Source: Muribaculum sp. (GTDB lineage: Bacteria; Bacteroidota; Bacteroidia; Bacteroidales; Muribaculaceae). Taken from it: a stretch of DNA of 57,452 bases. A model generated the notes under the pieces. The model worked only from the letters and a program-made list of their open reading frames with translations. It did no database searches and was not told the DNA's origin. The stretch is from the NCBI GenBank assembly GCA_023666965.1, contig JAMPAZ010000001.1, positions 783,632 to 841,083 of the forward strand. The letters run 5' to 3'. This document shows, piece by piece, positions 1 to 57,452 of this stretch. Each line of letters begins with the position of its first letter. The stretch's first letter is position 1. A program made the position numbers and the translations under genes.

Positions 1-309
1 TGCAAATTTAACACTTCATATGCAATTTCATGCACTATACATTCGGCTTGTGCCGAGATTACACTTGCCAACAACGCCATAGAAATGCCAATGTTGGCAT
101 TAGCCGAACATTCATTTGATGACACATTTATTGGCAACAACACAGAATGGACTGTTTCGATTTTTAATGCAATTACTAACCAAAATATGTTTTCATGCAA
201 TACATCGGATTCAGTAATTGTAGATACTTCAAATTGGCCTTAAGGAGTTTACATAATACGTGCAACTAATGGAGATGACGTATTAACTGAGAAAATTGTA
301 GTAAAATAG
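1..309 (+). pseudogene. C-terminal fragment of a secreted protein with sorting tail, interrupted by a stop codon
   Basis: The reading frame is open from base 1 and meets TAA at 241-243, just after the residues DTSNWP. It then continues in the same frame as GVYIIRATNGDDVLTEKIVV and ends at TAG 307-309. Together these two parts form a typical Bacteroidota C-terminal sorting domain, usually written W-x-K-G-V-Y-I-I-R followed by EKIVVK. The stop sits exactly where family members usually carry Lys, so one AAA-to-TAA change explains it. The upstream part of the gene is outside the window. The stop is seen directly; loss of function is inferred. Without the final 22 residues the product would probably not be sorted. 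A sequencing error is the main alternative. Confidence 0.7.
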
Positions 310-335
310 CAATTAATCACAAAATAGCATAAATT

Positions 336-704
336 ATGGAAAAGAATCTTTTGTTAACGCTAATCGCCATGATATTGTCCACGGCTGCGTGGAGCTGTTC
401 CGATGATGAAGACAAAGTTAATGTTATGTTTGCGGAATTAGAATATAGGCATGTTGATCTTAAAGAATTGCCTCAACCCGTCATGGATGTAATCGATTTT
501 AGTGGTTTAAATTATATTATCAGAGGACAATATAAAGGAAGAGAGGCATATATGTATAATCACTTATATTCTTCATCATCTTATGGTCAAGCCATATATT
601 TTGATGGGACAAATTTTTCTGATGAAGAAATAGTTGATGCTGTTGAATCAGGAGTATTTAATAAATGGATATGTATATACCATTCAAGCCGGGATCTTTG
701 GTAG
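336..704 (+). CDS. Small surface-type lipoprotein, tandem copy 1
   Basis: Product of 122 residues. The N-terminus is a lipoprotein signal peptide (hydrophobic core LLLTLIAMILSTAAW, then SC), and the new N-terminus reads CSDDEDK. The acidic stretch right after the Cys resembles the lipoprotein export signal that sends Bacteroidota lipoproteins to the outer face of the outer membrane. The mature part, about 100 residues, is not a family I recognise. It shares much of its length with the protein at 752-1135, including the acidic start, ELEYRH, a YIxxGxYxGxEAYM stretch and a C-terminal SGVFxKWxCIYHxSRD motif. It begins 27 bp after the broken gene upstream. The region is AT-rich compared with the core genes, which suggests accessory DNA. 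Confidence 0.75.
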   Translation: MEKNLLLTLIAMILSTAAWSCSDDEDKVNVMFAELEYRHVDLKELPQPVMDVIDFSGLNYIIRGQYKGREAYMYNHLYSSSSYGQAIYFDGTNFSDEEIVDAVESGVFNKWICIYHSSRDLW

Positions 705-751
705 TTACACAGAACTGACAAAATTGAATTTAACCACAAAATAGTGAAATT

Positions 752-1135
752 ATGAGAAAGAATATATTATTGGCAATAATTGCAATGATATTGTCAACGA
801 CCGTATGGAGCTGTTCAGATGATGAAGACAAGGTTAACGCCATGTTTACAGAGTTAGAGTATCGGCACATTGATATTGAGAAATTGCCTCAGCCTGTCCA
901 AGGCAGAGCTAAAGAAATCGGTTCCGCATTACAATACATTTTAAACGGTTCATACAACGGACAAGAGGCTTATATGCTAAAATCCGCAATATCGTATTCG
1001 CCTTGGGGTTCAGTATTTTATGTAGATGGCACAGAAGTCCCTTCGGAAGATGTCGGCAAAGGTGTCAAGTCCGGAGTTTTTGACAAATGGGTGTGCATAT
1101 ATCATCGCAGCCGTGATGCCAAATTAAGTGACTGA
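752..1135 (+). CDS. Small surface-type lipoprotein, tandem copy 2
   Basis: Product of 127 residues, paralogous to the gene 47 bp upstream. The signal peptide ends in VWSC and the mature protein starts CSDDEDKVNAMF, again with an acidic export-type stretch. The conserved blocks are ELEYRHID, LPQPV, GSYNGQEAYM, VFYVDGTEV and SGVFDKWVCIYHRSRDAK. Both copies are preceded by almost the same leader (CACAAAATAG then the start), so the duplication included the upstream region. Function unknown; the two are likely co-transcribed. The DNA is less AT-rich than copy 1, so the copies have diverged for some time or under different pressure. Confidence 0.75.
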   Translation: MRKNILLAIIAMILSTTVWSCSDDEDKVNAMFTELEYRHIDIEKLPQPVQGRAKEIGSALQYILNGSYNGQEAYMLKSAISYSPWGSVFYVDGTEVPSEDVGKGVKSGVFDKWVCIYHRSRDAKLSD

Positions 1136-1193
1136 GCTATAGATACAGAACTAACGGGAACCTACACTATAACTGCGCCGCTTTGGAGGCTGT

Positions 1194-1326
1194 GAGGGTG
1201 TTGCAAAACTCCGAAAATGCAGGGAATACTCAGTTCAAGCATCCGGATAACATTCTGATAAACAGTGGACGCACGAGCCGTGCGTCCCTACAATATTGAC
1301 GAAAACAAGAGTTTTGCAACACCCTC
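1194..1326. mobile_element. MITE-like element with 18-bp perfect inverted ends
   Basis: The sequence GAGGGTGTTGCAAAACTC (1194-1211) is repeated exactly inverted at 1309-1326. The 97 bp between them carry the palindrome at 1267-1287 that recurs elsewhere in the window. There is no coding capacity, so this is a non-autonomous element or a large intergenic hairpin. A similar TTGCAACACC sequence is seen near 41549 and 49554. Confidence 0.5.
1267..1287. repeat. Dispersed palindrome, copy 1
   Basis: A 21-bp inverted repeat with arms GGACGCACG and CGTGCGTCC around a 3-bp centre, followed by CTACA. A second full copy in the opposite orientation is at 26716-26736 and a partial copy at 50796-50812. 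It behaves like a REP-type intergenic repeat. Confidence 0.7.
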
Positions 1327-1464
1327 TATCCTTCTTGACACAGCTCCACCTTTTCAGATGCATTTTATCAAAATGGTTGACTCACCATCACAAGCGAAAC
1401 CGAGTCAATCATTTTCAGGAACAGACAATTTACACGAGCGATTTATCGTTTTTTCAAAAAGAGA

Positions 1465-1495
1465 TTGGGGGTTTACGGCAATTTTTGTAATTTTG
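1465..1495 (+). promoter_or_regulatory. Promoter of the coiled-coil protein gene
   Basis: TTG at 1465-1467 and TAATTTTG at 1488-1495 are separated by exactly 20 bp, matching the Bacteroidota vegetative consensus TTTG-N19/20-TAnnTTTG. The start codon at 1535 lies about 32 bp past the expected transcription start. Confidence 0.7.
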
Positions 1496-1534
1496 CGCGT
1501 AATTAGACAACCTCTTTGACATTGTATAACAGCT

Positions 1535-2455
1535 ATGGAAGGAAACGAAAAGAAGTCAAAAAGCCTGCAAACGGGCATCATCGTATTGGGAATCCTATTC
1601 GTATGCGCAATTCTCGCATTTATTTTCACCACCCATTCGATGAACAAGAAAATCGAAGCGGCCGAAATTGCCAACGAACAGCTCCAACTGACCAACGAGC
1701 AACTACAGCTGTCGAACGAATATCAGGCCCTCAATACAGAATTTGCCCAATACGAGGATCAGTCCAGACTCCTGGCAAACGACTCTCTTGTTTCAAAATA
1801 CGCCGCGGCAAAGAGCAAAGTCGAGAAACTTCTACAGGAACTTAACTCAGAGAAGCAAAAGAGCGCACAGCGTATCAAACAACTACAAAACGAAATCGGA
1901 ACTCTTAAAAACATCCTTCGCCACTACGTAGCGCAGATCGACTCACTTGGCAAAGAGAACGCCAACTTGCGCACTGAAAATGAGCAAATCAGACAACGTA
2001 ACCAACAACTGTCGACTCGTGTGGCCAACGAGACAAAACGTGCCGAGGCACTGTCGGAGCGCATGGTTCTCGCCGAAAAGCTGAATGTTACCGGACTGTC
2101 GTTGACTCCCTTGAAAAAGAACGGCAAAACTGAAAAGAACGTCACCAAGGCCAAGCAGCTTATGGTCACGTTCACTATACCCCAAAACAACTCCACTCCA
2201 GTAGGCGAAAAAGTCATATACCTGCGAATCACGAATCCCGAAGGTTCGCTACTCGGCAATGCAGGCAACTTTAGCTTCGAAGGCGGCTCTGTACCATGCA
2301 CGGCAAGGAAGACCATCGAATACGCCGGAGAGGAAATTCCCGGCATTAACATTTACTGGGACGTTAACACCACCCTTACGCCCGGAGACTATACTGTCGA
2401 ACTTTTTGCCGACAATTATCGCTTGACTTCCCGAAAATTCACCCTTAAGAAATAA
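1535..2455 (+). CDS. Membrane-anchored coiled-coil protein
   Basis: Product of 306 residues. Residues about 12-32 form one transmembrane segment (GIIVLGILFVCAILAFIFTT). Residues about 35-170 are Gln/Glu/Leu-rich heptads (repeated NEQLQL units) that should form a long coiled coil. The last 120 residues look like a beta-sandwich domain (MVTFTIPQNN, VIYLRITNPEG, TPGDYTVELFADN). The layout suggests an inner-membrane anchor with a periplasmic rod and globular tip. It resembles conserved Bacteroidales proteins without an assigned function. It has its own promoter and is followed after 15 bp by the MgtC-type gene, so the two are probably co-transcribed. Confidence 0.75.
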   Translation: MEGNEKKSKSLQTGIIVLGILFVCAILAFIFTTHSMNKKIEAAEIANEQLQLTNEQLQLSNEYQALNTEFAQYEDQSRLLANDSLVSKYAAAKSKVEKLLQELNSEKQKSAQRIKQLQNEIGTLKNILRHYVAQIDSLGKENANLRTENEQIRQRNQQLSTRVANETKRAEALSERMVLAEKLNVTGLSLTPLKKNGKTEKNVTKAKQLMVTFTIPQNNSTPVGEKVIYLRITNPEGSLLGNAGNFSFEGGSVPCTARKTIEYAGEEIPGINIYWDVNTTLTPGDYTVELFADNYRLTSRKFTLKK

Positions 2456-2470
2456 CTTTCCGTCCCCAAG

Positions 2471-3196
2471 ATGTCTACATTGTGGACCGACATATTAAAC
2501 GACATAAACTCTATCGAAGTCACCACCACCTCGTCGATATTCAAGCTATGCCTGAGTCTCATACTTGGATGTTGTGTAGGATTTGAGCGTAAGCGCAAAG
2601 GCCAGATTGCCGGAGTGCGTACATTTGCACTTATTTCTATGGGAGCCACCCTGGCGATGCTCCTGTCCATATATGTTCCGCAGGAATACCTCGGACTCAA
2701 GAACGGCGACCCGGGACGTATAGCCGCTCAAGTGGTGACCGGAATCGGTTTTTTAGGCGCCGGTGCCATAATCCAAATGAAGGGGTCAGTCCGCGGGCTG
2801 ACAACGGCCGCCGGCATATGGATGATAGCCGCCATAGGCATGGCAGTAGGCGTAGGCATGTACACCCTTGCAATTGTAGCGACCGCCCTGATTTTGGTCG
2901 TCTTGGTGCTCATTGAACGTTGGGAACATCGTATTAGCGCAGGAGTCGAGTCGAGAATCATACGGCTTAAACTTGCAGAGATAGCCGAGGACATTGATGG
3001 CTACCGCGAGGTGTTAAACCGCCATCATGTGCACTTAAGCAACGTGTATGTGGAATATGACTACGAATCGCAGGTAACAAGACTCAATCTTGTAGTACTT
3101 GTGCGCGAACGCACGGATTACCTCGCTTTATTCGCCGAGCTTCGCGGAGTCAAGCCCACCCTTGCGGTATCATTGGGAAATCAAGTAAGCATCTGA
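2471..3196 (+). CDS. MgtC/SapB family inner-membrane protein
   Basis: Product of 241 residues. Four or five transmembrane helices in residues 20-150 carry the family signatures GCCVGFERKRKGQIAGVRT, RIAAQVVTGIGFLGAGAI and GLTTAAGIWMIAAIGMAVG. A cytosolic C-terminal domain of about 80 residues (DIDGYREVLNRHHVHLSNV) probably folds like an ACT domain, as in longer MgtC homologues. Family members affect growth at low magnesium, acid tolerance and membrane potential, sometimes by acting on the F1Fo ATPase; the role here is unknown. The neighbouring antiporter (3272) suggests a small set for ion homeostasis. Confidence 0.9.
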   Translation: MSTLWTDILNDINSIEVTTTSSIFKLCLSLILGCCVGFERKRKGQIAGVRTFALISMGATLAMLLSIYVPQEYLGLKNGDPGRIAAQVVTGIGFLGAGAIIQMKGSVRGLTTAAGIWMIAAIGMAVGVGMYTLAIVATALILVVLVLIERWEHRISAGVESRIIRLKLAEIAEDIDGYREVLNRHHVHLSNVYVEYDYESQVTRLNLVVLVRERTDYLALFAELRGVKPTLAVSLGNQVSI

Positions 3197-3271
3197 GGAA
3201 CGAAAAAATAACCATATAAACGATCTCGCTCACGGGCAGAGTCATACACGACATAATCACCGCACACCACT

Positions 3272-5560
3272 ATGGTTCAAGACATAATCTTATCGTTTAT
3301 ATCGGCGGCAGAATCACCCGCCATCGAAAACGGAGAGGCACTGACAAACCTTCAAGTCGACAATTTAGTGTCGGACTTGGCTTTCATACTGCTCCTGGGA
3401 GCGGTAGTGACAGTATTGTTCAAGTGGATTAAACAGCCTGTGGTCCTGGGATATATTGTTGCCGGATTTCTCGCAAGTCCACATTTTGAATATATACCCT
3501 CAGTCACCACCGAAAGCAATATCGAATTTTGGGCTCAGTTAGGCATCGTGGTCCTGCTTTTCTCTCTCGGACTCGAGTTCAGCTTCAAAAAGCTTCTAAA
3601 CGTGGGCGGATCGGCCATCGTGACTGCCCTGATAATCGTCATCGGCATGATGCTGACCGGTTTTGCCGTGGGACACCTGCTTCACTTCTCCCACATCAAC
3701 AGTCTGTTTCTTGGAGGGATGCTGTCCATGTCCTCGACAACCATCATAATAAAGGCTTTTACCGATTTGAACCTGAGGCAGAAGAAATTTGCCTCGCTCG
3801 TGTTCGCCGTACTGATTGTCGAAGACTTGTTTGCCGTGCTTATGATGGTCATATTGTCCTCAATCGCCATCAACAAGAGCGTCGAAGGGACAGAAATGCT
3901 TTTCAGTATCGGGAAGTTGGGCTTCTTCCTCGTTATATGGTTTCTTATCGGGACATATATTCTGCCTTCACTACTCAACTCCATACGCCGCTACCTCAAC
4001 AACGAGACTTTGCTCATCGTGTCAATCGGATTGTGCTTCGGAATGGCAGTTTTTTCGGTCTACTGCGGATTCTCTTTGGCTTTGGGAGCATTCGTGATGG
4101 GTTCGATAATAGCCGGAATCAGCTATGCCGAACGCATCGAGACCGTAGTGACGCCGGTCAAGGACTTATTCGGTGCCGTATTCTTCATTTCAGTAGGTAT
4201 GATGGTGGATCTTAACATTATAGTCGAGTATCTGTCGCCCATCTTATTGCTGTCGGCCGTCGTTATCATTGGAATGATTTTATTCGGCACATTCGGTATG
4301 CTCATTACCGGACAACCGCTCAGAATAGCAATGGAATCAGGATTTTCATTGACACAAATCGGTGAATTTGCATTCATCATTGCTTCGCTCGGTATGTCGC
4401 TCGGAGTGCTCGAAAGCACAATCTACCCTATTGTTGTGGCCGTATCGGTCATCACTACCTTTACTACCCCTTACTTTATTAAGATGGCAGACCCGGCATA
4501 CGAGTTTGTTGAGAAGCACCTTCCCCGCAAACTCCACTTCTTGATTGAACGCTACAGCGACCAAGCAACAACAGAAAGCGAAACACGTGCACTTTGGGTA
4601 TCGGTAATGAAACGCTATCTTTGGCGCATCCTATTGTATTCAAGCCTTCTAATTGCAATAATCTTAATTTCCACACACTATTTCCTGCCATGGATACTCG
4701 ACGTGGCTCCCTCGTGGGGACGCCTGATATGCAGCATCGTCACACTGCTTGCTATGGCACCGTTTTTATTGGCGTTGGCCACTCCGGCATCCAAACGTAC
4801 CGAACGCCAGAGACTCCGCGCCGCCAATGCACACTTCGACGTACCCCTGATAGTAATGTCGCTGTTCCGCTTCATGCTGACTCTGGCATTTATCATATAC
4901 ACTCTGAGCGTCATCCATTCGATGCGCATCGGATGGTTGACTGGATTCCTTATTTTCTTCGTGCTGATCGGAACCTTCTCGCAACGGTTCAGAAAGCGTC
5001 TGCGCACTATAGAGTCGACATTCTTCAACAATCTGAATGAACGCGAACTGCGACGAAGCGGCAAAAACAACAATTTGGTTAGCGACCTCCACTTGGCCTT
5101 CATCGAAGTAGGCTACAACTGTCCTTTCGTCGGCGACCGCCTGATAGACTCCAATCTGCGCCAACGCTACGGAGTAAATGTAGCAAGTATTCAACGCGGA
5201 GCTACACTTATTGAGGTGCCGAACGGCAATACCCGCATATTTCCAGGAGACATAATAGGCCTCATCGGGACTGACCCACAGATAGAGGCAATCCTACCGA
5301 TTATAGAAAGGAACGACGAAGAGCTCCATGAGAACAATGCCGACGACTTTAAAATGACCCATATACAGCTCTCCGCAACGTCACCGCTCATAGGGCAGAC
5401 TTCTGCCTCGTCAAGGCTGCGCGACAAATATAAGATTCTGCTTGTAGCCATTCAACGCGCCGACGGCACTTACGAACACCCTACCGGACAGAGCGTATTC
5501 AACGTCGACGATGTTCTTTGGCTCGTAGGAAATACGAAAATCATCGAACAGTTCAAATAA
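3272..5560 (+). CDS. CPA2 family monovalent cation/proton antiporter with two C-terminal TrkA-C domains
   Basis: Product of 762 residues. Residues about 30-410 form a Na/H exchanger domain, with the CPA2 helix IVEDLFAVLMM carrying the acidic pair used for ion exchange. Residues about 450-590 add roughly four more hydrophobic segments. The cytosolic end holds two TrkA-C (RCK-C) type modules, around 600-680 (LRQRYGVNVASIQRGAT ... GDIIGLIG) and 690-760 (LRDKYKILLVAIQRADG ... VDDVLWLVG). No Rossmann-type RCK-N domain with a GxGxxG motif is visible, so gating by a nucleotide through RCK-N, as in KefC, is unlikely. Na+ or K+ as substrate cannot be settled from sequence. Confidence 0.9.
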   Translation: MVQDIILSFISAAESPAIENGEALTNLQVDNLVSDLAFILLLGAVVTVLFKWIKQPVVLGYIVAGFLASPHFEYIPSVTTESNIEFWAQLGIVVLLFSLGLEFSFKKLLNVGGSAIVTALIIVIGMMLTGFAVGHLLHFSHINSLFLGGMLSMSSTTIIIKAFTDLNLRQKKFASLVFAVLIVEDLFAVLMMVILSSIAINKSVEGTEMLFSIGKLGFFLVIWFLIGTYILPSLLNSIRRYLNNETLLIVSIGLCFGMAVFSVYCGFSLALGAFVMGSIIAGISYAERIETVVTPVKDLFGAVFFISVGMMVDLNIIVEYLSPILLLSAVVIIGMILFGTFGMLITGQPLRIAMESGFSLTQIGEFAFIIASLGMSLGVLESTIYPIVVAVSVITTFTTPYFIKMADPAYEFVEKHLPRKLHFLIERYSDQATTESETRALWVSVMKRYLWRILLYSSLLIAIILISTHYFLPWILDVAPSWGRLICSIVTLLAMAPFLLALATPASKRTERQRLRAANAHFDVPLIVMSLFRFMLTLAFIIYTLSVIHSMRIGWLTGFLIFFVLIGTFSQRFRKRLRTIESTFFNNLNERELRRSGKNNNLVSDLHLAFIEVGYNCPFVGDRLIDSNLRQRYGVNVASIQRGATLIEVPNGNTRIFPGDIIGLIGTDPQIEAILPIIERNDEELHENNADDFKMTHIQLSATSPLIGQTSASSRLRDKYKILLVAIQRADGTYEHPTGQSVFNVDDVLWLVGNTKIIEQFK

Positions 5561-5570
5561 TCACTCGGAC

Positions 5571-6446
5571 ATGTGGATAATATTGGCGGTTGCATCTGCC
5601 TTGGGCCTCGGATTCTACGACATTTTCAAGAAACTGTCGCTTAATAAAAATAATGTGCTGATAGTGCTGTTTCTAAATACGCTTTTCAGCACCATGCTGA
5701 TGTCGCCGGTAGTCGTGGAGTGTCTCGCCCACGGCTCCATCGGCCTCGGCGATTCCGCCATAGGCCACTTCCGTATCATCCTTAAGGCCTTCATCGTGTT
5801 GAGTTCATGGCTACTGGGCTATTTTGGAATAAAACATTTGCCGCTGACTATAGCAGGCCCCATTAATGCCGCACGCCCCGTCATTGTGCTTGTGGGTGCG
5901 CTCGTCATCTTCGGCGAGCGGCTGAATGTGATGCAGTGGATGGGAGTGATTCTCGGCTTCTGGTCGCTCTTCTTCATCAGCCGCGTAGGTGTTAAGGAGG
6001 GATTTTCGTTCAAACACAGTAAATGGCTGTGGTTCAGCATAGGCGCAACGTTCATGGGTGCCGTCAGTGCGCTTTACGACAAATATCTGCTTGGACAATA
6101 CGAACCGCTCGAAGTTCAAGCCTGGTATTCACTCTACCAGCTAATAATAATGGGCATAACCATCGGGATCCTTTTGAACGGCCAGAAAGAACGCACGCCG
6201 TTCCATTGGAGTTGGGCCATACCATGCATATCAATCTTCCTGACCGGAGCGGATTTAGCCTACTTCTACGCCTTGTCGTTTCCCGGATCGATGATAGCCG
6301 TAGTGTCGATGATACGCCGCGGAAGCGTAATTGTGTCGTTCTTCTATGGAGTCATAGCGCTACACGAAAAACATATCCGGCTCAAATTAATTGACCTCGG
6401 CATACTGCTCATAGGCTTGACCCTCCTTGTTCTCGGAAGCCAATAG
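5571..6446 (+). CDS. EamA/DMT superfamily transporter
   Basis: Product of 291 residues made almost entirely of hydrophobic segments, about ten helices, in the two-fold repeat typical of EamA (DUF6) transporters. The first half has GPINAARPVIVLVGALVIFG, the second half SMIRRGSVIVSFFYGVIALHE, the equivalent end-of-repeat motifs. It starts 10 bp after the antiporter stop and is probably translated from the same mRNA. DMT proteins move small metabolites, often amino acids or nucleotide-derived compounds; the substrate here cannot be predicted. Confidence 0.88.
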   Translation: MWIILAVASALGLGFYDIFKKLSLNKNNVLIVLFLNTLFSTMLMSPVVVECLAHGSIGLGDSAIGHFRIILKAFIVLSSWLLGYFGIKHLPLTIAGPINAARPVIVLVGALVIFGERLNVMQWMGVILGFWSLFFISRVGVKEGFSFKHSKWLWFSIGATFMGAVSALYDKYLLGQYEPLEVQAWYSLYQLIIMGITIGILLNGQKERTPFHWSWAIPCISIFLTGADLAYFYALSFPGSMIAVVSMIRRGSVIVSFFYGVIALHEKHIRLKLIDLGILLIGLTLLVLGSQ

Positions 6447-6479
6447 ATGGTTTTGAGCCACCTAAAATATAATGTACCG

Positions 6480-6699
6480 CGATTTAAAAGATCCAGGTTT
6501 TAGACACCGACATTTGTGCCATGCCCGACGGGCGATACTTTATGACTTACGTGGCCCACGAGATCCCCGGAGGTATCAAAATGTCCATATCTGATAAAAT
6601 TAACCGAGGCCACGACTATCAAGAAGAGCGGACAGACACGGAGCCGTCACACACATTACGGCAGAGGAGGCCGACCGTATCCGCAAACACTGGAATTAA
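6480..6699 (+). pseudogene. Possible frameshifted remnant of a short gene
   Basis: The 357-bp gap before guaA holds protein-like sequence split over more than one frame. From 6521 one frame reads [18 protein letters not shown] and IKMSISDK. The frame that ends at TAA 6697-6699 reads [19 protein letters not shown], which has the look of a genuine C-terminus. Joining them needs at least one indel near 6600-6640. I do not recognise the family. A short open frame at 6521-6736 exists but its second half is low-complexity Arg-rich, as out-of-frame translation often is. Confidence 0.3.
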
Positions 6700-6761
6700 G
6701 AGTCGGCGGACTATGGCCGATTTTCATACGGCGTAGGAATAAGTTTATCGGTATTTTATTG

Positions 6762-6769
6762 TATCTTTG
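6762..6769 (+). promoter_or_regulatory. Promoter -7 box of guaA
   Basis: TATCTTTG matches TAnnTTTG. Transcription would begin near 6776, so the in-frame ATG at 6759 cannot be used and guaA starts at 6804. Confidence 0.65.
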
Positions 6770-6803
6770 CGGTCTGATAAACTTTGTTCTCAAACACGAC
6801 AAT

Positions 6804-8327
6804 ATGCAAGAGAAAATCATTATCCTCGACTTCGGCAGTCAGACGACACAGCTAATAGGGCGGCGCGTCCGCGAGCTGAACACCTACTGCGAGATAGTCC
6901 CCTACAACAAATTCCCCCACGACGATCCTTCTGTGATTGGCGTAATCCTCTCTGGTAGTCCATTTTCAGTTTATGACGAAAAGGCTTTTAAGGTAGATTT
7001 AAGCAAAATTAGAGGCCGGATGCCTATCCTTGGCATCTGCTACGGCGCCCAGTTTATGGCATACACCAACGGAGGCACAGTTGAGCCGGCCGGCTCGCGA
7101 GAATATGGGCGAGCCCATCTGATGAAATTCGACCGTGAAAATCCGCTTCTGAGAGGTCTTTCGGAGGAGACCCAAGTATGGATGAGCCATGGCGATACAA
7201 TCACATCCATCCCTGACAACTTTAAAATCATCGCTTCGACCGACAAGGTAGCCGTAGCCGCTTATCAAGCAGACAACGAAAAGTTGTGGGGAGTACAGTT
7301 TCATCCCGAAGTATATCACACAACCGAGGGCACTCAGTTACTTAAAAATTTTGTTGTCGACATCTGCGGTTCGCGCCAAGACTGGAGTGCGGCATCGTTC
7401 ATCGAGAGCACCGTCGCTATGTTAAAGGAACAACTGGGTGACGACAAAGTGGTGCTCGGACTTTCAGGAGGAGTAGATTCGTCGGTAGCGGCGGTGCTTC
7501 TCAACAAAGCCATCGGCAAAAATCTAACTTGCATATTCGTTGACCACGGGATGCTCCGCAAGAACGAGTTTAAGAATGTGCTGCATGACTACGAATGTCT
7601 TGGTTTGAACGTTATCGGTGTGGACGCAAGTGCAAAATTCTTCTCAGAATTGGCTGGCGTGACGGAGCCGGAGCGCAAACGTAAAATTATCGGCAAGGGA
7701 TTCATCGACGTATTTGATGAAGAGGCCCACAAGATCAAGGATGTCAAATGGCTGGCGCAAGGCACAATTTATCCCGACTGCATTGAATCACTCTCCATTA
7801 CCGGGACTACAATCAAGAGCCACCACAACGTGGGAGGCCTGCCGGAGAAAATGCATTTGAAGCTCTGCGAACCGCTACGTCTGCTGTTTAAGGACGAGGT
7901 ACGCGCCGTCGGGCGTGAACTCGGTATGCCGGAACATCTTATCAAGCGCCATCCTTTCCCCGGGCCGGGACTCGCCGTCCGCATACTCGGAGACATTACT
8001 CCGGAAAAAGTGCGCATACTTCAGGATGCCGACGACATCTTCATCCAAGGTCTTCGCGATTGGGGTCTATACGACCAGGTCTGGCAGGCAGGGGTGATTC
8101 TGCTACCGGTACAGAGCGTGGGAGTCATGGGCGACGAGCGCACATACGAACGTGCTGTAGCACTCCGCGCCGTTACCTCGACAGACGCGATGACAGCCGA
8201 CTGGGCACATTTACCCTACGACTTTATGGCGAAAGTGTCGAACGACATCATCAACAAGGTTAGGGGCGTAAACCGTGTATGCTACGACATTTCTTCAAAA
8301 CCGCCGGCCACGATCGAGTGGGAATAA
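6804..8327 (+). CDS. guaA: GMP synthase (glutamine-hydrolysing)
   Basis: Product of 507 residues, normal for Bacteroidales GuaA. It aminates XMP to GMP with ATP and glutamine in the cytoplasm. The N-terminal class I glutamine amidotransferase domain has the nucleophile Cys79 in GICYGAQ and the His/Glu pair in FHPEVYHT. The ATP pyrophosphatase domain starts with the P-loop [13 protein letters not shown]. The C-terminal dimerisation domain ends with the family signature KPPATIEWE. An upstream in-frame ATG at 6759 is rejected because the -7 box lies inside that extension. A hairpin follows the stop. Confidence 0.97.
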
Positions 8328-8364
8328 AAGCCACTTCAAAATCACCACATGATTCATCTAATTT

Positions 8365-8405
8365 ACAGCCGTTTATACTTGGTAACTTATAGTATGAACG
8401 GCTGT
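8365..8405 (+). terminator. Hairpin downstream of guaA
   Basis: ACAGCCGTTTATACT (8365-8379) pairs with AGTATGAACGGCTGT (8391-8405), 15 bp with one G-T pair. Only a weak T tract (TTATTA) follows, so it may act as a terminator or as an mRNA 3'-end stabiliser. Confidence 0.5.
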
Positions 8406-8543
8406 TATTAGAAAAACACACCGGATTTTATAAAATTGCATCAAAAAATACACTCTGCAAATGACATCACGAATATGTTATACTGATAAATTTGACAAAT
8501 AACCAGTATTAATTTGCAACTTTTATTAATCGATGAGAATTAT

Positions 8544-8891
8544 ATGAATATAACGGCAATACTTCAAGAGTTTCACGTGCTCGGACTTACGATCGGCATC
8601 TGCACGTTTTTGTGTATCGGGATATTTCATCCGATAACGATTAAATGCGAGTATTATTTCGGAACAAAATGCTGGTGGTGGTTTCTGGCGTTAGGTTCTT
8701 TATGCCTAATGCTGTCACTTATGATAAGCGACGTGCTCGGCTCCACCTTGTTAGGCGTAGTCGGATTCTCCTCCTTTTGGACCATTCGAGAGATATTTGA
8801 CCAACAAGAACGCGTCCGCAAAGGATGGTTTCCACGCAATCCCAAACGACGCTATCCCTGGGACGATAACGGAAAAAGTAACGGACTTTAG
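8544..8891 (+). CDS. DUF4491 family small membrane protein
   Basis: Product of 115 residues from the ATG at 8544. It matches the Bacteroidales DUF4491 pattern from memory: LTIGICTFLCIGIFHPITIK, EYYFGTKCWWWFLALG, LLGVVGFSSFWTIREIFDQ and the charged tail RKGWFPRNPKRRY. It has three hydrophobic segments (about residues 13-31, 47-65 and 68-88) and a cytosolic basic tail. Function unknown. An in-frame ATG at 8514 gives ten more residues, but it lies on a near-consensus -7 box (TTAATTTG, 8508-8515), so 8544 is preferred. It converges on the TPM gene, with only 2 bp between the stops. Confidence 0.8.
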   Translation: MNITAILQEFHVLGLTIGICTFLCIGIFHPITIKCEYYFGTKCWWWFLALGSLCLMLSLMISDVLGSTLLGVVGFSSFWTIREIFDQQERVRKGWFPRNPKRRYPWDDNGKSNGL

Positions 8892-8893
8892 CG

Positions 8894-10171
8894 TTACCAT
8901 CCACCGGAGGCACCGCCACCGCCGGTCATACCGCCACCAAACGACCCTCCTGAGAATCCACCGCCTCCGCCACCAAATCCGCGACCGGCACCCAATCCTC
9001 CTATGATAATCGGGGCCTCCTGGGCAAGCTTTGGAATTTTAATGTTTTGGTTTGTGCGTCTGCCACAATTATGACACACATATTCCTTTACAGCCAATCC
9101 TTCCGATCGGTAAGTGGGTTGCTGAACCACACGTTCGGAACGCAAAGAGCAGGCCCGAGCGCCACATACCGGACAAACCTTATAAGTCGATGCCTTATTG
9201 ACGTAAGGCAGAATATCCAATTCGCCACAATTGTCACAAAGCCAAACATCATAGTCCACCGACTTCAACCTTTCCTCAGTATCCTGCGCCGGGGTCAAGT
9301 ACTGATTGTCGGTCTGTTCGTCAAGGCGATGCATCTTGTGGTGGCAGTTAGGACACAATCGGCGTTTTGTACGCAAACGCCTCATTGTCATCAATATTAT
9401 AAAGAAAGATATGAATGGGATGCCTATGCCCAAAAACGACATTACCAAAGCAGGGAGTTCAATCTTAGACAAAGCCTGATAACGGTCGAAACGATCTTTC
9501 GCTTTATTGCGCCGCAACGTAATTACATACAACGCGAATACGCCAATTGCCATAATAACTCCGGCCACGAGCCACATATTAAACAATTCTCGAGCAAAGC
9601 CATCATCTGCATTTCGCCTCGATTCAGGGCCGTATTTAGACGCAATTTCTTGAGCTGCTTCCGGATTGGAAACAATCCTGTTTATTTCATTCATAACGGC
9701 CAATACCCCACCATCGTAATCACCCGCCTTGAAATGGGGCGAAGCGACATTTCGTATAATCCGCCCGGCTATTATGTCAGGAATCAATCCTTCCATTCCA
9801 TAACCGGTGCGAATGACCATCTTTCGGTCATCTTTAGAGACGAGGAACAAAAGGCCGTTGTCATTATCACTTTTCCCTATTCCCCATTTGGAGAACAGCT
9901 CGGTGCCGAACGTGTCGATGTCGCCCCCCTCTATCCTATCTACCACTACGACCACAACCTCGGCGGTAGTGGCACGCTGAAGATTGTAAAGCATAGAGTC
10001 GAGCGTTGCCACCGTTGCCGCCGTCAAAACAGCATCAGGATTACTTACATATTTGGTTCGATCTTGCAAATGAGTGTTCGGCACATCTTCAACGCGATAT
10101 GCGGAGGCAACAGCATAGGCAGTCACACATAAAATAAAGACACAACAAGATAGTATTCGTCGGATAATCAT
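8894..10171 (-). CDS. TPM-domain membrane protein with zinc ribbons and Gly-rich tail
   Basis: Product of 425 residues. A signal peptide (residues 1-24) precedes a TPM domain (about 32-170; YVSNPDAVL, TAEVVVVVVD, NDNGLLFLVSKDDRKMVIRTGYGMEGLIPD), the fold of the thylakoid phosphatase TLP18.3 and bacterial YgcG. Two transmembrane segments follow, about 200-220 and 240-265. Next comes a cytosolic part with four CxxC pairs (CPNCHHK, CDNCGEL, CPVCGAR, CHNCGRR), enough for two zinc ribbons. The end is a Gly/Ser tail (GGGGGFSGGSFGGG). YgcG-type proteins usually have the Gly-rich tail; the doubled zinc ribbon is less usual. It lies 16 bp after dgt and is probably co-transcribed. Function uncertain, possibly membrane quality control. 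Confidence 0.85.
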   Translation of the reverse strand: MIIRRILSCCVFILCVTAYAVASAYRVEDVPNTHLQDRTKYVSNPDAVLTAATVATLDSMLYNLQRATTAEVVVVVVDRIEGGDIDTFGTELFSKWGIGKSDNDNGLLFLVSKDDRKMVIRTGYGMEGLIPDIIAGRIIRNVASPHFKAGDYDGGVLAVMNEINRIVSNPEAAQEIASKYGPESRRNADDGFARELFNMWLVAGVIMAIGVFALYVITLRRNKAKDRFDRYQALSKIELPALVMSFLGIGIPFISFFIILMTMRRLRTKRRLCPNCHHKMHRLDEQTDNQYLTPAQDTEERLKSVDYDVWLCDNCGELDILPYVNKASTYKVCPVCGARACSLRSERVVQQPTYRSEGLAVKEYVCHNCGRRTNQNIKIPKLAQEAPIIIGGLGAGRGFGGGGGGFSGGSFGGGMTGGGGASGGW

Positions 10172-10187
10172 AAATTACATTTTATAG

Positions 10188-11543
10188 TTAAACAGCCGGG
10201 AGACTCATTCCGTTGAGTTTCCGGTACAAATCAAGGGCATACACGTCGGTCATGCCTGACACATGGTCAAGCACCGCCTGAATCTTACCGAACAAAGTCG
10301 GCGAGTCAATGTCGTACTGTAGCGGCACTTTACTGAGCAAGAGCGAAGAATAGTTCAGTTCAGGATAACGCACAGCGTGGATGAACTTTTCCATCAGAAA
10401 AGAGATAATCCTGTTACCGGCCAACTCGACATCAACTACATCACCGGCACGGTATATTTTATTCCACGCCAAAGCCGAGCAACGACGGTAGCCGTCACGT
10501 TCCAAAGGTTCAATATGCTCCAACAGAGAGCCGCTAAAGCTCCCGGCCAGGATTGTCTCTTCGTTATCGACAAAAGCCATGGCACATTGTTTGACTAAAG
10601 TACCTATTACGCACGAACGCAAGTAGGCGACTTTCTCATTAGGATCATCAACCGATGCCATCACCCTTTGGCACTGACTTCTGCGCTCCTCCCCAAAGAA
10701 CGACATCAATACCTCCTCTACGTCAGAAAAAGATATGACTTTTAGTTTATGTGCATCCTCGATATCCATAACCTGATAGCAAATATCGTCAGCTGCCTCA
10801 ACTATGTATACGAGAGGATGGCGGGCATAGCATACTTCACCGTTTTCTCCATATTTATTCACAAGACCAAGTTCGTCGGCAATACGCTTGAAGGTATCTA
10901 TCTCAGTAGTAAAAAAACCGAACTTATTTTTCTTCCCTGCCATTCGAGACTCATAGGGATATTTAACGATTGAAGCAAGCATGGAATAAGTCATCGCAAA
11001 CCCGCCGGCACGTCTGCCGCGAAATTGATGCGTCAACAATCGAAATGAGTTTGCATTTCCCTCAAAATGCGTAAGGTCAGACCATTGAGCATCGGAGAAC
11101 TCCGATGCGAGCACTCGACCGGCACCTTCGCTGAAAAATGTCGAGATAGCCTTTTCTCCGGAATGACCGAAAGGAGGATTGCCCAGATCATGAGCCAAGC
11201 AAGCGGCACCCACAATCTCGTCGAGAGCTTCGAGCTTTGGACACCATGGTTCTGAAATATACTTCCTCCGAAGCACTGAGCTGATTTCATTTGCGAGCGA
11301 CCGTCCGACCGACGCCACCTCCATCGAATGAGTCAACCGGTTATGGACAAAGATACTTCCCGGCAAAGGAAACACCTGGGTCTTGTTTTGCAACCGGCGA
11401 AAAGGCGACGAGAATACGAGACGATCAAAGTCGCGCTGAAAGTCGCTTCTTGTGCCACGCTTAGGGTCGTGGAAATCCTCAAGGCCAAAACGCTTGTCGT
11501 TAATCAGCCTCTCCCAATGCATCATTTCGTAATCTGTTTTCAT
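10188..11543 (-). CDS. dgt: Deoxyguanosine triphosphate triphosphohydrolase (dGTPase)
   Basis: Product of up to 451 residues. An HD-domain metal hydrolase that removes triphosphate from dGTP and so controls the dNTP pool. Key features are FRRLQNKTQVFPL, the first HD-domain His in RLTHSMEV, the HD pair in AHDLGNPPFGHSGE and the later ADDICYQVMDIEDA carrying the last metal ligand. Family members commonly start (M)NWEKLINDKRFG, so translation may begin at the ATG at 11525 or 11522, not at 11543. A -7 box at 11552-11559 puts transcription start only a few bases before 11543, which also favours the inner start. Confidence 0.93.
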   Translation of the reverse strand: MKTDYEMMHWERLINDKRFGLEDFHDPKRGTRSDFQRDFDRLVFSSPFRRLQNKTQVFPLPGSIFVHNRLTHSMEVASVGRSLANEISSVLRRKYISEPWCPKLEALDEIVGAACLAHDLGNPPFGHSGEKAISTFFSEGAGRVLASEFSDAQWSDLTHFEGNANSFRLLTHQFRGRRAGGFAMTYSMLASIVKYPYESRMAGKKNKFGFFTTEIDTFKRIADELGLVNKYGENGEVCYARHPLVYIVEAADDICYQVMDIEDAHKLKVISFSDVEEVLMSFFGEERRSQCQRVMASVDDPNEKVAYLRSCVIGTLVKQCAMAFVDNEETILAGSFSGSLLEHIEPLERDGYRRCSALAWNKIYRAGDVVDVELAGNRIISFLMEKFIHAVRYPELNYSSLLLSKVPLQYDIDSPTLFGKIQAVLDHVSGMTDVYALDLYRKLNGMSLPAV

Positions 11544-11551
11544 AATAGTCC

Positions 11552-11559
11552 AAAATTAC
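11552..11559 (-). promoter_or_regulatory. Promoter -7 box of dgt
   Basis: Read on the minus strand it is TAATTTTG, matching TAnnTTTG. No convincing TTG 20 bp upstream. Confidence 0.5.
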
Positions 11560-11658
11560 ACATAAATAATTAATTTGTCCCCATCCTGCACTGCTAAATT
11601 TCCTATCTTCGCAGTTATTCATTCCACAACTTATCACCATCAATGCAATAATTCAAAT

Positions 11659-13359
11659 ATGAAAATTCTTACCTCAATTGCAATTACAGCGCTGACCGTA
11701 TTATCGGCAGGTGCACGAGAAAATCCATACTGGCTGGGCGCAGATATCAGCGGCACTACTTCAATGGAATCAAGAGGGACAAAATTCTATAACGCCCGGG
11801 GAGAAGAACGAGAAAACACGGCACTTATGAAGGAACTCGGCTTAAATGCCGTAAGATTACGCGTTTGGGTAGACCCAAGAGGTGGATTCAGCTCCAAAGA
11901 AGATGTGCTGAAGATGGCCAAACGTGCTAAGGAACAGGGCATGGAAATCATGCTGTGCTTCCATTACAGCGATTCGTGGGCTGACCCTGCCAAACAACCG
12001 ATACCGAAAGCTTGGGAAAAATACACCTATAAGCGGATGAAGAAAGCTCTTGCGAAGCACACTGAAGAAACGCTCAGACTATTGAAAGATAATGACATAG
12101 ATGTAAAATGGGTGCAAATAGGCAACGAGACTACACATGGGATGCTTTGGAATGTCGGCAGAGCAGAGACCAACATGGAACAGTACGCAGGGCTGACCGA
12201 TGCCGGATACGAAGCCTCCAAAAAAGTTTATCCCGAAGCCATTTGCATTGTACATCTCGATTGCGGAGCCGACATCGACCGCTACCACAAAATATTCGAT
12301 GGATTAAATAAATACAATGCTCGATACGACATGATCGGAATGAGTGTATATCCGTACTGGGATCTACAGGCAAAGCGAACTCAAAATGAATACGAAACTC
12401 TTCAAAAAGTAACATCAAATATCAAGCAACTGTCAAAAGAATACGGTAAAGACGTAATGATTGTCGAGACCGGATATGAAGCAAAACGCCCCAAAGAGGG
12501 ATATGCCTTCATGCGAAAGCTGATCGACAGCACAAAGGAGATAGAGCAATGCCATGGCGTGTTCTATTGGGCACCGGAACTCGAACATTTCTATCCGTTG
12601 GGGGCATTCGACAATCAGCGTCCGACAATGATTTTAGATGCTTTCACCGAAGCAAGTCAAGATGCATCCCCGCAAGACACCACTTTCTACAGCACCCGAG
12701 TTCTGAATTGCAAAGGCGCAAACGGCTGTGTAGGAGGTAAGCTGTATTTGCCGTACACTTCGCCCTGCGCCGACAGTGGCAGGCTCCCCATCGTTGTATT
12801 AGCGCACGGAGCTAACGAATCACAGTCCGAAACTTCGGGCTACGCCCTGTGTCTCGCAAAGAACGGAATCGCAGCATATACATTCGACTTTGACGGGAAT
12901 TCCAAGGCTACCGGCAACAACAGCGAGACCGCCGACATGCTTCGTGAAGCAGAAAGCATCACCCTCGAAGCCATCACGGAAAGCTTAAGCACACTACCGA
13001 ATATCGACTCCGGACGCATAATACTTTTGGGGTGTGGAGAAGGGGCAATAGCGTCAAATCTGACTTCCTCAAAAAATCCGGAACGCTATAGGGGTCAGAT
13101 ATTATTGTATCCGCCCTTAAGCACATATTCATACGCAGAAAAGGCTCTCGAATCCATCAATAAAGACCCCATACTTTTAATCTACGGCGACGAAGATGCC
13201 ACGATGACTCAGGATGCAATAGAGCGGGTTAAATCGGCAAACAACAATTTGACTGTTAGCAACATCAAAGTAGGCCAACACGGATTTCCCAATGCATTCA
13301 ACCATAGGTTAGCAGAGAATACTATGCTGGAGTTCGTGCGCAAACTACTAAAAGACTGA
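11659..13359 (+). CDS. GH53 endo-beta-1,4-galactanase fused to an alpha/beta hydrolase domain
   Basis: Product of 566 residues from the ATG at 11659, which gives a clean signal peptide (MKILTSIAITALTVLSAGA). Residues about 20-335 are GH53: LGADISGTTSMESRG at the start, acid/base Glu157 in QIGNETTHGMLWN and nucleophile Glu270 in IVETGYEAK. This family cuts beta-1,4-galactan of type I arabinogalactan. Residues about 345-566 are an alpha/beta hydrolase with VVLAHGANES, nucleophile elbow LGCGEGA (Cys459, not Ser), acid in GDEDA (Asp511 or Asp513) and His541 in GQHGFPN. A Cys nucleophile is typical of dienelactone hydrolases; the activity could be a Cys-dependent esterase, perhaps removing ester groups from the same polysaccharide. 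GH53 followed by this domain is unusual. Secretion is inferred from the signal peptide. Confidence 0.88.
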   Translation: MKILTSIAITALTVLSAGARENPYWLGADISGTTSMESRGTKFYNARGEERENTALMKELGLNAVRLRVWVDPRGGFSSKEDVLKMAKRAKEQGMEIMLCFHYSDSWADPAKQPIPKAWEKYTYKRMKKALAKHTEETLRLLKDNDIDVKWVQIGNETTHGMLWNVGRAETNMEQYAGLTDAGYEASKKVYPEAICIVHLDCGADIDRYHKIFDGLNKYNARYDMIGMSVYPYWDLQAKRTQNEYETLQKVTSNIKQLSKEYGKDVMIVETGYEAKRPKEGYAFMRKLIDSTKEIEQCHGVFYWAPELEHFYPLGAFDNQRPTMILDAFTEASQDASPQDTTFYSTRVLNCKGANGCVGGKLYLPYTSPCADSGRLPIVVLAHGANESQSETSGYALCLAKNGIAAYTFDFDGNSKATGNNSETADMLREAESITLEAITESLSTLPNIDSGRIILLGCGEGAIASNLTSSKNPERYRGQILLYPPLSTYSYAEKALESINKDPILLIYGDEDATMTQDAIERVKSANNNLTVSNIKVGQHGFPNAFNHRLAENTMLEFVRKLLKD

Positions 13360-13404
13360 TTTCAGCCACAACAGACACAAAGCTCAACAGAAAATAAGGC
13401 CTCA

Positions 13405-13442
13405 ATATCCGGGATGGCAACATGCTCGTCCCGGATATTTTT
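13405..13442 (+). terminator. Rho-independent terminator after the GH53 gene
   Basis: ATATCCGGGA (13405-13414) pairs perfectly with TCCCGGATAT (13429-13438) and is followed by a T run to 13442. Confidence 0.75.
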
Positions 13443-13541
13443 ATGGCATAATTATATGCTCGGCCGACAAACTTACGGCCCATTTACGATGTTTTAATAA
13501 AAAAGCATTCGATTTATGAATGTTAAATGCGCCTTTTTAAC

Positions 13542-13549
13542 TATTTTCG
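13542..13549 (+). promoter_or_regulatory. Probable -7 box of the dut operon
   Basis: TATTTTCG has one mismatch to TAnnTTTG and lies 29 bp before the dut start. No clear -33 element. Confidence 0.35.
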
Positions 13550-13577
13550 CGTATTAAAATGTATTTAAAGCCCTATT

Positions 13578-14021
13578 ATGGAACGAATCAAAGTAAAAAT
13601 AATCAATAAATCAGGCCACGAACTGCCTGCCTACGAAACTCCTTCGGCCGCCGGGATGGATGTCAGAGCATTTCTGAAAGAACCCGTCACGCTACAACCG
13701 CTCGAACGCGCCCTTATTCCAACAGGACTTTACATGCAGCTACCGCATGGATATGAATGCCAAATCAGACCTCGTTCGGGATTGGCACTTAAGCATGGCA
13801 TTAGCTTGGTGAACACTCCCGGCACAGTCGATTCAGACTACCGAGGCGAAATAGGAGTAATTGTTATCAATCTGTCAAAAGAACCGTTCACTATCAACGA
13901 CGGCGAACGTATTTGCCAGATGGTAATCAAAGAATATGTTCGTGCGGAATGGGAGCCGGTAGAACGGCTCGACGAAACCAAGCGCGGAGAAGGAGCATTT
14001 GGCCATACAGGCGTAGACTAA
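13578..14021 (+). CDS. dut: dUTP pyrophosphatase
   Basis: Product of 147 residues, usual length for trimeric dUTPases. It hydrolyses dUTP to dUMP, keeping uracil out of DNA and supplying thymidylate synthesis. All five motifs are present: AGMDVRA (1), [10 protein letters not shown] (2), [13 protein letters not shown] (3, with the catalytic Asp), GERICQMVI (4) and the Gly-rich C-terminal arm [11 protein letters not shown] (5). It is the first gene of a set with the TPR, DUF4292 and EnvC-like genes, an order I recall from other Bacteroidales. Confidence 0.96.
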
Positions 14022-14047
14022 CCGACCCACAACTTTCAACTAACGAG

Positions 14048-15811
14048 ATGAGAATCAACGTCCGACATATATTATTAACGATACTGTCAGCATTGGCCGC
14101 GATAATGCCGATCGACCCGGCGTATGCAAAGAAAAAAGCCCCGGTAAAATCAGACAACAGCGACGAGCTTAAAGCCGACTATATTTTCATGGAGGCATTG
14201 AGACAAAATTCCTCCGAAAACGAAGATGCATATTTCGAGCTGCTCCGCAGGGCGCATGAACTCAATCCAAAAGAAAGCGACATAGAATTTTACCTCGGAT
14301 TCTACACTATGCTCGTGGCAAGAAACGACTCGGCCATGGGTGAATCCGGCTACAATATGATGCGTAACCATTTCGACAAAGAGCCTTCAGACTTCTACAA
14401 CAACCGCATATACGGTGCAATCAGCGACCAGCTCGGCAAGAATCAAGAGGCAATACGCGTATGGCGCACGCTCGACTCAATATATCCAAATAAAATCGAG
14501 GTAGCGCTGAAACTGGCAAGCGCGTTGACCACATCTCGCGATTCGGCTCAGCTAAAAGAGGCCGAAGCCATATATAATAAGATTGAGACGACACAAGGCA
14601 AAAGCATCCCTCTGTCGTTCAACAAAATCCGTACTTATCTTCCCGCTAATGACACGGTAGCCATTTTCAACGAAGTGCGCGACTTGATCGCCACGTCGCC
14701 CCGAAACGTAGACAACAACATTTTTGCCGGCGACGTTTACGCCCAATTCAACATGCCCGACACCGCACTTGTATTCTACAATCGTGCCTGCGAAATCGAT
14801 CCGTCGTCGGGAGCGGCCTACTATTCTCGAGCCACACTATATCAGTCTATAGGCGACAGCCTGGCATACGATCGCGAAGTGTTTAATGCTCTCAAGCAAG
14901 AGAGTCTTGACCTGGACACAAAGCTGGAGTTGTTGACCGGCTATATTCGTGAACTATACGAAGACGAGAGCCAGCATCCGCGAATCGAAGAACTCTTCAG
15001 CTCGCTTCTGCAACAACATCCCCACGAATCAAAAGTGCGCGAACTTTATTGCTCATACCTCTACGTAGTCGACGACTTTGCAGGAGCTGCCGAACAGATG
15101 GGCTACGCTCTCGATATTGATCCGGCCAACGTGGAAAACTGGCATACATTAATCACCCTTTACATGCAAGCAGAGAAACCCAATGAAGCCGAAAAGGCCG
15201 GGGAAAATGCCTTGCACTACTACCCCGACAGTCCCCAGCTCGACCTGCTTATGTCGGCCGTCTACAACCAGAACAAGAAATTCGACATGGCACAGAACGT
15301 TCTTGACAAGGCAATGCAAAGCGCCGGTGCCGACGACCGCGAATTGCTTTCGCAGATTTATTCCTCAAAAGGCGACTCGTTTTATGCGGCGGGGAGCACC
15401 GATTCAGCTTTTGTCTACTATGAAAAGGCTCTCGAATTTAATCCCTACAACCTCTTGGCCATGAACAATTGCGCTTATCACCTCGCCGTTGAAGGACGCG
15501 ACCTCGATAGAGCCGAGCGGTTGAGCGCCACTACAATAAAGGAACGTCCCGACGATGCCACTTCGCTCGACACATACGCTTGGGTGCTCTTTAAGAAGAA
15601 AGACTACACTCAAGCCCAAGCCTACATCCAGAAGGCCCTCGACAACTCTCCCGAACCATCGGAGGAGCTTTATGAACATGCCGGAGATATATTCTTTTTC
15701 ACCGGTGACCACGCCAAAGCCGTTGAATTTTGGGAAAAAGCTCTCGATTTGGCACCCGACAACGAATTATTGAAGCGAAAAGTCAAGCACCGTACATACT
15801 TTTACGAATGA
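14048..15811 (+). CDS. Exported tetratricopeptide-repeat protein
   Basis: Product of 587 residues from the ATG at 14048, chosen because it starts the signal peptide (MRINVRHILLTILSALAAIM to AYA). The rest is a run of TPR helices, clearest at DTALVFYNRACEIDPSSGAA, LDIDPANVENWHTLITLYM, SAFVYYEKALEFNPYNLLAM and AVEFWEKALDLAPDNELLK. It is probably a periplasmic scaffold; partners are unknown. The conserved neighbours (DUF4292 lipoprotein, EnvC-like protein) suggest work in outer-membrane or cell-wall maintenance. An in-frame upstream start inside dut would add an Arg-rich stretch and no signal peptide, so it is rejected. Confidence 0.88.
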   Translation: MRINVRHILLTILSALAAIMPIDPAYAKKKAPVKSDNSDELKADYIFMEALRQNSSENEDAYFELLRRAHELNPKESDIEFYLGFYTMLVARNDSAMGESGYNMMRNHFDKEPSDFYNNRIYGAISDQLGKNQEAIRVWRTLDSIYPNKIEVALKLASALTTSRDSAQLKEAEAIYNKIETTQGKSIPLSFNKIRTYLPANDTVAIFNEVRDLIATSPRNVDNNIFAGDVYAQFNMPDTALVFYNRACEIDPSSGAAYYSRATLYQSIGDSLAYDREVFNALKQESLDLDTKLELLTGYIRELYEDESQHPRIEELFSSLLQQHPHESKVRELYCSYLYVVDDFAGAAEQMGYALDIDPANVENWHTLITLYMQAEKPNEAEKAGENALHYYPDSPQLDLLMSAVYNQNKKFDMAQNVLDKAMQSAGADDRELLSQIYSSKGDSFYAAGSTDSAFVYYEKALEFNPYNLLAMNNCAYHLAVEGRDLDRAERLSATTIKERPDDATSLDTYAWVLFKKKDYTQAQAYIQKALDNSPEPSEELYEHAGDIFFFTGDHAKAVEFWEKALDLAPDNELLKRKVKHRTYFYE

Positions 15812-15829
15812 CCAAAACGTTAATCGAAC

Positions 15830-16669
15830 ATGAAGTCTAAACTAATCGTCATATTTCTCGCCGCGACAGCACTCCTAACCGGATGCCGTTCGTCAAGAAC
15901 GGGTTCCGTCAACGCCGGTGCACAGCCGGCTACTACGACCGTTGCATCCTCCGACCCGTTTGACCGCCTGACCGCATCCTTTGCGCAATGGACAGATGTC
16001 AGTGTCCCGGTAAACATTCAGTTGGTCAAGCCTTCGAAATTTTCAATTTCCGGACGCGCCGCCCTGGTAAGGGGCAAATCCATCGACATTAGCCTCCGCG
16101 TACTCGGATTTGAGATGGGAAGGGCATTCATCACCGGCGACTCAGCGTTTGTGGTAATAAAACCGAAGCGTACTTACATGGCCGAGAGCTTGAGCGAACT
16201 AACAAAGTACGTGACTTTTTCCACAGAAAATATCCAGGATCTGCTTTTAGGACGTCCATTCGTGCTTGGCAACACCACAATGGACCGGGACGACAGAAAA
16301 CTTGTCGAAGTCGAAGCACTTGACAACGGACTAATTATCAAGCCTAAGAAGCAACCGAAGATGGCCCAGTACGGCTATGCCGCAGACTTGGATGAATTAT
16401 TGAAGAAATTAATTGTGGTCAGCTCCGGCTCTGAAGAATTTAAAGCAGAAGTCACCTACAGCGGCCATGCACGAAACACTCCCGCCGGAGTCGTGGCCTC
16501 GGATACGCAAATAGATGTCGAAACTCCTAAGGGTGCCTACGAAGCCTCGATCACATGGAAGTGGGGAAGCGCAAAATGGAATTCGGAAATTGTCTCCGAC
16601 TTTTCCGTGCCGGAGGGCTACAAACGAGTGTTGGCTAAAGACTTACTGAAAGGAGCACTACCTAAATGA
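15830..16669 (+). CDS. DUF4292 family lipoprotein
   Basis: Product of 279 residues. Lipoprotein signal with lipobox LLTGC (Cys19). The rest fits DUF4292, a Bacteroidota family with a LolA/LppX-like half-barrel fold: an NIQLVKPSKFSISGRAALVRG start, AFITGDSAFVVIKPKRTYM, then repeated beta strands. By resemblance to LolA it may bind lipid or lipoprotein intermediates in the periplasm, but this is inference. It lies 18 bp after the TPR gene; the EnvC-like gene follows 29 bp after its stop. Confidence 0.85.
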   Translation: MKSKLIVIFLAATALLTGCRSSRTGSVNAGAQPATTTVASSDPFDRLTASFAQWTDVSVPVNIQLVKPSKFSISGRAALVRGKSIDISLRVLGFEMGRAFITGDSAFVVIKPKRTYMAESLSELTKYVTFSTENIQDLLLGRPFVLGNTTMDRDDRKLVEVEALDNGLIIKPKKQPKMAQYGYAADLDELLKKLIVVSSGSEEFKAEVTYSGHARNTPAGVVASDTQIDVETPKGAYEASITWKWGSAKWNSEIVSDFSVPEGYKRVLAKDLLKGALPK

Positions 16670-16698
16670 CGCTGTCCCTCATTACATCCCACGTGGCT

Positions 16699-18075
16699 AT
16701 GAAACGCAGTGTTTTAATTCTTTTGATGATTTGTATGCTGTCGGCTGTCGATCTTTCCGCCGCCAACCCCCGCAAGCGCACTGTGTCCGGGGTCAAGAAG
16801 GAGCAACGCGACAATAAGCGTGCCATTAAGCAAACAGCTGAGCAGCTTGAGGCAAACGCCAAAAACACCGAACGTACTCTAAACTCACTGAACTCGCTCA
16901 ACGCTGAAATAAACATTAAGGAGGGCGAAATACGTAGGCTTGAACAGCAAATTGACTCGGCCGACCGTCAAATTGCAGTAGTTAGCGACTCCGTCTCCAA
17001 GCTCGACTATAATCTGAGACAACTGCGCGAAACTTACGCAAAGGCCGTGCGCCAGACAGAAACAGGACAAAGAGCTTTATCCTCGAAGCTGGCATTCATA
17101 TTTTCAGCAAGTTCGTTCCGCCAAGCATACCGCAGGTCGCGCTATCTGAAAGAATTTTCAGAATGGCGCGGGCGTAAAAGCGAGCAGATTGTCAAAATGC
17201 AAGGCGAACTTAGCGCCAAAAAGGATCGTCTCGACAAGATTCGCACCTCAAGAGCGTCCAGACTGAAATCTCTAAATGCCTCAAAAGCAGAGCTAAGTCA
17301 ACGCCAATCAGAAACGTCGGAATTGGTAGCCGAGCTTAAGCAACAAGGCTCCACGCTTAAACGCGTACTTAAGGAGCGCGAAGCAAAGGCCAAAGCCCTT
17401 GATATGGAGCTCGAACGCCTTATTGCTGAAGAACAGCGGCGCATCGAAGAGGAAGAAGCGGCCAAGAGGGCTAAGGAGGAGGAAAAGAAGGCCCAAGATG
17501 CCGAGAAAAAAGACAAGGACGCTGAGAAAAAGGACAAGGACGCCGAGAAGCAAACTAAAAAAGTTGAAGAGGCAAGTCAGACATCAACTAATCCTACCTC
17601 CCAAAAGCCTAAGACTACGACCACCACCCACGCTACTGCCGAGTCTACCGGTAAACTTACCGGCACGTTCGAAAGCAACAAAGGCCGACTGCTCTTCCCA
17701 GTAAGCGGAAAATATAAAATTGTGCGTCCGTTCGGCCGCCACAAGCATCCCGACCTGCCATACGTTGTGACCGACAATAGCGGCATTGACATTGAAGCCG
17801 AACCGGGATGCGAAGCACGAGCGATATTCGAGGGAAAGGTTTCTGCCATATTCCATCAACCCGGCTACAATACCATCGTAATGATTCGCCACGGGAAGTA
17901 TCTGACCATCTACGCCAACATCACCGACCTTCTGGTGAAAAACGGCGACGAACTGCAACAGGGCCAGCCGATCGGAAAAATCTATGCCGACCCCGACGAC
18001 AATGGACGCTCTATCCTCCACTTTGAAATCCGCAAAGAGAAAGAGAAGCTCAACCCGTCGCTATGGGTTAAATAA
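16699..18075 (+). CDS. EnvC-like murein hydrolase activator with degenerate LytM domain
   Basis: Product of 458 residues from the ATG at 16699, which starts a signal peptide (MKRSVLILLMICMLSAVDLSA). Residues about 25-280 are a long coiled coil rich in Lys/Glu, ending in KDKDAEKK-type repeats and a Ser/Thr linker. The last 130 residues are an M23/LytM domain. Of the usual zinc and catalytic residues, the first His of HxGxD is Asn (NSGIDI), the His of YxHL is Asn (YANI) and the first His of HLHFE is Ile (ILHFEI); only the Asp and the last His remain. The domain should therefore not cut peptidoglycan, but as in EnvC can switch on a cell-wall amidase during division. An in-frame ATG at 16666 overlaps the previous gene and spoils the signal peptide. 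Confidence 0.87.
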   Translation: MKRSVLILLMICMLSAVDLSAANPRKRTVSGVKKEQRDNKRAIKQTAEQLEANAKNTERTLNSLNSLNAEINIKEGEIRRLEQQIDSADRQIAVVSDSVSKLDYNLRQLRETYAKAVRQTETGQRALSSKLAFIFSASSFRQAYRRSRYLKEFSEWRGRKSEQIVKMQGELSAKKDRLDKIRTSRASRLKSLNASKAELSQRQSETSELVAELKQQGSTLKRVLKEREAKAKALDMELERLIAEEQRRIEEEEAAKRAKEEEKKAQDAEKKDKDAEKKDKDAEKQTKKVEEASQTSTNPTSQKPKTTTTTHATAESTGKLTGTFESNKGRLLFPVSGKYKIVRPFGRHKHPDLPYVVTDNSGIDIEAEPGCEARAIFEGKVSAIFHQPGYNTIVMIRHGKYLTIYANITDLLVKNGDELQQGQPIGKIYADPDDNGRSILHFEIRKEKEKLNPSLWVK

Positions 18076-18087
18076 ACCAATTGCACC

Positions 18088-19089
18088 ATGCCTCATCTGC
18101 TGTCAATCGTGATGCCCGCTTACAATGCGTCGCCCCACATCGGCGACGCCATCCTCAGCCTGCAACGCCAGACGTATGCCGATTGGGAACTGATTGTGGT
18201 CGATGACCTTTCTACCGACTCTACATGCCGTAAGGTAGCCGACTTTGCCGTTGCCGACCCGCGAATAAGCCTTGTACGCCGGAAAGTCAACAGCGGTGGG
18301 GCTTTCATTCCCAGGACCGAAGCCGTATCAGCGGCCTCCGGGGAATTCATCGTCGAACTGGATGCCGACGACTTATTCTCTCCCGACTATCTCCAAGTCA
18401 TTGCCGATCGAATTGCGAAAACCGGTGCCGAAGTGGTGTTCGGCAACATGACGTTCATGCATCCCGACGGAAGCTTGTTGCCACTAACTTCTGGAGCCGA
18501 GCGTAATTCGGTGGTGGCCGGGCGCGACTTTATCATAGCCACCCTCGACGGATGGCGCGACGGATGCAAAGGAGCCATAAAGCGCGACCTCTACCTGCGG
18601 TCGTGCCAAAGTCCTGAAATCGACCCCTCGTCCATGTCGGCCGACGAGCTTTTGACCAGAATAATTCTGCTCAATGCCGACAAAGTGGCATTCTCCGACC
18701 CTACATATTATTATAGGGTCAATCCGAAATCCATTACGCAGCGCCGAAGCATTCAACAGTTCGACATCCTCGACACCGACCTGAGACTGCGCAGGATAAT
18801 TTATGCACATTTTGCCCCCGGCTCCGACGAGCGCCGCAGGATGAACGACCAGTCCGTGGCCGACCTCTGGAGTTGCCTGCGCGAATATGCAGCCTTTAAG
18901 TTCCGGTCCGGATCCGACCGGAGGAGAGTCCGGGAGATGATTATGCGTGCATATAAAGCAGCTGACATAAGTACATCGTCAAAGCGCATGGGCCTTCGGC
19001 GCACTTTGGCCTTGATGGCCGGTCCGTCGGCAGTGATAAACACATTTAAACTACTCAACGCCATTGGAAAAGGGAAACAACGGCTATAG
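18088..19089 (+). CDS. Family 2 glycosyltransferase
   Basis: Product of 333 residues with a GT-A fold at the N-terminus: LLSIVMPAYNASPHIGDAI, DWELIVVDDLSTDST and the metal-binding DxD in VELDADDLF. The C-terminal part (RRRVREMIMRAYKAADIS) is specific to this protein. It probably adds a sugar to a surface polysaccharide or lipid-linked oligosaccharide. It begins 12 bp after the EnvC-like gene and overlaps the flippase gene by 26 bp, so the two glycan genes are translationally coupled. Confidence 0.9.
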   Translation: MPHLLSIVMPAYNASPHIGDAILSLQRQTYADWELIVVDDLSTDSTCRKVADFAVADPRISLVRRKVNSGGAFIPRTEAVSAASGEFIVELDADDLFSPDYLQVIADRIAKTGAEVVFGNMTFMHPDGSLLPLTSGAERNSVVAGRDFIIATLDGWRDGCKGAIKRDLYLRSCQSPEIDPSSMSADELLTRIILLNADKVAFSDPTYYYRVNPKSITQRRSIQQFDILDTDLRLRRIIYAHFAPGSDERRRMNDQSVADLWSCLREYAAFKFRSGSDRRRVREMIMRAYKAADISTSSKRMGLRRTLALMAGPSAVINTFKLLNAIGKGKQRL

Positions 19090-20521
19090 GAGCATTCTCA
19101 AAGGCATGTCGTTCTTTGGTGGCGCACAGGTTTTCCAAATTCTGATCAACCTTGTGCGAGGAAAGTTTGTGGCCATGCTTTTAGGCCCGGAAGGAATGGG
19201 AATATCTTCACTCCTTACCACTTCGACCAACACAGTGCGCCAACTTGCCTCTCTCGGCCTGCCTACAGCCATAGTCAAGGAGGTCTCAGCCGAGGACGAC
19301 AGTGTCGATGAAAGTCAGACAAAAGAAGCGGTCATTGATGCGGCTCGGACGGCCACTCTGATAACGGCTTTTGCCGGTGCGCTTATCTGCATTACTTTCT
19401 CTTCGCTGCTAAGCCGGTGGACATTCGGCGACGATGGCTTCTCATGGCAGTTTGCCATGCTGAGTCTCGCAGTGATGTTCGGCATCCTCGGTTCAGGCGA
19501 AATGTCGATTCTTCAAGGGCTCCATCAAGTAAAGAGACTGTCGTGGTCATCCGTGGTAGGCGCGGCTACAGGACTTGCCGTCGGCGTTCCGATGTACTAC
19601 TTTTGGGGCAACGACGGCATAGCTCCCGGCATGATAGCCGTCGCCCTCGCCACTTACATATTCTACCGCATTTATTCGTCGAAAGCAGGTGTGGAGAAGA
19701 GGCGCAAAGTCGACAGCCTCGTCAAGCGCGCCGTAATGCGCAGGTTGATTTCTTTAGGTCTTGTACTGATGGCCGGATCGCTGATAGGCACTCTTGCCAC
19801 ATACCTTTCAAATGCATTTATACGCTATATCGGGGGGATCGACGACGTAGGATATTTTCAAGCGGCAAACTCCATCACCAACCAATATGCAGGTGTCATA
19901 TTCGCGGCTATGTCCGTCGACTACTTTCCGCGTCTTGTCGGTGTGGCATCCGACAATGCCAAAGTAACCGACATTGTAAACCGCCAGACAGAAGTCATCT
20001 CTCTGATTATCGCGCCGTTGATGGTTCTGCTTATGCTAACCGCGCCTCTGCTGATTCGCATATTTCTGACCGGACAGTTCGACGAGGCCGTTCCCCTTGT
20101 GCAATGGCTTGGCATGGGGGTTTTTCTTCGGGCACTCGCCTACCCTCCCGGATATATCGCTTTCGCCAAAAGCGACAAGCGCTTGTTTTTTCTCCTCGAG
20201 GGGGTGGCCGGAAATGTCATATATTTGACCTCCAATTGCGTGTGTTATTATCTATGGGGACTTATCGGGCTCGGTGCGGCTATGTGCATAACCTATATGC
20301 TCAGCCTTGTCATTTATTATGCGGTAAATAACCACAGATATGCCTATAGGGTACGGTCAACGACAGTCCACACGGTGCTTCCATTAGCCCTGTTAGTTTT
20401 AGCTGCATTTATCGCAGTGTCGGTCATCGGCGGATTGGCAAAATATATCGTAACGGGGCTGATTTTCATCACGTCCGCCACGATTTCCATCCGACGGCTC
20501 TTCCGCCTGGTTCATCAATAA
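19064..20521 (+). CDS. Wzx-like O-antigen/polysaccharide flippase
   Basis: Product of 485 residues with about 12-14 hydrophobic helices, of the MOP superfamily. The N-terminus YRSILKGMSFFGGAQVFQIL and LVRGKFVAMLLGPEGMGIS match O-antigen translocases, which move lipid-linked sugars across the inner membrane. I place the start at TTG 19064, inside the end of the glycosyltransferase gene, because the conserved YRSILKG segment lies before the first ATG (19106). With the adjacent GT2 gene it makes a minimal surface-glycan pair without other sugar genes nearby. Confidence 0.88.
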   Translation: MEKGNNGYRSILKGMSFFGGAQVFQILINLVRGKFVAMLLGPEGMGISSLLTTSTNTVRQLASLGLPTAIVKEVSAEDDSVDESQTKEAVIDAARTATLITAFAGALICITFSSLLSRWTFGDDGFSWQFAMLSLAVMFGILGSGEMSILQGLHQVKRLSWSSVVGAATGLAVGVPMYYFWGNDGIAPGMIAVALATYIFYRIYSSKAGVEKRRKVDSLVKRAVMRRLISLGLVLMAGSLIGTLATYLSNAFIRYIGGIDDVGYFQAANSITNQYAGVIFAAMSVDYFPRLVGVASDNAKVTDIVNRQTEVISLIIAPLMVLLMLTAPLLIRIFLTGQFDEAVPLVQWLGMGVFLRALAYPPGYIAFAKSDKRLFFLLEGVAGNVIYLTSNCVCYYLWGLIGLGAAMCITYMLSLVIYYAVNNHRYAYRVRSTTVHTVLPLALLVLAAFIAVSVIGGLAKYIVTGLIFITSATISIRRLFRLVHQ

Positions 20522-20577
20522 TTTTTTGTGCGGCCGCGATGCGGTCGGGAGGGATGCGGGGTAAACGTGGTTCGAAT

Positions 20578-20643
20578 GCCGGAGATTTCCACAAGCCATG
20601 GCCGTCTCCGGCGGCCTTGCATGTGGCCACGCATACATGCAAG
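20578..20643. repeat. Paired hairpins after the flippase gene
   Basis: The 353-bp gap 20522-20874 has no coding potential I can support. It holds two perfect inverted repeats, GCCGGAGA/TCTCCGGC (20578-20585 and 20605-20612) and CTTGCATGT/ACATGCAAG (20616-20624 and 20635-20643). The AAGCCATGGCCGTC inside the first also occurs in the hairpin at 41593-41627. They may be terminator or REP-like sequences. Confidence 0.45.
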
Positions 20644-20803
20644 GCTACATCGTAGCCGAACAAAAAACATCAAATTAGGGGATTGTAGCGTCGATAGATA
20701 GGGGGAGCGCACTTCCCTCTCATCCACATCTACGATAAGGGGCGGTGAGGCACGGAATAGGCCCACTCAGACGATTTAAAACCCGTGATTGAAAAAAAAT
20801 GAG

Positions 20804-20811
20804 TAAATTTG
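20804..20811 (+). promoter_or_regulatory. Promoter -7 box of purB
   Basis: TAAATTTG matches TAnnTTTG and lies 63 bp before the purB start. No clear TTG at the usual distance. Confidence 0.55.
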
Positions 20812-20874
20812 CGCTTTAAAACCGCGAAGTCCCTTGTGGCGCGGTTAAATCAATCATTAAATTCACTGTAAACT

Positions 20875-22218
20875 ATGCAATTGACTCAGCTAACCGCCAT
20901 TTCGCCCATCGACGGCCGCTATCGCTCGAAATGCGAACGCCTCGACGAATATTTCTCTGAATTTGCACTAATCCGTTACCGCGTGCGCGTGGAAGTGGAG
21001 TATTTCATCGCGCTCTGCGAGATTCCTCTGCCACAGCTGAGCGGAGTCAATCACGACATATTCCCCAAACTGCGCGACATTTACCGCAATTTCTCGCTAA
21101 CCGACGCAGAACGCATAAAGTCAATCGAGTCAGTCACCAATCACGATGTAAAGGCCGTGGAGTACTTCTTAAAGGAGAAGTGGGACGAACTCGGCTTGTC
21201 GGCCAACAAAGAATTTATCCACTTCGGCCTGACTTCGCAAGATATAAACAATACGTCGGTCCCCCTGTCTGTTAAGGAAGCCATTTCCGACGTTTACCGT
21301 CCACTGATTATGGAATTGATCAATCACCTTGAAGCACGCGCCGAAGAGTGGAAAGACCTGCCTATGCTTGCCAAGACCCACGGCCAGCCGGCATCACCTA
21401 CCCGGCTCGGTAAAGAAATCAAGGTGTTCAGCTACCGCTTGCGCCGACAGCTCGACATACTGGACAGCACCCCTATAAGCGGAAAATTCGGAGGCGCAAC
21501 AGGCAACTTCAACGCGCACTTGACTGCATATCCCGGAATTGACTGGCGCACTTTCGCCGCCAATTTCTTATCAGAAAAGCTCGGCATCGAGCGCGAAAGC
21601 TACACGACACAGATCTCCAACTACGACAACTTAGCGGCTCTGTTCGACGCACTCCGCCGCATCAACACCATAATCCTCGACCTCGACAAGGATATGTGGC
21701 AATACATCTCGATGGAATACTTCAAGCAGAAGATTAAGGCCGGCGAAGTCGGTTCGTCGGCAATGCCTCATAAGGTTAATCCCATCGACTTTGAAAACTC
21801 GGAGGGAAATCTTGGCATAGCCAACGCCATTCTCGAACATCTCGCCACAAAACTCCCCGTTTCACGACTGCAGCGCGATTTGACCGACTCTACCGTGCTC
21901 CGCAATATCGGAGTACCTATCGGACATACGCTTATCGCTCTACACTCCACGTTGAAGGGTCTAAACAAACTGCTTCTCAACGAGCAAGCCATCAACCGCG
22001 ACCTCGACTCGATGTGGAACGTGGTGGCCGAAGGCATCCAGACCATCCTTCGACGTGAAGGTTACCCCAAACCTTACGAGACGCTTAAGGAGCTGACCCG
22101 CGTCAACTCGACAGTAACCGCCGAAAGCATCGCGTCGTTTATCGACACACTTAATGTCAGCGACGAAGTGAAGGCCGAGCTACACCGTCTGTCGCCCCAC
22201 AGCTACACCGGTTATTAA
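20875..22218 (+). CDS. purB: Adenylosuccinate lyase
   Basis: Product of 447 residues. It cleaves SAICAR in purine synthesis and adenylosuccinate to AMP. The N-terminus LTAISPIDGRYRSK is the family start; SVTNHDVKAVEYFLK and the GSSAMPHKVNPIDFEN signature loop follow, with the catalytic region THGQPASPTRLGKE between them. It stands alone with its own -7 box and converges on the GH2 gene. With guaA in the same window it supplies both purine branches. Confidence 0.96.
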   Translation: MQLTQLTAISPIDGRYRSKCERLDEYFSEFALIRYRVRVEVEYFIALCEIPLPQLSGVNHDIFPKLRDIYRNFSLTDAERIKSIESVTNHDVKAVEYFLKEKWDELGLSANKEFIHFGLTSQDINNTSVPLSVKEAISDVYRPLIMELINHLEARAEEWKDLPMLAKTHGQPASPTRLGKEIKVFSYRLRRQLDILDSTPISGKFGGATGNFNAHLTAYPGIDWRTFAANFLSEKLGIERESYTTQISNYDNLAALFDALRRINTIILDLDKDMWQYISMEYFKQKIKAGEVGSSAMPHKVNPIDFENSEGNLGIANAILEHLATKLPVSRLQRDLTDSTVLRNIGVPIGHTLIALHSTLKGLNKLLLNEQAINRDLDSMWNVVAEGIQTILRREGYPKPYETLKELTRVNSTVTAESIASFIDTLNVSDEVKAELHRLSPHSYTGY

Positions 22219-22264
22219 ACCGATTCACAGAATACAACACAGCCTCCCACCATTTTGAAATCTC

Positions 22265-22395
22265 TGTGTAGCGGAGGCGTGAGCGAATGGAGGGCGTTGC
22301 GGAATCTTTGTGTAGCCGGGGCATGAGCGAATGCGAACCCCCGGTGCCGGGTACCGGAACGTTCGCGCTCCGCTATGCGAGAGCGCCACAACCAT
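22265..22395. repeat. Short direct repeats after purB
   Basis: GTGTAGCGGAGGCGTGAGCG and GTGTAGCCGGGGCATGAGCG are diverged direct copies, each starting after AATCT, followed by a GC-rich partial palindrome (GCGCTCCGC/GCGAGAGCGC region). The GTGTAGCCGGG unit recurs at 22469 and 52104, with related sequence at 39023 and 57403. Confidence 0.5.
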
Positions 22396-22415
22396 TATGT
22401 TTTATGACTAATCGA

Positions 22416-22480
22416 TAAGGAGCTGTGTCAAATTGCAAGCACCGCATCTGAAAGATGCTTAATTTGTGTAGCCGGGTATT
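22416..22480 (+). repeat. 65-bp dispersed repeat, copy A
   Basis: Differs at one base from 52054-52118. It contains the 15-bp palindrome GCATCTGAAAGATGC (22444-22458) and the GTGTAGCCGGG unit. It lies between the converging purB and GH2 genes. Confidence 0.8.
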
Positions 22481-22509
22481 GTAGCGTAGCGAAGGATGCC
22501 AAGATGCAT

Positions 22510-24921
22510 TTACCGTACGTTGACAACGGTCTCAGCTGACTTCAGCAAGGGCGATGTAAAGCGAACCTTTGCTTGACCCGACTGTCCCTTTTTAGCCTTC
22601 ACGTATGCCAACAGCCTTCCTCCATAAACTCGCTGACTATTGTCGCGGTAGTCGCCCATGTCGGTATTGTCCGACCCTTCAAGGCCGAGCAAAGTTAACG
22701 GACCGTCGATTCGGCACGTGATGTTATTGTCGGCCAGTTTGACCGGGATACCGTCTTCGTCGACGATCTCCACCGTCAAGTGTGCCACTGAACAATCGGC
22801 ATCCAACGAGTCGGTGTCGGCAGTGACTTTAATGGCATACGGCCTTCCGCTTGTACGGATTAAGTCGGTGGCCTTAACATTTCCTTCGGCATCCATCGCC
22901 TCCACGGTCAAAGCACCCGGAGCAAAAGGTATATCCCAATGGATTATACCGGTATTGTCGTCGTAGGGCTTCTTTTCGCCAACCTCCTTGCCGTCAAGAA
23001 GGAGCCGGGCTGATGGTTGATTAGTATAGCAGACTACGCGGACAGTCTGCCCAGGTTCAAAATTCCATACATCCGGAGCGTCAAACGAAAGATGATTTCC
23101 ACGGCGCGGCTTGGGGTATGCTCCGAGATATGCCACCGGCTCGCCGCACCAAAGCGAGGCGCGGAACTTACCGCGAGGCTTGGCAAAACTGCCGAAATCA
23201 AGCAGACCCGTGTGCAAACCGCGCGACGGCCAAGCTCCGGATTCGCCGAGGTAGTCGGTACCGGTCCATATAAACTGTCCGAATATATAGTCGTTGTCGC
23301 GCACGGCCTTCCAAGCATCGAATCCCTGTCCATTCTCGCTACCGTAGATGATGCGGTCGGGATACGTGGCATGATCCTCGGCATAGCGGTTTTCAGTATA
23401 ATTGTAGCCCACGACATCTACAGCCTCTGGATATTCAGTCTGATTTGACATCACTACTCCGGCAAGGGCACCGGTTATGGGGCGAGACGTATCGACCGAG
23501 CGAATCACTGCAGCCAACCGCTTGGCAATCTTACCAATGCGCATGGCATCCGGCGCATCCGGATTATATCCCCCGTACATGGGCTGATTTATCGAAGAAC
23601 CGTCGAGTATTGGGTGGGAGTACGGGTCGTTGGGGTAGTCGACTTCATTGCCCACGCTCCATAGGAATATTGAGGGATGGTTACGGTCGCGACGCACGAT
23701 GTCGGCAATGTCGCGGTCAATCCACTCCTCAAAGAAGTCGTATGTTCCGTCAAAGCTCGGAGTACCTTTATTCCAACCTTCAACCCATTTACGCTTCGGA
23801 AATTCCCACTCGTCGGAGCCTTCGTCCATCACGAGCAGACCCAATTCGTCGCAAAGGTCATAGAGAGCAGGAGCCTGGGGATTGTGGCTCATGCGTATGG
23901 CGTTAGTGCCGATAGCCTTCAGATTGACCAGCCGGCGGCGCCAAACTTCGGGAGGCACTACTGCACCCAGCGTACCGGCATCGTGGTGCAGACAGACACC
24001 CTTCACTTTCATGTTGCGTCCGTTCAATGCAAATCCATTGTCGGGTGAAAAGTCGAGGGTGCGCAATCCCACGCGGGTCGATGCGCTGTCGACCACCTTC
24101 CCGTCGGCCAAAAGACGAGCGTTAAGCGTGTACAGATACGGTGAGTCCAAATCCCAACGATGTGGACGCGCCACGTCGAGCGTCAACTTTGCGACTGCAC
24201 CGTCTTTTATATTTACCGTGCGTTTAGCCACGCACTTACCCTGTGCGTCGAGAAGCTCAACTTCCCCCTTAAGTAGCTGACTTTTGCCGGATCCGTCTAT
24301 TGCAGAAAGCTCCACTTCGACCGAAGCCTTCTTGTCAGAAATCGACTTGGCCTGCCAACCGAGTCCCCAAGGAGTAAAGTGGGTGTCACCGGCACCGACC
24401 AAATACACATCGCGGTAAATGCCCGAACCGGTGTACCACCGCGAATCTGCCTCACGGCTATGGTCGACACGGACGGCAAGGACATTTTCCCCATCCTTAT
24501 TTAAATAAGGAGTCATGTCGTAGTAAAACGACACATAGCCGTTAGGACGCTTACCGAGCAGGTGGCCGTTGAGATAAACCTCGCTGCGGTTGTAGACACC
24601 TTCAAAATATATATAATGTACCGGAAGGCTGTCGTTGACCGTAAAATGTTTGCGATACCATGCGATGCCGCCGGGCAGATAGCCCGTACAGCTGTTGAGC
24701 GTGGGCGACAACCGGCCCTCTATCGACCAGTCGTGGGGCAGATCGAGCCGGCGCCACTTGGAATCGTCAAATCCCGGCGCGGACATTGCCGAGCTGTCGG
24801 CCTTAACGAAAAGCCACTCTTCGTTGAATAGTTCAGGCTGTCCGAACGACAGCTGGGCACGCACCGACACGGCCGATGCGAAAATCGAAATTGTCAATAA
24901 AATCAGTTTAGCAAAATTCAT
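22510..24921 (-). CDS. Glycoside hydrolase family 2 beta-galactosidase with DUF4982
   Basis: Product of 803 residues with a signal peptide (to VRAQ). Order of domains: GH2 sugar-binding jelly roll (about 30-190; LPHDWSIEG, GIAWYRKHF, YLNGHLLGKRPNGY), Ig-like domain (190-300), TIM barrel (300-590) with acid/base Glu426 in SVGNEVDYP and nucleophile Glu529 in YGSENGQGF, DUF4982 (about 600-700) and a C-terminal Ig-like domain. It probably removes beta-linked galactose from glycans in the periplasm. Together with the GH53 and GH43 genes it would suit arabinogalactan or galactan, though the three are not in one locus. Confidence 0.92.
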   Translation of the reverse strand: MNFAKLILLTISIFASAVSVRAQLSFGQPELFNEEWLFVKADSSAMSAPGFDDSKWRRLDLPHDWSIEGRLSPTLNSCTGYLPGGIAWYRKHFTVNDSLPVHYIYFEGVYNRSEVYLNGHLLGKRPNGYVSFYYDMTPYLNKDGENVLAVRVDHSREADSRWYTGSGIYRDVYLVGAGDTHFTPWGLGWQAKSISDKKASVEVELSAIDGSGKSQLLKGEVELLDAQGKCVAKRTVNIKDGAVAKLTLDVARPHRWDLDSPYLYTLNARLLADGKVVDSASTRVGLRTLDFSPDNGFALNGRNMKVKGVCLHHDAGTLGAVVPPEVWRRRLVNLKAIGTNAIRMSHNPQAPALYDLCDELGLLVMDEGSDEWEFPKRKWVEGWNKGTPSFDGTYDFFEEWIDRDIADIVRRDRNHPSIFLWSVGNEVDYPNDPYSHPILDGSSINQPMYGGYNPDAPDAMRIGKIAKRLAAVIRSVDTSRPITGALAGVVMSNQTEYPEAVDVVGYNYTENRYAEDHATYPDRIIYGSENGQGFDAWKAVRDNDYIFGQFIWTGTDYLGESGAWPSRGLHTGLLDFGSFAKPRGKFRASLWCGEPVAYLGAYPKPRRGNHLSFDAPDVWNFEPGQTVRVVCYTNQPSARLLLDGKEVGEKKPYDDNTGIIHWDIPFAPGALTVEAMDAEGNVKATDLIRTSGRPYAIKVTADTDSLDADCSVAHLTVEIVDEDGIPVKLADNNITCRIDGPLTLLGLEGSDNTDMGDYRDNSQRVYGGRLLAYVKAKKGQSGQAKVRFTSPLLKSAETVVNVR

Positions 24922-24948
24922 AACTCTGTTTAGATTGGTTAACTTTTA

Positions 24949-24956
24949 CAAAGATA
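24949..24956 (-). promoter_or_regulatory. Promoter -7 box of the GH2 gene
   Basis: Read on the minus strand it is TATCTTTG, 27 bp before the start codon. Confidence 0.6.
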
Positions 24957-25099
24957 AGGAATAAAATCCAATGAACGCGATGAAAGCACAACAACTTTTC
25001 GGCCAGCACACATAATATTATTAGAAATATTTAGCGTAACGAAAACTTTTTTACATATAATATCGTTAATTATTCATGTTTAAACTAAATAAAATTTTT

Positions 25100-25438
25100 A
25101 TGAAAAAATTTACATTCTTATCTTTAATTAGTACCGTATTTATTGTATGCTCGTGCACAAACGACATCTCAAATGAGGGTTTAAACAGCACTTCAGATTT
25201 TAATCAATACCGACAGATGCGTTCTATGTATGAAAATTCTTTTAGAGCCTCTTTAGGTTCTCATATTAGTTCATTGATCGGAATAACTTCTCGTAGTGAG
25301 GAGACATTTAACATTTTGGATTTGATGTCTGAAGTTGAAGCTATGTCTCCTGCGCAATATTTGATATGGAGTTCATCTATAGATGAAAATTCTGAAAGGA
25401 TTGAAAAAAGAAGGACGAGAATCTCCAACGAATTTTGA
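25100..25438 (+). CDS. Lipoprotein, 5' part of a frameshifted gene
   Basis: 112 residues from the ATG at 25100 (an ATG at 25076 would add eight charged residues before the signal). Lipoprotein signal MKKFTFLSLISTVFIVCSC, mature start CTNDISN. No family recognised. The frame ends at TGA 25436-25438 within AATTTTGACC. The next open frame continues at once in the -1 frame, without an ATG of its own. One extra T in the T4 run would join the two into a protein of about 240 residues. AT-rich DNA, unlike the neighbours. Confidence 0.6.
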   Translation: MKKFTFLSLISTVFIVCSCTNDISNEGLNSTSDFNQYRQMRSMYENSFRASLGSHISSLIGITSRSEETFNILDLMSEVEAMSPAQYLIWSSSIDENSERIEKRRTRISNEF

Positions 25439-25827
25439 CCGTAGTAAATACTGACGAATTATCTAACTATTACGATTTTTCACATTTATTATTCCGAGCC
25501 ATTGGAGAGCCGGAACTTGAAGAAGAACTCTTCTTAAGCATTGCCGACAAACCGGAGCCATTACAAAAAACATATATCATACTCGTTGGACTGATTGATG
25601 CGACATTGAAAGATGACATAGGTGAACCTCTTATCATTCATTTTTCAGAATATGCAGAATGCGAAGCCAAGTTGTTCTTGGATATTGTATGCGAACTTGC
25701 AGATGATGCAATTGAAATGTCATTAGATATTGAGAATCCTTTTATGGATATTCACGTTTCATGCGATGCCGCAAACCAAATATCAGGAGCAATTAGAGAT
25801 TACTATTTATGCCACCATAATCGCTAA
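25435..25827 (+). CDS. 3' part of the frameshifted lipoprotein gene
   Basis: About 130 residues with no plausible independent start: only a TTG overlapping the upstream stop, and no ATG until near the end. The sequence is acidic and helical (GEPELEEELFLSIADKPEPL, AECEAKLFLDIVCELADDA). It reads as the natural continuation of 25100-25438 after a 1-nt deletion in a T run at 25433-25436. Either the gene is decayed, the run is a sequencing error, or translation slips there. Confidence 0.5.
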   Translation: MTVVNTDELSNYYDFSHLLFRAIGEPELEEELFLSIADKPEPLQKTYIILVGLIDATLKDDIGEPLIIHFSEYAECEAKLFLDIVCELADDAIEMSLDIENPFMDIHVSCDAANQISGAIRDYYLCHHNR

Positions 25828-25841
25828 TTAAAATATTAATT

Positions 25842-26276
25842 ATGAAATATACAATCTTCACCATATTGTTAACAATAGCGTATACAGCTATTGCTGGAAA
25901 TACCCTTGAGAAACTAACGACGAATGATTGTCTCCAAACAGAAACTGCTATCACAGACTCAATCGTAAACGCAGACATGTACTATTATCATTATAATCCG
26001 AAAACAAAGGAAGAAACAATAATAGGAGCAGTCCCGCCGGAATTACTCGAAAAGATTCGGCATACTCTTAAAATGACAAACGGCAGAGGTATTATAACCG
26101 CATACTCCCCTTCTTACCGAGACAAATACCTCACTAAACATCGCAAGGATTCAACTACTGAACAATTTGTTATTGATTTGCGTGACCCAAAGATGCAGGA
26201 GATTCTTGAAAACAATCCGGACTCATTGCAGATAAAGATGGAAGAATATTGTGCAGAACACGGAGGAAAATTATAA
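25842..26276 (+). CDS. Small exported protein of unknown function
   Basis: 144 residues with a signal peptide (MKYTIFTILLTIAYTAIAG). The mature part is polar and charged, with a Tyr-rich stretch ADMYYYHYNPKTKEE and a helical C-terminus (DPKMQEILENNPDSLQIKME). No family recognised. It lies 14 bp after the frameshifted lipoprotein and shares its AT-rich composition, so the two probably form one accessory unit. Confidence 0.65.
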   Translation: MKYTIFTILLTIAYTAIAGNTLEKLTTNDCLQTETAITDSIVNADMYYYHYNPKTKEETIIGAVPPELLEKIRHTLKMTNGRGIITAYSPSYRDKYLTKHRKDSTTEQFVIDLRDPKMQEILENNPDSLQIKMEEYCAEHGGKL

Positions 26277-26306
26277 CACATAATGTTAACCCAACGGCAG
26301 TAGATT

Positions 26307-26591
26307 ATGCAACGACCTAACTATACATTTCCGAGCTGGAAGAAAACGTGCGGATTCGTCATCTTAGGCGTGATGATTCTTTCGACAATATTGGTACCCT
26401 CCACTTACGTTCTCTGGGTTAACGGCGTGTGCATATTGGCGCTACTGTTGCTGTTTTATCCGATAATCCCCGAGTCGTTCCGTCAGGGGTGCAATAGTTT
26501 CGGCTATGCGTTGATAGCTCTGTGCATATTCGCCCTGCTGATTGTCGGAGGCGGACTGCTGTTTCAGCTATGCGTCAAGCCCGTCTACTGA
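26307..26591 (+). CDS. Small membrane protein of unknown function
   Basis: 94 residues with two or three hydrophobic helices (FVILGVMILSTILVPSTYVL, VNGVCILALLLLFYPII, ALIALCIFALLIVGGGLLF). No family recognised. Base composition is closer to the core genome than the two genes before it. It ends 38 bp before the recO promoter. Confidence 0.65.
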   Translation: MQRPNYTFPSWKKTCGFVILGVMILSTILVPSTYVLWVNGVCILALLLLFYPIIPESFRQGCNSFGYALIALCIFALLIVGGGLLFQLCVKPVY

Positions 26592-26629
26592 CCGATTTTA
26601 TTATAACAAGCGCTTTTGAGGATATTTGG

Positions 26630-26660
26630 TTGCCGTCACGAAATTAATTCCGTAATTTTG
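26630..26660 (+). promoter_or_regulatory. Promoter upstream of recO
   Basis: TTG 26630-26632 and TAATTTTG 26653-26660 with exactly 20 bp between, a full consensus match. The palindrome at 26716-26736 lies in the resulting leader. Confidence 0.7.
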
Positions 26661-26715
26661 TGGCGGCAATCATTTAGAATGACAGAAAAAGGTAATGATA
26701 TCAATCAAAACGTAG

Positions 26716-26736
26716 GGACGCACGGCTCGTGCGTCC
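26716..26736. repeat. Dispersed palindrome, copy 2
   Basis: Full copy, inverted relative to 1267-1287, preceded by GTA. It ends 16 bp before the recO start codon, inside its leader. Confidence 0.7.
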
Positions 26737-26752
26737 AGATTTTCTTTTTAGG

Positions 26753-27478
26753 ATGCTGACTTCAACTGACTGCATAGCGCTCAGGACGGTCAAGTATAAC
26801 GACCGGCACAACATTCTGACGGTCTATACCCGTCAGCGGGGCCGTATGTCGCTGCTGATCGGAGCCGGAAATTCGCGCGAGGCTAACCGCCGCAGGGCCG
26901 TCACTATGCCGTTGAGCTTGATTAACTGCATCGTAGACCTGCGCAACGACCGCGACATCCCCTCAATCAGGGAGATTAGGGTGACACGCCAATTGTCCGG
27001 ACTCCATGCCGACCCGGCTAAGATGGCTATGGGGATGTTTCTGTCGGAGATACTGGGCATAGTGCTGTCGGAGGGCGACCGCGACGACATTCTCTATACC
27101 TTTTTGGCCGAGAGTATAGCCGAGCTTAGCGACATCCGGCGCGGAGCGGCCAACTTTCACCTGGCGTTCCTCTACCGGTTGGGTTACTTCTTAGGCATCC
27201 AGCCTGACACGTCGGGCTACCGCGAAGGACGCGTGTTTGACTTAGTCGATGCCGTTTTCCGCGATGCGCCCCCGCTCCACGGACGCTACCTTGAAGCCTC
27301 TGAGGCTAAAGCACTTGTCATGCTGTCGCGGATGACTTTCGACAACATGCACCTATACCGCTACAACCGCGAACAGCGTCACCGTATCATGTCGGTCATC
27401 CTCGACTATTATTCACTTCACTATGCCTCGCTGTCGTCGTTAAACTCACTCGAAGTGTTGCGCCGACTTTTCGACTGA
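26753..27478 (+). CDS. recO: DNA repair protein RecO
   Basis: Product of 241 residues from ATG 26753; an earlier in-frame GTG lies inside the palindromic repeat and is rejected. The N-terminal OB fold has DCIALRTVKYNDRHNILTVYTRQRGRMSLLIGAG; the C-terminal helical part has HLAFLYRLGYFLGIQPD. No CxxC zinc site, unlike many RecO proteins. It loads RecA at gaps together with RecR. Confidence 0.9.
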   Translation: MLTSTDCIALRTVKYNDRHNILTVYTRQRGRMSLLIGAGNSREANRRRAVTMPLSLINCIVDLRNDRDIPSIREIRVTRQLSGLHADPAKMAMGMFLSEILGIVLSEGDRDDILYTFLAESIAELSDIRRGAANFHLAFLYRLGYFLGIQPDTSGYREGRVFDLVDAVFRDAPPLHGRYLEASEAKALVMLSRMTFDNMHLYRYNREQRHRIMSVILDYYSLHYASLSSLNSLEVLRRLFD

Positions 27479-27506
27479 AATATGTCGATTATCAGGAATT
27501 TTTGTT

Positions 27507-27514
27507 TAACTTTG
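27507..27514 (+). promoter_or_regulatory. Promoter -7 box of tRNA-Arg
   Basis: TAACTTTG, 28 bp before the tRNA. Same box sequence as at the tRNA-Gln gene. Confidence 0.6.
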
Positions 27515-27542
27515 TCGGCAGAATGACTTGCTCAAGCCATCC

Positions 27543-27614
27543 GGCCCGGTAGTTCAACGGATAGAATAGAGGTTTCCTAAACCTTAGATAGCGGTTCGAT
27601 TCCGCTCCGGGCTA
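27543..27614 (+). tRNA. tRNA-Arg (anticodon CCU)
   Basis: All four arms fold: acceptor GGCCCGG/CCGGGCT (first pair G-U), D-arm GTTC/GAAT, anticodon stem GAGGT/ACCTT with loop TTCCTAA giving CCT, T-arm AGCGG/CCGCT. Discriminator A, CCA not encoded. 72 nt. Confidence 0.95.
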
Positions 27615-27650
27615 CATTCTTAACCACAAAATTTAACCATCATCCCCACC

Positions 27651-28694
27651 ATGACACTTTTCAAAAAAATCTTTTTCGCATCAGTTGCCGGCTTGGCATT
27701 ATCAGGAGCCGCAGGATGCCAATCGGGAGCCAAGTCCACTGCCGAAGTATCGGTCGTGGAAACCGACACCGTTCCCGTGGCCTATCTGTTCACCTACTTC
27801 ACAGGCAACCACATCTCGCAGGAAGCCGTATGCTACGGCATCAGCCTCGACGGCTACAACTTCTACGCCCTTAACGACAACAAGCCCGTAATCGACTCAA
27901 AAGTAATCAGTTCTACCGGTGGCGTGCGCGACCCGCACATCCTACGCGGAGTAGACGGCGACGACAACTTCTATATGGTGCTTACCGACATGGTGTCGGC
28001 CAACGGCTGGAGTTCCAACCGTGCCATGGTTATGCTCAAAAGCCCCGACCTCATCAATTGGGACCACTCCGTCATCAATATGCAGAAGAAATATGAAGGT
28101 CAGGAAAATCTGAAACGCGTATGGGCCCCACAGACCATCTACGACGCCAAAGCGGACAAATATATGGTCTATTGGTCGATGCAGTACGGCGACGGACCCG
28201 ACGTGATATATTACGCATACGCCAATCCCGACTTCACCGATATCGAGGGTGAGCCGAAGCCACTTTTCATTCCCGAAAACCAGTTGTCATGTATCGACGG
28301 TGACATAGTCTACAAGGACGGAACTTACCATCTGTTCTACAAGACCGAAGGCCACGGCAACGGAATCAAGACTGCCACCACCGACGACCTTACTTCCGGC
28401 AATTGGGTGGAAGATCCCGACTATAAACAGCAAACTACCGACGCTGTCGAAGGTGCAGGCACATTCAAACTAATCGGACAAGACAAGTATATACTTATGT
28501 ATGATGTCTACACCAACGGCCGTTACGACTTCACCGAAACTACCGACCTTAAGAACTTTACCAAGGTTGAAGAGCCGGTCAGCATGGACTTCCATCCGCG
28601 CCACGGCACAGTTATCCCGATAACTAAGACCGAGCTCGACCGCTTGACAAAGGCGTACGGCACTCCCGAAGCTATGAAAGACAAAATCAAATAA
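27651..28694 (+). CDS. GH43-like lipoprotein glycosidase
   Basis: Product of 347 residues. Lipoprotein signal ending SGAAGC. It has the five-bladed propeller features of GH43-type enzymes: catalytic base Asp94 in RDPHILR, the pKa-tuning Asp in CIDGDIVYKDG and the general acid Glu in VEGAGTFKL. Such enzymes remove arabinose or xylose side chains. All three acids are present, so it should be active. It starts 36 bp after tRNA-Arg, is not near other polysaccharide genes, and is followed 7 bp later by bcp. Confidence 0.85.
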   Translation: MTLFKKIFFASVAGLALSGAAGCQSGAKSTAEVSVVETDTVPVAYLFTYFTGNHISQEAVCYGISLDGYNFYALNDNKPVIDSKVISSTGGVRDPHILRGVDGDDNFYMVLTDMVSANGWSSNRAMVMLKSPDLINWDHSVINMQKKYEGQENLKRVWAPQTIYDAKADKYMVYWSMQYGDGPDVIYYAYANPDFTDIEGEPKPLFIPENQLSCIDGDIVYKDGTYHLFYKTEGHGNGIKTATTDDLTSGNWVEDPDYKQQTTDAVEGAGTFKLIGQDKYILMYDVYTNGRYDFTETTDLKNFTKVEEPVSMDFHPRHGTVIPITKTELDRLTKAYGTPEAMKDKIK

Positions 28695-28701
28695 ATCCAC
28701 G

Positions 28702-29163
28702 ATGATGAACGTTGGCGATAAGGTTCAAGACCTGCTCGGCCTTGACCAAAACGGGAAAGAACTGCGCAGGAGCGACTTCCCCGGCAAAAACATAGCCCTG
28801 TATTTCTACCCCAAGGACAGCACCAGCGGATGCACGGCGCAAGCCTGCAATCTCCGCGACAACTACCACTCGCTGATAGCCGCCGGCTATCAAGTAATCG
28901 GCGTGAGTGTCGACACCGAGAAGAGCCATCAAAAATTTATCGAAAAGAATGCGCTGCCCTTCCCTCTGATTGCCGACACCGACCACAAATTAGTTGAGCA
29001 GTTCGGAGTCTGGGGCGAAAAGTCGATGTACGGACGCAAAGACATGGGCACATTCCGTACCACCTTCATCATCGCCCCCGATGGCACGGTAACGCGAATA
29101 ATCACACCTAAAGAGGTCAAGACCAAAGACCACGCGGAGCAAATCCTCAACGGAAAGCCATAA
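28702..29163 (+). CDS. bcp: Thioredoxin-dependent thiol peroxidase (Bcp/PrxQ)
   Basis: Product of 153 residues. The peroxiredoxin site FYPKDSTSGCTAQACNLRD carries peroxidatic Cys44 and a resolving Cys49 five residues on, the PrxQ/Bcp arrangement. It reduces hydroperoxides using thioredoxin in the cytoplasm. The start may be either of the two adjacent ATG codons (28702 or 28705). A strong hairpin follows. Confidence 0.95.
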   Translation: MMNVGDKVQDLLGLDQNGKELRRSDFPGKNIALYFYPKDSTSGCTAQACNLRDNYHSLIAAGYQVIGVSVDTEKSHQKFIEKNALPFPLIADTDHKLVEQFGVWGEKSMYGRKDMGTFRTTFIIAPDGTVTRIITPKEVKTKDHAEQILNGKP

Positions 29164-29187
29164 CCGGTAGCCGAACAAAAAAATCGT

Positions 29188-29234
29188 ATCGGGCTTGTGA
29201 ATTTTTTCGGAAAAATTTGCAAGTCCGATTTTTT
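29188..29234 (+). terminator. Terminator after bcp
   Basis: ATCGGGCTTG (29188-29197) pairs with CAAGTCCGAT (29220-29229), with a second small A/T hairpin in the loop and a T run to 29234. Confidence 0.7.
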
Positions 29235-29312
29235 AGACACACCTTTGCAGTGATGTAGCTAAGTACACTACAGCAAAACAACGATAGTTTCAAAACTTAA
29301 AACATAACTGAA

Positions 29313-30194
29313 ATGAAAAAATTAACTCTACTCATCGCAGCCGCAATCACGGCTCTTGCAGGAAACGCCCAACTTCTATGGAAGGTCGAAGGCAATGGAG
29401 CAAAGGAAGCATCTTACATCTTCGGAACTCACCATATTGCCCCAGTCACTCTGCTCGAAACCACTCCCGGACTCGCCGACGCGCTTAGCGGTGCCGACGT
29501 TGTCTACGGCGAAATAGACATGCAGTCGGCAGCCGACCCGGTCAAAACCCAGCAACTGATGATGCAACTGGCCATGGCACCCTCCGACAGCACCATGACC
29601 AAATTGATGACCCAAGCGCAGATCGATTCCGTCAACGCCGTGCTGGCGAAATACACACAGGGAGCCCTCACCGTAGAGCAGATGGATATAATGAAGCCGT
29701 CGCTGCTCGCCACCCAAATCGGCGTGATGCAGACCATGACGGCATTTCCCGACTTCACCGGACAAGACCAACTCGACAATACCGTCCAGGTGAAGGCCCG
29801 CGAACTCGGCAGGCAAGTCAAAGGCTTCGAGACTCTGGAATTCCAGACCAAAATGCTCCTCGACGAGCCCATTGCCGACCAAATCGAAGGACTTATGCAG
29901 TCCGTTCGCAAAGACGACATTGCAGTTAAAAAGGCCCAGGAATTAGCCATGGCTTATCTGCTTGGCAATCTCGAGTCAGTAGAGGCCCTTATGTTTGACC
30001 CTGAAGTGGGCATGGACGAGAAAGAAGCCGAGCGACTTATCTACTCGCGCAACGCCGATTGGGTAGAACAGATGGTTCCGGCCATGGCCGCAGATAAACT
30101 CTTCGTAGCGGTCGGGTGCGGACATCTCGTAGGCGAGAAGGGCCTCATCGAGTTGCTCCGCAAAGCCGGCTACACCGTGACTCCCGTAAAATAA
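29313..30194 (+). CDS. TraB/GumN family exported protein
   Basis: Product of 293 residues with a signal peptide (to AGNAQ). Family landmarks are ASYIFGTHHI near the N-terminus (GxxH motif), a conserved acidic VVYGEIDM and the C-terminal VGCGHLVGEKGLIELLRKAG. The fold is related to erythromycin esterase and Tiki-type metalloproteases. Its activity in gut bacteria is not established. Single gene after a terminator. Confidence 0.88.
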   Translation: MKKLTLLIAAAITALAGNAQLLWKVEGNGAKEASYIFGTHHIAPVTLLETTPGLADALSGADVVYGEIDMQSAADPVKTQQLMMQLAMAPSDSTMTKLMTQAQIDSVNAVLAKYTQGALTVEQMDIMKPSLLATQIGVMQTMTAFPDFTGQDQLDNTVQVKARELGRQVKGFETLEFQTKMLLDEPIADQIEGLMQSVRKDDIAVKKAQELAMAYLLGNLESVEALMFDPEVGMDEKEAERLIYSRNADWVEQMVPAMAADKLFVAVGCGHLVGEKGLIELLRKAGYTVTPVK

Positions 30195-30224
30195 TTCACT
30201 TACATACTGATAATTACTTCTTCT

Positions 30225-31082
30225 ATGATTAAGCTGGACAATTTATCGTTTGGCTACTTCAAGTGGGCAGAGGCGTTGACCAATGTCTCTGCCTGCATCG
30301 GGAGTGGCATCCATCTCTTGCTTGGCGAAAACGGAGCCGGAAAGACTACCCTGCTCCACATCATAGCCGGATTGCTACGCCCCGGCTCGGGAGAGTGCCT
30401 TTACGACGGCACCAACGTAGCCGAGAGGATACCCTCGGTAATGAGCCGAATATTTTTTCTTGGCGAAAGCATGAATTTTCCGGACGACACCATTAACAAA
30501 ATGGCCAAAATCCACGCGCCATTCTACCCTGCATTCGACAGCGAGATGCTTCGCGAAAACTTAAGTCAATTCGGGTTTACCGGCAACGAATCGCTCCGGA
30601 GCCTGTCGCTCGGCAACCGCAAAAAAGCCCAATTGGCATACGCCCTGTCACTGAGGGCCGACGTGCTGCTACTCGACGAGCCGACCAACGGCCTCGACAT
30701 CACTGCCCGGCAGACGCTTCAGTCGATGATCATAAGATGCGTGGGCGAAACGCAGACCGTGATTATCTCGACCCACACCGTATCGGAGCTGCAGGGACTT
30801 TACGACGGCATAATCATGCTCTCGAAAGGCCGGCTGATTCTATCGATGCCTACCTACGAAATCATCTCGAAGCTCACATTCAAGACTTCTCCCATGCCTC
30901 CCGTTAGATTTCTTTTCAAAGAACTGCGCATGGGGCTTAACCACTACATTTGCGCCCGCGGCGAGTCGGAAGAGGAGACCGCACTCAACTACACCCTGCT
31001 TTACAACGCGCTTCTTAGTCCGCAACGCGACATTATTATCCAACAATTAACGAAAGAAACTCCATCATGGACAGCACAATAA
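30225..31082 (+). CDS. ABC transporter ATP-binding protein (YtrB-like)
   Basis: Product of 285 residues. Walker A is GENGAGKTT and Walker B is VLLLDEPTNGLD, with H-loop IISTHTVSEL. The signature motif reads SLSLGNRKK, departing from LSGGQ, as often seen in this exporter subgroup. It overlaps the permease gene by 16 bp. The set ATPase, permease and GntR regulator recalls the ytr operon of Gram-positive bacteria, which responds to cell-wall stress; here the regulator gene comes last. Confidence 0.92.
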   Translation: MIKLDNLSFGYFKWAEALTNVSACIGSGIHLLLGENGAGKTTLLHIIAGLLRPGSGECLYDGTNVAERIPSVMSRIFFLGESMNFPDDTINKMAKIHAPFYPAFDSEMLRENLSQFGFTGNESLRSLSLGNRKKAQLAYALSLRADVLLLDEPTNGLDITARQTLQSMIIRCVGETQTVIISTHTVSELQGLYDGIIMLSKGRLILSMPTYEIISKLTFKTSPMPPVRFLFKELRMGLNHYICARGESEEETALNYTLLYNALLSPQRDIIIQQLTKETPSWTAQ

Positions 31083-31882
31083 ACTTCGACAGTTTTTCCT
31101 GCCGGCGAGCAGCCATGGTAGGCCGGTTCTATCTGCCACGCCTGAAATGGCAACTAATAGCCTACCCTATAGCGTCAGTGTGCCTATCTCTCTTATTCTC
31201 TGTATTTATAAAGATTGAGTTGCCCGCGCTCGTAATAGCTCCCTTATCGTCAATCTTAAGCTACATGGTCTATCTGGGTCCGCTGTTCTTCTTAGTCATG
31301 GCTGCGCGCGAAGTCGAGACCTCCCTGCCGGCCACAGCCGGAGAGAAGGCATCCTTTATGATCATGTACTCAATGATAGTCATCCCGCTATTGGTTTACG
31401 GGCCGCTATGGATCGTACAAATAATGATGTTCGGCACAATTGCACCGACCGACGAGATAATGCGCCATCTTATGCCCCCAAATGCCGCTGACATCGACTG
31501 GACCCCGATTGCGCGATGGAGCTTAAAAAGTATTCCCGTCAATCTTCTTAGCGCGTTTGCAGCCATTCTTACTTGTCTGTATGCAGTGGTTAGCTTAAAG
31601 CGCAATCGTATTGTTCTATCGGTAGTGTACGTCATTGTGTACCAGATTGTCGTAGTCATCGCGGCATCTGTTTTCGCCGGCATCAAAATAACCCGCTCAG
31701 GCATTTTTCAGGAAATCGCTTCCGCTAAACTGACCACTCCAGATGCCGTTACGGAGGAGATTACGGCGGTTATGACGGACATTATGCCGGGCATGATGTG
31801 GCTTATGGGCGGAGTGTCACTCACAGTCTGCATAGCGATGACATATCTTATCTACCGTAGCATCAAAAGATTCCAAGTGTAA
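31067..31882 (+). CDS. ABC transporter permease component
   Basis: Product of 271 residues with six or so hydrophobic segments (around residues 28-48, 58-85, 95-125, 155-175, 180-205, 240-262). It starts inside the end of the ATPase gene and ends 5 bp before the regulator gene. No close family assignment; its partner is clearly the preceding ATPase. The substrate is unknown. Confidence 0.8.
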   Translation: MDSTINFDSFSCRRAAMVGRFYLPRLKWQLIAYPIASVCLSLLFSVFIKIELPALVIAPLSSILSYMVYLGPLFFLVMAAREVETSLPATAGEKASFMIMYSMIVIPLLVYGPLWIVQIMMFGTIAPTDEIMRHLMPPNAADIDWTPIARWSLKSIPVNLLSAFAAILTCLYAVVSLKRNRIVLSVVYVIVYQIVVVIAASVFAGIKITRSGIFQEIASAKLTTPDAVTEEITAVMTDIMPGMMWLMGGVSLTVCIAMTYLIYRSIKRFQV

Positions 31883-31887
31883 AGTCT

Positions 31888-32253
31888 ATGGATTTCTCTG
31901 AAAATAAACCCATATATAAACAGATAATCGACTACTGCTACATGCAGATAATCACCGACGAGTGGATTGCCGACGGCCGTATGCCCTCGATCAAGGAACT
32001 CTCGGTGGCTATGTCGGTCAATAACCGCACCGTTCTTAAAGCATCCGAAGATATGCAAGCTGAAAATGTCATCTACCAAAAGCGCGGGTTGGGCTACTTC
32101 GTATCCCCCGATGCCAAGGCCAACATCAACCGCGTGAAGCGTGAAGAATTCTTCGCCACTACCCTGCCCGAATTTCTCAGAGAAATGACCACTGCAGGCA
32201 TACGCCCTGATGAACTCATTCAATTATTGTCAAATCAAATTAACAATATTTAG
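31888..32253 (+). CDS. GntR family regulator, YtrA type
   Basis: Product of 121 residues. A winged helix-turn-helix at the N-terminus (KPIYKQIIDYCYMQIITDEW, RMPSIKELSVAMSVNNRTVL, YQKRGLGYFVSPDA) is followed by only about 45 residues, too short for an effector domain, as in YtrA. It probably represses the ABC operon it belongs to. It ends 32 bp before a perfect 12-bp inverted repeat (32285-32320) in front of the next locus, which could be a binding site. Confidence 0.88.
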   Translation: MDFSENKPIYKQIIDYCYMQIITDEWIADGRMPSIKELSVAMSVNNRTVLKASEDMQAENVIYQKRGLGYFVSPDAKANINRVKREEFFATTLPEFLREMTTAGIRPDELIQLLSNQINNI

Positions 32254-32284
32254 CGCTTCAGAAAGAGGATAATTTCCACCTTAT

Positions 32285-32320
32285 TAGGTATATTTGTGCG
32301 ATAAAGTGCAAATATACCTA
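32285..32320 (+). promoter_or_regulatory. Palindrome overlapping a -7 box, possible operator
   Basis: TAGGTATATTTG (32285-32296) and CAAATATACCTA (32309-32320) are perfect inverted copies 12 bp apart. The first arm contains TATATTTG (32289-32296), a consensus -7 box pointing at the secreted-protein locus 43 bp on. The second arm covers the expected transcription start. A bound dimer would block the promoter. The palindrome also makes a -7 box on the other strand. Confidence 0.5.
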
Positions 32321-32338
32321 TTTTAACATTTATTTTTT

Positions 32339-32968
32339 ATGATTAAGCCAATCATATTATTTGCCACGCTGATTGTGTCAATAATGACCATGAATGCACA
32401 AATCGGCTACCAAGTGGCCGTAATGGACCAGGCCACAGGAAAGCCGAAAGCCAATAAAGAAGTATCAGTCCAGGTAGAACTGATGAATAATGATGGAGGT
32501 GTAGTCGCATCCACCGTACAAACAGCCACGACTAATGACTTCGGAGTCGTATCTGTTCAAGTAGGGAGCTCTTCGACATTCGACAATATAGACTGGTCGA
32601 AACTCCCGCTATGGGTATCGGCCACAGTCGACGGAGTAAATGTCGGAAAGACACAGGTGCTGACAGTTCCCGTGGCCGAATATACCAAGCACTATGGCAA
32701 ACTTACCCCGCAACTTCTATCCTCAAAGAAATGGACTATGTCCGACGGATACGGCGGGGCCGGCAGCTTAACCTTTACCTCCAACGGCAACATGACACGA
32801 ACGTATTCCTCAGAGGGGGGAACTGAGTCAGTATCCGGCTCATACGAGATAGTGGGCGACATGATTATTCAGAGGTACTCAGGAGAAGCAAACAATGGAG
32901 CCGCCTACATATACATGCCAGAGCGCAATGCTATATTTGCCATATATGAAGCATATTTTTACAAATAA
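32339..32968 (+). CDS. Secreted two-domain protein, paralogue 1
   Basis: Product of 209 residues. Signal peptide to MNAQ. Residues about 20-118 (IGYQVAVMDQATGKPKANK, TNDFGVVSVQVG, WVSATVDGVNVGKTQVLTVP) match the beta-sandwich that begins many Bacteroidota surface proteins, usually written FxYQAVxRDxxG ... SVPYALYAK. Residues about 125-209 look like a small lipocalin-type barrel (KWTMSDGYG, SLTFTSNGN, SGSYEIVGDMI). Its first domain is almost identical to that of the gene at 35333. Function unknown. First gene of a four-gene unit. Confidence 0.75.
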   Translation: MIKPIILFATLIVSIMTMNAQIGYQVAVMDQATGKPKANKEVSVQVELMNNDGGVVASTVQTATTNDFGVVSVQVGSSSTFDNIDWSKLPLWVSATVDGVNVGKTQVLTVPVAEYTKHYGKLTPQLLSSKKWTMSDGYGGAGSLTFTSNGNMTRTYSSEGGTESVSGSYEIVGDMIIQRYSGEANNGAAYIYMPERNAIFAIYEAYFYK

Positions 32969-32972
32969 TTAT

Positions 32973-33443
32973 ATGAATATACGAAAGTTATTTGCCGCTA
33001 TCGGAATTTTGGCCATTGCTATGCCGGTATGCGCAGACGAGACTCCAACAGCGTTGATAATAAGCATGACAGACGGCAACAGGCAGACAGTGGAATTGTC
33101 TGAATGCCCGGTGGTAAAAATAGAAGGAGAGAACCTCGTTGTCAAGGGTTCCGGGACAGAAATCAATCTCGAACTTAACAAAGTCAAAGACTTTACATAC
33201 GGCTCGGCGAGCGGAATCACCGTACCCGGGTCATCGGACACTTTTGTCCGCCAAGGCGATAATCTCATCGTCAGTTCCGACGGGCAACCGTTAGACGTGG
33301 TGCTTACATCGGTAAACGGTATCATCCTGAAAGCACAGACAGTAGCCTCCGGAGAGTCGCTGACTTTGTCGTTGACCGACTTAGTGACTGGAGTTTATAT
33401 AGTTACAGTCAACGGTGTGTCATCTAAAATTGTTAAGCGATGA
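32973..33443 (+). CDS. Secreted protein with C-terminal sorting-type tail
   Basis: Product of 156 residues from ATG 32973, which starts the signal peptide (MNIRKLFAAIGILAIAMPVCA). The C-terminus LVTGVYIVTVNGVSSKIVKR is the same class of sorting tail as at 244-309. In between is a short beta-rich part with repeated DGxxxxVxL/VVL strands. It starts 4 bp after the preceding stop and its stop overlaps the next start (ATGA). No enzymatic motif seen. Confidence 0.75.
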   Translation: MNIRKLFAAIGILAIAMPVCADETPTALIISMTDGNRQTVELSECPVVKIEGENLVVKGSGTEINLELNKVKDFTYGSASGITVPGSSDTFVRQGDNLIVSSDGQPLDVVLTSVNGIILKAQTVASGESLTLSLTDLVTGVYIVTVNGVSSKIVKR

Positions 33444-35329
33444 AAAGTTTGATATACCTACTGACGGCACTTACCGCCATATCTGCAACCGCCGAAAACA
33501 AGACCATGTTCATACACTATGGAGGCGAAAATGTCGACGCAATATTTTTCTCGGAAATAGACAGTATCCGCTATAGTGACATCGGAATTGACAGTACAGC
33601 TTTAGGGAAGATCCGCATTCAGGAGATTTGGACTCCGGACAGCGTATATCGCTACGACATAGCGGAGATAGACAGCGTGACATTCCAATCGCCGGCCACG
33701 ATTGCCAAGCCCGGCGCGATTGACTTGTCGAGAGAACTCTCAACCTACGTGACAGGCGACGACTACACCGACGGAATAACTCTGAGGCTCGCGGGCAACA
33801 CTCCGTCAAGCTTGCTTCCCAAAACGGGGAATTATCTCTATCAATTGGAGCCAAGCGACGTGCTGGCCGCCGGATTTGCAGGACACGTGCTGACGGTGGA
33901 GAGCGACAACGGCGGTTGGGCAGTGAAATGCGAATCGGCCGAATTTGACGAGATATTCGACCAACTGGCGTGGGTCGGCGAAAACGAATTCATAGCCGGC
34001 GAGGGTGAGGTTGAGACCGACCCGGAATCGGAAGAGCAATCTTCGCCGAGCAGAGCCATACAGCGCGTATTGGCATTGCCGACGCTTGCATCAAGGCTTA
34101 AATGTCCCGACTTAATATCCGGTGCGCTTATTATGACTGATGAGCTTAAGGATATTCCCGCCGGACCGAAACAAGCGCAAATAGTGGGCAAAATAGCAGT
34201 GACACCCGTGGTTAGTTGCTTGTCAGGAGCATATATTATACGCAATGCCCGTGGCGACATCAAGAAAGGCCGACGGATGAAATCCAACGCCAGAGTGAAG
34301 GTCAAAGGCTATGCGGAAGGACGCTACAATATCGGCGATAAACGCACGATCGGAGCCTCCAGGACACCGTTAAAATTCACGCTACCAATGGGTCTTGGAC
34401 AGACTTACATCCTATCATATTTGGGCACCATGACTTTGGAAGGGAAGATGGGGTTGGACTATGCATTTGAGTCAGAGTACCGCTCAACCGCTACCACCGT
34501 AGTTAATTACGACAATACAGCCGGCATCCCCGAAGCCACAATGGAGTACACACATAAAGTTCTTAACCCGGAAACCAGAACCCTTGACGCATCTTTTGAA
34601 GGCTCGTTGTCGCTGACCGGATCGCTGACTTTCACCATCACGCAGAGCGGCGATTCGCTTAAATCGATTAGCAACATTTTCTCTTACGGTTCATCGCTTA
34701 AAGGTGATGCACTTTTCCTGACTTCGCAGATAGAAGATGCGAAAGAGAACAATACGCTTTATCGAACGATTACCTCCACCGGAGTCAAAGCGACATCGAT
34801 CGAAAGCATAACCGCCTCGATAAAGTATTCAGGCTGGACTCTTAAACTGAAGGGGGCGATTACCCCATCGGCCTCCGAAACTTTCTATGTAGTTCCAAAG
34901 TTCTCCTCTCCTGCATGGGACAAAACCACAAAGTCAATGACATACGCAGTGGAAGGCTCTCCAATGAAGTTTTCTTCGGCATCACTCGGCACTGCAGTAA
35001 AGTCGGACGACGACGGAACATTCTCATGGATGGCATCCGGAAAGACATGGCCTTCTGAATGTCGGACAGCATTCGTAGGACAAGCCGACTACGACCCGAC
35101 GAGCGAAGATAAGGTTTACCCCACAGTCACTCTGCCGTCCGGCGAAAGGATTCTCGCCGCTCCTGAATACCCAATCGTATCTAACGGACTATTCCCTACC
35201 ATTTCTGTCCAGGAATCGCAAGGAGTCCGCGTCACATCCGGCACTCCCATCATCGGTTCGGCCGCCGACGGAACCACTTCGGTGCATATCGGCAACTTAT
35301 TCCCCTACAACTCAGAAGACAAAAAATAA
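33440..35329 (+). CDS. Large secreted beta-rich protein of unknown function
   Basis: Product of 629 residues. Signal peptide to ATAEN. Residues about 20-80 carry two copies of a strand motif ending FFSEIDSIRYS and DIAEIDSVTFQ, common at the start of Bacteroidota exported proteins. A hinge rich in Glu/Ser (EVETDPESEEQSSPS) lies near residue 200. The remainder is beta-strand rich and Thr/Ser rich, suggesting a repetitive adhesin-like body; no catalytic motif is visible. It is translationally coupled to the gene before (ATGA) and followed 3 bp later by the second paralogue. Confidence 0.7.
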   Translation: MKSLIYLLTALTAISATAENKTMFIHYGGENVDAIFFSEIDSIRYSDIGIDSTALGKIRIQEIWTPDSVYRYDIAEIDSVTFQSPATIAKPGAIDLSRELSTYVTGDDYTDGITLRLAGNTPSSLLPKTGNYLYQLEPSDVLAAGFAGHVLTVESDNGGWAVKCESAEFDEIFDQLAWVGENEFIAGEGEVETDPESEEQSSPSRAIQRVLALPTLASRLKCPDLISGALIMTDELKDIPAGPKQAQIVGKIAVTPVVSCLSGAYIIRNARGDIKKGRRMKSNARVKVKGYAEGRYNIGDKRTIGASRTPLKFTLPMGLGQTYILSYLGTMTLEGKMGLDYAFESEYRSTATTVVNYDNTAGIPEATMEYTHKVLNPETRTLDASFEGSLSLTGSLTFTITQSGDSLKSISNIFSYGSSLKGDALFLTSQIEDAKENNTLYRTITSTGVKATSIESITASIKYSGWTLKLKGAITPSASETFYVVPKFSSPAWDKTTKSMTYAVEGSPMKFSSASLGTAVKSDDDGTFSWMASGKTWPSECRTAFVGQADYDPTSEDKVYPTVTLPSGERILAAPEYPIVSNGLFPTISVQESQGVRVTSGTPIIGSAADGTTSVHIGNLFPYNSEDKK

Positions 35330-35332
35330 ATT

Positions 35333-35971
35333 ATGAAAAAGAAAGCATTAATTTTAGCTATAATCGCAAGCGCCGCGGTAGGACTTAACGCTCAAATCGG
35401 CTATCAAGTGGCTGTAATGGATCAAGCCACAGGCAAGCCTAAAGCCAACAAAGAAGTATCAGTCAAGGTAGAACTGACAGATAATGCCGGGTCGGTCATC
35501 GCATCAACCGAACAATCAGCCATGACGAACGACTTCGGAGTGGTGTCGGTGCAGGTAGGCGGCTCTTCGACATTCGACAATATGGATTGGAGAAAACTTC
35601 CGCTATGGGTATCGGCCACAGTCGACGGAGTAAACGTCGGCAAGACACAGGTGCTGACAGTTCCAGTGGCTGAACACTCTAAGCATTACGGACTTCTCAC
35701 GCCTCAAATCCTCGCGGGGAAGTGGACATACACGGGAAATGGCTCAAAGCAGGAATATAGTTTCTCTGCATCGGGTGGATATACATATACTCGATATGAG
35801 AAAACTGAATCCGGAGGATGGTTTGTAGATTCTAAAGCAAGCGGCTCTTACGAAATTGACGGCAACATGGTGTATATGTTCTCTTCGAGCGAAGCTACGA
35901 GGCCTATGCGCTGGTCGCCAAGCCGCAACGTGCTGACCCCGGCAGACGGCGGTGGCATCTATACTAAGTGA
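35333..35971 (+). CDS. Secreted two-domain protein, paralogue 2
   Basis: Product of 212 residues. Signal peptide to GLNAQ. The first domain (about 20-118) is near-identical in protein and very close in DNA to that of 32339-32968, so duplication or gene conversion was recent. The second domain is diverged but keeps the pattern (GKWTYTGNG, SFSASGGYTYTRY, ASGSYEIDGNMVYMF). The pair flank two unrelated genes. A weak terminator follows. Confidence 0.75.
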   Translation: MKKKALILAIIASAAVGLNAQIGYQVAVMDQATGKPKANKEVSVKVELTDNAGSVIASTEQSAMTNDFGVVSVQVGGSSTFDNMDWRKLPLWVSATVDGVNVGKTQVLTVPVAEHSKHYGLLTPQILAGKWTYTGNGSKQEYSFSASGGYTYTRYEKTESGGWFVDSKASGSYEIDGNMVYMFSSSEATRPMRWSPSRNVLTPADGGGIYTK

Positions 35972-35995
35972 CATTTCATGCCGGACAAACATAAC

Positions 35996-36030
35996 AAAGG
36001 GCCAGTCATCGCGACTCGCCCTTTATTATT
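35996..36030 (+). terminator. Probable terminator of the secreted-protein locus
   Basis: AAAGGGC (35996-36002) pairs with GCCCTTT (36018-36024), followed by ATTATT. The rest of the gap 35972-36209 has no coding sequence I can support. Confidence 0.5.
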
Positions 36031-36209
36031 AACCTTAAATCTAATACCATGAAAAACACAGTGCAAATATAGTAATTATACCTATAGAACATTTCGAACT
36101 TGCAAAGGTTCAAGGACAAATCTATTTTAACTTTTATTAACCAACTTATCCGCCTAAATTCACTAATTTAGCGTTCAATTAATGAATTGATTCAATAACA
36201 CGTACCATA

Positions 36210-36932
36210 ATGAGAATAAAAATATTAGTAGTCGACGACGAAGAAGCTCTATGCGACATATTAAAATACAACCTTGAGCTCGAAGGCTACGACGTAGATT
36301 ATGCACTATCAGGCGAAGAAGCACTTGAACTCGACTTGCCGAGTTACTCGCTCTTCATCCTCGACATAATGATGGACAAAATCAGCGGTTTTGACTTCGC
36401 TAAACGTTTAAAGAACAATGTAAACACCGAAAACATCCCTATAATTTTCTGCTCGGCTCTCGACGGGGAGGACGACACCGTGATGGGACTCAACTTAGGC
36501 GGCGACGACTACATAACCAAGCCATTCGTCATCAATGAAGTACGTGCACGTGTACGCGCCGTTCTCCGCCGATTCCACGCTACCCACCAATTTCCACAGA
36601 CAACCACTAAGGTACAGGCTCCCGCTCAGCGAACAGTCGACATCTCATACAAGACCCTCCGGCTCGACAACGACGAAAAAATCGGGTATCTCGGAAATGA
36701 ACCCATCAAACTCACCAAGACCGAATACGACATATTGTTCTTCTTCCTCACCCACCGCAACCGAATCTACTCCCGCGAAGAGATTATCCACGCGGTATGG
36801 GGTGACGATGTCGTTGTGTCAAACCGTACAATCGATACGAATATCACCCGTCTCCGCAACAAAATCCAACCTTACGGCAAAAATATTAACACCCGAATAG
36901 GGTTTGGATATGGCTTCAAAGAGACGGATTAG
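36210..36932 (+). CDS. OmpR-family response regulator (RprY-like)
   Basis: Product of 240 residues. The receiver domain has Asp9/Asp10 in VVDDEEAL, phospho-acceptor Asp52 in FILDIMMD and Lys104 in YITKPF. The C-terminal winged helix is of the OmpR type (IKLTKTEYDILFFFLTHRN, VVSNRTIDTNITRLRNKI). Its kinase partner overlaps its end by 23 bp. Organisation and sequence resemble the RprXY pair of Bacteroides. A near-consensus -7 box (TAATTTAG, 36164-36171) lies upstream. Confidence 0.93.
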   Translation: MRIKILVVDDEEALCDILKYNLELEGYDVDYALSGEEALELDLPSYSLFILDIMMDKISGFDFAKRLKNNVNTENIPIIFCSALDGEDDTVMGLNLGGDDYITKPFVINEVRARVRAVLRRFHATHQFPQTTTKVQAPAQRTVDISYKTLRLDNDEKIGYLGNEPIKLTKTEYDILFFFLTHRNRIYSREEIIHAVWGDDVVVSNRTIDTNITRLRNKIQPYGKNINTRIGFGYGFKETD

Positions 36933-38385
36933 TTACCAATGGCGATTGTTTTTCCCTATGATTGCCCTTCTATGGGTGACGATAGGCACGTTGGTCTACT
37001 TTAGATACAAGTCTGAAAAAGAAATCAGAACTGAGCAACTCAACGACGACCTGCGACTCATCAACTCGCGCGTCATCATGGCGTATGAAAGCGACATTGA
37101 CATCGAGCCTTTCATGCGATTCATCTCAAAGTATTACGAAAATTCTGAGTTCAACGGCATCCGTATGTCCGTTTACGATGCCGTGGGCAATCTTCTGTAC
37201 TGTATCGGAGCGCCAATACCCCGAGAAATCGATGGTGAAATAACCTCAGAGCTAAATGAGGCGACAGTCAATGGTGCGGGGACGAATTTACGCAGAGACT
37301 CCACAGATAAAGACAAGGCATACTACTTTTTTGGCGCCCGCCGCAGTTCCGACGGAAAAATATTCGTGCACACAGCGATGCCTTACACATCGGCAATCAA
37401 ACAGACATTGGCTGTCAGCAACGACACCTGGATCGTGCTTGTGGCAGTGCTTATCGCCACCACATTGATATCTTACTTCTCTACAAGATACTTAGGCAAG
37501 AACATTAAACTACTCCACATGTTTGCCAACCGCGCCGCCAAAGGCGAACCGTTAGGACGCGAGTACGGATTCCCACACGACGAATTAGGCGACATTTCAC
37601 GCGAAATAGTCAAAATATACCGCGAGAGGTTGGCAGCCACAGAACGGTCGGAACGCGAGCACAAGATAGCCATACGTGCCACAGAGGACAAAATAAAGAC
37701 CACTAAAGAGCTCACCAACAACATCAACCACGAGCTGAAGACTCCGGTAGGCGTCATAAAGGGCTATTTGGACACTATCGCCGAGCACCCGGAGATGGAC
37801 GAAGCTTCGCGGACAAGATTCATCCAGAAGGCTCAGGAACACATGACGCGAATGTGCAACATGCTGAACGACCTATCGTCAATCAATCGTCTTGAAGACG
37901 GAGCTTCGGGCGTTATGAAGGAGAAAGTCGATTTCCACGAGATCGTTGCCAACATCAAGACCGAATTGGAAATCGTCAAAATAGGGGACTTAAAGTTTGA
38001 GTACGACATGCCTCCGGGAATATACATCAACGGCAATTACAATTTGCTCTATGCCATGGTTATGAATTTAATCCGCAACGCAAACTTCCACTCCCACGGA
38101 ACTGTCTGCGGCATAAAATTGATTAGGGAGAACAACCATGAATACACTTTTTCGTTCTACGACGACGGAACCGGTGTCAGCGAAGAGCACCTGCCTCACC
38201 TCTTCGACCGCTTCTACCGAATCGACAAAGGGCGTTCACGTAAAATGGGCGGCACAGGCTTAGGGTTGCCAATCGTAAAGAACACGATTAATGTTCAAGG
38301 AGGAGCCATCCGCGTACAAAACCGTCAACCCCACGGCCTTGAATTCATCTTTACATTGATAAAATGGTCAGCTCAATCCAATTAA
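36910..38385 (+). CDS. Sensor histidine kinase (RprX-like)
   Basis: Product of 491 residues from ATG 36910. Two transmembrane segments, about residues 12-31 and 172-192, enclose a periplasmic sensor of about 140 residues without a recognised ligand-binding domain. Next come a HAMP-like linker, HisKA with His274 in NNINHELKTPVGVIKGYLD, and the ATPase domain (N box NLIRNANFHSHG, G1 YDDGTGVSEE, G2 GGTGLGLPIVKN). It phosphorylates the regulator encoded just before it. The signal is unknown. Confidence 0.93.
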   Translation: MASKRRISYQWRLFFPMIALLWVTIGTLVYFRYKSEKEIRTEQLNDDLRLINSRVIMAYESDIDIEPFMRFISKYYENSEFNGIRMSVYDAVGNLLYCIGAPIPREIDGEITSELNEATVNGAGTNLRRDSTDKDKAYYFFGARRSSDGKIFVHTAMPYTSAIKQTLAVSNDTWIVLVAVLIATTLISYFSTRYLGKNIKLLHMFANRAAKGEPLGREYGFPHDELGDISREIVKIYRERLAATERSEREHKIAIRATEDKIKTTKELTNNINHELKTPVGVIKGYLDTIAEHPEMDEASRTRFIQKAQEHMTRMCNMLNDLSSINRLEDGASGVMKEKVDFHEIVANIKTELEIVKIGDLKFEYDMPPGIYINGNYNLLYAMVMNLIRNANFHSHGTVCGIKLIRENNHEYTFSFYDDGTGVSEEHLPHLFDRFYRIDKGRSRKMGGTGLGLPIVKNTINVQGGAIRVQNRQPHGLEFIFTLIKWSAQSN

Positions 38386-38451
38386 TCATGTGCGGACGCA
38401 TATTTATCAAAAATGGCATTTGATTGTAACTTCATTGTCATAACCGCATAT

Positions 38452-38459
38452 TATCTTTG
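38452..38459 (+). promoter_or_regulatory. -7 box of the putative small RNA
   Basis: TATCTTTG, consensus. A second TATCTTTG on the minus strand lies at 38538-38545 facing it. Confidence 0.55.
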
Positions 38460-38476
38460 CATCGTTGGAAGTCGCA

Positions 38477-38533
38477 ATGAGACGGCTTGCCAATAGCGAA
38501 CTTATCACGATCATTACCAAAGTGAAAGCATAG
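38477..38533 (+). CDS. Possible 18-residue peptide inside the small transcript
   Basis: ATG at 38477, about 12 nt after the expected transcription start; product MRRLANSELITIITKVKA. No clear ribosome site. Protein-like composition, but far too short to be judged by itself. Conservation of codons rather than bases would decide. Confidence 0.2.
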   Translation: MRRLANSELITIITKVKA

Positions 38534-38666
38534 CTTGCAAAGATATAGTAATATTTGTAAATCGAGGAGGGAGAGCTAAGGCCCTGATGAAAAAAGGGCG
38601 CGGTAATCACCGAAGCGATAGCAGTCGGGAAGACTGGTAAGGACCCCCAATTTAAGATAGTGTTTT

Positions 38667-38694
38667 AGGCCGTCAATTGACGGCCTTATTTTTT
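38667..38694 (+). terminator. Strong terminator of the small transcript
   Basis: AGGCCGTC (38667-38674), loop AATT, GACGGCCT (38679-38686), then TATTTTTT. Confidence 0.85.
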
Positions 38695-38797
38695 GCGCCT
38701 AACCGACCCATATCCGGGACCCACGCCCACAGGTGTCCGTAAATTTTCGGGTCAATGTAAAAATCCAGTTGAAATGTAAAAATCTCATAGATTCAAA

Positions 38798-38895
38798 ATT
38801 GTAGGGACATGCCTTTGGCATGTTTAATTGTCATCAACACATTAACCGATATAAAAATTTACCAGCGACACATGCCAAAGGCATGTCCCTACAAT
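38798..38895. repeat. 98-bp inverted-repeat element with 26-bp arms
   Basis: The sequence at 38798-38823 is repeated exactly inverted at 38870-38895. Each arm starts ATTGTAGGGACATGCC and is itself palindromic around CATGCCTTTGGCATG. The outer TGTAGGGAC matches the flank of the other dispersed palindrome (TGTAGGGACGCACG), so both may be variants of one family. Confidence 0.75.
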
Positions 38896-39075
38896 GCTAG
38901 CGAATATCAAGTTTACAAAACCTGCTCTCGGAATGTTTTGAGGACAATTGAATTTACATGCTCCTTGTCGAGTTTTTAACAACCTACTTTTTACATTGAT
39001 CCATTAAGCCCGGTGTCTTTATGTAGCCGGGGCGAGAGCGCGTCTCAGACTACCCGGCAATCTGCCGACAAAACA

Positions 39076-39112
39076 AACCGGGCAAATCGGCTGATGGCCG
39101 ATTTACCCGGTT
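39076..39112 (-). terminator. Hairpin at the 3' side of pnp, also a dispersed repeat
   Basis: AACCGGGCAAATCGGC (39076-39091) pairs with GCCGATTTACCCGGTT (39097-39112), one mismatch. It lies 35 bp after the pnp stop on the minus strand. A diverged copy is at 52264-52300, also in a convergent gap. Confidence 0.6.
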
Positions 39113-39146
39113 AAATAATATCGTAAATTCTACGGATTAAACCGAT

Positions 39147-41420
39147 TTACTCCTCACGGCGAGGTCCACGATCATTGTTGCGCGGCCCACGGTCGCCACG
39201 CGACCCGCGGTCATTGCCACGGTTGCCGTCACGGCGGGGCCCACGATCGTTATTACGCGGTCCGCGGTCGCCACGCGGAGCACGCTGGGGTTCAACATAG
39301 CCTTCGGGTTTGGGTTGAAGAGCACGCATTGACAAGCGATATTTGCCGGTCTTCTTATCTATCTCGATAAGCTTGACTTCAACGGTATCGCCCTCCTTCA
39401 GACCGGATGCCTCCATGTCCTGAAGACGATCCCAGCTGATTTCCGAGATATGAAGCAAACCGTCGCGGTTAGGCATAAACTCTACAAAGGCACCGAAGTC
39501 GAGGATTGAGCGCACGGTACCGGTATAGACTTTGCCCTCCTCGGGAAGAGCAACGATAGCGTTGATCATCTCGAGAGCCTTGTCCATTGCCTCGCGGTTG
39601 TTGGCGGCAACCTCGATGTAACCGGCATTGTCGATTTCGTCGATGGAAACGGTTGCACCACTCGCCTCCTGAATACCTTGGATTACCTTTCCGCCCGGGC
39701 CTATCACGGCACCGATAAGGTCTTTCGGGATAGTCATAGTGACAATGCGCGGAACGTGAGGCTTGTAGTCTTCGCGTGGCTCAGCAATTGCCTCCTGAAT
39801 CTTGTCGAGTATGTGCATACGTCCGTCCTTGGCCTGAAGAAGAGCTTTTTCAAGCACTTCGTAGGAAAGTCCATCGACTTTGATGTCCATCTGAGTGGCA
39901 GTTATTCCGTCGCGTGTACCGGTAACCTTAAAGTCCATGTCGCCGAGATGGTCCTCATCGCCGAGAATGTCGGAAAGCACTGCATATTTAGAGCCGTCGC
40001 TATCGGTTATAAGACCCATGGCGATACCGCTCACAGGCTTTTTCATCTTAACGCCCGCATCAAGAAGCGCAACGGTGCCGGCACAAACTGTAGCCATCGA
40101 CGACGACCCGTTTGACTCGAGAATGTCGCTGACTATACGGCACACGTAGGGGAAATCGTCGGGAAGCATACTCTTGAGAGCGCGGTGGGCGAGATTGCCA
40201 TGACCAACTTCGCGACGACCTACGCCACGCTGCGCCTTAGCCTCTCCGGTAGAGAAGGGAGGGAAATTGTAGTGGAGCAGGAAGCGTTCGCGTCCCTGGT
40301 TGAGCACGTCGTCAAGAATTTTCTCGTCGAGCTTGGTGCCGAGAGTGACTGTGGCAAGTGCCTGAGTCTCGCCGCGAGTGAACACAGCCGATCCGTGAGG
40401 ACCCGGAACATAGTCGGGCTGAATCCAAATGGGGCGAATTTCAGTGGTCTTACGACCGTCGAGACGGATACCTTCGTCAAGAATACAGCGACGCACTGCC
40501 TCGCGCTCTACGTCGTGATAGTAACGTTTTACCAGCGGAGCCTTCTCTTCGCGCTCCTCTTCGGGGAGACTTTCGATGTATTCGTCACAAATGGCGTCAA
40601 ACGAATCCTGACGCCAGTGCTTATCGTCGCTTCCGGCCTTGGCAACGGCATAAGCCTTGTCGTAACACTTGTCGTGAACGTCCTTACGCAACTCCTCGTC
40701 GTTAACTTCGTGGCAATATTCGCGCTTAACAGTCGATCCGACTGCCTCGGCCAGTTCCATCTGAGCCTTGCACTGGAGTTTGATGGCTTCATGGGCGGCC
40801 TTGAGAGCGGCCAACAAATCGGCTTCGCTAACCTCGTTCATTTCGCCTTCCACCATCATTATATTTTCGTATGTGGCACCAACCATTAACTCCATATCGG
40901 CGTTCTTGAGCTGCTCGAATGTCGGGTTGATAACAAACTCTCCGTTAACACGCGCCACGCGCACTTCAGAGATTGGTCCGTTGAAGGGGATGTCGCTTAC
41001 GGCAAGGGCTGCGGAAGCCGCAAGTCCGGCCAAAGCGTCGGGCATATCATTACCGTCGGCCGAGAACATGATGATGTTCACAAACGTGTCGGCATGATAG
41101 TTGTCCGGGAACAGCGGACGCAATACGCGGTCCACCAAACGTGCTGTTAGGATTTCGTAGTCCGATGCACGGCCTTCACGCTTGAGGAAACCTCCGGGGA
41201 AACGGCCGTTAGATGAAAACTTTTCCTTGTACTCTACTTGGAGGGGCATGAAATCTACTCCCTCGCCGGCCTCTTTGGCCGAAACTACTGTCGCCAAGAG
41301 CATCGTGTTGCCCATGCGCAGTTCTACCGCTCCATCGGCTTGCTTGGCCAGCTTGCCTGTCTCAAGTGTGATGGTACGTCCATCACTAAGCTCGATGGTT
41401 TTCTTAATTGGTTGTGCCAT
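39147..41420 (-). CDS. pnp: Polynucleotide phosphorylase
   Basis: Product of 757 residues. It degrades RNA from the 3' end using phosphate. Two RNase PH-like domains ([39 protein letters not shown]) are followed by a KH domain (about 570-625; [19 protein letters not shown]) and an S1 domain (about 635-710; [17 protein letters not shown]). After residue about 713 comes an unusual tail of about 45 residues made of [15 protein letters not shown]-type repeats, probably disordered and RNA-binding. The tail DNA is itself repetitive. Promoter at 41460-41467. Confidence 0.97.
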
Positions 41421-41459
41421 AAAAATATTTTGAATCTCTTTTTTCTACAAAAAATCGTA

Positions 41460-41467
41460 CAAAGATA
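41460..41467 (-). promoter_or_regulatory. Promoter -7 box of pnp
   Basis: TATCTTTG on the minus strand, 39 bp before the start codon. Confidence 0.6.
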
Positions 41468-41592
41468 CGTAAAACATTTGACAATTCATAATTTCGTTTA
41501 AATGACCGGTAAATTTGCCTCCAAACACCCCCATTTCATGCGAGGGGGTTGCAACACCCTTGACGGAGAGGGCATGGTGCCGATTCTCCTAT

Positions 41593-41627
41593 AAAAAACG
41601 GCCATGGCTATTGCAAGCCATGGCCGT
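41593..41627 (-). terminator. Terminator of the susC-susD transcript
   Basis: ACGGCCATGGCT (41598-41609) pairs perfectly with AGCCATGGCCGT (41616-41627). On the minus strand the stem is followed by TTTTTT. It lies 26 bp after the susD stop. Confidence 0.8.
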
Positions 41628-41652
41628 CGGGTAGAAATTATATCAATCAGTT

Positions 41653-43410
41653 TTATTCATTTATCCACATCGGACGATATTTCTTCAGACGCGGGTTGGG
41701 AGTGCGCATCGGTTGAATCGGGCCGAAACCTCCGGCACGCGACATAACCTCCTGCGGTTCTACATCCTCATCGTCGGGAATAGGCACCGGAGAATAAGCC
41801 TGTGCGAAGTTGGGATTGTTCCAATCACGCACACCTTCATTGTTATTTTCCTCCGAAATCACCATGATCATGTTCATCCAAGCCGGACGTCCCTGAGTAT
41901 TGAAGGCTTTATCTTCCTCCCAATTGGAGCCTGCGTAGCTACGGGTCACTGAGTAGTTCAGACGCTTAATGTCCCAAAGGGCCAGACCTTCGCCCCAATG
42001 CTCAACTCTCTTTTGGAATACAATTTCTTCAACGACTTCATCGGTCGAAGTAGCATCACAACTGTAGTCCGGGTCGCGGTACTGAGTCATAAAGTCAATC
42101 AAGTCCTGCTTACCTTGAGCGGCATTCTGATGAGCGGCCGACTCCATGGCGATAAACTTCATCTCCTCTACACGCATCACCGGGACTGCGACAGACGATC
42201 CTACATTATAGTCAGACACATTACCAAATCCGGGGCGGAATTTAATGGTTCCGTATGGGAAATAGTAGCAGAAATAACCAAGATAGTCAGGCTCGTTCAA
42301 CGAAATCTCAAACACCAAAGGATTAGCAGTGCTTTCAGGAATCCAAGAGAGCTTACGGAAGTCCGTATCCGAAATACGCTCATACATCGAAGCGTCTACC
42401 GCGGGGGCACATCCGGCTCCGGCGTAACCATAATCAGTCTCAAGACTCATAAATGAAGTCCAGTTGCAGATACCGGTCTGGACAGCCTCATTTTCGGCTT
42501 TTGTCTCCAAACCCCACATCCACGATACATTGTCGAGCGTATTGAATCCCGTGGAAGTATTTGTCCATTCACTCTGAGAGAGATAGTCGCATCCACTTTC
42601 TGCGATTGCGAGGTTGGCATATTCTTCTGCCTTGGCATAATTCTCAGTCCATAAGTACAAGCGGGCTTTCAGACCGTATACACATGACAGGTCGGGAAGG
42701 AGCTTAGAATACAAGTCAGACTTATCAATATTCTGCTCGGCGTAGTCCAAATCCTCGAGAATAAACTTAACCAAGTCATCTTTGGAAACTCGCGGGTTCT
42801 TACGGGCTTCATCTTCTGTAGTCTTTTCAGTCACGATTGGTACTGTGAGATTCAGCACATTCTTTCCGTTGACATTGGTGGAAGAAGTCTTGTCATTTGG
42901 CATAAAATCGAACCATTGTCCCAGCTCGATGTATGCCAGCGCACGGTAAGCACGTGCCACGGCATTATAGCCTTGATGAGTCTCATCTTCCGAATCGGCC
43001 GGGAATTGAGTGGCGGCTATATTGGCTGTCTGAATCAACTTATAATAATATTGCCAAAGGAACTGGGTATATGCGCTGTTCGTTCCGATTCCGGCTACGG
43101 AAAAGTAATAGTACTGGTCGTATGTCAGCATCGGGCCCGTAAGACACATATCGCCGGTCATAAAGTCACGAATATGCATCAATGAAGCATAGCCACAATC
43201 GCCGTGCCATTCATCGTTAGACGGACGTCCGAGAGAGTTAAACTGCACCATATATCCCGGCATAGCCCATACCTTAGAGACAGCGGCCTTTTCATTGCTG
43301 TCCACCTGATCCTGGTCGACTCCGTTGGTAGGCACCACCTCATCAATACATCCGACAAGAGCCACCGACGACAATGCGCCTACAAGGACTGATTTAAATA
43401 TATTTTTCAT
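41653..43410 (-). CDS. SusD/RagB-family nutrient-binding lipoprotein
   Basis: Product of 585 residues. Lipoprotein signal to VALVGC (Cys21), followed by an acidic IDEVV. SusD-type TPR core (NAVARAYRALAYIELGQWFD, GLKARLYLWTENYAKAEEYA) and the C-terminal RVEHWGEGLALWDIKRLN block. It forms the lid of the SusC transporter on the outer membrane and binds the ligand. The gene follows susC by 20 bp. No glycosidase, sigma/anti-sigma pair or hybrid two-component sensor is adjacent, so the substrate is open. Confidence 0.95.
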   Translation of the reverse strand: MKNIFKSVLVGALSSVALVGCIDEVVPTNGVDQDQVDSNEKAAVSKVWAMPGYMVQFNSLGRPSNDEWHGDCGYASLMHIRDFMTGDMCLTGPMLTYDQYYYFSVAGIGTNSAYTQFLWQYYYKLIQTANIAATQFPADSEDETHQGYNAVARAYRALAYIELGQWFDFMPNDKTSSTNVNGKNVLNLTVPIVTEKTTEDEARKNPRVSKDDLVKFILEDLDYAEQNIDKSDLYSKLLPDLSCVYGLKARLYLWTENYAKAEEYANLAIAESGCDYLSQSEWTNTSTGFNTLDNVSWMWGLETKAENEAVQTGICNWTSFMSLETDYGYAGAGCAPAVDASMYERISDTDFRKLSWIPESTANPLVFEISLNEPDYLGYFCYYFPYGTIKFRPGFGNVSDYNVGSSVAVPVMRVEEMKFIAMESAAHQNAAQGKQDLIDFMTQYRDPDYSCDATSTDEVVEEIVFQKRVEHWGEGLALWDIKRLNYSVTRSYAGSNWEEDKAFNTQGRPAWMNMIMVISEENNNEGVRDWNNPNFAQAYSPVPIPDDEDVEPQEVMSRAGGFGPIQPMRTPNPRLKKYRPMWINE

Positions 43411-43430
43411 AATGATAATTCAAAATAATG

Positions 43431-46400
43431 TTAGAATACGATGTTGATACCACCAGAGATAGTGCGGATAGGAGCATAGTATGCGTTGGTTGATGCTCCG
43501 GAGATGGACTGACGAGGGTCAAGACCCTTACGCTTCGACCAAAGAGCCACATTGTCGGCGGTCAGGTAAACGCGGACCTTTTCGAGGAACGCCTTGCGGA
43601 CAAGATTTTCAGGCAGAGTGTAGCCAAAGTTGATATTTGAGAGGCTCAAATAAGATGCGCTGACAAGGAAGCGGTCAGATGCGCTGCCGGTATACTGGTC
43701 GCCATACTGGAAACGAGGCACGTTTGACCCGGTATTGTCGGCCGACCAAGATTTAAGAATATCCTTGTGGAGGGCACGTCCCATAGTGTTTCCGGTGGGC
43801 GAACTCATCAATGAGGCATAGTCGGAGTCAAACACCTTACCCCCAAGCTGGAAGTTGAAGTCAATCGAGAAGTCAAATCCCTTATAAGTGGCGCTTGTGC
43901 CAAATCCGCCGTAAGTGTGGGGAAGAGCGCTTCCGCAGAGATAATAGTCGGCATCGTTGTAAACCGAGGTGGTAGTGCGGCCGGTCACGTTTCCTTCCGC
44001 GTCAAGCACGTTGCGATACCACAGCGGAGCACCGGTCTCGGGATCGACTCCTGCATACTTGCGCATGTGCCAAGTGTAAAGAGGCAGGTCTTCACCATAG
44101 AAGTAGTTGCCCGAAGAGTAGCCATAATGTCCGTCGCGCTCAAGAGTCTTGCGCTCCTCCGGAAGATACGTAATCTTGTTCTTGTACCAAGTCAGGTTAA
44201 GGCTGGCATCCCAAGTGAAGTCCTGAAGAGTGAGGATGCGACCGGTAAGGTCGATTTCAAAACCACGGTTGACCATGTCGCCGATATTATCGTAGTAAGA
44301 GGTATAGCCGTATGAGCCGGGAAGCGGGAACGAGAAGAGCATATCGGAAGTCTTGCGGATAAATCCTTCAATAGAACCGGAAAGGCGATCCTCAAAGAGC
44401 GAGAACTCAACACCTGCGTTAAAGTTGCCACCCTTTTCCCATGTGATGTCAGGATTACCCATTGTGGTCGGGATGACTCCCGGGTAGCCTCCGGCATTAA
44501 CTATGTCGTACATATTCACGTAGCGGAAGTCACCGATATTGTCATTGCCCTGCTCTCCGTAAGAAGCCTTAATTTTAAGGGTATTGACCCAAGGTGCCTG
44601 GAACCAATCTTCCTTGCTGATAAGCCATGCCCCGCCGAGCGACCAGAAGCTACCCCAACGATGTTTGGGATGGAAGCGCGAAGATGCGTCGCGGCGGAAA
44701 GATACGCTACCAAAGTACTTGGAATCGTAGTCATAGTTGACGCGGCCAAACCAACCTTCATTATTATAGTTAGTCACGTATGAGCCGGTGCCGTTGTCAA
44801 TGATAGCGCCGTTGAGTTCTTCATTGCCCGGCAGAAGCATGTTGCTGCGGCTACCATAAAGGTAAGAGAATTTATTCCAGTAATTCTCATGTCCAAGAAG
44901 CACATTTAAATCGTGCATCCCGAATGAGCGTGTCCATGTCAGCAACTGCTGGAATGCATAATCCATCGTGCGGGTATGGTACTTATAGACGATACCGTTG
45001 GCCGAAGCATACTGACCGTAGAAGGGATTGGTCACTGAAGTCTGGCGTGACTCTTCCACGTTAACAGTATTATTGCTGGTAAATTTGAAGTCTTTCAAGA
45101 AGCGCACCTCGAAGAATCCGGTGGCGGTAAATGCATTTCCTTCCGATTTATCCTTATCGAGGATGGCCTGCGAAAGGGCGTTTGAGTTACCGAACACAGG
45201 GCGTGAGAGTCCCAGAACCTCGTAAGCGTCACCGTAGTCATACATCGTGTTGCCGTAAGCGTCCTTCATTATCTGCTTGTCGGCGTTGCGGATGAACAAC
45301 GGATATATTGGTGCTACCTGATTTGCTATTGCGAAAAGGTTGCCCGACGAATTGTCGCTACCGTCATCGCCAAGAGTCTTAGCCTCGAAATGAGTGTACG
45401 ACATGTTTGCACCTACTTTAAGCCACGGTTTAGCCTGGACATCGGCGGTCAGACGTCCGGTCAGACGCTCATAGCCCGAATTGTCCACGATACCCTCATT
45501 GTTGAGGTAGCTGAACGATGCATAGAAGTTGCTTTTGTCGGTAGCCTGAGAGACACTGACATTGTATTCCTGACGCAGGCTGTGATGGTAAGCGTGGTCG
45601 ACCCACTTGTCGGGAGTGATCCAGAACTGATCTCCTGTCGAAGGGTTAGTGTGCATGTACCCGAGTGTCGCGTTCGGATTAAGCTTAAATCCGTCGACAA
45701 GCATGTTCTCTCCCTGCGGAAGAGTGAACGACTGATAGCCTAGCACTCCGATAAGGTTGCGGTTGGCAAACGCGAGAGGATCGCTCGTTCCCAAAGCCGC
45801 TCCGTAGTTTCCGAGAGCCGTACCGATTAATTCGTAATATTGTCCGGGCGATGTGATTACGTCATAGTCCTTAGTGGCGCGGGAGTTGCTGCCCCATTTA
45901 GCGTCGAGAGTGACGCGGGCTTCACCCGACTTACCCTTCTTAGTGGTGATAAGGATGACACCGTTGGCGCCACGTGCACCGTAGAGCGCATTTGAGGCGG
46001 CATCTTTAAGCACTGTCATCGACTCAATGTCTTGCGAGCTGATGTTATTTATGTCGCCGGCGTAGGGAGTGCCGTCGAGCACGATAAGAGGCTCAGTACC
46101 TGCATTGATTGAAGAAATACCACGGATAAGGATCTTGGTTTCGTGGTCGCCGGGCTGACCGGAAGCAGTGTTCATCTGCACACCTGCCACGCGGCCCTTA
46201 AGAGCGTCGAGCGGGTTGGTAACCTGAACGGCTTCTATCTGGGAAGCGTCAAGCACGGCGGCCGAACCGGTAAAGGCCGAACGCTTGGCCGAACCGTAGG
46301 CCACGGCGATTACTTCGTCAAGCACGTTTGAGTTGTCGAGTCCTATCGACATCTCGCCGTTAGTGATAGTGACTTCTTTAGTCGTCATACCGACGTATGA

Positions 46401-46619
46401 CACCCTGATCTTCTTCACTTTGTCGGGAACCGAGAAAGTGAACCTTCCATCGGCATCGGTCACGGTGCCGACCTCGCTGCCGACACCGAGCACTGTGGCT
46501 CCGACAAGCGGCTCATTGTCCTGGGCGCTATAAACGACACCGCTCACGGTGCGCGTCTGCGCTGAAGCTGACAAGCAGAATGTAATGACTGCTACAAGTA
46601 ATAGAAACAGCTTTTTCAT
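43431..46619 (-). CDS. SusC/RagA-family TonB-dependent transporter
   Basis: Product of 1062 residues. Signal peptide to SASAQ, a carboxypeptidase-regulatory-like domain (about 22-105; VSGVVYSAQDNEPLVGATVL), no STN domain, plug domain (about 115-235; VAYGSAKRSAFTGSAAVLD, NALYGARGANGVILITTKKG) and a 22-strand barrel ending SGGINIVF. It imports a ligand captured by the SusD partner, with energy from TonB. Absence of the STN domain argues against control by an ECF sigma/anti-sigma system. The leader is about 230 nt. Confidence 0.96.
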   Translation of the reverse strand: MKKLFLLLVAVITFCLSASAQTRTVSGVVYSAQDNEPLVGATVLGVGSEVGTVTDADGRFTFSVPDKVKKIRVSYVGMTTKEVTITNGEMSIGLDNSNVLDEVIAVAYGSAKRSAFTGSAAVLDASQIEAVQVTNPLDALKGRVAGVQMNTASGQPGDHETKILIRGISSINAGTEPLIVLDGTPYAGDINNISSQDIESMTVLKDAASNALYGARGANGVILITTKKGKSGEARVTLDAKWGSNSRATKDYDVITSPGQYYELIGTALGNYGAALGTSDPLAFANRNLIGVLGYQSFTLPQGENMLVDGFKLNPNATLGYMHTNPSTGDQFWITPDKWVDHAYHHSLRQEYNVSVSQATDKSNFYASFSYLNNEGIVDNSGYERLTGRLTADVQAKPWLKVGANMSYTHFEAKTLGDDGSDNSSGNLFAIANQVAPIYPLFIRNADKQIMKDAYGNTMYDYGDAYEVLGLSRPVFGNSNALSQAILDKDKSEGNAFTATGFFEVRFLKDFKFTSNNTVNVEESRQTSVTNPFYGQYASANGIVYKYHTRTMDYAFQQLLTWTRSFGMHDLNVLLGHENYWNKFSYLYGSRSNMLLPGNEELNGAIIDNGTGSYVTNYNNEGWFGRVNYDYDSKYFGSVSFRRDASSRFHPKHRWGSFWSLGGAWLISKEDWFQAPWVNTLKIKASYGEQGNDNIGDFRYVNMYDIVNAGGYPGVIPTTMGNPDITWEKGGNFNAGVEFSLFEDRLSGSIEGFIRKTSDMLFSFPLPGSYGYTSYYDNIGDMVNRGFEIDLTGRILTLQDFTWDASLNLTWYKNKITYLPEERKTLERDGHYGYSSGNYFYGEDLPLYTWHMRKYAGVDPETGAPLWYRNVLDAEGNVTGRTTTSVYNDADYYLCGSALPHTYGGFGTSATYKGFDFSIDFNFQLGGKVFDSDYASLMSSPTGNTMGRALHKDILKSWSADNTGSNVPRFQYGDQYTGSASDRFLVSASYLSLSNINFGYTLPENLVRKAFLEKVRVYLTADNVALWSKRKGLDPRQSISGASTNAYYAPIRTISGGINIVF

Positions 46620-46855
46620 ACGATAAATTAAAAACTAAATGATATAATTACTTCAAAAAATTCCATTCGTTAGGTTCGTCTTTTTGCCGTTGAACCGCCG
46701 GTTATGAGGGCGGAGCGGTAAGGCTCAAGAACTGTGAATCACGAAAAACAATTATTAAACGTTTTAAACACAAAAAAAGTTAACGGGTCAGTAATTTTTT
46801 TTATTCGATTAACGTTTCCAATAAAATTCCAATAAGCTTTTCCTCAAAAGCGGTG

Positions 46856-46886
46856 CAAAGGTAAACATTTTCGGCCAATTATGCAA
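46856..46886 (-). promoter_or_regulatory. Promoter of susC-susD
   Basis: On the minus strand TTG (46884-46886), 20 bp, TACCTTTG (46856-46863). The expected start near 46849 gives an untranslated leader of about 230 nt (46620-46849), with a small stem around 46694-46715 and no frame. Leaders of this size may carry a binding site for a small RNA. Confidence 0.7.
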
Positions 46887-46987
46887 CATTTATGCCCTTC
46901 ATGTCCACAAAATCGGTCATTTTGCGTCCATAAAGGGCATTTCAATAGACAAAATGATTTTCGAGGTTTACCCTCGAAAAAGTTCAG

Positions 46988-49441
46988 TTACAGACTTTTG
47001 GAGGGATACATCTCGTTCCACCATGCCGGATCGTCCTGCAAATATTTGGCAAACCACGCAAACATGGTGTTCATCCACTCCTCGCGTTTGCCGAATTCAA
47101 GTATATGGTGGTTTTCACCCTTAACGGCCACCATAGCGGTCTCTTTCCCGAGGAGTTTCAAGGCGGTGAACATCTGGATGCTCTCCCCTACCGGCACGTT
47201 CGTGTCGGCATCGCCGTGTAGAAACAATATTGGAGTGTTGATCTTGTCGGCATTGTAGAGCGGACTGTGCGACACGTACAAATCGCTGTCCGACCAGGGG
47301 TACTTATGAGCCATGCTGACCTCACTGTAGGAGTACCCCCAATAGCCTTCGCCCCAGTAGCTCGTATGGTCGCTTATACCGGCATGTGAGATGGCGGCCG
47401 CGAATATGTCGGTCTGGGTCTGCAAATACTGCGTCATAAATCCGCCGTAAGAAGCTCCGCAACATCCTATCTTGGAGGCGTTGACGTAAGAGTGTTCCGA
47501 AATAAACTGCTTAACACCTTCGATTATATCCTGCGCCACACCGTCTCCGGCCGTGGCCACGTGGCGGGCCGCAAAGTTCTGTCCGAATCCGGCAGCACCG
47601 CTCGGGTTAATCACAAGAGCCACATAGCCGTTGGCGGCAAAAAGATGCGGATTATAGGTCGTGTCGAGAATGCGGCTCGTGGGGCTGCATCCGCCGTAGT
47701 AGTACACGATCATCGGATAGCTCTTTGCCGGGTCAAAGTCCGGGGGCAGGTTATAGCTTGCCTGAATGGTGTCGCCGCGCGAGGTCACATAGTTCCACCG
47801 ATAAGTCTTGTCGAGGTTGATTCCGGCTATGCGTTCGGTGCTCAGATCGTCGACAAGAGCCGGTTTAAGGCTTTTGGTGTTAAACGTGTAAAGTCGGTAT
47901 GAATTGTCAGGACTTAAACCATAGTAGGCCCCGACCGGAGATGCCGACGACAGGGCATACTGTGTCACGTAGCTTTCAGGAGCATTGAGGTTTTCCATCC
48001 TTCCCGTGGCTGGATCTGCACGGTATAGCGGACGCGCATCGCCGTCGAGAGCTGTGAAATAGATGCGGCCGTCTTCGCGGCTCCACGCCATTGACTCGAC
48101 CGACGGATTAAAGTCGCGGGTTAAGGGGGTGACTTTGCGCGTCGACACGTCCATCACGTAAAGCTGATAGTCATACATGCTCGGCGTAAGTCCCTCATCG
48201 ACATTCTTCCCTACACCGTCAAACGCTTCGGGCGAACCCATCAGCGCCACCTTCTGTCCGTCGGGCGACAGCGATGCGGAAGCCATAAATCCGTCACGGT
48301 CTACAAGGCATTCAGCCTTCATCGTGCCCAGGTCGAGCAGATACAGCGAATATAGAGTCGTAGGACGTTTAGCGAGATTGAGGTCGGAGTAATTGAAAAG
48401 CAGTTTGTTTCCGTCGTCCGATATTCCGCAGAGCGACACGTACTTGTGTCCGAACGTGAGAGGCTGCGACAGGCCGGTGGCTATATCGTACTTCACAAGC
48501 TGTCCGCGTTCGCGCCATCCCGGCTGACGATCCTCAGGGTTGACAATCTCATACAGGGAAGCGCTCTTCTCCTTGGGTCCCTCGTCTACCTTACGATAGA
48601 CAAGGAAATCCTCGGTAGGCGACATCTCGAAATACCTCTCCGGCAGATCGCGCACCACCACATCCTCCACGCCTGTGACAGGGTCGAGAGTGACGAGCTG
48701 GGTCTTATTGTCGCGCTGACGGGTGAAGTAAAGTTTGTCGCTTTTAGGCATCCAGGTCATCGGCTCCTGGCGGGTCTGTATGAGTTTTTTACCGGTTATG
48801 TCGGTCAGACGGTATTCCGAGGTCGAGGTTCCGTCGTCGTTGTTAAAGTAATATCCCGTATACAGATACTTTCCGCTCGGCGACACTTCGACCGACCGCA
48901 GAAACTTGCCGGTGAATATATCCTTTGTGGTGTAGCGACGACCGGAAGCCGGATTGACCGTAAAAAGCTCCGGACGCTCCGTGTCGAGACTCACTTTTAT
49001 GGAATCGGCCGATGCCGAGTCGGTCAGGCATTTCAACACCACTTCGCGTGTTGAAGGCTTGAGTTTAAGCTCCCCTGCCTCCATCTTCTTGCCGTCGACA
49101 TAGATGCGGTAGTTCTTTATACCGTCGACTTTAAGCGTTGCCGAAGCAAACCGGCTGTTGTCGAGACTGAACGACAATAGGTGCAGCGCGCATCCGTCGA
49201 TGGAATCGAGCGTGGCTCCCTCAAAAGTGCGCCCCGAACGAGCCAAGTCGAGCGAAATGGGTGTGTCCAAAAGCGAAACCCGGTCAAATGGCTTTGCGGA
49301 ATTATCTATACTGTCAATCTCGTATGGCGACATCAGCGGATACGGTCCTGCATACTTGAAGGTCGTAATGTCCACCGTCGCCGCTCCGGCCCACATTCCA
49401 AGGCCGAGCATCATGGATATTGGTAAAACTCTGTGTTTCAT
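46988..49441 (-). CDS. S9 family (prolyl oligopeptidase-type) serine peptidase
   Basis: Product of 817 residues from the ATG at 49441, which gives a signal peptide (MKHRVLPISMMLGLGMWAGA); a longer frame to 49540 has none. Residues to about 560 form a beta-propeller (KLYFTRQRDN, LSPDGQKVALMGSPEA, DGRIYFTALDGD). The catalytic alpha/beta hydrolase follows, with Ser664 in GCCGASYGGF, Asp in LHGDADTNVP and His in KGENHHI. It removes short peptides in the periplasm, in the manner of DPP4-like or acylaminoacyl peptidases. It lies upstream of susC on the same strand but with a separate promoter in between. Confidence 0.92.
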   Translation of the reverse strand: MKHRVLPISMMLGLGMWAGAATVDITTFKYAGPYPLMSPYEIDSIDNSAKPFDRVSLLDTPISLDLARSGRTFEGATLDSIDGCALHLLSFSLDNSRFASATLKVDGIKNYRIYVDGKKMEAGELKLKPSTREVVLKCLTDSASADSIKVSLDTERPELFTVNPASGRRYTTKDIFTGKFLRSVEVSPSGKYLYTGYYFNNDDGTSTSEYRLTDITGKKLIQTRQEPMTWMPKSDKLYFTRQRDNKTQLVTLDPVTGVEDVVVRDLPERYFEMSPTEDFLVYRKVDEGPKEKSASLYEIVNPEDRQPGWRERGQLVKYDIATGLSQPLTFGHKYVSLCGISDDGNKLLFNYSDLNLAKRPTTLYSLYLLDLGTMKAECLVDRDGFMASASLSPDGQKVALMGSPEAFDGVGKNVDEGLTPSMYDYQLYVMDVSTRKVTPLTRDFNPSVESMAWSREDGRIYFTALDGDARPLYRADPATGRMENLNAPESYVTQYALSSASPVGAYYGLSPDNSYRLYTFNTKSLKPALVDDLSTERIAGINLDKTYRWNYVTSRGDTIQASYNLPPDFDPAKSYPMIVYYYGGCSPTSRILDTTYNPHLFAANGYVALVINPSGAAGFGQNFAARHVATAGDGVAQDIIEGVKQFISEHSYVNASKIGCCGASYGGFMTQYLQTQTDIFAAAISHAGISDHTSYWGEGYWGYSYSEVSMAHKYPWSDSDLYVSHSPLYNADKINTPILFLHGDADTNVPVGESIQMFTALKLLGKETAMVAVKGENHHILEFGKREEWMNTMFAWFAKYLQDDPAWWNEMYPSKSL

Positions 49442-49540
49442 AATGGCATTTACACTTATTTCTACAAATTTACGCACATCCGGCGACACTCGACCAACGT
49501 TTAACAAAAATAAACACTCCTGCAGAGCCAAGAAAAACAC

Positions 49541-49548
49541 AAATATAG
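49541..49548 (-). promoter_or_regulatory. -7 box of the S9 peptidase gene
   Basis: TATATTTG on the minus strand, about 100 bp before the start codon; its position supports the start at 49441. Confidence 0.5.
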
Positions 49549-49636
49549 GCGTTGCAACACCTTCATTTTACTCTATTGTTATATACTATTTTGGCACACC
49601 CTCGCTTTAGATACTTTAGAGGTATGGATTATTTAT

Positions 49637-49644
49637 TATCTTTG
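49637..49644 (+). promoter_or_regulatory. -7 box of the chromate transporter genes
   Basis: TATCTTTG, with TTTA 18 bp upstream. It lies inside the longer frame starting at 49552, which is therefore not the true start. Confidence 0.55.
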
Positions 49645-49671
49645 TGCGGACTTTTAATGTATCTGTATAAT

Positions 49672-50250
49672 ATGTTGCGAGGAAATGTGTGTCTGCGCCT
49701 GTTCTTGACGTTTATGAAGATCGGGGCGTTTACTTTTGGCGGGGGATGGGCCATGATTTCGCTGATCGAGCGAGAGGTGGTCGACAAGAACCGCTGGATT
49801 GACCGCAATGAGTTTCTTGACCTGTTGGCTATTTCTCAGTCGTTGCCGGGAATCTTGGCCGTCAACATCTCTGTTTCGGTTGGCGATAAACTGCGCGGCT
49901 TTAAGGGGAGCCTTTCGGCTGCATTGGGCACAATTCTGCCGTCGTTTTTGATTATACTGCTGATAGCCATCTTCTTGACTCCAGATATAATCAAGGAGAA
50001 CCGAGTGGTGTCGAGCATCTTCATGGGCATCAGGCCGTGTGTAGTGGCGCTGATAGTGGCTCCGGTTATCACTTCGGCGCGGGCTGCCAAAATCGGGTGG
50101 CGGACGGTGTGGATTCCGGTCGTAGTGGCGGCGCTGATTTATGTGGGGTGGAACCCGATAGTGTTTATTGTGCTCGGCGGCTTGGGCGGCTATCTTTGGC
50201 TCCGCCGTCAACACCGTGCACTTGGCGAAAGAAAGGAGGGGGATGAGTGA
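49672..50250 (+). CDS. chrA: Chromate transporter, N-terminal-type half
   Basis: Product of 192 residues from ATG 49672 (49657 is possible). One CHR domain with FLTFMKIGAFTFGGGWAMI, LIEREVVDKNRWIDRNEFLD and SQSLPGILAVN. Long ChrA proteins have two such domains in one chain; here they are separate genes, the short-chain arrangement. The pair should form a heterodimer in the inner membrane. Substrate may be chromate or another oxyanion. The next gene starts at its stop codon (TGATG). Confidence 0.9.
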   Translation: MLRGNVCLRLFLTFMKIGAFTFGGGWAMISLIEREVVDKNRWIDRNEFLDLLAISQSLPGILAVNISVSVGDKLRGFKGSLSAALGTILPSFLIILLIAIFLTPDIIKENRVVSSIFMGIRPCVVALIVAPVITSARAAKIGWRTVWIPVVVAALIYVGWNPIVFIVLGGLGGYLWLRRQHRALGERKEGDE

Positions 50251-50780
50251 TGAGCGTCTATCTGAAGATTATCTGGGCTTATCTGAAAATCGGTCTGTTC
50301 GGGTTCGGCGGGGGCTATGCCATGCTTGCGCTGATCGAGCGTGAGGTGGTGAGTCCTGGATGGATTACGGAGCAGATGTTTACCGACATAGTGGCGATCT
50401 CGCAGATGACGCCAGGCCCGATCGGCATAAACAGCGCGACTTATATAGGGTATGTGGTGACGGGGAATGTTCTCGGCTCCATATTGGCTACGGTGACGGT
50501 GATGCTTCCGTCGTTTCTGTTGGTGCTTTATGCAAGCCACTTTATCCGCCGGCATAAGGAGTCGGTGGCAATAAAGGGGGTGTTTGTGGGGCTTCGTCCG
50601 GTGGTGATCGGGCTGATAGCTTCGGCGGCGTTGCTGCTGATGAACCGGCAGAACTTCCCGGACAATACGTTCAGCATATTGATTGGAGTGCTGTCGTTCG
50701 TGGGGGTATATTTCACGAAGTGCCATCCGATACTCATAATTTGTCTTTCCGGCCTGGCGGGGTTCTTAATATATTATTAA
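50250..50780 (+). CDS. chrA: Chromate transporter, C-terminal-type half
   Basis: Product of 176 residues. CHR domain with IWAYLKIGLFGFGGGYAML, LIEREVVSPGWITEQMFTD and AISQMTPGPIGINSATYIG. It is a diverged copy of the gene before it (shared KIGxFxFGGGxAM and LIEREVV). ATG 50250-50252 overlaps the upstream TGA by one base, so the two are translationally coupled and made in equal amounts. A GTG three bases earlier is possible. Confidence 0.9.
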   Translation: MSVYLKIIWAYLKIGLFGFGGGYAMLALIEREVVSPGWITEQMFTDIVAISQMTPGPIGINSATYIGYVVTGNVLGSILATVTVMLPSFLLVLYASHFIRRHKESVAIKGVFVGLRPVVIGLIASAALLLMNRQNFPDNTFSILIGVLSFVGVYFTKCHPILIICLSGLAGFLIYY

Positions 50781-50795
50781 TGTGTAAAAGCGGAA

Positions 50796-50812
50796 GCACG
50801 AGCCGTGCGTCC
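50796..50812. repeat. Dispersed palindrome, partial copy 3
   Basis: GCACGAGCCGTGCGTCC, the last 17 bp of the 21-bp palindrome at 1267-1287, 17 bp before folC. In both folC and recO a copy sits just before the start. Confidence 0.6.
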
Positions 50813-50828
50813 CGACAATTTGAGTATT

Positions 50829-52100
50829 ATGGATTATCAAGAATCGATAGACTTTCTTTACAGGCAGCTACCGTCGTTTGAGCGCGACGGGGCATCATAT
50901 AAGCCCGGACTTGAAACTACGCTGCGCTTGGCGGAGATGGTCGGGCATCCTGAGCGTCGGTTGCGGACGATACATGTGGCCGGGACTAACGGCAAGGGTT
51001 CTACTTCGCACACGTTGGCGGCAGTGTTGATGAGCGCGGGATACAAGGTTGGGCTTTACACGTCGCCTCACTTGTTTGACTTCCGGGAGCGGATACGCGT
51101 GGACGGTCGGATGATCGAGGAAGCAGAAGTCGCTGACTTTGTAGCGCACTATCTCTCGGCGAGCGGAGAGTTCACCCACCGGCCAACATTCTTTGAGCTT
51201 ACCACCGTGATGGCGTTTGAGCATTTCGTAAGGGAAGGGGTCGACGTGGCGATCATCGAAGTCGGACTCGGAGGCCGGTTGGACAGCACCAACATAATTG
51301 TCCCGGAAGTGAGCGTAATTACCAACATATCGAAGGACCATACGCAGTTTTTGGGCCGGACGCTCGAGGAAATTGCCGGAGAAAAGGCGGGGATAATGAA
51401 GCCGGGGATTCCGGTTGTGGTCGGGGAGAGTCGCGGACTCAGGGGACGGTTCGAGGAACTTGCCTCGCAGCATAAGTCGCCTCTGACATTCGCAGAAGAT
51501 GAAATGATTCAGCTTGACCCCGCGACAGTGAGCCTTAAGGGCAGGTATCAGATAATGAATGCCCGCACAGTGGTCAGTGCGCTGGCCCGGATGCGTGAAC
51601 GCGGATGGCTTATCCCAGAAGAGGCCGTCGAACGCGGATTTCGGGAGGTGGAGAGGCTGACCGTACTTGTCGGTCGATGGACCGAGTTGCGCCGGAAGCC
51701 ACTGACGGTCTGCGACACCGGGCACAATGTCGGAGCCTGGGAGTATCTGCCGAGGGAGATAATGCAGATGCCGGGGGAGAAGCATATCGTCGTCGGTTTT
51801 GTTGCCGACAAGGATGTGGATGCGATTTTGGAGAGGATGCCGCTGGAAGCGAAGTATTACTTTGCTGAGGCTTCGACTCCGAGGGCGCTTAAGTCGGCGA
51901 CTTTGGCCGAGATGGGCGCGAAGCATGGACTTAACGGACGCGCTTTCGGTGATGTGGCGTCGGCTTGCCGTGCGGCGCTCACGGATGCCGATGAGAGTGA
52001 CTCTGTGTTCATCGGAGGCAGCAATTACGTAGTGGCGGAGATTCCGTCGGAACTAAGGAGCTGTGTCAAATTGCAAACACCGCATCTGAAAGATGCTTAA
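50829..52100 (+). CDS. folC: Folylpolyglutamate/dihydrofolate synthase with repeat-encoded C-terminus
   Basis: Product of 423 residues. A Mur-ligase-type enzyme that adds glutamate to folates. P-loop HVAGTNGKGSTSHTLA, then YTSPHLFDFRERIRV, GLGGRLDSTNI, the metal/ATP site SVITNISKDHTQFLG, EKAGIMKPGIPVV and DTGHNVGAWEYL. The usual end of the family is about VVAEI. Here the codons from 52053, 15 of them (LRSCVKLQTPHLKDA), and the TAA come from a repeat also found, one base different, at 22416. The start ATG at 50829 is chosen because the earlier in-frame GTG lies inside a palindromic repeat. Confidence 0.93.
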   Translation: MDYQESIDFLYRQLPSFERDGASYKPGLETTLRLAEMVGHPERRLRTIHVAGTNGKGSTSHTLAAVLMSAGYKVGLYTSPHLFDFRERIRVDGRMIEEAEVADFVAHYLSASGEFTHRPTFFELTTVMAFEHFVREGVDVAIIEVGLGGRLDSTNIIVPEVSVITNISKDHTQFLGRTLEEIAGEKAGIMKPGIPVVVGESRGLRGRFEELASQHKSPLTFAEDEMIQLDPATVSLKGRYQIMNARTVVSALARMRERGWLIPEEAVERGFREVERLTVLVGRWTELRRKPLTVCDTGHNVGAWEYLPREIMQMPGEKHIVVGFVADKDVDAILERMPLEAKYYFAEASTPRALKSATLAEMGAKHGLNGRAFGDVASACRAALTDADESDSVFIGGSNYVVAEIPSELRSCVKLQTPHLKDA

Positions 52101-52403
52101 TTTGTGTAGCCGGGTATTCCCTACGGGTGCGTCCGTGACGCGATTAGGAGCGTAGCGAAAATGCCCGGTTTGAAATGTAAACTAACAATTAAATCTGCAA
52201 AGATTTAACCTCCTGACAGACAGATAAAAATCTTCACAGATTCCCCATATTACCCCGATATTAAACCGGGCAAATCGGTCTACCGACCGCTTTACCCGGC
52301 TATACAATTTTCAAGCTTCCTTCAGAAGCTATTCGTGTTTTGACACGCCCTCACACAAATTTAGCATATTTCAGATGCGATAAAACACTTTGATACAGCT
52401 TCT
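52054..52403. mobile_element. MITE-like element overlapping the end of folC
   Basis: The first 50 or so bases (65-bp repeat copy B, 52054-52118, one difference from 22416-22480) return as an imperfect inverted copy at about 52351-52403: on the minus strand that end reads AAGCTGTATCAAA, GCATCTGAAATATGC and AAATTTGTGT where the left end has GAGCTGTGTCAAA, GCATCTGAAAGATGC and TAATTTGTGT. The inside holds the hairpin at 52264-52300. No coding capacity. It lies between the converging folC and POT genes and supplies the folC stop codon. The rest of the 316-bp gap belongs to it. Confidence 0.55.
52264..52300. repeat. Hairpin repeat, second copy
   Basis: AACCGGGCAAATCGGTC pairs with GACCGCTTTACCCGG, two mismatches. 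It shares its first 15 bases and TTTACCCGG with 39076-39112. Either strand could use it as a terminator between the convergent genes. Confidence 0.6.
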
Positions 52404-52416
52404 CGCTTGTTCGGTA

Positions 52417-54117
52417 TCAGATGGCATCGTCCTCGACATTTTCGATGGCTTCGGCGGGTGCCACGGCCGGCTGGTCGGAGGTGGCGGCTTCAAGCTTCTT
52501 CATAATAGAGAAGATGAATATTGCTGAGATTAGGCAGATGACGATCAGGATGCACCATAATGTCCAAACGGGGATTTTGCCCCAAAGAAGCATCGGGATG
52601 GACACGAGGTAGTTACCGATGGCAGTAGCGGCAAACCAACCACCCATCATGGAGCCTTTCAATTTAGGAGGCGCAACCTTGCTGACAAACGAGATGCCCA
52701 TGGGCGACAGAAGCAGTTCGGCGAATGTCAAGAGCAGATAGGTGGAAATCAGCCAGTTGGGCGAGACACTCGCGGAGGTTCCGGCGATGGCGAACGAACC
52801 GATCATCATCACTGCGTAGGCTATGGCTGCCATAAACATGCCGTAGCCTATCTTGCGGGGGGCGGAGGGTTCTTTTCCCTTCTTGGCAAGCCATCCGAAG
52901 AGGGCGAGCGAAACCGGAGTGAGGGCTACGACGTAGAACGGATTGAACTGCTGATATTGCTGAGGTTGTATGCCGGTCAGAGGATTTTCTGTGGTGCCGT
53001 AGAAGTACCAGATGGCCACTCCGACTGCCACAAGTATGGCTACTGAGATAATCCGGCTGGTGGTGCCTTTCGACTGGAAGAGGTTGAACAGGGCGTATAC
53101 GCCGACAGCGATCGAGAGAAGGGCCCAAACGTTGAATCCGATGCGGGTCCAACCGCCGGCTTCAGGCGAAGTGCAGCTCTTGGCAAATTCGGTCAGAGTG
53201 GCACCGTTCTGATGGAATACCATCCAGAAGAAGATTACGACAGCGAAGACGAGCAGCAGAGCCACGACGCGTTGCTTGGTCTGATCCGGAGTGAGGTCCG
53301 GGCCGGCAGAAGCATTAGCCGTCGCCTTTGAACTCTTCTTGTCGGTGATGATATGGGCGAAGGTGCGCCGGCCGAGGAAGTAGATTAAGAAGCTGACAAT
53401 AAGCGATATGCAAGCAACTCCGAATGCGTAGCTATAGCCAGTGGAGAGGGTGGTGATATATTGAGACGCGAAGGCGGCGACATCGCCGGATACGGCCATG
53501 CCGTTGTCAGCGGCGAGCTGCATAATCTCGGCACCGTTTTCGGCACCGTCGAGATACGCGTTGCAGAGGGAGGGCATCGAGGCTACGTAAGTGAGTCCCT
53601 GAGCTTTCATTGCCATGTTGCACATCGCTGTGGCTGTCATCGGAGCAAACATTGAGCCGACGTTGATGGCCATGTAGAACAACGAGAAAGCGGCGTCGCG
53701 CTGGCTGGAATACTTAGGAGCATTGTAGAGGTCGCCCACCATCACTTGCAGATTGCCCTTGAAGAGTCCGGTGCCGATGGCAATCAGAACGAGGGCGGCA
53801 ATGAGAAGGCAAAGCGATGAGGTGGAACGTATGTCGGTGGGGACCGCCATGACGAGATAGCCCAAGAACATTACGCAGATACCCGTGACGACGCATTTAG
53901 AGAAACTCCATTTGTCGGCCACCCAACCGCCTACGAGCGGCATGAAGTAGACTAACGCGAGAAATCCGGCGTATATCTGACCCGAAACGGTTGAGTCAAA
54001 GCCGAATTTCGCCTGCAAGAAAAGCAGGAAGATGGCGAGCATAGTGTAGTAGCCGAATCGTTCGCCGGTGTTGGCAAGCGACAGCACGTACAGCCCCGCA
54101 GGTTGATTTTTAAACAT
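52417..54117 (-). CDS. POT family proton-dependent oligopeptide transporter
   Basis: Product of 566 residues with about 14 membrane segments. The family motif ExxERFxYY appears as LANTGERFGYYTM, followed by ALVYFMPLVGGWVADKW and GTGLFKGNLQVMVGDLY. It imports di- and tripeptides driven by the proton gradient. An insertion around residues 195-225 (YLDGAENGAEIMQLAADNGM) is present between helices. It is the last gene of a minus-strand set with the M28 peptidase and SufE; import and cleavage of peptides would fit together. Confidence 0.93.
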   Translation of the reverse strand: MFKNQPAGLYVLSLANTGERFGYYTMLAIFLLFLQAKFGFDSTVSGQIYAGFLALVYFMPLVGGWVADKWSFSKCVVTGICVMFLGYLVMAVPTDIRSTSSLCLLIAALVLIAIGTGLFKGNLQVMVGDLYNAPKYSSQRDAAFSLFYMAINVGSMFAPMTATAMCNMAMKAQGLTYVASMPSLCNAYLDGAENGAEIMQLAADNGMAVSGDVAAFASQYITTLSTGYSYAFGVACISLIVSFLIYFLGRRTFAHIITDKKSSKATANASAGPDLTPDQTKQRVVALLLVFAVVIFFWMVFHQNGATLTEFAKSCTSPEAGGWTRIGFNVWALLSIAVGVYALFNLFQSKGTTSRIISVAILVAVGVAIWYFYGTTENPLTGIQPQQYQQFNPFYVVALTPVSLALFGWLAKKGKEPSAPRKIGYGMFMAAIAYAVMMIGSFAIAGTSASVSPNWLISTYLLLTFAELLLSPMGISFVSKVAPPKLKGSMMGGWFAATAIGNYLVSIPMLLWGKIPVWTLWCILIVICLISAIFIFSIMKKLEAATSDQPAVAPAEAIENVEDDAI

Positions 54118-54162
54118 AGCTTATAATGAATTGGTTTTAAATGATTTTTCGGCGGATGTCGG

Positions 54163-54600
54163 TCAGCGTCCGGCGGCTTCTTGCGAAGCTTTGTAGGCGA
54201 TGGAGTAGAGCTTCATTTGCTTTACCAAGGCTGCGAGTCCGTTGCTGCGAGTGGATGAAAGGTTTTCGGCCAGTCCGATTTTATCGATAAAGTACAGGTC
54301 GGCATCGGCAATCTCTGCAGGCGAATGTCCGCTCAGCACCTTAAGCAACATACTTATTATGCCCTTTACGATTATGGCATCGCTGTCGGCCTTGAAGATC
54401 ACATTTCCCTCGGAATCAAGCTCGGCATGGAGCCACGCACGGCTTTGGCAACCCTCGATGAGGTACTGCGGAGTCTTATATTCCTCGGGCATGGGGTCGA
54501 GCGCGTTGCCCATGTCGATGATGTATGAGTAGCGGTCCATCCAATCGTCGATGTCGTTGAACTCTTCAATCAGTTCGTCTTGTGTCTCGTTGATAGTCAT
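54163..54600 (-). CDS. SufE-family sulfur acceptor protein
   Basis: Product of 145 residues. Sulfur-acceptor Cys51 in YLIEGCQSRAWLHAE, the same position and context as in E. coli SufE. It takes sulfur from a cysteine desulfurase such as SufS for iron-sulfur cluster assembly. No suf genes are adjacent; it lies 13 bp after the M28 peptidase gene. Confidence 0.93.
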   Translation of the reverse strand: MTINETQDELIEEFNDIDDWMDRYSYIIDMGNALDPMPEEYKTPQYLIEGCQSRAWLHAELDSEGNVIFKADSDAIIVKGIISMLLKVLSGHSPAEIADADLYFIDKIGLAENLSSTRSNGLAALVKQMKLYSIAYKASQEAAGR

Positions 54601-54613
54601 ATATAATGTGGGT

Positions 54614-55585
54614 TTATTGTCGTTCGTTGTAAATCACGTTTGCTACGGTCTGGCCAACGGCTTTTAGGGTCTCCGGGTCAATGTGGTCCATGTTGTCGTT
54701 GACGGTGTGCCAGGTTGGGGGAAATGATCCCGTCGATTCGTTGGCGCACTCTATAATGTCGATGCATGGAATGCCTGCGCGGTTGATGAACATGTGGTCG
54801 TCGACGACACCTCCGGCTTGACGGTTGATGAATCGGTCACCGAAGCCCGCCACGTCGGCCATAGCCCATACGCGGTCGTTCACCGCCGAGGCGTATCTGT
54901 CGGAAATGTATTCGCGTGTGAAGCGGGCATCGCGTCCGCCCACCATGTCGAGCAGAATGGCATACACGGGACGGTCGGAAGCGCGGTAAGGCATTTGATT
55001 AATCCATTGTTGTGTGCCGAGACACCAGCTTAAGTCCTGCGATTCGGCCCCGGAGTCTTCCCCGTCGACAAAGAGTAGGTCAACACCGATTTCGGGACGC
55101 TTCTGTCCGAATAGACGGGCGAGTTCAAGAAGCACTCCGGCACCGCTGGCTCCATCGTTGGCTCCGGGGACAGGCCTGGTGTGGTTAGCGGGATCGGGGT
55201 CGTTGTCGGCCCATGGACGTGTGTCCCAGTGTGCGAGAAGAAGCACTCTCCGGGAGGCATCGGGATTGTAGCGCGCCATGATGTTGTTTATCGGCATGGT
55301 TTCACCCTTGAAATTGGATGTTGTCGATCGGTATTCTATGACGGTGTCGGCATTTGCCGCGTTCAACCTCCCGACGATGTATTCGGCGCAGTCGCTATGG
55401 CCTTGCGAACCCGGTATGCGTGGGCCACAGTCGACTTGCGCCTTGACAAAAACGTATGCGCTGTCGGCGTTGAAATCGACCTTTTCCTGAGTTTTAACGG
55501 CGGAAGGTTCGGCAACGGCATTTGACTTGTTGCCGGTGCATGACAAGAGTGTCATTAATATTAGAGCTAAACTCAGACGTAGCAT
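54614..55585 (-). CDS. M28 family zinc peptidase lipoprotein
   Basis: Product of 323 residues from the ATG at 55585, which starts a lipoprotein signal (MLRLSLALILMTLLSC); nine extra residues are possible upstream. The zinc ligands can be followed in LLAHWDTRPWADND (His/Asp), PGANDGASGAG (Asp), FVDGEDSGAE (Glu pair) and PPTWHTVNDNMDHID (His). M28 members of this type are aminopeptidases or glutaminyl cyclases; the WDTRPWAD and TVNDNMDHID blocks resemble glutaminyl cyclase, so either is possible. Confidence 0.9.
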   Translation of the reverse strand: MLRLSLALILMTLLSCTGNKSNAVAEPSAVKTQEKVDFNADSAYVFVKAQVDCGPRIPGSQGHSDCAEYIVGRLNAANADTVIEYRSTTSNFKGETMPINNIMARYNPDASRRVLLLAHWDTRPWADNDPDPANHTRPVPGANDGASGAGVLLELARLFGQKRPEIGVDLLFVDGEDSGAESQDLSWCLGTQQWINQMPYRASDRPVYAILLDMVGGRDARFTREYISDRYASAVNDRVWAMADVAGFGDRFINRQAGGVVDDHMFINRAGIPCIDIIECANESTGSFPPTWHTVNDNMDHIDPETLKAVGQTVANVIYNERQ

Positions 55586-55768
55586 GATAGGACGTGGAAA
55601 TGTATAAATCATTCAAAATTACGAAATTCTATGCGACTTAAGGCAATAAACGCATCGGAGGGGGCGTGTTTATACATTTTTTAACGGTTATTGGGCCGGT
55701 TGGAGGCCTGACGGCTGTCTGAAAAGCGGATTTTCAATGCAAAAAGTGGTCATGTCGGGGGAAATGAT

Positions 55769-55776
55769 TAATTTTG
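55769..55776 (+). promoter_or_regulatory. Promoter -7 box of tyrS
   Basis: TAATTTTG, consensus, 24 bp before the start codon. Confidence 0.6.
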
Positions 55777-55799
55777 CGGTTCAATAAACATGTTATAGT

Positions 55800-57092
55800 A
55801 TGAATTTTGTAGAAGAATTGCGTTGGCGCGGAATGCTCCACGACATGATGCCCGGTACGGAAGAGCTTCTTTCGAAAGAGAAGGTGACGGCGTACATTGG
55901 TTTTGATCCGACAGCCGACTCGCTCCATATAGGCCATCTTTGCAGTGTTATGATACTGCGTCATTTTCAACGTTGCGGACATAAGCCGTTGGCTTTGATC
56001 GGCGGCGCAACCGGTATGATCGGAGATCCGTCGGGAAAGTCGGCGGAACGCAATCTGCTTAACGAGGAGACTTTGCAACGCAACATCGCTGGAATGAAGA
56101 AGCAACTCAGCAAATTCCTCGACTTTGAATCGGATGCTCCCAATAAGGCCGAGCTTGTCAACAATTATGACTGGATGAAGGACTATACTTTCCTTGACTT
56201 CGCCCGCGAAATCGGAAAACACATCACGGTCAACTATATGATGGCTAAGGATTCGGTGAAAAAGCGTCTGAACGGTGAGGCCCGCGACGGCCTTTCGTTC
56301 ACCGAATTTACCTATCAGCTCCTTCAGGGCTACGACTTCTTGCACCTATATGAGACTAAAGGCTGTAAACTCCAGATGGGCGGGTCGGACCAATGGGGAA
56401 ACATCACTACCGGTTCGGAACTTATACGCCGTACTAACGGAGGCGAAGCCTACGCATTGACATGTCCGCTTATCACAAAGGCCGACGGAGGCAAGTTTGG
56501 AAAGACCGAGTCGGGAAATGTCTGGTTGAATCCGGAATACACGTCTCCCTACAAGTTCTATCAGTTTTGGATGAACGTAAGCGATGCCGATGCCGAACGC
56601 TATATAAAGATATTCACAGACATACCCCGCGAGGAAATCGAAGCACTAATCGATGAACAGCGCAAGGATCCGGGTCTGCGCCCGATTCAGAAGCGTCTTG
56701 CCAAGGAGGTGACTACCATGGTGCACTCCGCCGAGGCTTACGAAGCCGCTGTTGAAGCCTCCCAAATTTTGTTCAGCAAGAATGCAGCCGAGCAGTTGCG
56801 TAAAGTAGATGAAGCCACGTTGCTTGACATTTTTGAGGGTGTTGACCGCTACGCGGTGCCTCGTTCCGCGCTCGACGGATCGGTTAAACTAATTGATTTG
56901 TTGACTGAAACTGCACCGGTCTTCCCGAGCAAGGGTGAATTGCGGAAGCTTGCACAGCAAAACGGACTTTCTATTAATAAAGAGAAGGTGACCGACGTGA
57001 ATGCCCTTGCAACCGTCGATTTGCTCCTCGCCGACAAGTATATCTTGGTTCAAAAGGGTAAGAAGCAATATTATCTGCTATTGGTGGAGTAA
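55800..57092 (+). CDS. tyrS: Tyrosyl-tRNA synthetase
   Basis: Product of 430 residues, class I synthetase. HIGH motif in [13 protein letters not shown], the tyrosine site in [11 protein letters not shown] and [12 protein letters not shown], the KMSKS equivalent in [13 protein letters not shown]-terminal S4 domain (about 360-425; [33 protein letters not shown]) binds tRNA. Promoter immediately upstream; tRNA-Gln follows as a separate unit. Confidence 0.97.
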
Positions 57093-57173
57093 GAGAAGGA
57101 ATGAACTTTGTCGGTACTGGCGGCCGAATGCTCATCGGTTTTCGTGCGTTTCGACAAAAAATCGCGAAGTTTA

Positions 57174-57204
57174 TTGCATAACTCAAAAAAAGTGCATAAC
57201 TTTG
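57174..57204 (+). promoter_or_regulatory. Promoter of tRNA-Gln
   Basis: TTG 57174-57176, exactly 20 bp, TAACTTTG 57197-57204. Confidence 0.75.
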
Positions 57205-57240
57205 CATCGCTTTAGGCCGGAGGGCTTGAGCAACAAGGAT

Positions 57241-57311
57241 TGTCTTATGGTGTAATGGTAGCACTGCAGTTTTTGGTTCTGCCTGTCTTGGTTCGAATCC
57301 AGGTAAGACAA
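57241..57311 (+). tRNA. tRNA-Gln (anticodon UUG)
   Basis: Acceptor TGTCTTA pairs with TAAGACA, D-arm GTGT/GCAC, anticodon stem GCAGT/TCTGC (last pair T-T) with loop TTTTGGT giving TTG, T-arm around GGTTCGAATCC. A73, CCA not encoded. 71 nt. Confidence 0.93.
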
Positions 57312-57377
57312 CATCGAATAAATGGCTTCCGTCGGGAGCAAGAAAATTGCATGACGGTGTGCCAAAATGCAATTATC

Positions 57378-57392
57378 GCATCTGAAAGATGC
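57378..57392. repeat. 15-bp palindrome of the dispersed repeat, copy C
   Basis: GCATCTGAAAGATGC, also at 22444-22458 and 52082-52096, followed by a TAGCCGGGG unit and a partial palindrome GGCGCAACGCGCC. The copy may continue past the end of the window. Confidence 0.6.
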
Positions 57393-57452
57393 ACAAGACT
57401 GATTAGCCGGGGATTGGCGCAACGCGCCTATCTCCGGTTTATGTTTGAAACA

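What the first reader, a model, noticed from the sequence alone, without database searches (positions are those of the whole stretch)
32339..35971. Four-gene locus of secreted proteins: candidate undescribed surface system
Two near-identical N-terminal domains head the outer genes, with different lipocalin-like tails. Between them are a protein with a sorting-type tail and a 629-residue beta-rich protein, coupled by ATGA and gaps of only 3-4 bp. All four carry signal peptides, so the unit looks like an assembled extracellular structure: small paired subunits, an anchor and a large body.
Basis: inference. Interest (0 to 1): 0.7.

Follow-up and report, generated by a model that had tools for sequence, protein, structure and literature searches.

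The report
Split secreted-protein operon with swappable tails
A gut Muribaculaceae bacterium carries a four-gene operon in which a tiny protein bearing a type IX secretion tag is tied to a large untagged partner and flanked by two small proteins with a shared head and different tails, which suggests a two-part surface display system that trades its tips.

Summary
In detail: four secreted proteins (A, B, C, D) lie in one tight operon, and A and D share a head but differ in tail. Homologue searches make it more specific. B is a free-standing type IX secretion (T9SS) type A sorting module; C is large and lacks such a tag. Small CTD-ended relatives of B are nearly always followed by a secreted partner: 71 of 77, 45 of 77 overlapping by exactly 4 bp, and 0 of 71 partners with an own tag. 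B and C diverge in step. The close A/D clade was found in 9 of 397 family genomes; in 8 it adjoins B-C, the ninth is cut by a contig end. The A-B-C-D order recurs in another genus (G198, its A incomplete). Within a genome the A/D heads are much alike, tails not; one relative looks like a head-mediated tail swap. Best reading: B serves C's export or anchoring, and A/D are exchangeable-tip accessories. Physical assembly, surface location and ligand are untested; the C model failed. New variant of a known kind.

The parts
32289..32296 (+). TAnnTTTG, like the -7 element of Bacteroidota promoters
   Evidence: Read; the consensus is recalled, not tested
32339..32968 (+). Gene A: signal peptide + constant head + variable tail, 209 aa
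   Evidence: MG/Ig-like head model
32399..32701 (+). Head of A
   Evidence: 85% aa identical to D head over 101 codons; Bdello_MAT_N 16.7 bits, below cut-off 60
32702..32965 (+). Variable tail of A, barrel-like
32973..33443 (+). Gene B: small free-standing T9SS type A sorting module, 156 aa
   Evidence: TIGR04183 25.9 bits, cut-off 23; 28 of 29 aligned homologues match at E 0.01
33258..33437 (+). Type A CTD-like stretch of B (residues 96-155)
   Evidence: Lys152 is one of three invariant residues among 29 B proteins
33440..35329 (+). Gene C: large beta-rich secreted protein without a CTD, 629 aa, overlapping B by ATGA
   Evidence: homologues
33497..34024 (+). N-terminal domain of C (CN), shared by most of B's partners in other genomes
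   Evidence: 54 of 71 partners match the CN profile at E 0.01
35333..35971 (+). Gene D: signal peptide + constant head + variable tail, 212 aa
   Evidence: Bdello_MAT_N 23.9 bits, Lipocalin_4 18.7 bits, both below cut-off
35989..36059 (-). FopS-family sRNA gene, convergent with the operon; its hairpin may also end the operon transcript
   Evidence: Rfam RF04319, 61.1 bits, gathering 56; hairpin z -4.19

Best explanation
The operon makes a two-part T9SS surface protein plus two accessory tips. SHOWN: B is a type A sorting module with little in front of it; C is secreted by sequence but has no sorting module; in B's relatives the two genes are kept adjacent, often overlapping by ATGA, and diverge in step; A and D share a head that is kept alike within each genome while tails vary. 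INFERRED: B and C meet in the periplasm through their N-terminal beta domains, and B either takes C through the T9SS translocon or, once on the surface, holds C there. A and D dock by the constant head onto B-C, and their tails are the variable contact surfaces, swapped or copied by recombination through the heads.
For: B tag and conserved Lys (a Lys at residue -7 to -4 in 77 of 77 small CTD proteins). T9SS PorV over cut-off in 117 of 119 family genomes, own genome included. Pairing: 71 of 77 small CTD ORFs have a downstream ORF of 120 aa or more within -60 to +70 bp, 45 of 77 at exactly -4; controls: 23 of 64 and 4 of 64 for ORFs of 140-240 aa with signal peptide but no CTD, 63 of 180 and 10 of 180 without the signal-peptide filter, 164 of 471 and 25 of 471 for longer ORFs. 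All 71 partners pass my crude signal-peptide rule, against 417 of 785 of all ORFs of 120 aa or more. In regions chosen by B alone: 50 of 56. Own terminal CTD in partners: 0 of 71. Co-divergence of B and CN, r = 0.56, against 0.60 between the two parts of B; within-genome partner shuffles reaching it 0 of 2000. Close A/D genes beside B-C in 8 of 9 genomes. Head homogenisation in some pairs.
Against: No protein with CN and a terminal CTD in one chain appeared among those looked at, so the direct fused counterpart is missing; the fused forms in G029 carry a B-like N domain and dockerin repeats but no CTD. Tight linkage alone gives co-divergence without contact. 15 of 50 partners in B-selected regions do not match CN. 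4 of 77 small CTD ORFs have no downstream partner although the contig does not end there. Pfam's version of the sorting domain is below cut-off for B. Docking of A/D rests on co-occurrence alone. No structure for C. No experiment.
Confidence: 0.45

Rival explanations
1. B is an independent small T9SS cargo merely co-transcribed with C; both are surface proteins for the same task but exported separately, C by another route.
For: B has signal peptide and CTD of its own; linkage explains pairing and co-divergence; 6 of 77 small CTD ORFs lack a downstream partner, 2 of these at a contig end.
Against: The exact -4 overlap in 45 of 77 against 4 of 64 in the signal-peptide control is more than ordinary operon spacing here; 0 of 71 partners have a terminal CTD.
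Confidence: 0.3
2. B is a periplasmic chaperone or co-subunit of C whose C-terminal beta domain only resembles a T9SS CTD; the complex stays periplasmic or at the inner face of the outer membrane.
For: B's score is only just over the NCBIfam cut-off (25.9 vs 23); Pfam's Por_Secre_tail is below its cut-off (19.9 vs 27).
Against: 28 of 29 B proteins match TIGR04183 at E 0.01; PorV is present; the near-C-terminal Lys is invariant in 29.
Confidence: 0.15
3. A and D are recent duplicates with no link to B-C; the shared head is simply young and the tails fast-evolving.
For: A/D heads in the window differ at 17 of 52 fourfold sites and those of G243 at 15 of 53, so homogenisation is not general; draft assemblies may mis-join repeats.
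Against: In G099, genes 1 and 2 have heads with 0 of 39 fourfold differences but signal peptides 52% identical, whereas the G099-G243 orthologue of C differs at 58 of 335; G243 gene 2 has the start of G099 gene 2 and the tail of G099 gene 3. Close A/D genes were seen beside B-C in all 8 genomes where the contig allows a decision.
Confidence: 0.15

Closest known systems
T9SS type A cargo (TIGR04183 / Por_Secre_tail)
   Same: B has signal peptide, C-terminal CTD-like domain and the near-invariant Lys; the translocon gene PorV is in the genome. Role of CTD and Lys: passages of PMC10994853.
   Different: In the cargo described there the CTD ends the passenger it exports; here it is on a separate 156-aa protein and the large partner has none.
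Mosaic adhesive trimer (MAT) proteins of Bdellovibrio (NF053851)
   Same: Conserved ~130-aa beta-rich domain right after the signal peptide, variable tips behind it (passages of PMC10769870); 9 of 10 A/D proteins match at E 0.05, best 1.5e-7.
   Different: Scores of A and D are far below the curated cut-off (16.7 and 23.9 vs 60); no fibre shaft or S74 domain, 209-212 aa only; found beside a T9SS pair.
FISUMP / Lcl_C / FGE-type proteins, including a diversity-generating retroelement target in G072
   Same: Share the CN domain, and where visible the B partner, with window C; in the DGR case the variable region is the C-terminal Lcl_C-like domain.
   Different: Window C has no match to these domains; no template repeat for it in the window and no match to that RT in its genome. 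The B of the DGR case would lie beyond its contig start; the G029 proteins with FGE ends have no separate B.
Domain rearrangement and gene conversion in P. gingivalis surface proteins
   Same: Variable surface genes remade by recombination (passages of PMC5266723).
   Different: Different genes; here a constant head is kept alike while the tails change.

Membership tests
T9SS type A cargo (gene B) | C-terminal type A sorting domain | tested here: met
   TIGR04183 25.9 bits, cut-off 23, residues 96-155 of 156; the Pfam equivalent gives 19.9 vs 27, not met
T9SS type A cargo (gene B) | Near-invariant Lys close to the C-terminus | tested here: met
   Lys152 invariant in 29 B proteins; a Lys in residues -7 to -4 in 77 of 77; importance from passages of PMC10994853
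T9SS type A cargo (gene B) | T9SS in the genome | tested here: met
   PorV NF033710, E 7.1e-148 in G000, over cut-off; other T9SS genes not searched
T9SS type A cargo (gene B) | Exported through the outer membrane and CTD cleaved | not testable with these tools
   Needs experiment
T9SS type A cargo (gene C) | C-terminal sorting domain | tested here: not met
   No NCBIfam family and in Pfam only a chance APC_r at E 1; 0 of 71 partners with a terminal CTD
MAT fibre proteins (genes A, D) | MAT N-terminal domain over the curated cut-off | tested here: not met
   16.7 and 23.9 bits vs 60
MAT fibre proteins (genes A, D) | Trimeric beta-helical shaft | tested here: not met
   209-212 aa, head directly followed by ~85-residue tail; trimerisation itself not testable
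Lipocalin_4 (tails of A, D) | Pfam gathering score | tested here: not met
   D 18.7 vs 22.4; A no match
Lipocalin-like barrel (tail of A) | Fold | tested here: inconclusive
DGR target (gene C) | Variable region with A-specific differences from a template repeat, RT nearby | tested here: not met
   No template repeat for window C within the 57-kb window; no match to the G072 RT in G000

The most novel reading that the evidence does not exclude
T9SS sorting signal in trans: in Muribaculaceae the type A sorting module has been split off as a tiny protein (B) that escorts a separately made, untagged cargo (C) through the T9SS translocon or onto the surface, and the same B-C chassis carries interchangeable recognition parts: lectin-fold ends (once under a diversity-generating retroelement) or separate constant-head, variable-tail proteins (A/D).
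Probability: 0.33. Interest if true: 0.85.

Novelty: new variant of a known kind. Interest (0 to 1): 0.6.

Why it matters
In the T9SS cargo that I saw described, the export tag sits on the same chain. A widespread pair in which tag and cargo are separate genes would widen the set of proteins that can be called T9SS cargo in gut Bacteroidota, since C-type proteins are missed by any search for a CTD. The A/D set adds a natural case of constant-head, variable-tail diversification that looks driven by recombination.

Full report
What is there. The window lies in a Muribaculaceae genome: G110, ranked same family, holds a contig of the length and coordinates that a second collection names as uncultured Muribaculaceae (CANNVE010000020.1). 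Genes A, B, C and D occupy 32339-35971 on the plus strand with gaps of 4 bp, an ATGA overlap and 3 bp. B is 156 aa from ATG 32973. All four start with a signal peptide by eye.

B. B ends in a T9SS type A sorting domain (TIGR04183, 25.9 bits over a cut-off of 23; Pfam's Por_Secre_tail falls short, 19.9 against 27). Of 29 aligned B proteins 28 match that family at E 0.01, and only three columns are invariant, one of them Lys152 near the C-terminus. A near-invariant, functionally important Lys near the C-terminus is described for type A CTDs (passages of PMC10994853). PorV is over its cut-off in 117 of 119 family genomes, G000 included. So B can be a T9SS substrate, but little lies between its signal peptide and its tag (the CTD match starts at residue 96; median start 83 of median length 159 in 77 small CTD proteins).

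C. C has no named domain. Relatives over most of the length are rare: 5 of 397 family genomes (G000, G094, G110, G198, G287). Its N-terminal ~190 residues (CN) recur at the head of many large secreted proteins. The bodies end in different ways: among 29 CN proteins or B partners, Pfam or NCBIfam finds at E 0.01 Lcl_C in 6, FISUMP in 4 and FGE in 2. Three close C proteins differ at one point: the window and G094 share a short C-terminus, G110 has a longer end that looks FISUMP-like by eye (no Pfam match at E 0.5).

B and C belong together. ORFs were called in 40 regions chosen by C, A or B hits, 6 more round A/D or C hits, 40 chosen by B hits alone, L003, L022 and the window. With a CTD profile built from B proteins, 77 distinct ORFs of 240 aa or less end in a CTD; 71 have an ORF of 120 aa or more starting within -60 to +70 bp downstream, 45 at exactly -4. 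All 71 pass my crude signal-peptide rule, which 417 of 785 ORFs of 120 aa or more pass. Controls: of 64 ORFs of 140-240 aa with signal peptide but no CTD 23 have such a neighbour (16 with signal peptide) and 4 at -4; of 180 without that filter 63 and 10; of 471 longer ones 164 and 25; of 13 large CTD proteins 3 and 0. Of the 6 without a partner, 2 are cut by a contig end and 2 have a gene just upstream. In regions chosen by B alone (in part) the count is 50 of 56, and 35 of these 50 partners match CN; in the others 21 of 21, 19 of 21 matching CN. None of the 71 partners has a terminal CTD. In 54 pairs with CN, identities of B and CN correlate at r = 0.56, close to 0.60 for the two parts of B; the nearest relative of B and of CN in other genomes is the same pair in 29 of 54; shuffling partners within the seven multi-copy genomes never reached the observed r in 2000 trials. 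Linkage alone could give this, so it shows a unit, not contact.

Hints at what B does for C. In G029 two large proteins carry dockerin repeats, a B-like N-terminal domain (weak profile match) and CN in one chain, without a CTD. In the window's own genome a distant C paralogue (L129 8281-10218) has no B called beside it and starts with what looks like a lipoprotein signal (motif recalled). Both fit B as the part that gets C out or keeps it on, and neither proves it. No chain with CN plus CTD was found, which counts against a simple split.

A and D. Head and tail are separate modules. Heads are distant relatives of the MAT N-terminal domain of Bdellovibrio (9 of 10 match at E 0.05, best 1.5e-7; the window's two score 16.7 and 23.9 against a cut-off of 60) and of head domains on many larger proteins across the order: 56 of 198 genomes have a match to A. 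The model of A (mean pLDDT 64.7) shows an MG/Ig-like sandwich and a second beta domain. The close clade was found in 9 of 397 family genomes (at most 8 candidates per genome were scored). Order A-B-C-D: window, and G198 where A is a 114-codon piece at the contig start; A-B-C: G432, and G094 where the contig ends after C; B-C followed by two or more A/D genes: G044, G099, G243, G007. G442 is cut by its contig end. In none of these eight does C end in a FISUMP-like domain, by inspection of the ends.

Concerted heads, free tails. Within genomes heads are 85-100% identical in amino acids and tails 27-54%; between genera (window against G094, G198, G044) heads are 57-64%. In G099, genes 1 and 2 have identical heads over 65 codons (0 of 39 fourfold differences) though their signal peptides are 52% identical; the orthologue of C between G099 and G243 differs at 58 of 335 fourfold sites. 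G243 gene 2 has the start of G099 gene 2 (signal peptide 97% nt) and the tail of G099 gene 3 (99% nt). This is what recombination through the head, with exchange or loss of tails, would give. Not all pairs are homogenised: the G243 heads differ at 15 of 53 fourfold sites, G099 genes 1 and 3 at 9 of 53 and the window's at 17 of 52. Caution: these are draft assemblies, and a repeated head is where they break or mis-join.

Site. In the nearest relative, G007, the upstream gene (a regulator by eye) and the downstream response regulator (91% identical) are about 640 bp apart; window 32219 to about 35988 has no counterpart there, and the gap holds three copies of the repeat that follows D. In the window that repeat is a FopS sRNA gene on the minus strand (RF04319); FopS RNAs repress SusC-like transporters in B. 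thetaiotaomicron (abstract and passages of PMC11697453). G007 has its own B-C-A-A elsewhere. So the locus is accessory at this site; gain or loss is not decided from one comparison.

A diversity-generating retroelement on the same chassis. In G072 a CN protein ends in an Lcl_C-like domain (below Pfam's cut-off) that has a template repeat about 1.1 kb downstream; within the repeat the differences fall at template A (20 of 20 in the best 90-bp stretch), with an Avd-like ORF (E 1.4e-7, below cut-off) and an RT (E 3.3e-18, over cut-off) beside it. Its B would lie beyond the contig start. A related RT was found in 1 of 20 genomes tested, so this is one case, and not in the window's genome.

Verdict. 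That B acts for C in trans is the boldest reading left open; I put it at about one in three.

Noticed in passing
window 35989-36059 (minus): FopS-family sRNA gene directly behind D; three copies of the same repeat fill the empty site in G007 (L208), and a second exact match to its 29-base pattern is in the own genome.
   Followed up: partly
L116 116-5171 (G072): Diversity-generating retroelement whose variable region is the C-terminal domain of a CN-family protein, with template repeat, Avd-like ORF and RT.
   Followed up: partly
L112 7604-11071 and L114 6161-9640 (G029): Large chains with dockerin type I repeats, a B-like domain, CN and an FGE-like end; other long CN proteins recur in genus g17.
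   Followed up: partly
L133 459-3510 (G039): One B gene followed by three short CN proteins in a row with different ends; this genome has 12 B matches.
   Followed up: no
L129 8281-10218 (own genome): CN-like paralogue with a lipoprotein-type start and no B neighbour.
   Followed up: partly
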